64,000 nucleotides of DNA from Rallus limicola (taxonomy: Eukaryota; Chordata; Aves; Gruiformes; Rallidae), in NCBI GenBank assembly GCA_022605955.1, contig JAKCOZ010000001.1, positions 100,596,211 through 100,660,210 of the forward strand. Direction: 5' to 3'. The position numbers and the translations under genes are program-made. Below, one piece after another: positions 1 through 64,000 of the stretch. Below the pieces are notes generated by a model. It saw only the letters and a program-made list of their open reading frames with translations. It was not told where the DNA came from and did not search any database. The first letter of the stretch is position 1; each line of letters opens with the position of its first letter.

Positions 1-1004
1 TTTTATACCATTTAATATTCACCAGACTAGGTTAAAAAAAAAAAAAGCAACGAAAAAGCAGCTATATTTAGTAGAAAACAGTTATTATAAATGCCCCATT
101 TCCCTGCTAGCTATTCCACCTCCCTTAATTTTAATCTTGCTTCCCTACAATAATATAGGGAACACCGTGAAACTTTTGAGACCTCCAGCAAGCCCAGCCT
201 GTCCCACTTCGCAGCGTGTCCTGTTTAACTGTGCCCTCTATCCTAGGGAACCGTGTTGCGGGCTCTGCCGAATCACTGTACTACCTTGCAGAGCTTATAC
301 TGCCAGTGTAGATTCAGGCTTTGATTGAGACATGATGCCAGGGATCTGGAATGTTACCATATCATTTTCTATACTAATATCAGTTTAGGATGTTGCAACT
401 TCAGCTGGGGGAATAAAAAAATAAATCTGAAGTACAGAGTATCTCTTTCCCCCACCCCCATATTGTGGGGTTTTTTTAACCAAAATGAACCAAATAAGGC
501 ATACCTTCATTGCTGCAGGTCAAATGAAAGATCTTTCTAAAGGCTTCAGTATGAGACCTTGTAGTTTTAAGTGAACTTATCACCCTAGTCCAATAGTAAA
601 GGCATAAAACAACACTAGAGGGTAAATGAAGGACTAAGAACTTCAATATAGATACAAACTTTGTATAATTCAGGATTATTTTGAAATTTTTTTTTAAATA
701 ATAACCTACTGGCTTCCTCAAGAATGTCAAGACCTAGCCTCTAATTTTTTTAATTTTTTGTCCCCAAAGCTTTAAAATTTGAGGTCTATTTGCTTTCTAT
801 TACATCCTCTGTCTGTGCTGAGCTACTGCTGCAGTTACACGGTTAAATAATCCGCAGCAGAAACATCCATTTGCATGCATTGGCATTTTTGGCAGTTGGC
901 AGGTATAAATTTTCAGCTCTTATCCAGGTGTATAATAAAAACTATAATTGTTTGAAACATTTTTCGGTGTTATTTACCAATGGAAGAAAAACCTCCTGTA
1001 AAGT

Positions 1005-1007
<3 letters not shown>

Positions 1008-1046
<39 letters not shown>
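1008..1046. repeat. Poly-T run (39 T)
   Basis: An uninterrupted run of thymines is read directly from the sequence. It could be the tail of a minus-strand retroposed sequence, but no recognisable element body abuts it, so it is called a simple repeat only. Confidence 0.9.
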
Positions 1047-1047
<1 letters not shown>

Positions 1048-3652
1048 TAATTCTAACAATTCTTGTAACTTAGGCTACCTGAAATTTGGGTATTTGCCTA
1101 TGGTAATGCCTGTAAAATCCTAGACTGTGTATTATTCTGACTAGTTTATGTAGTCTAACTTAAAGCCTCTTTTCCAGTCACCATATCACTACAATAAAAT
1201 GAATGTCTACCGTTCATAATTATTCATTGAAGTGAACAGGAAGGTACAGACTTGCTTTCCCTTCTCTGGATTCCCAACCACATCATGACTTTCAGTGGCA
1301 CCTCAGACTGTTCAATGAATTTCATCAACCCACATTTTAACTGGTTGGACAGAGCAAGAACCTTAAGAATTTCCACTTCATCTTTCTCCATGCTGGACTA
1401 TCTAATGCAACCAAGGGACCACTTGAATAGGACATCCAACTTGCTCTCCATAATATTAATAAATTATGTTATCATAAATTAAACTTTAAAAATGCACATG
1501 ATTATAAGAAGTAGGACTCTTTTTGAAAGGAGCTGTTAAATGACTCAAAGGAGAACCATTGATACATATTTTTTTTCCCTTAAGTGTGCTCACTGAACCT
1601 TCCTATGCATACAGAGCTACATATCATTGCTACTGTCATTCCTAAGAGAAGGTTATAAAGAAATCCTCTTAGGAAGGCTTCTGATACAAAAAAAATTGAA
1701 CAGTTTATAAAATGATATTGAAACCAAGTGATAAATATGCAAATTAAACTTGCCAGGTGGCAGGAACTCTTTCAATGTTCCTTTTCACCTTTAGATAGAG
1801 TATGAAAGTTTTCTGCCAGTCTCTCGGTCTCAAAGTGATTTTGAGTAATACCTTGTGAGCAAATTTAAAATTGAAAATTTATATTTTCCAGGTCATTCTT
1901 ATACGTTAGATTAAATAACTCAAGAAAAAATGTAAAACATGTATGAACACCTGCAATGAAGAGAATGTCAAGAGCAACGGGATCAAAATTCTATAAAAGA
2001 CTGGAATGAAAGCATGAAATGAAGACTTAACACCTGCACAAAAAGCTTATGAGTGCCCATAATGAACCAGAAGGGTTATCCATTATAGCATGTGTCCTTT
2101 CCTGACTGGGACCAGGAATAGGACAGAGAATTCAGAACAAATCTTCATCGTGCAGACGGGGACTACAGTTTTTGATAGCTGACAACATAAAGTGAAACAC
2201 CTTACTGGAAATCCAATTTTTAAAGTAATATTAAATAATGGTTCAAATAGTTTAAATGTTAGTGCAAAAAGTGTGCAGGTGAGATTGCATCTTAGTGTTG
2301 GTTTACATGAAGTTCTGAGGAAAATAATACAATGTTTAAAGAATACTGTGACTATATTCGAGTTGTCCAAAGATAACATGAATGAAACAAGTTAAGCTAA
2401 CAAGTATATAACTCTTATTTTCATTACTATTGTTACTGCTTTGCTTCTAAAAACACAGTTTGCAACTAACTCTATAAAATGTAAAAGTTGATGAGACTTC
2501 AAATTTGTGTTATTAAGGCCTGTCCAATCTGTTCAGTGTTGGCCAATGCAGAAACAAAAGCAGAGAAAGAGAAAGATTAGTATAAACTAATCCACTTCTT
2601 TTCCTTTTTAGGGTGCACAGTAAAGCAAACCTGAAATATATGAACATTTTATTTTAAGAAATTACTTAACTAATCCTGTATTATGTTTAACTATCTAATA
2701 ATTAAAGAAAGTCTGAGTATATAATTTCAAGTTTTTTTTCTTTTAAAGTAGAAATTTTGCTAAATTCTTACTCCAGGTCTCTACTTCAGAGTGTATCTCA
2801 CAAATATTTTGAGAATGCTGTGCTAGCTCTCAATTTTTTAACTGTCTTCTTAAATGAAAAGTGTGTTTCTGGTGTGCTTGTCTGATAAGGATACACAGCA
2901 AGAAAAAAAAAATCTTGTGCTTTTAATAATGGATTATCTTTATGAAATTGTCTGTTTTCTCAGAGGTCATGATTAATTTCCTGTCAAATACATAATACAG
3001 ATATTAAAAGCAGTACCTATATGGTCTTGTTTCTTAGTTTCTCTACATGGGAATTTTTCACATTAGAGAGTAATTTTAGCATCCAACTACAGTTTGAAGA
3101 AATTTTTCTATGTCGTCATTAATACAATTTGTAGTTCTAAGGATAGAGCAAGTGTAAACTGTAATTTGGATTAAAGCCTCAATTTTGTTTTTCTACACAA
3201 CTCATAGTTTAGTTAGGCACTTCACAGCTTTTAAATTTGTTTTCTGAAATTTATTTTGATTCTTAAGAATCACATGTCATATAGCTTGCTCCCACTTTCA
3301 GAAACTCTGATATATTAGTCTCTTTTCTGAATTCCTGTTTCAATTATGCCAAAGAGATATAATTGTGCAGCCCATTTCAGCTTACTAAACCAAAATGTTA
3401 CAGTACCATTACCTGTCAACCTTCACTTCATGGCAACAGTTTAGATGTTTTGTATTAATCTGAATGATCTAAACTCATGTTAGCAGCTTTTATTTTTTCC
3501 CCCATAAAACATTCCAAACATTTATATGCATCTCTATACACATATAGCTTGTATCTTTTTCTGTAACTCCCCCCCCCCATATGCATATGCAAATTGTAGA
3601 CACACACATTTGACTGTAATTCATGTTCTTTGGGGTTTGTGGGATGTGTATG

Positions 3653-3660
<8 letters not shown>

Positions 3661-3692
<32 letters not shown>
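3661..3692. repeat. (GT)n microsatellite
   Basis: About 16 uninterrupted GT units, followed shortly by a TTTA tetranucleotide repeat at 3708-3727. Both are seen directly. The GT run makes a spurious Val-Cys repeat in two reading frames, which should not be read as protein. Confidence 0.95.
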
Positions 3693-3695
<3 letters not shown>

Positions 3696-3975
3696 GTTTT
3701 GTTGTAGGTTTATTTATTTATTTATTTCTCTGGATAATTTTTTTTCTTTTACTTACCAACAAAGAATCTCTTTTCCTCATAGCCATGTTTTTGATGTGTT
3801 TCTGATACTTCTTTGGCTTTAGCAAGTGTAAGGTACTAGAGATATGCCTTAAAAATCACCAACAGAACCATAACCCCCTCTCTTTCTTCTCTCTAGCCCT
3901 ACCCCCTTCTTTCCTCTCTCTAAATCACCATAAAACCTCATCCCTATGACACCCACACAACAAAAGAATTCCACC

Positions 3976-4250
3976 TGTCAGGAATGAATATACATCTTGT
4001 TTATCTTAAAGTGGCTTATCTCAAAGCCTGTAAGGTGTGGCTATGCCAAGGACTTAATGACTATGCAATGAGATAACACTGTAAAAAGGCAAGACCAACA
4101 AAGATAAAAGACAGCATTCCACCATCCATCCTGAGGACATCAAGAGAGCATTCCCCTTTGGACCCTAAGACCTTGGGGAATGCTCTGCCATCAGACCTGA
4201 AGACATCAGACTGACAGGACACTGTAGCTCCCTGGTGGTATATCTTGCAA

Positions 4251-4281
<31 letters not shown>

Positions 4282-4402
4282 TCTTTTTCTTCCCCACCTT
4301 CTCTTGCACATTTGTTGTGAGCCAAAAAAAGTGACTTGAACCTTGACTCCGTTTTGAGTCTTAATTCTTTTCTCCAATAATTGTGAAGACCTGGTAACAA
4401 CA
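3976..4402 (+). mobile_element. Candidate endogenous-retrovirus solo LTR (about 425 bp)
   Basis: The block starts with TGTCAGGAATG and ends with GGTAACAACA, giving the TG...CA ends expected of an LTR. Its last 110 bases have the look of an R-U5 region: a TTGACTCCGTTTTGAGTC stretch, a T-rich tract and AATAATTG. A CT microsatellite at 4251-4280 sits inside it. No clean target duplication was found: the left flank is CCACC and a similar ACACC occurs three bases beyond the right end. No primer-binding site is recognisable downstream. The plus orientation is inferred only from the placement of the R-U5-like end. The family is not identified; this is a structural call. Confidence 0.4.
4251..4280. 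repeat. (CT)n microsatellite
   Basis: A nearly pure TC/CT run with one TTT interruption, followed by a T/C-rich tract. Its complement yields the Arg-Glu repeats seen in three minus-strand reading frames here, which are artefacts. Confidence 0.9.
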
Positions 4403-5866
4403 AAACACCTAATTGGACGTCACTCAGGAGTTAAGTCCAGATGCCCCCAGACACCCAGACTGATCTGAGGTCATTTGGAATGCAAGGGGGTTTAACCTCT
4501 GCCAAATTAGGCTATCTGATTATGGATCTTGACAGCAAGATACATAGATGGCTGTATCAAATGAATGGAGGTATTTAATTAGACATCCAGACACTTTAAG
4601 GCTGATAGCTTCCTTCTAGTTCTGCCAACTGAAAAGTGTATTCCAGTGTAATACATTTTTTGTGAAATAGCTCTTCATTCCAAGAGAATCCACAAATGGA
4701 CATTAGTTGGCCCTTTAAGGAAATTAAAATATTTAATGTTAAAGCAATATTTTTTCACAAAACACTTGTTTTACTTGATTATTATTGAACTTTTAGAAAA
4801 CCATGAAAGAAACTCAAATAAAACAGGTGTGATGATAACTCTTTCTAATAATAATAAATTTTATTATGGTCATACAGATGTGATGTCATTTGATAATGCA
4901 GGCTATTAATGCAGTACCCTAGATGTGTCTACTGTAATGGCACAAGTCAACAAGAGAACTAATGCAACAGCTAAAGTCTAAACATTTGAAAATACATAGA
5001 TTATGTACATATATTCCAAAGAAAGTCTTTGCAAAACAGTGTTATCTAAATTTTTATGAAAAGAATGATGAAGTACAAGCTGGTAAATGGAACAGGCAGA
5101 TGAGAACTAAATAACTAGGAAAAAATTATAATAATCAGTGAAAAATCAAGCTCATAAAAAAAAAAAAAAAGAATTTCACTACTGAATAAATGCTGGTAGG
5201 GAATAATTTATACTCTTCTCAGTTCTTTGTTGAGCCCTTTCTGAAGAGAGGTAAAGACACAGAACCTTGCTTTTATATAAAAGAAAGGGTAGATCAGAAG
5301 TCATGTCTGACAGGAACCATGTCTGTCAAAGACTTCATCACTAGCCACACTGTCTGATTTAATAAAATGGGATAAATAGCTAAGAGGCCCAATTGAGGGC
5401 TTAGAATTTAGAGTACTAACAAATGACTCAGTCCACCACTGTTCTTAAGAATGATTTCTCTTGCAAAATATTTTGGCATTTTGGGGTTCTATGTCTTTCA
5501 TGGTGATAGTAACTCACAAACCCTTTGCTTGTCACAGAGTTCCATTCTGTTATACTTGAGGCTGAAAATCTGTCTCTCTTTAAATGTTTACTTGTAAGTG
5601 CTCTAAAAGCCATATAGACACTGAATAGTGATACAGAATACAGTTATCACTCCAAAACAGGCAACATTTTCCAGAGATACAATCCATTCCACTGACCCCC
5701 AAAACCTCCATTTGAAGATAAAACTGTACCTAAACATTGTGTCCAAATGAGAATCATTGTATGCTTTGTCTTTTAGACATAATGCACCCATTATATCTTG
5801 CGCAGAGATAGAAAGAGGTAACAATACTTAAAAGTGTATCTCATGTGTGAAATGGGTAACACCACA
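4403..5866. other. Noncoding stretch; nothing recognised
   Basis: AT-rich sequence with a 15-base poly-A run at 5156-5170. Two adjacent minus-strand frames (5428-5613 and 5603-5824) lie just downstream of the decayed retrotransposon at 5867-6960 and may be part of its 3' untranslated region. Neither shows a recognisable domain. Confidence 0.6.
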
Positions 5867-6960
5867 TTAAGTTGGTGCAAAAGCCAAATTCATGAGTTGA
5901 TTTCTCCTAAATTTATAGTCTCTATAGCTTGCAGGGTTGAGAGCACTTCTGTTGCTTGGGTGAGAAACTAGCCCAATTTTGCCATAGGCATCACAGATGC
6001 AGATTCTTCTGTTTGTTGTGACTGTGTTCCTGCTTTGCCTTTTGTTCTGCTGGTTTAGCTTAGTGGCACTGACAGAATCACTACAACCACCAGCTCTGGC
6101 AACTCTACCACCAACACATGGACTGTAATAGCAGTTTCCCATGTCCTGAAGCTAACACCAGATAGCTAATGATTTGCCCGAGCACATCTTTTAAAGTATT
6201 CATTGGCCTGCCTTCTGGAAATCCAAATCATTTTTACCACCTCTTGAAATAGTTTTAGGCACTCTACTTCAACATATGCATCAGATTTTATAGGAGTGTC
6301 ACTTGAATGCTGAATATTTGACTATGACTATGTTGGTTCTTATTCTCAAAGATAATACCATGTGGGCACAGAGAGCGTGTATATGTAAGAGCCCAAAATG
6401 ATTACTGGAACAGCTCTAGATTTTCCAGTCCACATTTTCCAGTCACACAAGAGAACAGGAATTAAAATTGTGTAGTGCGCATTTACTTTTGTTTGGATTC
6501 AAATGCCTCTTTCCTTCTTGGAATGCTGTTTTAAACTCCTCAAAAGCTGTTCAAGCTTTTCCTCTGCTTCATCGAACTTCATCATCAATCATTACACTCT
6601 GAGATGGCACGCTGCCACAAAGGCAGAATAGCTGGTGCTGCACAGTCAACAAAAACAACTGGCTTGATGAGCTTTCCCTTATGATACACCTGGACCCAGA
6701 CCTCTGTTTTTTGAGCTGTTTTTTGGCCCAACACACCTAGCAGCGGGATCAAAATAGTAATATACTGAAAATCCTTCTAGTGTGTGTGTACAATCTGTAT
6801 ACAGTCATTAGCAAAGTGTAGGTCACGGGCCAGCAGCTCTACAATCTTTGACTTAGTGCAGTCTCTGTAGGCTGAAAATTACATCGTTATTAAAATGCAA
6901 ACACTGATTCCTTTATTATTGGCTCAAAATCAAGAGCTGCTGTGGAAAAGATGTTTAAAA
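5867..6960 (-). mobile_element. Decayed non-LTR retrotransposon: end of reverse transcriptase plus zinc-finger-like C-terminus
   Basis: Read on the minus strand, broken frames line up in the right order with the C-terminal half of an endonuclease/reverse-transcriptase ORF of a non-LTR retrotransposon. At 6801-6815 the frame reads FANDC after a LLARDLH stretch; the family has the catalytic motif FADDC there, so the first aspartate of the pair is lost. A KTEV motif follows near 6700, then VMIDDEV at 6575-6595, a signature of the region after the palm domain. At 5960-5980 it reads KIGLVSH, which corresponds to the conserved IGLxSH part of the zinc finger that ends such proteins. Stops and frame changes lie between these islands, so the copy is dead. 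The endonuclease and 5' part are missing. The clade (RTE-like or another) cannot be assigned by eye; it is clearly not the CR1 type found elsewhere in this window. Confidence 0.6.
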
Positions 6961-8964
6961 TAATAACTCAGTAAGGACCCTTTAAAAAAAACAAACATAA
7001 ACAAAATGCCAGTTCAATGTTTCTTCTCAAAAATCACAACCCATCCAACCAACCATCCAAACAGAAAAGCAGACTGCCCTCTGTCCATCATTAATATGAA
7101 AGTTCTAACAAACTTCAACATGCCACCAACCAACACCGTGAAGAGGTTTGTGGAGATGCATCTGAGAAACTTTGTGATGACAAAAATTCAAACCAGGACC
7201 TAAGTCTACCTCTGACTTTTTCTTTCAGAAGACTGTCTGCAAAAATCATATTAACGGTTTTGTTCAGTCTAAAGGCTTATTTGTAACTTTCACTATAATA
7301 TTTTTTATATATAGTCTGGACATACTATGAAAAATATACTCATATATTTATTGTTATATATAGAAGTAAAAATCAAGGTCTACTGTACATATCAGCCAAG
7401 CTACTGCCAATAGACAAAACAGAAAACCAGGCTAACAATCTGGATGCTAGTTCCTTGCAACCATGGTTGTCCAACCAACAACACTTGCATAATATCATAA
7501 GCAAGAATCCTTACGGATTCTGAAGCAGCGTTCTAATCTAGTAAAAAGAATTATATACAGGAACATGCATAAAAAAGGAACCAAACCTGCAGGTACCCCA
7601 GATTATGTGTAGACAAACAAGTGGGAGCAGGAAGAGCTCCAGCAACAGAATTTAGGACTTTTTAATTACTTTTTTTGTGGAAATTGAAAAAATTAATGTA
7701 ATTTTTAAAATTCCTCCAGATTATTATTACAGGAAAAGTATTTTACCTATGAAAATCTTTCCAGGAATAGAGGGTGAAAAAGCAGAACTTGGGAGGAAAA
7801 TAATTATTATGAGTTCAGACTACAATGGATTCATTTCTTTCATTTTTTCTTTCACTGTGGTGTGTTTCAAGGAACTTAATTTGGTCTCTGCTAAAATTTC
7901 TCTGTCTCCAAAACTATGAAATCAGAAAGTGCAAGCTGCCATTTTTATTGACTTAGTCACTGTAAGAGTTTGTTCCGAGATTAAATCTAATGGTTTATAT
8001 AGCTTATCATTAATAGTTTATGTATTTAATCATCATTACTTACCCTTCTTAACTGCTGCCCTCTCAATTTTTATGTAAAAGGACATTTTAACAAGTTATT
8101 GTTCAGCAACAAAGGCTTATTCTTATTTGGTATGAATAAACAGCTCCAACAAGAACTGATTTCTACGAAAATGATGTATCCCTCCAATATAGTTGACCTA
8201 ACTATTCCCATGTAAGTTAAACTAATAGATTTTTTAAATTTCTAAGGTAATTTAACTGCCTCACTACCTGCCTCTATCCCTTGCATTCAGTTTTGCTGTA
8301 CTTTCTCTTTAAATGCAAAAAAAATTACTGAAACAAAATTTTAACTGGGATGCAGATAGATTTAATCTAAACTAGAGGAAGAACAACAGAAAAAAGCTTG
8401 CACTTTGACACCATTAGCTGCAGAATCATTTGATATCAGTTAATGGACTTGCTAAATGTGACAAGAATTAATTGTGTCCAAACCTTGCATGGTTGTTCTG
8501 CCATGTTTATGCTGTAAAAAGTTACCAATTGTTGAGGAGGGGACTAACAGTACTTATTATCTTTTATTTCACATTTATTCAGAAGGCCAGAAGGTTTTTT
8601 ACAACTTTAAGAGAATCCCATATCCTCATATTTCAGAAAAAGTAATTACACTTGCCTTCAGGAAGTTTCAAAGTTAAAGTGTCAAAACAGGGCTTTTCCC
8701 CCTCCCCCAGCAATTCCCTCCCTGATATAGACTCTGCCTAAATGAAGCTAATTTCATGAAGAATGTCAACTGACAAAACCTTATGGATAGACAACATATG
8801 GTTCCACTGGAGTTTATTGAATCAGCTATTGTCAGCCTTCGCTGAAGGAAAATGGCTGAAATGAATGAGAGTAACTTATTGTATGTAGAGCTGACTCCAT
8901 TGCAAGTGAGGGTTGAGAATTAAGGAGCAGTAAACTGGTGGGGTTTGGGGTATGAGGGACATTC
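6961..8964. other. AT-rich noncoding stretch; nothing recognised
   Basis: No gene, RNA or repeat family is recognised. Reading frames are at most 80 codons and show no domain. The part closest to 6961 could contain further unrecognisable remains of the retrotransposon at 5867-6960. Confidence 0.6.
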
Positions 8965-9746
8965 CTCACACCCCCAGCTCTAGCATGGGGTCCCACCCAC
9001 ACGAGACAGTCCTCCATGAACTTGTCCAATGTGCGTCCTTTTCCATGGGACTTCAGCTCTTCACCAGCTACCCCAGCATGGGTCACTGCTATAGAGTGCA
9101 GTCATACATCATAGAATGTCTCTTAGTCTCTCAGACCCAGGCTGCTCCAGCCTGGTCCTTCACAGGGTCACCAGCCTCCCCCCAGCAAACCTGCTCCAGT
9201 GGGGGTCTCTCTATCTCTCTCTCTCGCTCATCTCTGTTTCTCTTTCTCTCTCCATGGGCTGCAAGTGCTGGCAGGGGCTTGCTCCAATGCAGATCACAGC
9301 GTCTTCTGTATGTCTCCACCTGCTCCAGCATGGGGCCTCTCCACAGGCTGCAGGTGGTGTCTCGGCCTTTTCCATGGCCTGCAGGGGAGACACTCACTCC
9401 ACCATGGGTTTCTCCACGGGCTGCTGGGGCATCTTTCTCTCCAGCACCTGGGGCTCCTCCTCCCTCCCTTCCCTGACCTTGGTTCCTGCACAGTTTCTTA
9501 CATCTTCTCACTCCCTTCTGTGGTGTCAAAAAGTGGCTGCTTGCATTTTTTTTCTCCTATATGTGATTCCCAGAGGCGCTGTGACCGTCACTGATGGGCT
9601 CGGACTTGGTCAGCAATGGCTCTGGACTTGAGCCAGCTGGTGTTTGCTTTGTCGGGCCTGCAGAGAGCTTCTGGCTTCATGCAGAAAGCCACCCCTACAG
9701 CACCCCCTTCTCCACCAGAACCCCACCACACAAAACTGCAAGATCA
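8965..9746 (-). mobile_element. Long GC-rich solo LTR, copy 1 (3'-truncated)
   Basis: This is homologous over its whole length to 46614-47687 and, reversed, to 62365-63542. Shared landmarks are CTTCTCCACCAGAACC near the right end, the CACTGATGGGCTCGG and CCTGCAGAGAGCTTCTGGCT segments, a TCTCTCTCTC patch at 9206-9230 and repeated CTGCTCCAGCATGGGG / CCATGGGCTGCAG motifs. Compared with copy 3 it lacks the last 350-400 bases of the LTR (its left side here). Minus orientation is inferred from copy 3. The ORFs of up to 174 codons across it arise from GC-rich repetitive LTR sequence and occur on both strands, so no protein is called. Flanking retroviral genes are absent. Confidence 0.75.
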
Positions 9747-10526
9747 GTCTTCCTGATTTTTTGCAGTTTTCAGTAGCATTGTCCACAGCTGAAAAACATA
9801 AGTGGCATGAACAAAGAGAATCTGTGTCAGGTCAAATACCTATAACTGAGGAAAAGGTTGTTCCTTACAGCAGGTTGTGTCCTTGCCACCTCTGGCTTTG
9901 ACTCTACAAGAACTTTTTTGTAACCAAAATTGTGAAGGTTTTTACGCTCAGAGAGTTGCTGTTGTAAGCTTATTAAACAATTGATTAACTTCTATAAATC
10001 TGTAAATCTATAAACAGAACCAAGTAGCATTTTCATCCTACATACTAGGCAGGAGCTTGTTACCAATTGCCATACTTAGATATTCGTGTGTAGTGCCAGA
10101 TACATGGAGCAAACATATTTTCTTGTTTTTTATTGGGACAGCTGATGTCCTGGAAAATATTTTTAGATAGCAGTTACATTTTCTTTGCCAACCTTAATTT
10201 TCCAGCTTTCTGCAGGTGTTCAGAGCCACAAATAACTCCGAATACATTCTCTTCTCTTCCTCATTGTTGTTTTCCTGTCTATCCAGTTCTAATAGAAAAG
10301 ATATTATAGATACTAGAATGGCTAACACCATGTAAAGTGAACATTTGTCAGTCATTACTGTGCCAACTCCTGTGTTTTGTGTCAAACTAGAAAAATGCCC
10401 CAGTCATTCAATTGGAATAATCATCAAGACTTAGGCTCATCACCCTTAAGCAGAAGCTTGTTATACCAATATGAAGAGCAATTTGAGGAATCCTCTTAGA
10501 ATAAACAGACACAGACTTCCTTGTGA
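9747..10526. other. Noncoding stretch; nothing recognised
   Basis: Mixed-composition sequence between a truncated LTR and a CR1 end. No exon, RNA or repeat is recognised. Confidence 0.55.
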
Positions 10527-10723
10527 GGGCAGTGAGGTGCTGGCACAGGCTGCCCAGAGAAGCTGTGGCTGCGTCTCTCCTTGGCAGTGTTCAAGACCAG
10601 GTTGGATGGGGCTTTGGGCAGGCTGGGCTAGTGGATGGTGTCCCTGCCTATGACAAGGGATTGGAACTTTTGAATCTTTGAGGTCCCTTCTGACCAAAAC
10701 TATTCTACAATTCTTATTCTATC
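10527..10723 (+). mobile_element. CR1 LINE 3' end (5'-truncated)
   Basis: The segment has the standard order of a CR1 3' end: GTGAGGTGCTGG, then GGCTGCCCAGAGAAGC, then a TTCAAGACCAGGTTGGATGG block (end of ORF2), then GGTCCCTTCTGACC and the terminal ATTCTACAATTCTTATTCTATCA. That terminus is a diverged form of the ATTCTATGATTCTATGA repeat which CR1 elements use in place of a poly-A tail. Only about 200 bp remain, typical of strong 5' truncation. The last codons of the reverse-transcriptase ORF are still visible but carry no active site. It may start slightly upstream, around 10490. Confidence 0.88.
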
Positions 10724-11219
10724 ATACTTTGTACTTAATAAATGTAAGAATGACCTTTGCTATGTTTTGATTAATGTTTTTAAAAAGAAATGGTAATTTT
10801 CTTTTAAAATAAATAAATCTAATAATAATGAACATAACAAATAAATTTTATTCATATTAATAAGTTCTAAACAGTGAGCTAGGGTAAGCTTCCAACTAAA
10901 GATTATTTTTAAAACAAATGACCATATCAAGGTCTTTGTCAAGACAAAATACATTGGAGACAAAATAGATTTATCCCCTGTTTTGGAAAAAAATGCTAAA
11001 ATTATTTACCTTCTTTATCTTTAGTTTATATTGTTGTAAGGTTTATATCATGTCCTGAGCTTGATTCTTGCATCAAAACTTAATTTTTTTCTTTTGTTTA
11101 AATAAATGAAAGCTTTAAATTATTAATTTAATTATTAATGCCAGATCTTTAAGAAAAAAAATAAATCCAACAGCTTTGAGGATATGGTAATGCAAACTTT
11201 CTTTTATGTTTTGAGGTTT

Positions 11220-11251
<32 letters not shown>

Positions 11252-12439
11252 TGTCCATGCATGGCATAGCAAAACATACTGCTCTTTGGACCTAACACAG
11301 ATTTTATGTAAATAATGAGTAGCTGTTTCCTACGGAAACTGTGATCCAGCATTTAAGTCATATGTTGGCAAGTAATTCATAACAAATTACTACAGTTTAA
11401 TTCTGTTTATATGCTTTCTGTAAATAAACACTTCACTTACTTGATGGGTGAATTTCATTTAAAAAAAAAAAAAAAACCCAGACAAACTAATTTAGGTCTC
11501 CAGTTCACATATGAGCCATTACCTTGTCATCTGACAAATAGTGTGCACAAACTCCTGATAAGTAGCTTTTAAAATATGACTAATTTTAAACATTTGTATT
11601 TAGTAAATCTAGCTGTTTTGATTCAAGTGGTAAAATCTATTTATTTTATTTAATGAACCAAAATAATGAGATTTCATCTGTGAATAATGTTGTATATGAA
11701 TGATAGTTTATTAAAACAAATATTTGGCAATACACAGGTAAAACAAATTTTACATTAGTATTCATGCCAGTGAACTAATTTGCTCATTATTTGCAGCAAG
11801 CAGAGAGAAAGGTGTAAACACAGTCAAAGCAAATGCAATTAAATTGAAAAATTGGGGGGAAATGCTGCATTGGTACAAGTGCACCTACAAAGAAGTCTGA
11901 AAAGATTATTTATTAAAAATGTATTTTATTGACTTTTTTATATTCCCATTATAAAATCAAGGACATACCTATTCATCTGACTGCCAAATCACCGTTTTAT
12001 TTTTGATTTGAAGTGAAATTGTAGAGAGATGTATAAATCAGAACAAAATCTTCACTTTTAATGTTACAGAAAGGGAAACCAGATGGGAATTCTTGATTAA
12101 AAAACCCAAACCTGTTATGTTGTCCAAGTCTTGCCCTCCAAAACAGAGTAAGTCACATGGATGGAAACCATAGGAGAAATCTCACAGGCAGATCTGAAGA
12201 ACTGAAATAATTTTTGAATACTAATTTGGAAAAAACAAATATGGCAAACACATGACTCTACTCACTATTGTTAAATACAACTGGTTTTATTTACTAAACA
12301 CTGTAGTTTGTAGCTTTATCCAAATATTCATATAAATCTAAAATGTATTCATTTGAAAAGCTTTATTATGAACATGATTTATTAGTAGTCTAGCAAATGG
12401 AATGAAACTTAGAAAGATCTGTATCTTTAATGATTAAGA
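10724..12439. other. AT-rich noncoding stretch with poly-T and poly-A runs
   Basis: Contains a 29-base poly-T run at 11224-11252 and a poly-A run near 11461-11476. No transposon body adjoins either run clearly. No gene is seen. Confidence 0.65.
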
Positions 12440-12790
12440 AGGGGTACTGCAAATATTTTTTTCGAAATACCCTCTCCAGAGGAAGTCTATGACCAGGATG
12501 AATGGGGCTCTGGGTCAATCAGAATGGGGTGTTTTTCCCAGTCATTCCCAGTTAGGCTCACTTCAGCCTCTAGTACAGCTAGCTGTTGGGATCCCCCTGT
12601 CACTCCAGAAATATAGATGGGTTCTGCCTCTTCTATGTCATTAGAGCACACCATACACTGGTGTCTACTAGAATCTTATATTGTTGTGGAACTGATGGGC
12701 CAGACCACTGAATCCACAACAGACCACTAAATTCAGTTTTTCATTTCTACTACCTGCCTGGAGGCAGGTCCCCTCTAGTCTTGGTCATAG
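12440..12790 (-). pseudogene. Endogenous retrovirus pro (aspartic protease) fragment, inactive
   Basis: On the minus strand a retroviral-type aspartic protease can be followed in broken frames. The flap-side start is at 12657-12671, where the catalytic loop reads LVDTS instead of the expected LVDTG. Further on in a shifted frame a GVTGGSQQL segment is seen, and near 12480 a DFLWRGYF segment that fits the protease/reverse-transcriptase junction of an avian retrovirus. At least one frameshift and several stops separate these parts, so no product is possible. No LTR, gag, reverse transcriptase or env could be recognised within several kb, so this is an isolated internal fragment. The assignment rests on motif order; the retroviral class is not settled. 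Confidence 0.6.
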
Positions 12791-14176
12791 TATGTTACAT
12801 CATAGCAACAGGAGCATGCTGTCTTGAACATCCCAAGGATATTAAAAATTCTAAAAATCTGCTGTAATCAGTCTGAAGGGAAAAGGGGAGGTGAAAGAGC
12901 AGGAGAAAATGTCTGCCCACCTCTCTCTTTCCTATAAATTGGGTTCAGTTAATAATACATTCCAAGAGACATCATCTAAGGTACAGGAATGACAGCAATA
13001 CCACAGACAAATACCATTTTAAGCTCATGACCACTGATGTTATCATATCATAACTTGGTATCACACAGTACAGCAAAATGAGAATCCTGATCCCTCTCCT
13101 AGAGGTGATAAATAGTGATGCAGAAAAGTGGTACATAAAGACAGCAGATTATATTTGGGTACTGCAGCAAAATTCCAGCTCAGAAAGACCTCCATCAAGC
13201 AATGCAGACCATGTACCATATCACATTATCTCACTATGCACCTGCAGTTTCTTGGGTAAGAACCTGTTTACCTTTCCACTGGGCAAATCACAACTTTGGC
13301 AGATACATTTGAGGCTGAGTATTTAATATAAAAATAACTTTGAGACATCACACCCTTTTCAACTCTCAAAAAATGCACACTCCTCCAAAAGTCAAAATAG
13401 TGCTGCACACTATGCAAAGGGCATGTGAAGGGAAAGCTAATTAAGTGGATGAGGAAAGGCCAGATTTGCTAATTATGTATCACCACACTTGCTGTACATT
13501 TGCTAACTGTTATCAGAACCATAATAATTATGTACCTGTACAAGAAGCTTTGAATATTACTAGCTCCAGTGAAAATGAAAGGACATTATTAATGTGCCAC
13601 AGAATCATGATGGGAAATGACTTACCTGCCAGAGTGCCATAAGCTGTCTTGAACTGCTGATGAAATTTTTATGTATATTTCTTCTGACAACTTCTAAAAT
13701 GTCTTTCTTGGGTACAATATAAGAATTCTAAGTTTACAAGTATATAAGAAAGTGTAGGTACACACTAGTCTACTCTCCCTAATCACAAGCACACAATCGA
13801 TTTTCATTTAACATGTGTTTAAAAGTGAAATGAAGGAGTAGCACAAAAATGTTTCTAGTGGTAATTCAGGGGTTTGGTTTTGTTTTGTTTTCCTTCTAAT
13901 AGAAATTGATGTATATTAGGCTCTTAACTTCCTTTTCCCATAATCAACATAGAACACTCTTTTTAAAAAAAAATAAATCTAGTACTTAAAAAATAGAAAG
14001 GCTTTAATATTTCTGAAGCCCTAATGATACAATGCATAAAACACTGACTTGTACAATAGTCAGTTCTTTACAGAAAGAACATCATTACTGTATTTTTTGA
14101 CCACCACAAGGTGTCATGTATATCTATACATATATCTATGTAGATATATAGATATATATATATTCTTGCTCGCTCA

Positions 14177-14211
<35 letters not shown>

Positions 14212-17162
14212 AAGCAGTAACCTACTTTTACCATTTTATAAACGGGAAACTGAGTTCTACAGGAAAATATTTTCAATGGTGCATTTGGCCCTTTATCCAA
14301 TGTTTGTCCCCTTATCTCAGGGTTTAAAATTAATTCAATTTTTCAATGAATTGTTCTCCACAAAGGCTCTTTGTTAGACTCCATTTCTTCCATTAGCAGT
14401 TCTTATAGGACTATTTACGGGTAAGGTATAAATCTAAAAATAAGTTATGTAAGTAATACACTTTTCCAAAAGTGTGGTTTATCATTACCTAGTGAAGTAG
14501 GAAAGTCAACCTCTGAAGAAAAAGATGGCAAACTCATGAAAGTGTCAGTTAAATGTTATGATAACACTAATCATTGGGAAGTGTCTATGTTTGAATGGGA
14601 TCAGGAGAGAGGCCACAAAAAATATAAGGCTTGTTCAAGAATACGCTGCACAGAAGTCATAGGGAGAGAACCAGAGAATATTTAAGTGTATGCTGGTATT
14701 GTCATCCATTTAGCAAAATCTATAGACAGTGACAAATATTGTGAGCAAAAACCCTCTAGGTGTTATATCTTGTCCTAAGAATTTTTATACTGTGGTCCAC
14801 CTCTGCAGTTCTGCATCTTAAAATATTCTGTTTAACTGGGGGAAGAAGCATAGCATTTGATGCAATTGTGTGTAGCCAAGTAGAAACATGGTAAAGAAGA
14901 TAAATGAAGCTAGGCACAAGAACTATGCAAAACTGAAGACAGGCAAGTCAAGTAAGCCCTAACAAAAAGACAGTGGCAAGAACCTGTGCCAGAAAGCACA
15001 GTATGTCTTCAATGAGGCAAGCAAAAGATGAATCGTTCCTACAGACACTCCATTTTTGTTGGGGATTTTTGTGTGTGTTTAATTTATTTTATATTTTCTT
15101 ACCCCTCCATACAGTAAAAAAAATACAACTTCAAAACACAATCTTCCAGCTATTTCACTCCTGGTAGAAGTCTGACTTCAGTCAAGGCCCTTTTTACTTT
15201 GTGTGTGTGTCACAAAATAGCCACTATTCAAACAAAAGAGTAAAACATATAATGAATAGAGAGAGTTTTGTGCCAGAAATTTCTGTTTATTCTAAATATT
15301 TTTACCTGGAAGTGTATATGTTCATGCACGTATGTCTGCATGTCAGAAGGTGGCTGAGTCTCTGCATGTGATGAAGGAGAACAGATGTCTTGAGACTTTT
15401 TAGTTTTGAACATAGCTTTGTTATTTTCATTTGTTCTGAAGTGCCAAACTGTAAGCACAGAGCATTCTTAGCTTTTCTGTTGTCAAGAGTGAATGTTTAG
15501 ACTGAAACCTGAATGAGAAAGCTGAAGGCAGTAGGACCATTAAAAACATCTTTAGGAAGCTCAGATATTTTTACCTGAGCTTCAATCAAGAGTTAATCCT
15601 GTCATATAGTCAGATAAAGTAACTATTAAGACCATGACATTGACTGGTATCTCACAGAAAATTTAGTGATCAGAACTGATGGGCACTAGTGAACTTACAC
15701 AGTAAATAAAACCCATATATTTAATTTCAATTTCTTCACATTTTTCACACTTCCAGATATTTTTTGAAGTACTAAAAGCTAGTGAAATCCTTAAATTCTA
15801 TTCGAAGATGCTATGGAAACTAATACTTCTACAATCTGAAGTATAATATTAGAAAAATGTAATTTTAACATTGGATAAAGAAATAAAAATATTAAATAAT
15901 ATTTAAATTCTAGTAGTTTAAACCCCTTTAATTATAACTTGGATTATTAACTACTAAAATCTAAGATAATAATAGAGTTAAAGTGTGACTGAAACTGTCA
16001 ACAAGAGAAAATACTTCTTTTATTTTTCAGACCAAAATGTAGTCATTATAGAATACCCAAGCCTCCATTTCCTATGCAATTATAACATCCACCAAAAATA
16101 ATTATACACAATAAACACACTCTTATCTAAAGCTTATGTAAATTTTCAGTTTTAATTAGCTTAAAGGTTGGATATATTTGCAACTTAGCAAACTTGGTAA
16201 CTAGTGTTCAGTTTGGATATGGTCATGAAAAACTCACAACTGAAAGAAATCATCTAAGGTATAATCATTAACTCCTTCATTTTTCACTAAATCCTGTTTA
16301 TCTTTGATATACTGTACTATGGAAAAATAGAGTGACAGAGAAGTTTACACTATAAATCCTATAACCCTCTCTTGTACTTGCACATAGAATAGTTTACATT
16401 GAACATTGAATAGTTTTACACCATAAAAGAATTACTATAGGATAGCATGAATCCTGCATTGTCTCTGTATTGTTTGTATTACATTTACTGTAAAATATGG
16501 TGCAAATGCACATACTTTTCCAGGCAAGAGTACTGAATCCATTTGGAGTCAGGATTCAGACCTTTTAAGACATAGGTATTGATTTTAAGGATCTGCTTCT
16601 ATCAACATCATTTAATGTTTGAATATGCCAGAGAATTTCAAGACATGTATGTTCCTTTGCAGTCTGTGAAAAATGAATGCAATGTATGGGAGATCATGCT
16701 AAAGGGATAATGTTTCATCCCTCCATCATCTTGGTGAAGGCGAAAGTGAAGCAGAATTAACTCTGTTATGACAGGCTTATCTGTCATCACCTACTAACTA
16801 CTCGAACTTAGGGTGTCCCTAAGAAAGCTGGAAAAGCCAAAGTGAAAGGTGTTGGAATTAAATCCTGACAGAACTGGGGATAAGGGAAGAAAAAAATATA
16901 GACACCTTTCAGTTTTCCCAACGAATAGGGTAACAAGGATCTATCAGAAGTGTGCATTAGGATATATTGCTAAGATTGGTTGTGATAACTCAAAATTAAC
17001 TACATGAAGCATATTTTGAATCAAAAGCAAACTCCCAAAGGGTTGATCTCATTAGATGAAATTTAGTTGAGACAGGATCAAGCTCTACAGATTCACATGA
17101 AAATCTTCTAGTTGAAATTTGAGGATCAAGACCATCTTTTAACATGTTTGTGGTACTTCATT
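12791..17162. other. AT-rich noncoding stretch with microsatellites
   Basis: Contains a compound TATC / CT / TA repeat at about 14118-14211 (pure CT at 14175-14191 and TA at 14192-14211). A few frames near 13078-13326 and 13445-13642 have slightly higher GC and sit next to the protease fragment, so they could be unrecognised retroviral remains; no motif supports this. Nothing else was identified. Confidence 0.6.
14118..14211. repeat. Compound TATC/CT/TA microsatellite
   Basis: An imperfect TATC/GATA section, then a pure CT run, then about ten TA units. Seen directly. It explains the Tyr-Ile and Ser-Leu repeats in the overlapping reading frame. Confidence 0.9.
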
Positions 17163-17668
17163 TGTGTGATGAGTTGACCTTGGCTGGACATTCCCACCCA
17201 GCCGCTAGTTCTTTCCCCCAGCAGCTGGGTAGGGGAGAGTATCAGAAAGGTAAAAGAGATAAAAATTCGCAGGTCAAGATGAAGACAGGTTAATAAGTGA
17301 AGCAAAGGTTCATGTAAAGGAAAGGTATTCATTCACTACATTCCATTGGCAGTCAGATGTCCAGCCATTTCCAGGAAGGTGAGCCCTCAGCAGGCAATAT
17401 AACACCGAAGACAAATACCAGAAACCTAAATGTCTGCTTTTTCTCCTTTCCCTGAGCCTTCATTTCTGAGCATGAAGTCGTAGTATGGAATACCCTTTTG
17501 GTCAGTTGGGGTCAGCTGTCCCAGCTGTGTCCCCTCCCAGCCTCTCACCCACCCCCAGACTACTCACTGAGCAGAGTTGGAAAAAGAAAAGGCCTTGATG
17601 CTGTGTAAGCACTACTCAGCAGTAGTTAAAAGGATGTGTTACCAACACTGCAAAATACAGCTCTATAT
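17163..17668 (-). mobile_element. Diverged solo LTR of the TGTCCTGG...ACGACA family
   Basis: It aligns by eye with 47823-48640 in the same orientation: a CCCAGC(T/A)GCTGGGTAGGGGAGAG start region, GAAGACAGGTTAATA, ATTCATTCACTAC, GTCCAGCCATTTCCAGGAAGG, GGAATACCCTTTTGGTCAG, GGGGTCAGCTGTCCCAGCTG, AAAAGGCCTTGATGCTG and GTGTAAGCACTACTCAGCAG. The left end (sense 3' end) reads TGTGTGATGAGTTGACC, mutated from the family's TGTCATGGTTTAACC. The right end fades out at about 17668, so the sense 5' end is lost. No target duplication is visible. Several substitutions and the loss of one end suggest it is older than the copies at 47.8 and 52.0 kb. Confidence 0.78.
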
Positions 17669-19399
17669 AGGATCTGTTTAAACTGTGTTGTTGAATGTTC
17701 TGAGATTAGTATGAAAGTATTCATATATAGGCTTTATTCCTTGAGAAATAAATTGTTTCAGTAAATTTTAATTTTTGTCTTACTGTACTCTTTAATATTG
17801 AAGTAACTTCAGCAGTATGTCAAGATCTTTGAGGAATGTGAAGAGAACAGAAGTTAACAGACAAAATTCTTAAATTTCATTACATTCTTGGCCTGGTGTG
17901 TCACCATACCACAATGACAGAGAATATACTAGCTCTGGAAAGCTTACTTTGAGTGATCTAGAGAAAAAGGTATGATCCTTTCATTATTAAAGACAGGGCT
18001 ATCATGCTGCCTGGAAGTGATAAAGCTGCCATTATGCAACTCTGAAAGACATTATTTATTATGATATGAAAGTGCAGACAGTGATGTGCCTTCAACTGTA
18101 TAACAAAAAGATGCTTTTGAATCACGTAGTTTCACAAAATTACCTTCTAGTTGATTTTTTCCTTATTCTCTCAACTACTGTGTTTTTTTTTTCTCCTTCA
18201 ATGAATACACTAGGAAAAACAAAGATTTTACAAGAATCTTCTGTAGTGATAATGACTCCACTTGAAAAAAATCTGCACTTTGGTATTAAAGGCACAAAAA
18301 GGACTAAAGCTACAGAGACAGAAGGTGTTTAATTCAACTTTCATGGAACTTTTAAACTACAGAAATTTTACTCTTGTAAATGCTTGGCAAAGCTGATAGT
18401 AAAGCAACATATGACAGTGGACATGAAGAGTTAGTAAAGCTCTGTGAGCTTGTCAGCAACTATAAAAGATGCAATCTAGACAAATATCTAGGAGAAAGAT
18501 GTGTGGGATGGAGACTAAAGGGGGCTCAGTTGACATTCTAACCTAGAGCTCATCAAATAATTCCAGCTATTCTTTTCCTTGATTTTTGTGTGTCTGTCTT
18601 TATCCTAAAAATTAATTCCAGTTTGACTATAAGTTCAATTTTAACTACATAGAAAAGAATTATATCCATATAACTCAATCTCCTTTCACAAGCTGAAGAA
18701 AAAAAAAACAACTTCCCATCAAAGTGAACAAGGTTTTGAAAATATTTCAGAGTTGCAATGCTGTATCATGTATCACCAGCACAATTTATTAAGTTACTGT
18801 AAAATTGCAAGCCACATCACAGAGTATTTAAACCCTTTTTTTTTCTTCTATTTCTATAGGCTGACATATAGCGATACATTTTTTTCCTACCAAAATGACC
18901 TTTTACTCACAGTCATATATGAAAAAAACATCTTAGAATGTGAGCAACAACAGACAGCAGATAATTGGATATATATGTGTGTATATATGTGTAAGGGTGG
19001 GTGGATGAATGTCTAACATTAAACTTTTAAACTCTGAAGCAGAATCCTACTACTTGTTGGCAGTGACAGATATGGGCTGTTTGCAATTTTGGCAAGATCT
19101 GGACCAACAGAAATGGGCATGTCCTGAATCCTCCAGTAAATGAAAGAACATTAAGAACCACTATTTAGGAGGATGATCATATGTTGCATTTCAGCATATA
19201 GACTCTTTAAATTGTGAAAATAAGAGAATTGAGAATTTGGAAAGAGAAAGGATTGCACTGAAAAAAAGGGATTGCTATAAGAAGTGGTCTTTAAAGAAGA
19301 TGATCCTGACAAGAAGGTGCAGATATTGGTTATAGGAAAGACCCCAGAAAAGGTGGAAGATTATGGAAATCAAGAAGCTATATGGAGATTAAAAAAAAA
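17669..19399. other. AT-rich noncoding stretch; nothing recognised
   Basis: No gene, RNA or mobile element is recognised. Short TATATGTG-type repeats occur near 18967-18992. Confidence 0.6.
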
Positions 19400-19655
19400 A
19401 GATGCATGAGGACCTTCACCAGCAGCATCCAAGATGGGTAAATACACAAGCAGTGGCACAGCAGGAACCAACACAATCTTCTGGATACCTTTTCGGGCCA
19501 GCAGTGACATTCCTGTGGCGAAGAGAGTGTGAACATACCATTGACTGAACATGTATAATAATCAAGCAAGGTATAAGCTCTCAGTACCCTTGCTCTTAAA
19601 TAAACCCCAGTATCCAGATCCACTCTGGTCTGTCATTTACTCTCACCCATGACAC
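19400..19655 (+). mobile_element. Possible retroviral LTR 3' portion
   Basis: The segment ends with CTTGCTCTTAAATAAACCCC, then GATCCACTCTGGTCTGTC and CACCCATGACA. An AATAAA signal followed by a short C/T-rich tail ending in CA is the usual R-U5 arrangement of gammaretrovirus-like LTRs. No TG start, target duplication or second copy was found, so this is a weak structural call. It could also be a host polyadenylation-like sequence by chance. Confidence 0.3.
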
Positions 19656-21416
19656 TCATCACTGGTGCTCCCCTGTCTTTCCGTACTCATTTCCCAGTAC
19701 ATGCAGTGATTCTTTCTGATAGGAACAATAGCACTTGTGACAGCACCCCCATTAGGCCTTCTTTGTCTCTTTGTCTTTGTCTCAGAGCAACACCTGAGAG
19801 AGATAGCCTTTTCTTCTCTCTCTGGTCCTTATGTTCTTTGCTGTACTCACGCCCTAGACATTTCTCTGGATCATTATCAACTGGTACGGGAGTAGAACAT
19901 GTAGCTGTTACCACAAAGGAAGAGGGCGAAACTGTTAGCCTTTCTTCTTACTACCCTGAAGTGAAAATAATTTTGGTGTGTTCCTAGGTGAAGGCCACAT
20001 GGATGAAAACTATGGAACCATTTGTAGGAAATAAAAACATCCAATACTTTAACAGGCCATTTCTCTGAGCAATTTTTAAAATTCAGAATCAGTGTTGCTT
20101 TGATAGAGTCCTGCCACACATGTTTAAGCGATTTCTACAGTACCTGTTCTGTGAAAATAGTCTAACTGGCTGATGTTTGTGCTTTGAGTGTTCACTGGCA
20201 GTGAACGTTTATTGCTAATATATGCACTAAAAGCAAACATGTAAGGTACACACAGAGAAAAAAAACTTAAAAATTTCAATGTATCTACCAAACATACTTT
20301 TTTTTTTTACATTCTATACACCTAGAAGGTAAAATCAACTGTTATGACATTGTGAGCCTCTAAAATTTTCTCCTATTTTTTCACAGTACAGTTATATAAA
20401 GCCAATACTTAAATTTTATGGCATGTCACGTTGAAATCAACATAAACCATATTAACAAAAACTACCAAAATGAAGAAAGTAGCTTTGTTTTTCTGTTTGT
20501 TTGGTTTTGTTTTAATTAACTCAATGCCATAATACTACCAGGATGACTTTCTGCAGAAATTTCAGGGTTCTGAATCATGGAGCCAGCAGACTGACAAGAA
20601 GAACCAAGCAGAGAGAGTGCAAATAGCAGGTTCTATTTTTTATACACATATCTGCCAATATTATTTCTCATCCAGCTTTAACACCAGAGACATTCTTAGA
20701 GTCTGTGGGCACTCTGCATCACAGGCCACAAAGCCTGGTAAGGTAGGGTGAAACTGTTTAGTGTTGCCTCCAGTTTTCTTGCTTCTGAGGCTTGATTTTG
20801 CTAAGCTAGAACACTCAAGGTACAGTTTCAAAAACAATGTAATCTGCACAATGCTCATATCCCTAATTTGTTTTTTTCCACTTTAATATTGCACCTAGGA
20901 AAAAGCCCACAAGGTTTGGTTGTGGATGTTTTTTTTGTTTGTTTATTTTTCTTTGCTTGGTTGGTTGGTTGGTTGGTTAGTTGTTTGTTTTTTTGTGGCA
21001 ATGATCATTTCCACCTGCAAACTGTCACTGGCACCAAATAATTTAGTTTAAAGTAGCTAATCCAGCATGCATTGATTTAAAGTGAAGCACCATCACACTC
21101 ACCTAGCTTATTTGTCCAGAAAGTCAGTGTGTATTATTTGAAATGATCAATGTCAGGAGATGACTTTGACCCTAAAGTTGTCTGTAGTCATAATGTTCAC
21201 ACTGACTGTCATCTATTAACAGTAGTATATAACATCCAACAGCAGCCTAGGCACAAGGAGAAAGTAAAATAAAATACTTGAAAATATCTAATTATAATCC
21301 ATTCTTTAATGACATAAATTTAGACTTATTGCCTATGCACTATGAAGGGTTATTATATGAATGATATCTGTGATTGATATAAATCTAAAGATAAAAGTAC
21401 AGATGCCAAGTTTTCA
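19656..21416. other. Noncoding stretch; nothing recognised
   Basis: A pyrimidine-rich patch occupies 19700-19860. A TTGG tandem repeat is at 20957-20979 in a GTTT-rich context. The 112-codon frame at 19649-19987 runs through the pyrimidine-rich patch and shows no domain. Confidence 0.55.
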
Positions 21417-21814
21417 TGGCATCTAGGCCGAAGCTAGATAGGACCAATTTTCATTAGAAGCTGGTATGCGACACAGCTGGGACTGCTGACCCAAAAAGCC
21501 AAAGGGTTATTCCATACCATATGATGTCATGCTCAGTATAAAATGTGGCTAGTTGGTTCCAGGGCAGTCTGAATGTCAGCTGTCTGGTCTGTCGCCAGGT
21601 CAGTAACTTGCCTTATGATATCACCCATTGTGTGTATTCTGTATTAAGTCCTGTTGCTGTTGTTTATCCCTCTCTTTGTCATGGCAGTAATCTGACTTTA
21701 TCTGAACCCAAGCAGTTTGCCTTTGTCTTCTCATTCTCCTCCCCATCCCACCTGGGAAGAGGTGAGCGAGCCGCTATGTGGTGCTCAGCTGCTGTCTGGG
21801 ACTGAACCATGACA
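21417..21814 (+). mobile_element. Solo LTR, related shorter subfamily (about 400 bp)
   Basis: The sense start is a mutated TGGCATCTAGGCCGAAGCTAG and the sense end is GGGACTGAACCATGACA. In between are GGGTTATTCCATACCATATG, GATGTCATGCTCAGTATAAA (a core promoter with a TATA-like box at about 21535-21541) and a GGTGAGCGAGCCGCTATGTG stretch, all landmarks shared with the other LTRs of this family here (40935-41541 and 47823-48640, reversed). The middle section between about 21545 and 21690 differs from them, so it is probably a separate subfamily. Flanks do not show a matching 5-bp duplication, and the damaged start suggests age. No coding capacity is expected. Confidence 0.7.
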
Positions 21815-24800
21815 CAAACTAAAAAGAATATGTTGGTAGGATAGTATTAAAAATATGAAAATAATAACTCTTTCATACCACAGACCTCCTAAAAATTTTA
21901 CAAAACTTATATACAAATTTATTCAAATAACTGACCTTTTTGCCATATCAAGTGTTATAGAAACATCAAACTATAAAGATTACTAAGATTAGTGGCAAAA
22001 CTCATCTGTACATGTATTTATCAAGAAACTGAGGCATACATTATAATGCGTGTTTGGATTCTACATCGAATTGGGCATAAGAAACAAAATTATGATATGT
22101 ACATGTATTAGAAATTCAAAGAAATGCTCATTAATGTTTTGCTGATTTTGAAAAGACTGCTAATAAATCCCAGTATGTCAGTTTAATACATATTTTTGAA
22201 TACTTAATGGTGACTTATGAAATATGCAGCTAATGAAAAAAGTGTACCTGGGGACAAAGTAGCAGTACAACAGATTGTGAAGCTGTTAAACAGTGTAACA
22301 TCAAGAGAGATGTATGTCAAGGTTGCATACTTTATCTCTGTAACTATACAACACAGATGCAGAAAGTATAACAATCTGCAGAAGAATCAAGAATATTGTA
22401 AATGAGACATTTGAATTAATGAAGTGAATATTAAAAGCACAGTATGTGCTGGTGACCTTGTTTGAATATCATTGACTAGAGCAGAATTCAAGAATTTACT
22501 GTGAACAGTATAAGCAAGGATTGCAGGAGAGTGAAAAATGTTAAGGAAACCATGGAAACAACATGAAAAAATGCCAACTCAAGAAAAACAAGAAAAGAAA
22601 ATCCCACATCTTGCTGGACTGAAAGAACAGGTCTCTCTAGTCAAGGTATTTTATAATAGATAGGAAGTAGGTAAAATAAAATGGTAAAAACATAAGGAAA
22701 AAAAAGTTGACTCTCAAAAGGCTTTTCTGGATAGAAAATGTCTTTTCCACATCTGTTTAAGATTTCCATTGACCCTTTTGTGTGCTTGTGAAGACTGGAA
22801 CTAGTCATAAATAAATGAGAACATTTGAAGGTTCTTCTAGCAACTGTGTTCTCTAGTACCTGTGTTAAAAGCAAATCTGTGAAGAAAATCAAAACAAAAT
22901 CTTTGACTCCTGTTGACTAAGTATCCTAATGTATTACTAAGAATCTAAGCATCTTATAATTTTCCATAATTTTCCAGTAAATTTCTTGTTGGTCTCTGAA
23001 TAATAATTACCTGTGATTCTTTCTTTTCCATGAGGGCACATGACATTATTTTTTCTTGTCATCCACATCTTCTCCTCAGGTAGCAATTGCCTTTTGTTTC
23101 AAGTTGTCTCATCGATTAATATAATAAGGTTAAACTGAGCAATTGTGTTCAAATTGAACATAGCTTGGAGTTTACTGATTCTGTTTTAGACCTTTTCTTC
23201 TGTTGAAATATTTATATCTATCACCTCAATTTTATTTCTTTTGGATGTCACTGCTCTCATCATCTCCACTCTCCTCCTATTGATGTTCTTACCAAAAATG
23301 TGCATGCCTTCTCTCTCTCTCTGTCTCTCTCTCTCTGCCTATTTAGGTGAAAAACAGTTTTCCCATTAAAACCCTTCAAAGGAGATTTCTCCATGTATCT
23401 CCACAGTCCTAAATCTGCTGTCCAATGCTGCTGCAGAAATTTCTCCTCCTTTCCATTTGATTCTATTTCATAAGAGTACAGTCTCTGAAAAATCTCACAT
23501 TTAGCAACTTCATGTCTTGCTGATCTGTGTAGCTCCACTCATAGGGCTACACATGTATCAATAAATCACGATTCTCTTAAATTTGAAGTTTAGACTAAAA
23601 TCTTCAGATAATTTAAATGCCATTAGTACCACTTTCATACAATCCAAAAACATATACTGCGACTAGAAAAAACCAGACCTGTTCTTACTGAGCTGTCAAA
23701 TTTTCATAAAAGCTGAGTCAGTGAACACTGATAGTAACTGCACATTTTGTACTTCACAGTTAGACACAGACCTAACTACTGCACAGAGCAGTCCAAACCC
23801 TTTCAATAGGCACACAAGTCAAATAACCAAGTTTATCAATGTGGTGAGTCTGAGAGACACAGTTTTCCAGTTTTTGTTGGTCCAAATCAAACATTTAGCT
23901 TTACTTGTCTGGATGCTTACAGCACAGGTTCATTTGAATCAGCTTGTTTGGATGAAACTGTAGGAACTGAGAAAAAGCTTTTTCTCTGTTTGCAAAAGCT
24001 AGATGAAGAATAATCTTTGCACCAACTGCAGTTTTTATTAATGATTCAGATAAAGATCAGCATCATTAGATTGAAAAGTACAGCTGGCCTCATCTTGCTG
24101 AAGAAATAAGGGGAAAAATGGTTATTAAGGCTATTTTAGATACAGTACATTGAAACAAAAAAATATCCTATTGCAAAGTCAGATACAAATCAGCGCTTTA
24201 ATATTAAACAATTTTAATCTGAACGTCTATAGTTGAACACAATTATTGCCTTATTATGCAGTATGTTCAATTTATGCAATGAATAGATTGCCTTCACGCA
24301 GAATGAATCAGGAAATGAAATTTGAGTACAGGAGGAAATAATCTTACTCCAAATTAGAACAGCTATTCAAGTACTTCTTTGCAAAACCAAAGACATCTGG
24401 GATGGGTTTTTTTGTCCTCTATAGTGAGATAAATAAGATGGTAAAAATAACCTTGCCAAGTAGAAGTGGACAAAATCAGGAGCACCTTTGAAAAAACTAT
24501 TACTAAAACTGAATCCATTATATAATTCCCACTCATTCAATGTGAGGTTCTGGTTATCTTCTCTTTCAACATATTGCATATTGTAAGGAAATACCCTGTG
24601 GTGTCCAAAAGTATACTTGCAGGTTGATTGCCAAAGCCTGCTAATGCAATAACCAAACAATTCTTAAAGTTATATGGAAAGAAAAAAAAAAAAAAAGAAA
24701 ACCAAAACAAAACAAATAAAACACACCCCTCAAAAAAAACCCAAAAAAACTAACCCCACTTACACAAATGAGTTTGAAAAGCCCTCTAAGATAGGTACCA

Positions 24801-27012
24801 GGTTTTTTTACCTATATTTTTGAGGCATCAGTTGGAGTGACCAAGGACCAGAATTTTCCAAGTGATCAGCAGTGTATTATGTTCTGCAAATGAATCTTCC
24901 TGCAGATTAATACACACTTTCTGATTAAAGGGCCAAGTTTAATGTAGTTAAAATCCTAAATTCAGACCACAAAACTCAAAGGTTGTGTTAAAGCCATATT
25001 CACTATGGGACTGTACTACAATTTGTGATATAATGAAAATAATTTTACAGGCAGTGAGTCATAAAGTTACTTTAATTTTCATCCTCTAATGTAGCAGAAA
25101 AAGGTTTGAGACTGTTGGATTTTGCAGCCATTGAAACAGTTTAAAAGAACAGGGGAATTCAGGCAATAATGTTTTTGGGGGAGCAAAATAAGAAGACAAG
25201 GTAAAATGACATGAAGGACCAGAGAGAGAAGAGAAATAAAGCAAACAGAAAAAGCTTCTGGATTTCAAATAGTGGCAGCATCCTACCGATGAAGTAATAC
25301 ACGGAATTTTAAGTAGTACCATACAAGAAATACAGGGAAGTGTTCATGGAGAAGTGTCTCTCATGAAAACTTGTTTTATCTTCTTCCTTTTATTCCCAGT
25401 TTAAGAAATGTTTGCTTGGGATTGAGAATCTTTTAGTAAACTCCTGCAAGCTTTTATGTTAACTCCTGCAAGCTTTTATGTTAGGTGTATCAAAAGTTGC
25501 TAAGATATTTTAACTTCTTTCTAAAGAATGCATTTCTCTTGTGGATTCTTGATTATGAATTAAATTGAAATATCTTATTCCCTTATGCTTCCTTTACATG
25601 TTTTGAATAATACAGTAAATTATCACAAATTCTGTGATGCTCAAAATGCAGGGTTAAATATACAGTCCTTCAGTTATGTTTTATAGTAAATTAAAAGGCA
25701 AATGTCATAAGGATGAAGTTCCATGTTCGTGCAAAAGGAAAACTCTTGGTATTGTTTTAATTTTATTTGATTTTAAGGTCTGAATGGCTTTGGAGCACTG
25801 GCTGTTTTCAATATCTTGTAGGCAATCCCTCTTCCTCCCCATTTCAACAAACAGCTGCTATAATGTAATTCCCTTACATGATAACATTTGCAGTTTATAC
25901 TTTCTTCCTTGCTATTCTTGAACCACTCCAATCATATGATACTTTTGGTGAATTATCTCATTCAACCTACTGAACTTTATTTTAGAAATGTATAAAACTA
26001 TGATGTACTCTGTTCCTTCATAATTCATTTTTTACCACCCTTGAAAATAAAGAACATCATCAAGTGAGAAGCCAACCAAAGACAAATTAGCTAGGGGAGA
26101 TAACTGCCCACAAGACACAGCTACCAAATGCCAAATTTTGACACTGCTACCCTTCCTAAAATGCAAACCCAGAAAACAGAAAAATATGGTTAAATAATCT
26201 TACAAGAGATTGTATGAGTTGTTTAAGGTGATTACAGATGTGACCAGAAGACTACCTATGGTTTTTCATATTAGATATTTAAACAATCATGACAGATCTT
26301 TTGTATTTTTATTTGCTTTTATTTATTTCTGTAGTAAAGTAAAATTTCAAGACATAATCATTTTCCAATATTTAAAATTAACAACACAGTTTTTGCACTG
26401 CATTTCTGTGTATCGTTAAAAATTCCATTGTTAAAATTATCTGGACCATACTTTGTAAACTATGGTTTCAGTTATATCCAGTTGCACTAGGTGACTCATG
26501 GGGAGTTGCAAAAGTGACTCAGCCTTGGGTTTCCTTAAGGTCCTATCTCTGCAGAGATGACCCATGAGGAGCTGTATAGATAGCTTAAAGTTGAGCTGTC
26601 TGGTAAGCCCAAGAAGGAACAGGGCAGTGTTGCATAATTCAAAGAATTGAAACCCGAGTAGAGTCTTGAAATCCCTCAACAAATAATATGCCCTGAGTCC
26701 AAATCAAATCACTATTCAGCTGCCTAAAAGTAAGATAAAAGTAAGCTGGAGGGTTTCCATTTGGTTTCAACTAGACCCAGACAATAGAGAGATATAAAAA
26801 AGATACAGAAGTGAACCTCACCCATGAATGAAAATAAAGAGGAACGCTGTTACAGACAAAGACCCCAGTGAGGCACACTCCTGCCTCCTATCACTTAGAT
26901 CATGGAATAAGAACCTTAAGTTTCAGGCTGAGAATTTGGAGTAGCTTCTCCAACTATACAGCTGGCAGGTGAGGATACTCTGTCCCTTGGTCAGGAGGAG
27001 AAAGTGAATATT
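21815..27012. other. AT-rich noncoding stretch; nothing recognised
   Basis: Contains a CT microsatellite at 23309-23337, an A-rich tract at 24682-24760 and an exact 22-bp tandem duplication at 25439-25482. Reading frames are no longer than 97 codons and have no domain. No mobile element is recognised. Confidence 0.6.
25439..25482. repeat. Exact 22-bp tandem duplication
   Basis: The 22-base unit starting AACTCCTGCAAGC occurs twice head to tail without a mismatch. Seen directly. The lack of any difference suggests a recent slippage or short tandem duplication. Confidence 0.95.
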
Positions 27013-27386
27013 TGTTATGGTTTAAGTTCATAGTAACATCTTATTGACTAACACACGTGTAGCATTTAGTGCTCCTGAGCTGTGGTAGAGTATTCCATGA
27101 AACATCTGTGGGCTGTAAGAGTGAATTCAGTGAATTGCTTGTGGGTGGTAATATTTTCATGAATTGTCTGTGGGCTGTAACAGTGAATTTCACTAATATC
27201 TTGTGGTTGTAATAGTGTAGCCTTGCTTTTAAAATGCAATAGTGCAGTTGTCTACTATATCCATAAAAGTTGCAATAGTGGCATATTGAATCTGCATATG
27301 CTGTTGGAATAAATAGGTGTTTTGAACTCTGTAGTCGAGTCTCTTCATTATATCCATATCAATTCATAGAAATTTTATGCACAACA
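27013..27386 (+). mobile_element. Possible LTR with internal short repeats
   Basis: The block begins TGTTATGGTTTAAG and ends near TTTTATGCACAACA. About 75 bases before the end is GGAATAAATAGGTG, then TTTTGAACTCTG and GTCGAGTCTCTTC, a polyadenylation-signal and U5-like arrangement typical of retroviral LTRs. Between 27102 and 27215 a degenerate unit (TCTGTGGGCTGTAA and variants) recurs at 27102, 27137, 27166 and 27199. No convincing target duplication was found, and the exact 3' boundary could be 27356-27386. This is a tentative call. Confidence 0.38.
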
Positions 27387-28288
27387 AACCCATTCCTAGT
27401 AGCCTTATACATTTTTGTTCTTATAAAATAATCCATAGAAAATTTTCACATTATGTTAATACTAATAAATATACATATGTCAATGAACTGTAGTCATTAG
27501 AACATGTCTTGCCTTATGATTATTTTTTTGTATTAATTTTTGGAAGTAAGGCTTTTGATGAATTTATGATAGAATCCTACTTGACCTATTCCCAACTGTA
27601 TTAGCAATTACTATTTGTGAGCCAGTTCATGCAAAAATCCCATTTAGTTTCTGTACATAACCCAACCAGTACACTTACCTCAGTGGAGGAACTTTCTGTG
27701 CAGGACATGAATTGTGGAACACTCATTATATTAAACTAGTATGACATCTGCAAGAGCTAATAAAAAAAATTGGCATACATTTTAAATTTTCTATATCAAC
27801 GTGAAAAAGTTGTTGACATATTGACAGCATTAATATTTTATATTTATATAATACATTCCAAAGATAAAATTAGTCCTCAATTAAATATGTGAGTAAAAAT
27901 TACTAAGACATAGGCATGAAAATGTAGGGCTGAAGCTCTAGTAACATAGTACCAAAGTTAGCTGACCCATCACAAGCTATTTTTTAATTTGGAAGAAGAA
28001 CCCTCTCATTTCATAGTTTTTAAGCCACTAAAAATTAATTTAAGCAATTATTTAGTTATTAATTTGTCATGTTAAAATTAACTACATAACAGAATCCATT
28101 TGCTCTTCTTCTTTATAAATAAAAAATCATTGGCAAAAAGAGCACTATTTATTCAACCCACAATATTTAGTCATTATTTTTGGGAGTAAGGAAGAGACAA
28201 ATAAGGCTTAAGCCAAGGTATGACCTCAACTTAAATATTTTTATATGTATATATGTTACATATATATGAGCTATTATGCCGTGGCGCA

Positions 28289-28358
28289 TTATATGATGTT
28301 ATATTATATTGTTTATATTATGTTATAAATATTATATTATTTATATTATATTATATTG
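28289..28358. repeat. AT-rich imperfect ATTATATT repeat
   Basis: Nearly pure A/T with repeating TTATATTA-type words. Seen directly. No function inferred. Confidence 0.85.
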
Positions 28359-31300
28359 CCCTTTTCAGTCAAATCATCCACAGCTGAATAACTTGTGTTT
28401 GTAGGATTTAATCTCGGCCAGGTCACAATGCTGCCAAATCTATATGTAATAATATTGTATATGTACTTCTCTTTCTTTCTGTAAGGAACAAAGACTTTAT
28501 CAAAAAACAAATAGTCCAAATCATATATGGAAGCATGATGACCTACATCATAACTTTTTCATTGTAGAGAAAAAAAAAATCAGTAATCAGGCTCCTTTTA
28601 TGACATTTTCTCAAAACTCTCTACAACTTTGGGATAGATGTCTTGCAAAGATGATGAAAGAGAAAGAAGGAATTGAGAAAATTAGAAATCTTTCATATAT
28701 TTTTCCCCATTTTCTATCTGATTGGTTACTGCCTCCTGAGATCCAGTTAATCATACCTCTTGCGATTCATTCCCACTGCAACAATTTAGGAGCAAAAAAG
28801 GCATTGTCAGATAAGGATATCAATGAAGAGTTTAATTAAGTCATAAATTATAGCTACCTTTTGTGATTTTAACCTCAGTCTCTTTTTTCGCTCAGACTTC
28901 AGAGATATTGTATCTCATTTTTTAATGATTCAATGATGACATTTGATTGATTTTTCATTGTGACTTATCGAGTATATAAAAAGGGAATTAGCAGCTGTAT
29001 CCAGGGTCAGTTCCATTTTGGAAGGACACATTTGTCAGAGTGCATCTCTGCTGCTTGACAGTGTGTGGGTTGGACTATTAGCAAAATGAAATATAAGGTG
29101 CATTTCAGTCTAACCTCCAGCCCTCTGTTAAAAGGAGAGAGGAGAAAACATTGGTTGAACAATAGAAAAGTAGAAATGAGAGTATGAAAGATGAACTGTG
29201 GGCATTTCATAAACAGATGGTGAAGTATTTCAGCTGTTTCCTGAAAACACTGGAGAGTTAAAAGGGAGAAGGATGGTTGGATGAATAGATGGAACGTAAA
29301 ATAGTAAAATGTGTCAGCCATTATGATTATCCTTTTTAATTTTTATTTCTTTATTTTTATTAATTTGACCATTTTAAAGCATCTGTGTATATTCTTTCCA
29401 AGGAAAAGAAATACTGTGGAAAACATGTGAATAGCTTCATCTGCACGATAGAGTAAGTTCAATATAGAAGTCAGCAGAACAGTAATAAGCAAGGGATAAG
29501 AAAAAACAAAAAACACCCATCAGTGCAAGAAACTATTAGAGATACAGGTCCAAAATCATACACTTTCTGGCTGGAAGCATCTTAGAAGGTGGCTGGGAAA
29601 GAAGAGAACCTCATGTTGTAAGGGGTTTTTCTTGGATACCTTTTCAAGAATCTACTTGAACTACAAACTCTGAAAGCAGATAAGAATAAAATGGGAGCTA
29701 GCAATCTCATAAGTAATGATGTGAAGGGAAAGTACCCAACATGCTTCTCATAGGTGATTTACTTCCATCAGTAAATGGTCAGGGAGATGACCAATAGATC
29801 AAGACCAGCTGCACAATTTTGTCTCTCCATTGAAGATCACAGCTAAATCTGGGAAATGGGACAGGTAACCAAACGGATTCTTTTTTGCTTTGCAGAATAT
29901 AGATGGGCACAGATCTTTTCTCTACACACTTTTCCGACTTGTGCAAAGATATGATACTGATTGAGAAGGTCTTCTGCAATTGGCTGGTGTTGTCTACATA
30001 ATTTGGGTACTGTAGTCTCTGCTTAGTAGAAGAGAGAAGAACAAGTGATTACATCTTACATTTCTGGAAGCTAAAGAACTGAGGAATGTGTTGGCATACT
30101 GGTGATTTATGAAATATCCTGCTCTTAATTGTGGGAGGGTATGATGGCCCAGATGCCTGTGTTAGCTGATGTGAAGGTATGATTCTGTCATTTGGTACGT
30201 CTGAGTGATGTGGGTGTTCTATGCCATGTTTTCTCAGACCATATGTGTTGACTGGCTAATGAGGCTCAGCAGGTATTGATAGGATGAGCTGTGTCATCCA
30301 ACTAGGTTTTTAGAAGTGCACTGTGGAGTGATAGAAAGACTATAACTGAGACATGTCAATGAGTATTTTTCTCTAAATATTCTCAGAAGACATAGGATTT
30401 GGCTTTAGGGACACTAGAGACATTTCAAACTGAACAGAATTGACCAGATTAGCCTAATAGAAACTGGGTGTGAAATACTGGACAGTGACAAAAATAGGCA
30501 CTGAGAACATTACATAATGTAAAATAAAAATAATTAATTTAAATTAATAATATAATTTTATTTTTCAAGTGGATATTTTACTTTTCCATTGTATATTCTG
30601 TACTTCAAGTCTGAACCTATCTGAATTTGTTTGGGAAACAAACATTTCTCTTCCAGTAGCTGAAGACTTTTGAACTTAAGTTATTTCACTTGAAACACAC
30701 ATAGGTTTCAGTAACCTCTTCTTGCAGGTCTTAAAAGAATTTTGGAAAATTGTAATGATTCCCAAAATCTCTTCCCAAAAATCTATCCAAAGCTCTCTAC
30801 TTCACTGCTATTGCTATACAGACAGACCCAAACTACCCAAATGCTGTGGTTCTTCTAGTGTTTCTCATCCTGTATGTCTTATCATAGGCCCCTGAAATCC
30901 TTCACTTATCTCTCACAGCCATTTAGATCTTTTCCAATGACACGGTGAAATCACCTCTTTCAGGCTCTTTAATTTTTTCCACTGTTTTACAGACATTTCT
31001 GTAGTTCCCTTCTCCCTTCTAGCACATACACATTGTAATAAAGTTCATCTGTTTCAGCAAGTGTGACAAAACCAGCAAATATATGTTGCATTAAAACCAT
31101 TATTTTTGGTAAAATATTGAACTCACTCACCTAAGGGCTTTTCTGAACTGACTCATTTCTAATATAGTTTCCACAGCACCTGAGAGACTGAAGTGTAAGG
31201 ACAATGATTCACACATTCTTAGAATATATTTATTTTTTAAAAAATTGGTCCCGATTTAGAAAATTCCTGCCTACCTTTAAAAACATAATCAATCTACTAA

Positions 31301-33683
31301 ACCTAGTTAGAGTAAACATGTTCTTATAAGTAGGTATGTTTTTTAATATCCTGTCAATTTTTATTTTTTTTTTTTTTGCATCTGTTAGAATTATTTGAGA
31401 TACTATCCACGTCAGTTTCTTTTATTGATTCAAAAAAGAGAGACAACACTACTCAGTCGGGATCTCACTCAAGTAAATAAAAAATTACACAACATTGGAT
31501 AAAGCAGAAGAGGAAAAATCTTCCTGAGGTTATTTAAAAAATGGGAAAAAAAATAAAAACAACACACCTCTTATAAAAAGTGCAAATTATAATTTTGCAT
31601 TTCATTTCCTAAATGTGACACTGTACAGATATCTGAAATAATATGAGCTATATTTCCAGTATTGTTATGAATGCATAGTTTTATTTTAATCAAAGAACAG
31701 CTTTAAAATGCTCCATGGAGAAACATTTAAAACTTTTGCACACTGTCTCTCTGAAGATCAAGACTGATCTTGTTTCAAAGTACATGGTAGCTGCCTTAAC
31801 TTGTCTTTTGTATAGGAAAAATCACTCTAGTAGCTGCACATTTGCAACTGTTCCGATCACAGTGGGATGCTTGGTCACTCACTTTAAATTAGAGTCATCA
31901 ATAAAAGAATTAGGTCATAAGCATCAAGTAGTAGCACTCTGAAAACTGGAGATAGCAGTTAACACACACCTTTCAGTTTAGCTTTCTTTCACCCAGTAGT
32001 GCAAATTTAATTGGATCATGTTCATTTCATTTTCAAGCGGCATGCACAGCCGGTACTATTTTGAATGATAAAGTAGCAAATAATGAAATAGGGAAAAAAG
32101 AATTGGGGCTGATTCTGCTGCAGGTTTAGACAGCTCTGGGCTGCATTGGCAGCACAAAATAGAGTCTAATTATTTTAGCTAAGAAGCACTGAATTCATGA
32201 AGCAGACATTTTTATTGGAGTGACAAGAGGCTCAAACAGGAGTTCTGGACTACTCCATGCCTGAAAGTATTTTGAGACATGTCTCTTGAATCCCTTATGC
32301 CTGACTAATCCTTAGGACTGCTTGCAGCTACAAAAAGACCAAAACTCTGTATAACTTCAGGATCAGGAATTGCAAGAGGGTCTCATGCCCTGGAGTTATA
32401 TTTCATGTTATTTTGCAATAGAATGGAAACAGGACTATAAAATATACATTTAAAAATAAGACATTATTTTAAATAGGTTATGCTTTGGGATAGGAAAACA
32501 GCAAGCAAGAAGAAAACAAAACTACCTAATAAGAAAACTTTAAAATGGTTTCATTGTAAAATCAAATGTAGTTATTTCTATTAAAATTACATAATAAACT
32601 ACCTTGGGCTGCAGAGCTTAACATGTTAATGGCATGAATCCATCTCTACAGTAGCATCTGAAGTTTTCACCAACTAACACTTTTAAACTTATCTTCCATT
32701 TGGAGGATGCAAGTAATACAACTGTTTTACACAGACATAGGCACACATCACCAAAAGGATTTGGAGAATGTTCATTAATTCCCAAATGGGTTATCATCCT
32801 CCCTTTTTCTTTGGAATAAATACTGTTAACCCCCTTTTCCTTCTGATACAGCATAACCGGATCTGTGGCTTTTAGAATCAAGGGGTGTCTTCTCCTATTG
32901 AAGTGATTTTGCATGCAATTGAAAAACAGAGAAATACAAGGGGGATGCATGTTCAGTCTCAACTGAATAGGTGTGGACTGTCATGTGAGGGCTCTGCCAA
33001 TCCAACAGTGTGACAGTAGCACACATGAAAACAGTACTGTTCAAACTGCCTTCACAGGAAGAAGGGAGAAGCACAAAGCAAAGCACAGCTTTTCTTGATC
33101 GATTAGACAGGCATTTGAAATACTTATTAGAGAAGGTGCATAGCTAGGTTATTACTAGAGTTCAAAAGATTATACCTATGAGTATGTTTTAAGTCTTCTG
33201 TAACTCTTGATGTTTCTTGACTGTGGGCTGAAAGTCAGTAAAGAGCACTCTTCTAAATTACTTCTGGAAGAGATGTGAGATGTCATTTATACATCAGCTA
33301 GTTCTGTACCATTAAAGAGGTGGGTTTCCTCTGTATTTCATTTTTCACAGAAGCCACTGGTTGTTCAAACTTTTTACAGGAAATTGGAAGGAATTAAAGC
33401 TGTTCTAAGGAATTTTGACCAGTTCAAGGACTGGAGGGAAGCAGAGCTCTATCTGATGCTGTAGAACAATTGAGTCTGGGAGGACTACATCTGTTTGTGT
33501 CTCAGAATGCAGTACCAGTGGATCACTATGCAAACTGAGACACTACCAAGGCAGTAGACTCTAGCTCATGAGGTCATGATACATAAGGACTCACAGAAAG
33601 TATTACTGTGGTTAAAAACTCAAAAGAGAACTAATATTTAATGAATGTCATCCCAAACCGTTACGTTATTACTGAATAATATT

Positions 33684-33701
33684 AAAAAAAAAAAAAAAAA
33701 A
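33684..33701. repeat. Poly-A run
   Basis: An 18-base adenine run followed by GGG and another A6. No retroposon body is recognisable upstream. Confidence 0.85.
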
Positions 33702-36700
33702 GGGAAAAAAGAGTGATGGTCATGTATTAGAAATAGGAAAATGTTAGAAGAGAAAAAGATAAGAGAATAAGAAACAGATAAATAATGTTCCTGATAACTT
33801 CCTTTTTGATAAAAATGTTAGAAGGATAAGACAAAACTTGTTAAAAAACCCCAACAATTGAAATTGTCATTTTAGAAAAATCTTCATAAAGAGCACTAGT
33901 TGAAAGCTGTGCTATCTTGAATGTTATTTCTTAACTACTCATTGGCAAGGTGCAGTAGTTACTAGGACTCTAAAAGACAAAACTATTCTAAAAAATCAGA
34001 AGCAATCGAACTATATAATAGTTCTATTATATCCACATAATGGATACATGAAGTCAGTAATTCAGTTATACTTTTGCCCTTTCTCTTTTCTTTTTTACGG
34101 TAGTGATTTTTAAAGCAACTCTTTTGACATTCTTGCTTATAACATGCTTCATGTCTCTAATTAAGTTAAATTTAAGCATTAAATATGGCATTTAAAATGA
34201 AAAATGCAAAGGCTGATTTAAATGTATCATACAGTGAAGTTTCATAAGCAAGTACTTGGAGGTGCTTTTTTTCCCCTTCCACAAAAGAGTTATTATCTAT
34301 GAAATTTTGTTTCAAGAAAGTACTTTGTACTTCTAAACTAACCACTTTTTAGAGGTTTTAAAACCTTGAACATATCAGCTGAACGCAGCGGGGGAGTTAT
34401 AAATTTTATTAAATTCATTATTGTTCATTTACGTATAAGGTCTGGATGATCCCCTTTATACACGAATCTCAGAAAAATGTAGAATACGAAGAATTCTAAG
34501 AAGCAAAAAAGACAAAAGAAAGGTAACTGCTCGGCTTTTCAAATCCACAACTGAATGTTTCTGACCGAGAAGTATTATACTACATATGAGAGTTCAATTC
34601 TATTTTTAGTGTTTTACAAGTTAACCATTATTGACATTACAGTTCTAAATGAAACCTCAGGAGAATGCTGGGGTTTCTTCTATAAGGTTACGTTCGGTGA
34701 TGGCTCATGGGTTTATGAGATCTTCATAGATCTACTGACCTTGCTTTTTTTGCTTCTTGAAACTAACCAGAAAAGAGCTAGAATAAGGAAAAGACTATGT
34801 GGTCTCTACTGCTTTGCTGCACTAGTAAGGACAACTTACGTGTGTGAAATCAGAAATGATCTGTTTCTGATGGGAAACACTCCCTGCAGAACTATATATG
34901 TGCACTTTGTCTTACTGAGATCAGAGTGTAATTTCAAATCTATTTGTTCTGTGTTTTAAAAATAAAGTTATTCACTATACACAAATCCAGACCTTTATTA
35001 AGCATACTTTGTATACTCTGCTAAAAACTCTGATGTCATTTTTACAGGGTATTATTTTGCTGTGAAAGAATTAAGATTCTAGGCAGCTCTTTGTGCATTA
35101 GATACTGATATGAACAATATTTACATTTAAAGCTCAGTAAAAAGTTGAATGACATTTTACAAACAGAGGGATGAACATTTTGTAAGGCTTTCCTGTGTTA
35201 ATTATAGCCCATACCTTGTCACTCTCATCTGCAACTGAGACTAATTGTCTGCCATATAAAGAGACATGCTTATTGATTTTGCAAAGGCTGGAACAGTCTA
35301 AGCTGTACTCTCATTCTATTGATATAAAAAGCATTGCCTGCCTGTATTGATTGCTTACCCCACAGAGCAATAGCAAATTGCTATTGTGGAAACATAATGA
35401 TGCTGAACATTTGTTGCACAGATGATAGGGTAATGTTTAAATGCTGTGTGTCCTGTTCTTTTAGATTTACTATTAACGTCCTTAATCATTCCTCTTCAAA
35501 ATACCATGAATCCTGAAGCATAGGCTAACCTAATGATACAACATCATTTATAGAGCAGAGCATTTCATAAATGCAGAATTAATTAAAGGAGTTATTTTTT
35601 CATCATCAACTAGAACGGATGACAATTTTTCTTAATATTTTGCAAGACCTGGCTAAGAATGAAATCAATTAGCTACAGCAAGATTCTTTCAGCTCTTTTC
35701 AAATGTAGTACTTACGTGCATCTAGTCCCATGAAAATCAGAAGACTTACTTGAGGAATTATAAATTATATGCTGTGAAAAAGACAGACTGAATCTGGTCT
35801 GTCCTTACTTTAAAAGAAAGTTTCATAACATTTTATCTATCTGAGGTTGTTCATGTGTTCTGAATAAATGAGATTTGAAAAAACTGTATAAGTAGCATGA
35901 ATCTTATTTAACTGAGTGCTATTTCTTAATATAGGAGTTTTGCAAATTCATTTGCACTGAACATTCAATTAAGATAAGAAGTATCCATTTTCTAATATTA
36001 CTACAAATCGGTCTTGTGAAATTAATGCAAATTTACGTTGGTAATTCCTTTGACAAATATAAAGAATTCCTAAAGTGGCATTTGCAGCCATCATAAAAAA
36101 CTGATAGAATAAAGCAATTCTTTAAATATTTTTGCTTGCTTTTATGTTTACATAGAATGAACTTAAGGGTATTCCTGCAATGCACCCTCTCTCCTTCTCC
36201 CATTTAGCAATGTGTTAAATTTCATGGTATTTCTGCTAGTAAATACTTCCTTATTTTTCCTGAAACATATCTTAATACGAGAGTGTAAAATACACATCTG
36301 TTAAAAAAATCCAGCCCTCTTTGAGACAGGAAAGAATCTGGTGAAATAGGTGTTGGATGTAGATTGACATAAAACCAAAATTTGCCTGTAGCTCTTTAAA
36401 GCAGAGGCAAATATTAATACGATAACTTTTTTCTTTCTATTATATATTTCTCACATTTATCTGGAAAATCTAAATTAAATTTAAAGATATTTCCATGCTA
36501 GTCTCACAAAACATGATGCTAAATTTTGAAAAACATAGCAAGGAAACTATCTGTTCTAGATTCTCAATGTTCGGTGGACCAATCAGAAATATTTTTCCCT
36601 TAAAGACATAGTGATATGGAAAAAGCTAGACACTGTGGAAAAGAGATTGTACTGTTAAACAGAACAACGAGAATTTAAATAGAGGAAGGAAGATGAGAAA

Positions 36701-39333
36701 CCAGAGCAGAAGGAAAGGAACAGGCGATGACAGGAACTGTGAAAACATTGATCAGAGAATAATCAAAAGAGAAGACAGGTTCCATCAGTGTTTAAATTCT
36801 AACTGACTGTAGAGCATAATTGGTTCATGCGAGAGCCTTTACAGATGATGTTCTTCGCAAGATAAAACAAAGAATTGTAAGCATCAGCTCTATATCTTCT
36901 TTCCTGGTTCCCAGGTTGATATAAGGATGGAGTCTGATTTTCAGATTTTCTTTGCACATCAGTAATATAACAATATTGCATTCTGAACATGCACTATAAA
37001 ATACTAAGCTCTTTTAAATACTCTTTTCAAAAAGTCATTCCAGTAAACGGATACTTTCTGACATTAATCTGTCCTTCACATTTTTTCAAGAATATCAATA
37101 CTTCTTTTTCTATTTTGGATTGATGTCAATGAATAATGCCCTAAGGAAAAAAAAAATCTGAGGAAAAAACCTCCTTTTGAAATAAACTGTGCAAAGCTTT
37201 TATTAAATATAGAAGGCAGCCACATTAACTTACAAGGTAATAAAGTGTAATATATTAACCTATTCAATAAAGACTGTCTGTTTCACATTCTGAAAAAATG
37301 TTTTGGATAAAAGATTATGTAAACATGATCTCTATAATCATGCAATTTATCTGGTGTTTCTTCTGTTTGTTTGTTCAAACCTGACACTGTTTTGCAAAGG
37401 TTGTTTTGGGGACATAAGGATTTCAGGCGTATTAAGCAGGGAAAATACTACCTGAGTTTTATTACTGAAATAGGAGCTGCAGTTCTGTGTACAGTAAGAG
37501 ATTGCATCAAAAGACAGCTTAAATGTTTGTCTAAAAGTTGAGAAGTGTGAGAGGCTCAGGATGTTCTGATAATAATTTCCATTGGTTATTGAGTTCATTT
37601 ATAAGATCAACAAATAACAAAGAAAACTTCATCTTTCTTATTTTTTTACTTCCTTGCAAACATCCTTCTACTACTGCCACAATGAATTTTTGCTCTGAAT
37701 TAAGAAGATTTTCAAACCAACCCTTGACTCAGTTTGCTCTGCAGACCTGCATTGGGGCACATTATGTCAGTGAAAAAAAAACTTGTGACATCTATATAAC
37801 CTTACACTAAGTAGCATATTGGCGTAAAGGAAGAAGATTTACAGTTTATTTGAAGCTTGGTTTAGCCTATGGCTGTTTCTTGCAATGGCTCGTAACAGCT
37901 CTATCTAAACCATGGATGCTTCTTAAACAAACTACAGATTTACTTTTTAATGTTTTAGTGCATGAAAGGTATCAGGTAGTTGTGTATTGATTTTTTTTTT
38001 TTCTTTTTTTTTTTTTAATTACAGGGGACAAGTCAGGCTAGGTAAAATATAAGCCTAGATGGAGAACTACAAAACCACAGCAACATTTTGATCTGTCTGT
38101 AGTCTATATAGAGCGAGATCCAGTGACCAAATCCAGTGAAGAATTTCAACTTACTTTCGTTTATCTTTTGGTCACTTAGACATTTATGTGTTTTGAGACA
38201 TTAAATGCATATATCAGGATGACTATTTCAGGTACAGATCTGGTCATATATGCAGTTATCACATAATAGTTTTTTTCAGAGATTAATTTTATCTCCTAAA
38301 GCAAGACCTTCCAAGATTTTTTAAGAACCTGTGTTTATATAAAATGTGTTTTCGTATTTTCTACATTGCATCAATAGATAGGATTAATTTCAACCTTCAA
38401 GCTAAAAAACATATTCTGTTCCCTCTCTTTTACTTTTAAAAGTAGCAATAAATTTTCTTACTTGACAGTTTTTGGTGGGGGGGGAAGTTTCTTCTTCTTC
38501 CTTTAAGAAATCACCTCGGCATATACTTAACAAATTGGTTTCGAAGCCATTTCCCTAAATTTCTTTGTTGCTCAGTTCCTAGTTACTTCAACATTGCATG
38601 AAAACTTGAGATTAAATTTATTTTACACCATCATAGTTAAAATTGACAAACAAGCAAGTCTTTAAATATTGAAAGTGTTTTCCATTTGGTTTCTGCAGTA
38701 ATTTTGTTACAATGCTTAACTTTTCACTTTCATCTTGGCTTGAGGGAAGTACAGCAATTGAAGCACCATCTTTACTTTAAATTATGAACTGTCTCACCTT
38801 ATTTTCAATATTAATTATTTTCTATCCTTTAATTCCCATTTTTACTCAAAAAAATGTTACTAATTTAAATTCTCCTAAAACCTATTTACCTCTTCATCTC
38901 CAGAGTTTACTTGGTTATGTTTTTTTTGGTGTAGGTTTGATTTGTTTGGTTTGGGTTTTCCTCAGCACAAAAAGACAATGAATGAAATTAAACAAATATT
39001 CCACTCTACTACATCTACACTTTGCAACCTGAATCATACAGAAGAAAAAAACATACAGAAAAAACATGTGGAAAGCTAATGAATCTTTTTTGTTTTCCTT
39101 GAGCTATTAAGGTGAATCTTTAGGAAATACATTATTGGTTTTGTGTACACTAAATGTAGGCAATGCATCTCTTGTCAGAGACGACTTTCAGAGTTTATGC
39201 CTTAAAAAAAAAAAACTTTCAAGAAAATATATATCAGAGGGAGTGGTAAGAATTGCCTCCAACTTCCCTGTTACTGTAATTCCAGCTTTGTACAAAAAGA
39301 ATCAGAAAAAACACAATGTTGTGAGGTAATTTT

Positions 39334-39463
39334 TCATAGAATCGTAGAATATCCTGCACTGGAAGGGACCCATGAGGATCATCAAGTCCAACTCCTGGCT
39401 CCACACAGGACCATCCAAGTCAGAGCATGGGACTGAGTGCATCATCCAGATGCTTCTTTAAGT
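39334..39463 (-). mobile_element. CR1 LINE 3' UTR fragment
   Basis: It begins TCATAGAATCGTAGAATATCC, the reverse complement of the CR1 terminal repeat, followed by CTGGAAGGGACCCATGAGG, ATCATCAAGTCCAACTCC and a TGCACAGGACCATCC-like block. It continues to a GATGCTTCTTTAAGT segment and then fades. It is a heavily 5'-truncated insertion on the minus strand. It belongs to a different CR1 subfamily from 10527-10723 and 48112-48335, as shown by the GGAAGGGACCC / ATCATCAAGTCCAACTCCTGG arrangement. Confidence 0.88.
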
Positions 39464-40934
39464 GGAATGCTAAAGATAATTGATCAGAGTAAATCAGGAT
39501 AGCTTCAATGAACAAAGCATTGTTCTTATGAGGATCTAAATCAATAGATGTTATACAGTCTTGAATATACAAACATACTTCACTATACTACCTTCTGTAG
39601 TGCTTCTTCTCCAACAAGAATTTTTTCTACATCTTGGGTTCATAGACAGAGTTTGCCGAACTCTCTGTGAATAAATAAGTTCATTGTGAATTCTATTCAC
39701 TTTGACTCAACCACTACAAAAACTAGAGTATCTGTCCTCTCTGTAGGATATTTAAGTATCAGGCAAGGCAGGAAAATAATTTTGAAATATATCCTCTAGA
39801 ATGATGAAGTTGCAATTATAGGGTGAACTGGGATGATAATGAAGCTGAGAAATGGGGTACTGACCTGAAACCCTCTTCTTCATAATTTCTTGACTTCCTA
39901 CAAGTTGAGATACAAATCTTTATATAATTTCTAAAGCATGCATGCTTACTAGTGGTGGGTGCATGTGAGACAGTCAATAATTCTGTCTATATTCTCAGGA
40001 GTTCCTAGAATGTGTTCATTAATGTCATGCAACAGGCTTGCAATGTTTCAAATGTTTTTGGAAAACAAAGCCTTTTTGGTGAACTGATGTTTCACGGCAT
40101 AACATTTATATTATTATTGTCAATTAATATTTTCTGTTTTGTATGGTTTTGTGAAGCTTTTGTGGAGGAAGGGAGGCAAAATAATTTCCCAGATGAAGTT
40201 ACAGCTACTTTAAAATATGTTGTTATTTTTTTTAAATTACAAGATTTATTCATGATGATTCCCTCGAAACATGAAATTAAAGATAATTCAATCACACTTT
40301 GCCACTCTTTTCATTATCCCAGCATGTTCTAATTTTTCTTTCACTACTACATAATTAGTGTGTTTACTTTAGGGTTAATTAAATCAGTTAAATTATTTGA
40401 AATAAACTTCTGAGAAATGATTTATGATTTTTAGGCCGTACAGAAAGCAATTTATTTTATTACCTGGCTAAGTTGCCATTTGAGATATGATAGTGATACA
40501 ATAAATATATATATAAAATTGATTGCATCTCCAGAATAACTTGCATAGGATCACAATTTTAATTATGTCATTTATATTTAATGGGGGTAGAGGTGTAGAG
40601 TTTACTACTTAAAATCAAGAAAAGAGCCACATGTGCTTATGTGTGAGACAATGTGCCTTATCTTTTATTGCAATGAAGTAAAAAGTACTGAGCATTAAAA
40701 CAATGGTGCATATCTTCAGTGCTGTACCATATTGTGAACAAGATGAAAGTATAAAAACAGACTGTTTAGTTACTTATAAAATATTGTTTGCTTTTTCAGG
40801 CAGTTTTACTAGTGAACCTGAAGAAAAAGACTTGCTTATTCTTATAAAGGGATCAGTTTTAATAATTAGCAGTGTGATGTTACAGTTCTGTATAATTTAT
40901 CAATTATCAACACGATAGGTTCTAGTAACATTAT
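39464..40934. other. AT-rich noncoding stretch; nothing recognised
   Basis: The 106-codon frame at 40012-40332 has no domain and overlaps an opposite-strand frame of similar quality. No gene or repeat is recognised. Confidence 0.6.
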
Positions 40935-41541
40935 TTCCCATTAGTTTAACCCCAGCTGACAGCTAAGCACCACACAGCCTCTAACAACCACACAGCTGTT
41001 CAGTGCTTCCACACTACGACCACCCCCATGAGATGGGGAAGAGAATCAAAAGTGAAACAAACAATCAAGCAAAAGGTGAAACCTATTGATTGAGATAAAG
41101 ACAGTTTATTAGGACAGAAAAGTAAGATGACGATGATGACGATATAGTGATGGAAAACGAACACAGCAATTAATGCACAGCACAATTTCTCACCACCTGA
41201 AGACATTACTTAGCCAGTTCCTAAGCTGCCCTGCCTCACAGCCCATCCCTAGCTATATACTGAGCATGACATCATGTGGTATGTTATATCCTGTTGGCCA
41301 ATTTGGGTCAGCTTCCCTGGTTGCTTTCACTTCCAGGTCCTGCGCCCCCCTTCAACTCCCCCCCACCCACATTTCCCCCTGCTTCTTTTTGGCCACTATG
41401 AGAAATTGAAAGATCTTGAGTACTTGTCAACAACTGAAATACTACTGCGATATCAACATTATTCTTATCCTAAATGCAATGCACAACACTACACCAGCTG
41501 CTAGGAAGAAAATGAACTCTATCCTTACTGTAATCAGGAGA
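40935..41541 (-). mobile_element. Diverged full-length solo LTR (about 607 bp)
   Basis: Landmarks on the plus strand, in order: AGTTTAACCCCAGCTGACAG, CTAAGCACCACACAGCC, ATGAGATGGGGAAGAGAATC, TTGAGATAAAGACAGTTTATTAG, CTATATACTGAGCATGACATC, ATGTTATATCCTGTTGGCC and GAAGAAAATGAACTCTATCC. These match 47823-48640 (same orientation, without its CR1) and 21417-21814 (opposite). On the sense (minus) strand TATATAG near 41255 is the likely TATA box, and AATAAACTGTC near 41100-41112 lies where the family has its polyadenylation signal. The terminal bases have decayed (sense start TCTCCTGATTAC instead of TGTCCTGGTTTC) and no target duplication can be recognised, so it is an old insertion. Confidence 0.85.
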
Positions 41542-43575
41542 GCTCTGAAGAACAAAAAATGAATGACGAATCAGGCTAGAATTTTTTATCATTTTAAGAG
41601 AAGATTTTACAGGCTACTTTCCTTATAACACTCACCTTCTCATAACAACCTTCATCTATAATTCCAAAGCACTCTGCAAACATTAATTAGTGTATTATTA
41701 ATGACACTAATAATTCAGTGCTGCAATGTTCATTTCCTGAAGAATAGTGAGGACACTTCAAATATCCAAGTTACTTTAATGAATGTTAAGGATGTTCAAC
41801 ACCCTCCAGAGCAGTACAGAAATCCTCTATGTATTGTAAATCGTCTTGTTAGACTTGAAATCTTATGTCATTACAGTTTCACTGTTTCTAGACCTTAGTA
41901 TTATTTCAGAATGCTCATTTTAAATTAAATTCAAAAGAATAAGGATATATCCTACTCTGTCTGTCTCCAGGTGCTGTTATAGACTAAGAAGTACAATTCT
42001 AAGCACCGAATCAAGGGAGGAATGAAAAATATTGCACAACATAGTCACAGACATCATGACTGATAGACCAAGTACAAATATAGAAGGATGCTACATGAAA
42101 TAAGCCTTTTTGAATATCTCTCAGGAGAAGAAACCAAAGTGCATAGTTTCTTTGCCTTGTATCTGACAACAATCCCAATTCAATCTGTCAAACAAAGTGT
42201 ATTGCAGTCACTCTATTAGTGACCTTTAAAGTTCGTGACTTTGATGAAAGACCTCCCCCCAAGCTGAAGAAAGTTTATTTTCTCTTAGTTCTTTTCTATA
42301 GTATGTTTTATATAAAATATTTTTTTCATTTAAGGTTACATGAACAGAACAAGTATTTTTCTCATTACTGGAATATATGGTTTATTCCAATTTAGTTTTT
42401 TATAAGTTTATGTAGACATCTCTCTAACCTGTGAAGCTACCAATGGATTGTCCTCACTTTCACTCAAAATTTACCATCTATACAAATCTAGATGTATTTT
42501 TCACCTTTATCATTGTGAATTACGAACTAATGAAAATACTGCAATATGAAGCTGATCACATGCTGCAGACCAGTTGTATGATTAGTTAGTTTCTCTATTT
42601 TCTGCAATGCTGTTAACCATATGGCATCTATGGTTTGGCTTTGAAATGTCAGAAGTGTGTCTATATGCCTGCAGATATGACATCAATTTTAGACTCACTG
42701 CATGCCTTATCCACAGGAGGCTTGTTATAAGTATTACAGTTTTATGACACATGGATTAGGACACTATCCTTTCTGGGTACTGATGTATCTGAATATGTTT
42801 CTTGCATTTCTGTCAAGGAACTAGTTTTTCGGGAAAGCTGGTAGTCATTTTCAAGCTGAGGAATATGATTACAGAAGTGTACCTTATATAGCCCTCATTC
42901 ATGTTCATGGTCATTTACTCACATGACTGCTCACACTGAAGTCATTAGTGTTTGGCAATGGTAATTCAAATTGCACAGTCTTTTCATTAAAAGAGCACAT
43001 AATGCTTCCTATACTCAGTTGTATGTTACAGGTTTCTTTTTTTTTTTTTTTTCCTAAAGGACACTTACTGCCTGACTCTCAAGTTAGATAACATGAAAAA
43101 AATTGCTAATGCTTGATTTTCATTTTTCATAAATACATAGTTGCCTCTTACAATACACAGTTTCACAGTACATATCTACATTCCATATAAACATGTGACT
43201 TCTAAATTATAATATAAAAAATACAATAACTACATCTGTGATAACTATATGTTAAACAACATTATGAGCTGTGAATATAGTGAAACTCTTAATAGAAGTT
43301 CTATTATAACTACAAAAGTAGGTCTCAACAACCACAAAAAAAAGTAAAATTTTAAAAAATGTGTTTACCCTTAAAAGGGTGCACTTAAAAGAATAACATC
43401 TCCTCTCCATTATGAAATGAATGAATAATTGATTTCCTACTAAAAATTAAATTTTTTTTCTATTCATCCATCTTTTTTCTGCAACAACCCATTCTTTCCT
43501 TTCATAAGAAATGTTCAAAAAAAGTGTCTTGTTTCCTCTTTGTTACCCATTTGCAACTTTTGAATAACAAAAAGG

Positions 43576-43603
<28 letters not shown>
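43576..43603. repeat. Poly-A run
   Basis: Uninterrupted adenine run of about 28 bases. No retroposon body is recognised upstream. Confidence 0.9.
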
Positions 43604-43607
<4 letters not shown>

Positions 43608-43879
43608 TGACAAATACCCTTAGATGTTACTGAACACTTGGCATAGCCTTTTCAGAAGCAGACTACTGTAGGAAATTAAAAAGACGAACAGTGATAGATT
43701 ATATTAAAAATATTATATGTATTTATTGGTCTCTGTGCTGTCCTTTCCACCTGAAACTATTTAAAAATTAAGCAGCTCAGAGGCAGAAAAATAAGCCTAT
43801 TTTCCTGACTGGGTCTTCATTGATCTCCCACTAAATCAGCAGAAATAAAAAAAAAACCAATGAAGCAAACAAACCCCAC

Positions 43880-43880
<1 letters not shown>

Positions 43881-43927
<47 letters not shown>
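43881..43927. repeat. (ATT)n microsatellite
   Basis: About 15 perfect ATT units. Seen directly; likely polymorphic in length. Confidence 0.95.
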
Positions 43928-43928
<1 letters not shown>

Positions 43929-44299
43929 AACAATAACATCTTCTAAATTCAAGCCTCTCCTTTGCCAAACCTTTTTCTAGTCTACAGTGGGATTATCTGC
44001 AGCCATGGACAGAGTACATTGGTGAATACTAAGTAATTACTCAAAAAAATGTCAACTTTGTTACTTGCAGCAATTTGTTCCACTCGTCTCCCCTCCACAG
44101 TCAGAGAACCTTGGTGGCAATCACAGCCAGTTCTATTTGTGTTTTCTCACTCTGCCTAGTAGTTTTTCTATCAACAAACCAATGGGATTAGGTGAAACTT
44201 GTAGGAGAAAGAGGGAGATCACTCCTGCCTTTCAGAATAATTCAATCCTGATCAAAGAAAATAACATTTTGCAGAGAATGAAGGACATGGTAGATCTGC

Positions 44300-44375
44300 C
44301 CTGTTTGTTGGGGGGGTGTGTGGATGAAAAAGATGAAGTCTAGAGATCCTTCCTAACCTAATTTATTCTATGACT
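44300..44375 (+). mobile_element. Short CR1 LINE 3' end
   Basis: The segment GATGAAGTCTAGAGATCC, then TTCCTAACCTAATTTATTC and TATGACTTTG is a diverged form of the CR1 terminus (GGTCCCTTCCAACC...ATTCTATGATTCTATG). Only some 75 bp are recognisable, and the preceding GGGGGGGTGTGTGGA may belong to it. Small size and several substitutions make the assignment moderate. Confidence 0.6.
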
Positions 44376-45171
44376 TTGGCTTCTGCAACATGCCTGCTTT
44401 TTGTTTTGCTTATTTTTCATCTCCTTTCTCAGATGCTTAGATCAGGAATCTCTGATTGCAGTAGTCATGCAAGAAGAAAATAAGAAGGCCTCCTGCCATT
44501 TAGAGCAGATGCATCTAGGCTTAGTAAATGCAAAGCACTCCTGCTCATAGAGATCAGAGAGATAAAACCAAGTTGTTCAAGGTTATGCTGAAAGTCAGTT
44601 TGGGAATTAAACCTGCTATTTCCCAGGTCAACACCCAAAGTAGTGGGCCCTTGAGATCTTTTTCATTTACTAGGACGCCTGCAATTTTAATTCTCTCAGA
44701 ATATTTGCATAGGTTAAATAAAAGTGAATTCTACCATTTAAACACATACTTTGTGCTCTTGCTTTCTCTGTCCATGCCCAGATAAAACTGCTACAATCTT
44801 TGATGCTAGACTAGTGGTATTTTTCTGTCTGCTACCTTATGATCCATTAAAACTATTATACAGGTAGTAGGCCAGATTTTCAGAAGGTTTATATCAGCAT
44901 ATGTCTATTAATTCCAACTCAGCTGTACAGCTAAGTGCCTGCCCTGTTGCCTTCCCTTAATGAGACAGATGAAATTCCAAGTGTCCCATTTATTTAAAGT
45001 ATTATACTAAAAATTATACTTTTTATCCATAGGCTTGTCAAAAAATATATATGTTAGTTTGTGAGGTTTTGGTTCTGTTTTGTGTTTGTTTTTTCCTTGC
45101 AGCTATTGTTTAGACAGGAAGCGATTAGTTACAGAAAAGTTAGTACTTGTAGAAAGATGGATGGATGGATG

Positions 45172-45214
<43 letters not shown>

Positions 45215-46613
45215 GGATGTGTGTATGTTTGTGTACATATGCACATGTGCAAACATACTTTAAGAAAATATTGATGCTTATTTAAATGTTGAATATTGTA
45301 AAATAAATCATATATATGATTTAATACCATGTGGTTTGTTGAAAATTTTTGGGGATGCATAACGATCTGAATAGTTTATTCAACCCTTTCCAAGGAGTCA
45401 TGCATGCACAGCTGGGAAGTTAGTAAATATTTCTCAATAGAAACACCACAGTGTAATATTTATGACGTTCAAACAGAAGAAATATTAAATTAAAAATACA
45501 ACTATATTTCATCTGTGATAGTGAGGAATTTTCCTGAAGTTTCACCTGAGTGGAGTTGAATGAGGCCACGTAGGAATATGCCTTTAGATATGCTGAAATT
45601 CCAAAAGCAATTTGACTGTGCAGTCATGTTATAAGTCACAAAATATTTTATGATTTTTTTTCCTAATCTTGAAACACACATAAAATTATTTTAAGTGGAT
45701 TTTTGGGTTTTGGGTGGGTTTTTTATATAAAGTATATACTACATAGGGATTACTGTTTATTTGTGGTTCTCAGCCTTCCTTGCCTTAGATACTATACCTG
45801 TAGAGATTTTAGACTAAAATAATGGATGAGTAATAATACTTAACTATTAAAAACTTTGAGGGAAAAGTAAAAAAGCTGAAAAGAAGGACACAGGGTAGTT
45901 TGAGAAAGTCAGTTTCGGATGGCTGTTGAAACACTACTCAGAAAGAATTCCCAATTTACCTTGTGCAAGTTTCAATCTCTTAGAAACACAAAACATTAAA
46001 GAACCTGAGCATCACTCAAGAAAGACTTCCTGAACTCTAGACAAGAAAAGTAAAACCCTTAAATTAAAATAATGACTTCTCAAAAATACCTACATCTGCA
46101 TATGTAATCAGGAGTCTAGGAAATGTGAGGGGTTTTATGAAAATTTTTGTCAGAAATTTGAGAATAAGCTTTTTGACCTTTCCTGTACTAGGAAATTCTG
46201 TGTAATGCTAACAGCTCCTAGCATTTAAATTGGAGTCCAGCCTGATACAGTCATGTCTAAATTAAGATTATTTTACATTATTCACGTGTTAGCTTGCCGG
46301 TTTCAAAAAATGTAGAGGATACATGTAATGCAATGTTGCAGAATAAACATTGTAGATGAACTATCATAGTAGGTCTGTAATATTTCACAACTTCGCAAGA
46401 TCATGACAAGTCCTACTGACCTTCATATAGCTAGGATTTTGCTATATGTTTTTCACAATCAAGGTACAAGTAGTTCTAGTTGGAATTTGTCTGTGTTAGG
46501 TAGATCATGTTTATATATATGTTTATATACAAAAGAAAAATAAAAGCATACTGAATTTTCTAATTTTCAGTTAGTTCCAATTAAGAAGCAGCTATTGCAG
46601 CTTCTTTTTTTAC
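44376..46613. other. AT-rich noncoding stretch with GATA/GATG microsatellite
   Basis: No gene or mobile element is recognised apart from the tetranucleotide repeat at 45156-45219. Confidence 0.65.
45156..45219. repeat. (GATG)n/(GATA)n microsatellite
   Basis: Four or five GATG units, about ten GATA units, then GATG again, followed by GT-rich sequence. Seen directly; likely length-variable. Confidence 0.95.
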
Positions 46614-47687
46614 TGACTGGTGATTTAGCCCTGGCTGGAGGCCATATGCCCACCAAAGTCTCTCTAGCACTTCCCTTTTCAGTTGTGCAGGGGAGAAAAT
46701 ACATATTGAGAGGTTCAGGAGTCGAGATAAGGACAGGGAGAGATCATTCCGCAATCAGTGTCATGGGCACAACAGACTCAACACAGCAGAAAGGAAAGAA
46801 AACTCTAATTTATGACACTGCACTACATACCCAGTGACACCAGAGTCGGGGGTAATGAGAAAAGCAATCAGATCTTAAAGCACCTCCCCCACCCCTTCCT
46901 TCTTAGCAGACTTCAGTCATGATTTCGCTCCCTTCTTCCCCTCCCATTATGGCACAGGGAGGGGCAGGTACTGGGGGAATGGGAGTTTCAGTCAATTCCT
47001 CACAAGTTAGTTTCATTCTTGGCCAGGGAGGCATTCCACACACACCCTTCTCCTGCTGCACCGTGGGGTCCCACCATGGGCAGTAATAAATCACAATGTC
47101 TCTCAGTCTCTCAGTCCCAGTCCTCCACAGGGTCACAAACCCCCACAGCAAACCTGCTCAGGAGCAGATCTCTCCCTTGCTCATCTCTGCATCTCTGTTT
47201 CTCTTCACAGGGTGCAAGTGCTGGCAGAGGCTTGCTCCAACACAGGTCACAGCATCTTCTGTATGTCTCCACCTGCTCCAGTGTGGGTCCTCTCCACAGG
47301 CTGCAGGTGTGGTCTCAGCCTTTTCCATGGGTTGCGAGGGGGACACCTGCTCCACCATGGGATTCTCCACAGGCTGCAGGGGCATCATTCTCTTCAGCAT
47401 CTGGGGCACCTCTTCCCCCCACCTTCCCTGACCTTGTTGTCTGCACAGTTTCTTTTATCTTCTCACTCCCTTCTCTGGTGGCAAAAAGCAGCTGCTTTTA
47501 GGATTTTTTTCTCCTAAATGTGATTCTCAGAGGTAAATGGCTTGGCCTTGGTCAGCAGCAATTCCAGCCTTGAATCGGCCGATGATTACTCTGTCAGGAC
47601 TGCAGAAAGTTTCTGGCTGCTTCTTGCAGAAGCCACCCTTGAAGCCCCCCCTTCTCCACCAGAACCCAGCCACACAAAACTGCAACA
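46614..47687 (-). mobile_element. Long GC-rich solo LTR, copy 2 (internal deletion)
   Basis: On the plus strand it begins TGACTGGTGATTTAGCCCTGG and ends AACCCAGCCACACAAAACTG then CAACA, the reverse of copy 3's ends. It shares with copy 3 the GGAGGCCA and CACCAAAG segments, GGAGAAAATA, GATAAGGACAGGGAGAGATC, AGACTCAACA, CACCAGAGTC and AAGCACC, then the CTGCTCCA / CCATGGG / GGCTGCAGG repeats. Near 47070-47090 about 90 bases present in copies 1 and 3 are missing (GGGGTCCCACCATGGGCAGTAATAAATC joins two separated parts). The family's TG...CA ends are retained, but no target duplication is clear. The 160- and 111-codon frames inside are chance frames in GC-rich LTR sequence. Confidence 0.8.
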
Positions 47688-47822
47688 TTGGCTAGGATTG
47701 CAATGAGGAAAGTCTGGAGTACATATCATGCCTTGAGGTTATGATTATTAGACACTTCATGTCTTTTCTGTAAAATGCAGGTTCCAGAAATGTTTCATCA
47801 TGTGTTAGTCTAGACTTCTCCC

Positions 47823-48640
47823 TGTCATGGTTTTGCCCTAGCCAGCAGTGAAGCCCCACAAAGCCACTCACTCATCCCCACTCCAGCTGGGTGGGAGAGA
47901 GAAACAGAACAGTGAAAGTGAGAAAACTCCTGGAGTGAGATAAAGACAGTAAAATTACTAAAGCAAAAGCTGTCCACTCAGGCAAAGCAGAACAAGGAAT
48001 TTATTCCCCACTCCCCATGGGCAGGCAGGTGTTCAGCCATCTCCAGAGAAGCAGGGCTCCAGCACACAATGGTAACTTGGGAAGACAAACATCATCACTC
48101 CAAATATGTGTTTCATAGAATCATAGAAAAGGCTTGGTTGGAAAGGACCCTAAGGATCATAAGAGTTACAAACCCTTGCCACAGGCAGGGCCACTGACCT
48201 CCAGGTATGATCTAAACATGTCCCCATCCAACCTGGCCTTGAATGCCTTCAGGGATGGGGCATCAACAACCTCTCTGGGCAGCCCATCCCAACAACTTAC
48301 CACTCTCTCTGTAAAATACTTAAAGGACTTTCGTCTCTCTCTTGCTTTTCCTCCCAGCACTATATGCAGAGCATGATGTTGCATGGTATGGAACATCCCA
48401 TTGGTCAGTCTGGGTCAGCTGTTCCAGCTGTGATCCCTGTGAAGTTCTTGTGCACCCCCAACCTACTCACTGGTGGGGTGGCATGAAGAGCAGAAAAGGC
48501 CTTGGCTCTGTGTAAGAACTGCTCAGCAGTAACAAAAACATTCCTGTGTTATCAACCCTGTTTTCAGCACAAATCCAAAACACATCCTCATACTATCTAC
48601 TATGCAGAAAAAGAGGTCTATCCCAGCCAAAAGCAGCACA
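47823..48640 (-). mobile_element. Solo LTR with perfect 5-bp target duplication, interrupted by CR1
   Basis: The plus strand starts TGTCATGGTTTTGCCC at 47823 and ends CCAAAAGCAGCACA at 48640, giving intact TG...CA ends. It is bounded by the same five bases, CTCCC, at 47818-47822 and 48641-48645. Five-base duplications fit ERVL-type or similar integrases. The order of landmarks equals the LTRs at 17163, 40935 and (reversed) 51996: AGATAAAGACAGTAAAATTAC, GGCAGGCAGGTGTTCAGCC, CTATATGCAGAGCATGATG, CCCATTGGTCAGTC, AAAAGGCCTTGG and AGCACAAATCCAAAACACATC. Removing the CR1 at 48112-48335 leaves about 595 bp, the family's usual size. No internal retroviral genes adjoin it, so it is a solo LTR left by recombination. 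Sense orientation is minus, judged from the TATA-like box (sense strand near 48360). Confidence 0.93.
48112..48335 (-). mobile_element. CR1 LINE 3' end nested in LTR
   Basis: The plus strand starts TCATAGAATCATAGAAAAGG, the reverse of the CR1 terminus, followed by TTGGTTGGAAAGGACCC. On the minus strand the last part of ORF2 reads TERVVSCWDGLPREVVDAP followed by SLKAFKARLDGD, the conserved C-terminal end of the CR1 reverse transcriptase. The right boundary, where LTR sequence resumes with TTTTCCTCCCAGCACTATATGC, is at about 48335. It is 5'-truncated and lies wholly inside the LTR at 47823-48640, so it inserted after that LTR did. The 76-codon minus frame at 48166-48396 is a fusion of LTR sequence with CR1 and is not a gene. 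Confidence 0.93.
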
Positions 48641-51224
48641 CTCCCTGAAGCATCTTTTAAACAGTAATCATGAATGCTAACGAGAATTACCAAGTTGTCT
48701 ATACTTTTTAAACTTCTCAAATGCCAGCCCCAGGGGAGACATCTCCTCCCTCGCAGCTGCATGACCCATCAGCCACAGGACTGCTTTCCCCATGGACTGC
48801 TGACTGGTCCATGGCATAGGTAGGGGAGAGCAGTCTGAGTCACAGCAGCTGCCTCTTGCTGTCACTGCAACATCTTTCTCTTCCTCCCCTCTGACCCCGT
48901 CTTTCTGTTCCAGCACCGTTTGCCTCTCAGAAGAAACTGATTTGTGACATCCAGTTTACCCTTAATCCTTACTGGCTTCTATCCTCCATGTCCCTGGGCT
49001 TCAGCCTTTCTACCTCAAGTCTTTATGCAACTTCCCGTGCTTTCTCACTGTTCTGGGAGGGCAAACTCAGTCCTTCCACACCCATTTCTTGTCAAAACTG
49101 GCTCTCCTCTTCTTCCTGACTTCCCTCATCTAATTTTAATCCTTCTAATTTCTCATTTTCCTTTGCTTTCCAATGCCAATATTTCATGTGGGAGGCTGCC
49201 AGTTGCAGTCCCCGTCTCCTTTTCTCCCCACCTATCACATATCCTTAGGCCTTACCGTACCTCTCTGCAGGCATTCTATTTTTACACCTCTTCTCCTAAG
49301 CCTTCGCCGCAGCAGACCCTATTTATGGTGGCATCTACTCCAACTAGATTCCTTCTCCCTTTCTCTTCCATTAGCATATTTTCAGTCACCCAGAGGATAG
49401 GAGACTCTGAAGCAATGTTCACTGTTTACACAAGGTTTACAGTATAATTTGTGGAACACAGGATGCCATATTTTTCCTGAAACCACTGACCCATGTCTTT
49501 TGTTTGACACTAGGAAAATAAAAAAAGAAAACAGCAATAAAACACTTGGCACAATATTTCGTTTGACTGACTACTGATAGAGTGTGAAGGGTTTGAGGTT
49601 AATTTTCCCAAATGCACTTATTTCTAAACAGTGTCTCAATGCTGTGAAAATGTTTACCATATCACTTGAAATGTTTTAGAGTAACACTGATGACAGCTTA
49701 AAGAAGAATATAAAAAGGGAAGTAAAAATGAAAACACTCTAGAAATGTATATGAACCTCTTATCATAGTTAATTAGAGTCATAAATAGGAAGTGAAGAGG
49801 TATCTTCCACCTTCAGATATAAAAAGACAATATTGTGAAAATGCCAGTCACTATACCCACCATAGTCAACCTAGACGTTAAATTCCTTTTTGAAAGAAGG
49901 CGTTTCATTTTCCTAAGTATTCTGTGAAGCCTGTGCTCCTGCAGTATTGGACATGAGCTTCACAAGGTCTTTAAATCAGCCAGCTGATAAGGTAGTGGGC
50001 GATATTGCTTTAGAAGTACTGATATTAATACACTGATAAGCAGCAAATACATATTGAATGCCACAGCAATGAAAAAATGTTGATATCAACTAAAACTTAG
50101 TTTACAGATGAGAGCCTGCCTATGAGCATACTCCTAAGAAGAAAGATTTCAAGCATTTTTCAGGGTCTCCCAAAGTATACACAGTGTTTTTTGGTTTGGC
50201 TCGGTTTGGTTTTTAATTTATTTTGGGATTCATAAATCACTGTTGCTATGATTAGTGATAAATGGATAGATAAACTTTATCTCTCCATAATTCAATTGAA
50301 TTACATTAAAGTACTGTCAGAAATTCAAGATGTCATTTCATACTTACATTAGCAAATCGGAGTGCAAATTATTGACACAACTAAGCATCATCAGTGTTGC
50401 CTCTACTATTCTGTCTACAAGAGTAGTTTTGGGGCAGTCTTGGATAGATTTTTATCAGATCCTTTATTTTCTTACATTAGATTTGATCTATTTTATAAAG
50501 GTCATTCTTAAGCATTTTAGTGAAGAACAAGATCATTTTGAATTTTACTGTGATAATAATTAATCAACATTCAGTAAGCCCATTAGAAACACTGTGTGGT
50601 TTTGTCCTGTACATTTCCTCCATTTTGCCGCATAAATAGTCCTCTTCCAATAGTGATTGTTATGACAGAAATGAGAGTATGTGATCAATAATCTCAATAC
50701 CTTCAGGATTTCTTTGGTCTAGATACTGATAACTTTGGGGTTTTTTTGTGCCTGCACATTTCTCTGTCTTCAAAACAATTACTATCATAGAAAAACTAAT
50801 TTAAAACTTGGTTTCTTCTTTGCATGTGAAGTTTTACAGAAATTCTAGCTGAATTGACTAAATAAACATTGATTTTCTTACACTTAAAAGTATGTCTTTG
50901 GTCAATTTTAAACTCCATGCACAGATTACCACCTCTCTGGGTGCAAAGCCTATAATGAAATGACTAGGAAGACACTGAGAGCGTATGCTTTTCATTAGTA
51001 GGATTCAAAGAACCTTCTTGGGAGTGAAATGTGAAGGCTCTAATGCAACCTCAATGTCAATTTGAAATGTTGTTATTGGTATTCCTGTGTACTATGAAAC
51101 TAGGTCTTAAACTTTGTCCTCTTATAATATTTCTTCCCCCTAAAAAACACTTTTGAAAAGTTCAACAGACACTCACACAGACACACACATGGACACACAC
51201 CCTGCAAGTGTGATGCAGTGCAAA
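48641..51224. other. Noncoding stretch with C/T-rich island
   Basis: 48700-49440 is markedly pyrimidine-rich and GC-richer than its surroundings, with many CCTTCTCC-like words. It yields a 167-codon plus-strand frame (48944-49447) made mostly of Leu, Ser, Pro and Phe, which is composition-driven. No known repeat is recognised there. The rest is ordinary AT-rich sequence, ending with an imperfect CA repeat at 51171-51200. Confidence 0.55.
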
Positions 51225-51995
51225 TCATAGATTTATAAAATGATTTAGGTTGGAAGGGATCAAAGATCGTCTTGTTCAAAAACCCCTGTCATGTGTAGGA
51301 GGTTTCTCTAGGAAACCTCTTCTAGTACCTGAACCACCCTCACAGTGAAGAATTTTATTTAACCTCAATCTACCCTCTTTTAAGGTAAAACCATTCTCCC
51401 TAATCCTTTCACTGCACACCCTGATAAACTGACCCTCTTTAGCTTTCCTGTAGGCCCCGATCACATACTGGAAGGCTGTAATAAGGTGATCACAGAGCCT
51501 TCTGTTCTCAAGGCTGAACAATCCCAACTCTCTCAGCCTGTCTTTGTAGGAGAGGTGACCAGCCCTCTGATCATCTTTGCAGCCCTCTTCTGGACCTGCT
51601 CCAACAGGTCCCTGTCTTTCTTGTATTGGAGACCACAGAACGGGATGCAGTACTCCAGGTGGAGTCTTACCAGACCAGGAGTGTAGAATCACCACCCTTG
51701 ACCTACTGGTCACACTGGTTTTGATGCAGCCCAAGACATGTTTTGCTTTCTGATCTGCAAATGCATGCTGTCAGCTCATGTTGAACTTGATATCAATAAA
51801 CATTCTTAAGTCCTTCTTCTCCTCAGGGCTGCTTTCAATCCCTTCTCCACCCAGCCTGTAGTTGTGATTGGAATACTGCCAACCCATGTGCAGGAGCTTG
51901 CATTTGGTGGTGTTGAACTTCATGAGGTTTGCATAGGCCCATCTCTCAAGGTCTCTCTCAATGGCATCCTTTCCCTCCAGCGTGTCACCTGCAGC
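51225..51995 (-). mobile_element. CR1 LINE, 3' part of a copy split by an LTR
   Basis: The plus strand starts TCATAGATTTATAAAATG and GGTTGGAAGGGATC, the CR1 3' terminus in reverse. Sequence then runs back through the reverse-transcriptase C-terminal region: on the minus strand [19 protein letters not shown] is visible at about 51485-51545, matching the conserved ERLxxLGLxSLExRRL block of CR1 ORF2. Further upstream (51740-51990) the plus strand reads CAGCCTGTAGTTGTGATTGG, CATTTGGTGGTGTTGAAC and GGCATCCTTTCCCTCCAG, all standard CR1 positions. The frame is interrupted by stops and small indels, so it is inactive. Its other half resumes at 52609, with five bases (GCAGC) repeated at the break. Confidence 0.93.
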
Positions 51996-52608
51996 TGTCC
52001 TGGTTTCAGTCAGGATAGAGTTAACTTCATTTGTAGCAGCGGATGGAATGCTGTGTTTGGGAGTTAAAATGAAAGCAGTGCTGATAACACCCTGATGTTT
52101 CTACTTGCAGTCAGACAGTCAAAGCCAGGACAGGTGACCCAGCTGGGCATAAGAGAGTATTCCATACCAATTACGTCCTGCCCAGGATAAAGGGGGGCTG
52201 ATGGGAGGAAGAAGGGGGGCGGTTCCGGGACGCGAGCGGCCGGGACGCAAGGGTCTTAGGGGACGGTCGGGTTCCGGGACAGCTCTGGGTGGTAAGGCCT
52301 GAGTTGTGTGGTTCGGTGAGAAACTGCATTGTTTATCAATAGTTTCATATTCTTTTGCTCTAAAGTCCTGTTAGCATTGTTATATTTTATTTTCCTGTTA
52401 TCTTAGTAAACTATCCTTATCCCAACCCACGGGCCTCTTAGTTTCTTGGGTCTGGAGTTATTTGCCCCTTCCTTTTCCCTTCCCTTGTTTCCCTCCCCCC
52501 TTTCTCTTCTTCCCATCAGCCCCCCTTTTTCCAGCGCAGCAGAAGCGTGCTGGGCCTATAACCCAGAGGTCGATGGATCTTGGCCCAAGCCGGGGTGAAA
52601 CCACGACA
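51996..52608 (+). mobile_element. Intact-ended solo LTR (613 bp) with 5-bp target duplication and tRNA-Met-like segment
   Basis: It starts TGTCCTGGTTTCAGTCAGG and ends GGGGTGAAACCACGACA, and is flanked by GCAGC at 51991-51995 and 52609-52613. It lies inside a CR1, which gives exact boundaries. A GGATAAAGGGGGGC box at about 52184-52197 is the likely core promoter, and TAGTAAACTATCC with ATCCCAACCCACGGGCC near 52405-52435 corresponds to the polyadenylation/R-U5 region of its relatives. Compared with them, 52200-52300 is a different, CpG-rich block with repeated TTCCGGGAC words, and 52534-52579 matches initiator tRNA-Met. Retained CpGs, perfect ends and perfect duplication suggest it is the youngest element here. 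No retroviral genes adjoin it. Confidence 0.93.
52534..52579 (+). other. Initiator tRNA-Met-like segment inside the LTR (not a functional tRNA gene)
   Basis: Forty-six bases, from GCGCAGC to GATGGATC, match the vertebrate initiator tRNA-Met sequence (D arm, anticodon arm, variable loop and first half of the T arm) at 44 positions. The differences are G to A at 52541 in the D loop and C to T at 52557, which turns the CAT anticodon into TAT. The acceptor stem and the second half of the T arm are missing: after GGATC the sequence continues TTGGCCC, so the internal B box (GGATCGAAACC in the tRNA) is broken. The first part of the A box is also altered. The match is in the sense direction of the LTR, 29 bases before its 3' end. 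It is therefore a captured tRNA fragment, not an expressed tRNA gene as far as can be judged. Confidence 0.85.
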
Positions 52609-53300
52609 GCAGCCCACAGCTTGGCACCATCAGCAAATTTGCTGAGGGTGCACTCAGTCCAACTGTCCATGTCTCCAACAAAGATGTTAAGTAATAACAG
52701 TTCCAGTACCAACTCCTGAGGACCACGACTGATCACTGGTCTCGATTTGGATATTGAGCCACTGAGCACAAGTTTTTTGAGTGTGACCATCTAGCCAATT
52801 CCTTATCCACCAAGTGGTCCATCTGTCAATTCCGTATGTCTCAAATTTTAAGGCAAGAATGTCATGTGAGACAATGCTAAATACTTTACATAAGCCCAGG
52901 TAGATAATGTTTGTGACTCTTCCCTTATCCACTCCATCAATTAAATTTTTAGGCACAATTTACTCTTAGTGAAGCCATGTTGACTGTCACCAGTAGGATC
53001 TGCTCCATGATCTTGACAGGCACAGAGGTGAGACTGACCAGGCTATAGTTCCCTGGGTCTTCCTTTTTCCCCTTTTTTAAAATTCTAGGTTATATTTGCC
53101 CTATTTCAGTTGACGGGAACTTCACTTGACTGCCATGACTTCTCAAATATGGCAAAAAGCAGCTTAGACATTTCATCAGTCAGTTGCCTCAGGACCTGTA
53201 GATGCATCTCATCGGGTCCCATGGACTTTGTACCTTCAGGTTACTTAGATGTCCTCAGTCCTGACCTTCTCCTACAGTGGGAGATTTTCATTATCTCAGT
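52609..53300 (-). mobile_element. CR1 LINE, reverse-transcriptase part of the split copy
   Basis: On the minus strand the end nearest the LTR reads ECTLSKFADGAKLW, the catalytic block of CR1 reverse transcriptase, with the second aspartate of FADD changed to glycine. Upstream are the WIRNWLDGHTQ stretch (about 52785-52820) and the IVSHDIL/KFETYGIDRWT segments of the palm and fingers. At 53040-53110 the plus strand reads GGCTATAGTTCCCTGGGTCTTCC and at 53195-53285 CATCTCATCGGGTCCCATGG and CTTCTCCTACAGTGGGAG, which are N-terminal reverse-transcriptase positions. The copy is 5'-truncated at about 53285-53300, so the endonuclease is missing. Frameshifts and stops make it inactive. With 51225-51995 it totals about 1.46 kb. 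Confidence 0.92.
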
Positions 53301-53321
53301 GTGATTTTTCATTATCTCAGT
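53285..53321. repeat. 16-bp direct repeat at the CR1 5' junction
   Basis: The 16 bases TTTTCATTATCTCAGT occur at 53285-53300 and again at 53306-53321, separated by GTGAT. They sit exactly where CR1 homology ends, so the duplication may have arisen at the 5' end of the insertion. Seen directly. Confidence 0.9.
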
Positions 53322-56214
53322 CCCTGCAATAAAGGAAGGATGAAAATATTATCTATTTTGACAATTAAAGTATACTAGTAATTCCTATCAAGGTTAATAA
53401 TTGCTCTGCATGCTCTAAGAACATAAGAAGGAATGTACTAAGAAATCCTGAAAAATAAATTAAGGAAAGACTGCAAACAGTGGACTTTTTCTGCAGGAGG
53501 TGAAAATAGAGAACACAGATAGCTGGAAATCTTTCTGTATATTACTATGAGTACAAAAGCTTATATCAGAGATTTAGAGAAACAAATGATGAAAATGCCT
53601 GGCTGCTTTGAGTTAACAACTTATTATAGATGTGATTGCTGCAGACATCAGGAATCAAGGAGCAGTGTCCTTGCCTATTAAATACTCTTTATGCATAAGA
53701 AAGAATGTATATGAAAGTCCTTGTGAGAGCCAAAAAAGTGAGCAGTGGAGAAATTAATATTGCAGCTCCTCTGTTTCCCAATTTTTCAAGAAGCTAATCT
53801 ACTACCTGCCTGCAATCCCTTTCTGAGTTGTAGCATGAACAGCAGAAAAAAAAATATATCATCAAGGTGCCACAAAGGCCAGCATCTTCCTCCTTGCCTG
53901 GATGCCTGGATGCTGCCAAGAGGAGGCAGCTGGAGGGGCATAGGGCAGCCCCAGCCCCTGGCATCTGGCACCTCCCTGGGGACAGGCCAAAGTCAGGCCA
54001 GAACATGGACCTGTGGGTGCGCTCAGCAAGGGCCATGGCCAGACAGGGGAGAGTTGTAGGATACCAGAGACTGGCATTTCTGGGCCAGTGGCTAATGGCC
54101 CTGGGGATTGCTGACATAAGGTCTGGGGCCATGAGCAGGTGAGGACCCCTCCCAGGAGCGGAATGGGAATGGAACAATCAAGGCTAAAAGGGTCCTTAAG
54201 GTGCAGAGAGAAAACAAAATATTGGTGACTTCTTTGTCTGATTGTAGCAAATGATTTTAATTTGCCACATTAATATTGATAAATATGGCAGACAACCACA
54301 TGCACATTTCAGTACTGAACAACTACCATTTTGCAGCTTCATTATAAATTTGAATTACTTATGTTTTCATATTACTAATAATGCCTCTTTTTACTGTACA
54401 AGTGTCTAACTTTTGTATGTGGTCCTAAATGCTATATCTGTAATTGTGGAATCAGAAATGAAACTAGATTTCCATTCCCATATCTTAGATGAAAATCCAT
54501 CTTTTCTTCACAAAATTACAAAATATTACACAATTGCCAGTCTAAATCTTATTTGTACAGGCTATATTATATTTTTGGACAGCAAAACACATTCTGGAAT
54601 GAGGAAAAGAGAACAAATCTGTAATAGCACAGTTGTGATGAGAGCATGAAAGAAGAGCAGAGTTTCAGCATTAGATACAGTTTTTCAACACTTTTCCTGA
54701 GAAAATCCAAGACCTCTCTAGAAGGAAGAGGTTCTGCTGCTGTCTTCAGTATAAATGATAGCAGAAAGTAAATGATAACAATACAATTGTGTACAATGGA
54801 AGTAACTTTGTATTATTTAAAATTAGAAAGATTGCACTCTAATAAAACACATTTAACCTTTTTTTTTTTTTCCTGAGTTATGACAGTGAGAATCAGAGTA
54901 ATCTTTATTTTTGTGTTTCTTCTTTTAAAGCACATGTACCTTAACAAAACATTATCATTCTTTTATTTTTAAATAACTGTATTTCACAGTTCTTCCTTGC
55001 CCTCCAAGTTCCTCCTTGCCCTCCTTGCACACCCCCCAAAAAGGGGACAGAATAATAAAATTTCCTCTAAATAAACAGGACAAAATTAGTAGCCTTTGAA
55101 TTCTAGCTGCATCTTTGCTGAGTTTTCCACATAAACACATGACTCCAGAGCACTCATTATCTGTGTGACTCTTCCTGTCATCTTTTTTGAAAACAGATGC
55201 TATCCTAAGATTTAGTAGACTACTCTTGACATTCTTACAAAGGCTTAAGCTTTTCCAATAAGTTGTACTTTAAAGTTTTTCAGGATATCTGTATTTGTTT
55301 GATGGACATTAACAATACTTAACTTATAATCAGATCTTGTTGACACATGAAAAATGTAATATGTTCATTTTTTATGTGCAAACAGTCCTAAGTTTATCCT
55401 GGGTAATAAATGCACAGTAAACTATTAGGATCAGATCAGCAGCAATAATTGTAACCCAGCCAGCCCCTCGGATCTAGGAATAGTTCCAATAAAAAACTCC
55501 GTCAACTAAAGCAGAGGTTATGTACCTAAATCTAAAGCAACTCAAGACTAGATTTAAAATTAACTTCAAAACAGCCACATGAACTGGCATGCCCTTGAAG
55601 TAACATTATTTAGCCTGTTTGTGTCCCCTTCCTCCAATTTACAGGACTAAACTAGTATTTCTAAAGATCACATAACAGCTCATTTGGTGAACTGGCACAT
55701 CATGTGTTTTTTCCTCAGAAAAAAATATGTCATGTATACTGTTTGGATTCCCAAAATCCCAGCTGAGAACTGTTACCTATTATGAATCCAAATCACAGAG
55801 TAGAAAGCCCAAAAATAGAGGCTAATCTCTCTCCAGGGATTAAGTGGTCAGATCTTTTGCTAAATCTAGATATTACTTAAAGAAATACAGTAGTTCTGCA
55901 GGAATAAAGTAATGGAATATCCACACACAGACACACAGACTTCCCGCAAACCATCTTCACAATCTAAGTACACTCAAATTCTGCAAAAAAAGTGCAAGTC
56001 AGTGTGAAAGTATCATATTTCTATTGTGGTAACATTACTAGTTGGAAAGCAGTACTTTGCATGCCAGAACTGCTGTATACAATTCATACAAAGATATTTT
56101 TGTAGATCACCGTTTTTACAGCCATATTGAATACTTTACATGTATGCCAATATAAATGGAGAATAGCTAACTGCATATAAGATGAATTACCTTAAAGTAA
56201 TGATTGAGAAAACA

Positions 56215-56240
56215 GTTCATGTTACAGTTGTAACATGAAC
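56215..56240. repeat. Perfect inverted repeat, 11-bp arms
   Basis: GTTCATGTTAC at 56215-56225 and its exact reverse complement at 56230-56240 are separated by AGTT. It could form a short hairpin or act as a two-fold symmetric protein site. No transcription unit around it is known. Confidence 0.9.
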
Positions 56241-58629
56241 ACTATTTTAGCTATATATTAATATTCTGTTCATGAAGTTTAATTAGTAAGAAATAAAGCT
56301 GGAGAATTATTCATTATGACCAATTGTTATTAATTGTCACCAAGGTTTCTTAATTACTCACTTTGGCTAGAAGCAAATTAGTTTCATGTCTTACTTGCTA
56401 GTTAGCAAAGAAATACATTTTCAACTGTATATATCAAGGCAGAAGAAGACAATGTTTATTTGGAATCAAGTTTTAGCTTATATTGAGGATATTTATTTCG
56501 GAAATTGCAAGATTTTTACTGGCTAATCAAAAAATGCTGGTGGTGTGTCTTCAGGAGGGGAAGGAACGTAGTTCTTGGAATACAATAAACAGTCTATTGT
56601 ATTTTTCATTTCCCTTCATTATCATCATGAAGATAAGCTTTTCTTATGCAAATCATAAAACCTTATCTCCTTTCCCACCTCGAAACTCAGTTATTTGAAG
56701 AGGGCCTTTCTAGCTCTGCTGGATCATGCTGCTGTCTCTCATTTCACACAGTATTTATCATACTTGATGTTTCCCCAACTAAGGACTAGTTAAATTAATA
56801 GTTGGTCACTTTGATAAATAACAAAAACATAACTATTTTTTTAGAACTCTAAATTCAAACAAAACTTTCAGTAAATTTTTGTGGACTCTCCTTCCATGTC
56901 TGTACACAATTTCAGAATATAAATAGCTTGGCAACTTACCTCAGAGCAATAATTGGTTTTGATGAAAAACCCTTTATGACTTTTTGTTGCTTTCTATTGT
57001 TTCCTTGGTCACAAAGTGGGTTTGGTGCATTTGTTCTAAAATCCATTTGGAGGAAACTATCTGCATGGATTTCAGTACCCCCAGAAGCCACAGGAGAAAC
57101 CTTTCATTTTGATACTACATCATAAATTTCCTGTCTATTCCATACCTTCTTTGAGTGCATGGTCCAAGTGAGTCACATAGACTACATGACATGACACTAG
57201 AGTAATCTTTAGCACTTCACTAAGCACTACATCTCACATCTGTAGAAGAATTAGTTTTAAAAATGTGTGTAACATTGCATGCTAACTGATGTTAATTGCT
57301 TGTCCTGTAGATGTACCAGATTCTGCTATCATTTAATGCTTTATGTCGCTAAAGATGCCAAATGCTTCTTAGAGATCATAGCTATCCTCTGTCATACCTA
57401 GTAAGGCTATATTCTGTTCTTTGCAGAAATTAAATAGGAAAAGTACCATGGCCAGATGCGCACCATCACCCAGAAGCTGCATACATAAGCAAATAAATTA
57501 AGCAATTATTTCCTCATCATACCCACTGCCATGGGCATTGTAAGAGCAGCAAATCTGTAAGCAGAAGCTAGGGACAATCTCCTTAATTTTTCTTGTTAAC
57601 AGTTGGCAGCTTAAGTTTGAGAAGGTACTTTAGTGAAAACAGATGCATGAGAAACTCCATCTAAATGTATCTTGTTTGCAAGAGGCTCATAAATATCAGA
57701 AGGTCCAGTAATGTTCTATCCAGACTAAGCTTTACTGTTGTACAGGAAGATATAAACTAATCAAATTTTAGTCACACAGATAGCTACTTGAGAGAAGACT
57801 TGAAGAAACAGTGAATAGAGGTCTCATTAGGTCTCATTCCTCCCAGAACACAAGGGCACTATTATCTTATTTTTAGACAACGGTAATTCTTATTGCTCTG
57901 AGAAAGCTTGAGTCCACCTGGTACGGTATGAAGGTTCTCACTGTCAACAAAATGGAGGGTTGTGAGGTTCATTGTTAATTGATATTCGCAACCCTGATAG
58001 CAGTCAGGCCAAAGTGTGCCACCATCGCTCTGATGTAAAATGTCTAAATATGTGTTGTCAGTTTAAATCATTAGTTTAACTGTACCAAGCTAACAGAAAA
58101 CACAGCTGCCACCAAGTAAACTTGACCTAGACCAAAAGTTTTCTACATGCCTCTGCCTCTGCTTTGCATTTAGAAGCACCACCCTCCAAGTTCTACCAGG
58201 AGAAAACCTTTATAACTGCTTTATCGCTGGATTCATGGTAATTCAGTCCTGGTTTTGGACATACTGTGTTTGAGACAAGGATTGAAATATCTATTACTGT
58301 TTTGAAAAATCTTATATAGTCTTCATAGTTCTCAGCTGTTGAAGGGCCTGTGGTCCCCATTACAACATAGGTATGGCAATTAAAAATTTGATAGAATATT
58401 TTGTATCCTTTTGGAGACTGATGTTTTCCAGAATTATCATTCAAAGCACCAGTAAATGCATTTTAGCTACTGGTTTTATCAGTCTTATATACTTGCATTG
58501 TTATAATCAGCTACCTGAAAAAAATATACTAACTGTATGATTATGTTCAAATCTGGGCTAACTGTGATTTCTTCTTACCTAAATAGTTACACATGTACAC
58601 ATAATCTTCTAACTTTATAACAAACTATA

Positions 58630-58655
58630 TCAATGAAAGTTTTTCCTTTCATTGA
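58630..58655. repeat. Perfect inverted repeat, 10-bp arms
   Basis: TCAATGAAAG at 58630-58639 and CTTTCATTGA at 58646-58655 are exact reverse complements with a six-base TTTTTC loop. Seen directly; possibly chance in AT-rich DNA. Confidence 0.85.
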
Positions 58656-61600
58656 CTAATTCCTCAAATATATTATGCACTGCATGTTTAAATACATAGC
58701 TAAAAGAAAGTGCTGCAAAATAAAATAAGATGGTAAAAACTTATTTTTATTTTTTTTAAATTTGTATTCACTCAATATCTGGCAAGGACCCTCACACTCA
58801 TTTCATTTGCTGTAATTATTTTGTCTCCTTTTCTCTGACAGAGGTGAATCACTCATTAGTACTCAAAGTGATGACTCTAAACCATTTACAGTCCCTTTTG
58901 TGATTCTACCAGATGGGAATCGGTAAAATTTACAGAAGCACAGAGCTGGACCATATGTTAGCATAGGTATCAGTGCCTATTAAAAAATCAGTTAAATCAC
59001 CGTGTTAACATGTGATTTGAGGCCATGATACATTAACCACAGACTTATTCTTGGAAAAATGGAAGAAACTGTTAGAACCAAAAATGATGGCATTCTCAGC
59101 GGAGAATGGGAAGAGGGCAAAGCAGGGACAGATTAACAAGAAACCATAATTTCAGTAAGCATTTTCCTTAGTATAATGGCTCAAGGTGTTGTTTAATAAT
59201 CTAGCACAGGTACACATGCTAGAGGTACTCCAGATATGGTTATCCAGGCACCTGAATTTCAGGTTTGTTTCCTGAACACTTCTCTTTGTAATCACAACAG
59301 TGATAGTGCTGCTATTAAATGTGGATAAGAAATACTGATTTAAAAAAAAATAGATTTTTAGACATAGAAAAATTTAAGGATTTTTAAAATTTTTCCCCAA
59401 AATGTTTCCTTTGCTAATCTCATTTTTACAGTTAAAATTTCTTTTTTTTTTCCACTATCTTTATCATACAAATGCTAGACAGTGTATAAAACAGACTGTC
59501 AAAGAAGGGAAGCCTTTAAAGGCAAGAGACAATTGTGAAAAATTGGTACTTTTTAAAAGTTTGCTTGAAAGACGGATCAATTTGTATTTGTTTTCATCAA
59601 TATCTCTAGCTGTTCAATAAGATTTGAAAATTTATTCATGAACAAAACTGCGTTTTAGCATGATCAGCTTGATTAAAGAAAAACTATGAGGTATTGCACT
59701 GACTTCACACCAATTCCACTGTTGTATAAGAAGGAAAATCACAGCAAAAATAACCAGCAGAAGAACATTATTAATGTCTTTTATAACTTCCTTTTTTAGA
59801 TTTTAATTAAAACTTAATAGAAATAAATAATAAGCACAACAGTTATTAATGTCCAAAAGAAGACTAAGGTCAAGGCATTTGGATAAATAAACCTTATCAG
59901 ATTCAATTATATAATATCCCTAATAATCCTTATACCTAGTTTAAGTCTTTAGTTATACTAATTACTGTTTACTGTAACAACACTGAATATACATCAAGTT
60001 GATAGCTTCTCATATATGTCCTCTTAAGAATGTTGCAATTAAGGATACAAAACCGAAGTGAGGCTGTAGGATCAGACCGAAAGTCATGCCTTCCAAATTC
60101 TAATTCCTACAATTGACTTTAAATTTGTAAAATCTGATTAAAAACCCACCTGAGTAATCTAAAAACTTTACATCAGCCTCTTGAAAAGGTTCCCATGCAG
60201 CTGACTTAGCTGGAGAGGTTGCTTTATGCATACAGATTCCCAAAATGGGGAATATTATAGCACTTCTGTAAAAGATTCAAGTCCAGAAAAAAAGAAAGAA
60301 AAAAATGATGACAAGAAGAAAATAAAATTATGATAAATGACATTCTTGAGGGCAAGCTTCTAATGAGAGTTAAAAAAAAAAAAAAGAACAACTGTATACA
60401 CCTTCTTCGATGAAACTACCAAGCTTGGATTTTTTTTTTCTTTCCAATGTTAATTCAGCCATTACCTATTTCTACTTTCTTATCTAATATTTAAAAATAC
60501 ATTTTCTTTTTTTTTTTTTCTTTGTTTTGTTCAGTCTTAGGTTTTTGGTGGTTTTTTGTAAGGGAGAGATGAAAGGTACTTTTATTCTACCTCCTCTGTA
60601 TTTTAGCATATTTTTTCCTTCTGTTCCCTCTTCCAGATACTTATCTAGATTTAGTAATATTTATGTATCTAAAAGAGTTAAGTATTTAGGAATTACAAGT
60701 GAAATATCTGGTTAAAAAAACTGTAATACTACGTAAATTATTTTCTCCATTTGAGTATCAGGTCTCTATTTTATATTTATCCTTCTTTGCCTGTTTCACA
60801 GTTTTCCTCTGAATGTTACTAAGTGGACTTATTTTTACATTTTTATTCTGATAGGAAAGGAACAGAAGGATGCTTCTGACCAATATACATCTCTTCTACA
60901 TAATTCACAGCTGTGGCCTGCTTGTGAGCAATCTTGCAGTAATCCTGAACTTAATTGAACAGGATTACTAAACAAACGGCAAATGGCAAAATCTCTACAT
61001 GAAAGATTTGGATTACAAAATAAGAACAGTTCCTTTAAAACATTTGTTTACATGAGGGTTACTTTTAGTATGCTTACAACAGGTATGAACCTATTAAAAT
61101 GTAGCATTTGCAAAATTTACAGTTTGTATTCAAAGGAAGCTTGAACAGAGTCTTAACACCTTCTTCCCATTTGTTGTCCAGCTTACAGGTTAAATTTATG
61201 TAATATGGAAGTTAATGAGAGTTCATCCATTGGGTTCAATGTATTATGCTTTTACCCACAATTTTTTTTCATTTCCTCATTTCCACAGTTCTATGGCTAA
61301 GGACAATGATTTTTTTCTTCTTAAAAGAAACTTAGGAGACAGTCTTGGAAATAAATTCTATCATATACTTTAACAAAACCTGTCCTCCATTTTAAAGAGA
61401 ATCAACTAAAATCTTACCAAGTACATTTCTTTATATTTCCCTTTGTCAGTTTTACTTCCTCTGTATGGATCCCACATGTCTCATTACGCAGTATGGCATT
61501 GGTATCAGAACTCTATGCACTCAAGGAACGCCAAACCAGAGTAATCTGTAAAACATTGTGTTAAGAGCTCTTTGACTTCATGGGAGCTTTAGTCAGCAAC

Positions 61601-62364
61601 ATAACGTAATACCTTAGTGTGCAAGGTGAAATGCAAAATTTAAGTATAAATATCAGAGCAGTACATTGACTTAAAACACATGCAGTTGCTATAGTACGTA
61701 AGCATATGATGATTAAGTCAGGAGGGAACTCAAAATTCCTCTTTACTCTTTTTGTTATTTTTAAATAGAACTCAGTGAGTCTACTTGCACTTACATACTT
61801 GCTTACCTGCTGCACAAAACAAGTCTCAAGTGTCAACATGATATGGAAGTAGGACAATAAAAATAAACCATATCAAAGTGAAAGGAAAATGGTCAAATCG
61901 ATATTTTTGCTGAATAATTTCTTCTGCTTCAATTTACATGTCTACACAGAATCCTGAAACCTCTTAGATCTTATCTTCATAGACAGCAGTAACATAGTGA
62001 CAGAGTGGACATCAGTACAACCAATGACTGAAAAAAGTAATTTCTATATAAATAAAAAAAATTACTATATTACGACAGGTTTTGTTAAGAGTTTTAGATA
62101 GTTGTTTTATTTATCAGTTGTCAAAGAGGGCTAGGAAATCCCAACTTCAAGATCATCATCATAATCAACTAGTAAAGCCAGATCCCTTACTCATCTTACA
62201 TTGGGCTTCCCTGATGAAAGGAACTGACCAGTTTAAGGCTCAGATGCCTGCTAGGGCAATCCTTGCTAGGGCAATACTTTGTGTGCTTCTTTCTTGTAGA
62301 AAAAGCAGAGAGAGAAGCCCTGTCTGACATTGATTTCACTCTTATGTGTACTGTTTAAATGGTG

Positions 62365-63542
62365 TGTCATAGTTTTCTGTGGCTGGGTTCTGGTGTAGAA
62401 GGGGAGTTGCAGGGATGGCTTCTGCAAGAAGCAGCCAGAAGCTCTCTGCAGGCCCGACAGAGCAAACACCAGCCGGCTCAAGGCCGGAACTGCTGCTGCC
62501 CATCAGTGACAGTCACAGAACCTCTGGGAATCACATTAATAGAAAAAAAACCAAACAACACAAGCAGCTGCATTTTGCCACCAGAGAAGGGAGTGATAAG
62601 ATATAAGAAACTGTGCAGACACCAAGGCAAGGGAAGGGGGGGAAGGGGCCCCCCAGGTGCCAGAGAGAAAGATGCCCCAGCAGCCTGTGGAGAAACCCCA
62701 TGGTGGAGCGAGTGTCCCCCTGCAGCCCATGGAAAAGGCTGAGACCCCCACACTGAAGCTCAGTGGAGCAGGTGGAGACATACAGAAGAAGCTGTGACCC
62801 GTGTTGGAGCTAGCCTCTCCTAGCACTTGCAGGCCATGGAGAGAGACAGAGACACAGAGATGAATGAGAGAGAGAAAGATAAACACAGGAGCAGGTTTGC
62901 TGGGGAGGGAGACTTGTGACCAGGCTAGAGCAGTCTGGGCCTGAGAGACTGAAAGACATTCTATGATTTATGACTGCACCCCATAGCAGTGACCCACGCT
63001 GGGGCAGCTGGCGAAGGCCTGAAGCCCCATGGGAAAGGACTCAGTTGGAGAACTTCATGGAGGACTGTCTCCTGTGGGTGGGACCCCATGCTGGAGCAGG
63101 GAAAGAGTTTCAGGAATACTCCCCTGCTTGGCTAAGGAGGAAAACAGCTTGTGAGGAACTGACTGAAACCCCCATTTCCCCAGTGTCTGCCCCTCCCCAT
63201 GCCCGAGTTGGGGGAAGAAAAGGGAGAAAAATCGTGACTGAATTGAAGTCTGCTCAGAAGGGAGGGGTGGGGAGAGGTGCTTTAAGATCTGGTCATACTT
63301 CTCATTACCTGACTCTGGTGCCACTGGGTGTGCAGGGCAGTGTCATAAATTAGCGTTTTGTTTCCTTTATTCCATGTTGAGTCTGTTGTGCGTATGATGT
63401 TAATTGTGGAATGATCTCTCCCTGTCCTTACCTCAACTCCTAAGCCTCTCAATATATATTTTCTCCCCTGCCCAGCTGAAAAGTGGAGTGACAGACCAAC
63501 TTTGGTGGGTGCCTGGCCTCTAGCCAGGGCTAAATCACCACA
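62365..63542 (+). mobile_element. Long GC-rich solo LTR, copy 3 (most complete, 1178 bp)
   Basis: It starts TGTCATAGTTTTCTGTGGC and ends GCCAGGGCTAAATCACCACA. The six bases before it are ATGGTG and the six after it AAGGTG, a five-of-six match that may be a mutated target duplication. In order it has CTGGGTTCTGGTGTAGAAGG, GGCCCGACAGAGC, CAGTGACAGTCACAG, GAAACTGTGCAGACACCAAGG and many degenerate GCTGGAGCAGG / CTGCAGCCCATGG units between 62690 and 63110. Its right part, with CCCTGTCCTTACCTCAAC near 63420, parallels the TTTATCTCAACCC stretch that follows the polyadenylation signal of the 600-bp LTRs, so plus is taken as sense. Frames of up to 127 codons are present on both strands and are not called as genes. 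No retroviral interior is next to it. Confidence 0.82.
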
Positions 63543-64000
63543 AAGGTGATATGTACATTTCCATCAGATAAGGAATCATAGCCAAAATCATCCTATAATG
63601 AGTTAATACTATAAGCTAATTCACATCTCCTTTGATCTCTGTGTCTTTCTTCCCCTATATAACATTATCCAATACAGCTTGGCAACTCATTTCCATATGC
63701 AGAGTACCCAAGCTGCTTCTTAAGAGTTATCCCTTTCTTATAGAGCTTAATTTACACATTATTGCAGTATTTTAAGAGAAAACAGCAGGCTTTTAACTTG
63801 CAATCACTTTTCATAGCCACTTAAAATTTCAGATACCTTTAACTTTTGCTGACTTTCTCAGCAGGGGCTCCAATGCTCATTTTGTTCCTGTTCCATTAAG
63901 AGCTGGGAGCTGCATTAGCCCTAAAGCCTAAGCAAGACAATGTCAAGCACTCAGATGTAAAAGTTAAAAAGTCCTCTGTCCCTGGAGTATTATAGCTACA
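63543..64000. other. Noncoding stretch; nothing recognised
   Basis: Ordinary mixed sequence up to the end of the window. No exon, RNA or repeat is recognised. Confidence 0.55.

Follow-up and report, generated by a model that had tools for sequence, protein, structure and literature searches.

How does an internal piece of the initiator tRNA come to lie, in the sense direction and with sharp edges, inside a solo LTR? The question is raised by a locus of Rallus limicola, analyzed here within a stretch of 64,000 nucleotides of contig JAKCOZ010000001.1 (hereafter, the window). A preliminary description of this DNA had given the LTR exact boundaries and placed in it, in LTR sense and 29 bases before its 3′ end, a block matching initiator tRNA-Met at 44 of 46 bases. 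All of these points stand. The LTR runs from 51996 to 52608, has TG...CA ends and is flanked by GCAGC on both sides; the block aligns without gaps on the plus strand, from 52534 to 52579, and stops 29 bases before the end of the LTR. We describe the LTR and its parts, compare its U5 region with those of related LTRs, and weigh the routes by which this U5 may have been formed.

The solo LTR and its parts

The features of the locus are the following.

51991–51995 (no strand): target-site duplication GCAGC, left copy
51996–52608 (plus strand): solo LTR (LTR1), 613 bp, TGTCC...CGACA, recognized by its TG...CA ends, identical 5-bp flanks and nhmmer relatives in the window
52178–52222 (plus strand): U3 segment, source or partner of the inverted copy
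52405–52410 (plus strand): AGTAAA, polyadenylation-like, read from the sequence and the alignment, with AATAAA in the related LTR2
52492–52539 (minus strand): U5 stretch, inverted copy of U3 52178–52222, recognized by its alignment score against shuffles
52534–52579 (plus strand): initiator tRNA-Met piece, G10–C56, 44/46
52580–52608 (plus strand): resumed LTR 3′ end, which aligns with that of related LTRs
52609–52613 (no strand): target-site duplication GCAGC, right copy

We take AGTAAA, like its AATAAA counterpart in LTR2, to be a polyadenylation-like motif, and the GATAAAG found in the U3 segment is presumably a TATA-like stretch. The 5-bp target duplication of LTR1 is a trait expected for an ERV-L-like (class III) LTR, duplications of this length being linked to that class, if not exclusively. 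Within the window, the empty-site check gave no further copy of the flanking repeat spanning the LTR1 junction.

Several open frames were also observed in the window. One of 164 codons (51276–51770, minus strand) resembles a portion of the reverse transcriptase of CR1-type LINEs; on its 5′ side, at a distance of about 225 bases, comes the LTR. The CR1-like look of the flanks makes a bird host plausible. Long frames at three places, 8934–9631 (plus strand), 46923–47517 (plus strand) and 62536–62967 (minus strand), have visibly similar translations (e.g., QVLAGACSN, FCMSPPAP) and form a dispersed repeat.

The initiator tRNA piece and its edges

The block corresponds to linear positions 10–55 of the initiator tRNA-Met, that is, to G10–C56 in standard numbering. 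The query was the human initiator tRNA-Met; its positions 1–31 agree with two probe oligonucleotides given in passages of PMC7293042. The two mismatches are a G to A change at linear position 17, in a CpG, and a C to T change at linear position 33, which is the first base of the anticodon (CAT to TAT). Identity to the tRNA stops sharply outside the block, with 0 of 9 bases on the 5′ flank and 2 of 10 on the 3′ flank. The claimed likeness is also better than random: local alignment gives the block a score of 82, whereas 20 shuffled versions of the window (by two-base units) never exceed 26 and no other part of the window exceeds 25. The Rfam tRNA model aligns 52534–52566 to model positions 10–42, and thus recovers the start at position 10, but its 13.9 bits (cut-off 29; E 1.7) are not significant on their own.

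The edges of the block can be set against the modifications of the tRNA. According to passages of PMC7293042, every human initiator tRNA has m1G9, and tRNA modifications hinder reverse transcriptase (RT), so that an unmethylated position 9 amounts to a missing RT block. As for m1A58, retroviral RT copying the primer tRNA is described as stopping mainly there (PMC13191261, in part). The piece starts at G10, directly beside the position of m1G9, and ends at C56, two bases before that of m1A58. A 46-base piece can be placed in the 72-base tRNA in 27 ways, and two of these placements, the present one included, lie wholly between the two marks. Such a coincidence is modest, suggestive rather than proof.

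Nonetheless, the modified, mature tRNA is likely to have been the template, m1G9 being known from human initiator tRNAs, since an RT moving toward the 5′ end of the tRNA would copy G10 and then stop, which is the edge observed. The m1A58 stop does not explain entry at C56, and m1G9 need not be an absolute stop, because RT can also read such methylations, making errors (passages of PMC7293042). In addition, precursor tRNAs are packaged as well in MLV and HIV-1 particles (PMC4997597, in part); such precursors might lack the methylations, which would count against a modified template.

An inverted copy of U3 beside the tRNA piece

The tRNA piece does not stand alone. On its 5′ side, U5 bases 52492–52539 form an inverted copy of U3 bases 52178–52222, with an alignment score of 56 and an exact 18-base core. 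With the LTR divided at base 400, none of 1000 shuffles of its two parts came up to this score (maximum 31), nor did any of 5000 shuffles of the two segments themselves (maximum 39). The U3 source lies 292 bases away. Outside the tRNA block, the copy differs from its source by a 3-base gap and by four substituted bases, including that at the junction.

The inverted-copy alignment enters the tRNA block by six bases, five of which are shared (GCGCAG in the tRNA, GGGCAG in U3). Hence, read on the other strand, the edge between the tRNA and U3 pieces shows a microhomology, CTGCGC/CTGCCC; at the 3′ edge of the block, a single C is possibly shared, as judged by eye. The base immediately 5′ of the block fits neither the tRNA nor U3.

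Related LTRs and the apparently replaced part of U5

Searches of the window with nhmmer, using LTR1 and its relative LTR2 as queries, gave four related LTRs, numbered LTR2 to LTR5 in the text.

41546–40940 (minus strand): related LTR
48640–47826 (minus strand): related LTR, in pieces
about 21439–21822 (plus strand): related LTR
about 17630–17176 (minus strand): related LTR

The five LTRs were compared by aligning hand-cut U5 regions, the four relatives being diverged rather than close copies of LTR1. Their common 3′ end is clear in LTR3 and LTR4 and weaker in LTR2 and LTR5. All five U5 regions have stretches in common before and after the part that is altered in LTR1, least clearly in LTR5, and the last 29 bases of LTR1 rejoin the common 3′ end. 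The tRNA block was found in the U5 of none of the four diverged relatives (scores 12, 14, 12, and 15, vs. 82 in LTR1), and neither was the inverted U3 copy (15, 14, 18, and 12, vs. 56), the highest of the latter scores belonging to LTR4.

Since the relatives match LTR1 on both sides of the altered part and the 3′ end of LTR1 resumes, it seems that a U5 stretch was exchanged for other sequence rather than simply interrupted; its length, about 40 bases, is a visual estimate based on diverged copies. Part of the inverted U3 match may nevertheless be an older likeness of U5 to U3, because the U5 regions of LTR2 and LTR4 carry short stretches resembling the inverted U3 piece. Such stretches (TCTTC..CCCATC in LTR2) are also a possible second landing site.

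A native likeness of U5 to the tRNA, which could have guided the capture, was also considered. It is not supported, the U5 of LTR2, the only one compared in this way, being no closer to the tRNA than its shuffles (860 of 1000 reach its strict score and 581 of 1000 its soft score). Finally, we note that bases 52222–52290 of LTR1 are GC-rich, contain two GGTTCCGGGAC units and face gaps of LTR2 in the alignment.

Template switching as the favored origin

We hold with moderate confidence that, within a single round of reverse transcription, RT changed templates several times in succession and thereby rewrote the U5 interior of LTR1 or of a direct ancestor of LTR1. Capture by template switching had been put forward in the preliminary description, and it stands as the best-supported reading, backed by the start at G10, beside m1G9, and by the adjoining inverted U3 copy with its microhomology. 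The same description had called the sense orientation of the tRNA piece odd. This part does not hold: if RT switches to a packaged tRNA during minus-strand synthesis through U5, the tRNA is copied as an RNA template, and its sequence is expected in the sense direction in the plus strand. Regarding the means for such a switch, retroviral particles package up to about 50 tRNAs, and microhomology allows retroviruses to patch in host sequences, a process named “patch repair” (passages of PMC4997597).

The steps would be as follows. Having copied the last 29 bases of U5 during minus-strand synthesis, RT would switch to a packaged, mature initiator tRNA, which it would read from C56 as far as G10 before being halted by m1G9. 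The stalled end, ...CTGCGC, would then pair with minus-strand U3 DNA at CTGCCC, and the copying of about 20 to 40 bases of U3 would yield the inverted piece. A second shared stretch, GATGGGA.GAAG, would allow the return to U5. The product would integrate, and later recombination between LTRs would leave the solo LTR. Capture would be possible only at limited stages, because minus-strand U3 DNA must already exist; it would be present once the second strand transfer has taken place, or a second genome in the particle could supply it.

We infer the RNA template (from the m1G9 edge), the order of the jumps, the single event, and its timing. One event for both pieces is compatible with their divergence, since the tRNA piece shows 2 differences in 46 bases and the inverted copy those at four bases and the 3-base gap mentioned above, all of these being small numbers.

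Alternative origins

The nearest alternative is a repair, of the Pol-theta type, of a DNA break in the already integrated LTR. About 40 U5 bases (by eye) would have been lost, and the filler would consist of a nearby inverted U3 piece and of a second piece copied from a tRNA gene or a tRNA. Such repair typically leaves a deletion filled with templated sequence, drawn partly from a nearby inverted stretch and partly from elsewhere, and bordered by microhomology. Thus, end joining accounts equally well for the replaced stretch, the nearby inverted source, and the microhomology, and the ordinary U5 of the four related LTRs in the window is in line with it. However, a tRNA gene as template gives no reason for a stop at G10, for which an RNA template is needed, and the U3 source being 292 bases away also weighs against this origin. 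We regard it as a serious, though less likely, alternative.

According to a second alternative, a young LTR subfamily would have the block as a fixed part, kept by selection because it serves the RNA, either through tRNA mimicry or by letting U3 and U5 pair and so close the genomic RNA. As RNA, the two arms would indeed pair strongly, with −77.8 kcal/mol for the predicted duplex, a pairing that could in principle join the ends of the genomic RNA, and the tRNA piece is well kept (44/46). Yet the tRNA piece alone has no tRNA fold: the minimum-energy fold of the block RNA differs from that of a tRNA, as judged by eye, and its stability is nothing out of the ordinary (z −1.57), being equalled by 13 of 200 shuffles. 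On balance, selection for such a role appears improbable.

The third alternative, the insertion into the LTR of a tRNA-derived SINE or of a tRNA pseudogene mobilized by a LINE, is very improbable. Human LINE-1 does form chimeras with tRNA fragments (PMC13174262, in part). However, the block lacks the traits of a tRNA-derived SINE (a head with both boxes, a tail, and a target duplication), no tail and no target duplication being found around it; both tRNA ends are absent, and a U5 stretch seems to have been replaced where a clean insertion would be expected. Lastly, a chance likeness to the tRNA, with which the non-significant match of the Rfam model would agree, is rejected as virtually impossible in view of the alignment scores of the shuffles.

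Function of the block

Doubts about Pol III expression of the block had been expressed from the start, and the sequence agrees with them. The anticodon position reads TAT, the B box matches at 8 of 11 positions, and the first TTTT lies 194 bases downstream; the A box, at 10 of 11, is nearly intact. A functional tRNA gene is rejected on these B box and terminator grounds, on the Rfam score below the cut-off, and on the result of ARAGORN, which returned 0 tRNA genes in the whole window. We take the structure as a scar, with no sign of tRNA function.

Searches beyond the window

Collections outside the window were searched for further copies of the LTR. In viral contigs, four LTR patterns gave 0, 0, 0, and 4 matches. 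The four loci concerned (L006–L009) are rejected as chance, since their match to the whole LTR hardly extends past the 17-base pattern, spanning 18 to 26 bases. The silence of the viral contigs means little, because a control pattern from the intact tRNA also gave 0 exact matches there. The phage collection showed no match to the LTR. In genome contigs, a 21-base pattern from the R region matched five times; these loci are likewise attributed to chance, four of them (L001–L004) matching the whole LTR over at most 22 bases and the fifth (L005) giving no match to it at E up to 1.

Relationships with known systems

Should the edge at m1G9 prove causal, the locus would preserve, as a genomic fossil, the reading of a modified tRNA by a retroviral enzyme. 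The finding also bears on the abrupt change of U5 sequence between LTR lineages. A broader proposal, namely that an LTR lineage took up a mature tRNA in its U5, with edges at methylation marks (at m1G9 and near m1A58), together with an end-pairing inverted copy of U3, and then spread, seems to us quite doubtful.

In titles and abstract openings of the open-licence literature, a tRNA piece inside an LTR is unreported among the matches listed, and within the same scope there is no report of a U5 that combines an internal piece of the initiator tRNA, an edge aligned with a methylation and an inverted partner from U3. Several related cases can be compared with the present one. 7SL RNA has reportedly been patched into an experimental retroviral recombinant (cited in PMC4997597); there, as here, a Pol III host RNA appears in a retroviral product, but the setting is experimental and the RNA is another one.

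Both host RNA patched into retroviral DNA and tRNA fragments within LINE-1 chimeras have been described before (PMC4997597 and PMC13174262, both in part). In the human tRNA/LINE-1 chimeras, a partial tRNA is likewise joined to a retroelement. Unlike the present piece, these tRNA parts are mostly half-length (1–37 region), antisense and joined to LINE-1, and they are attributed to twin priming (passages of PMC13174262). The copying of the primer tRNA up to or past m1A58 also yields an RT-copied tRNA whose edge is set by a modification (PMC13191261, in part). However, it would leave an antisense tRNA 3′ end beside the primer-binding site, unlike what is observed here; the preliminary description had said as much of primer-tRNA read-through, in agreement with the pathway.

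The closest system is retroviral patch repair, or tertiary-template insertion, in which, as probably here, a short host sequence enters retroviral DNA with microhomology at a junction (passages of PMC4997597). Compared with the cases described there, the source is here an internal piece of the initiator tRNA, which lies in the U5 of an LTR, adjoins an inverted U3 copy and has its 5′ edge at the position of a methylation that hinders RT.
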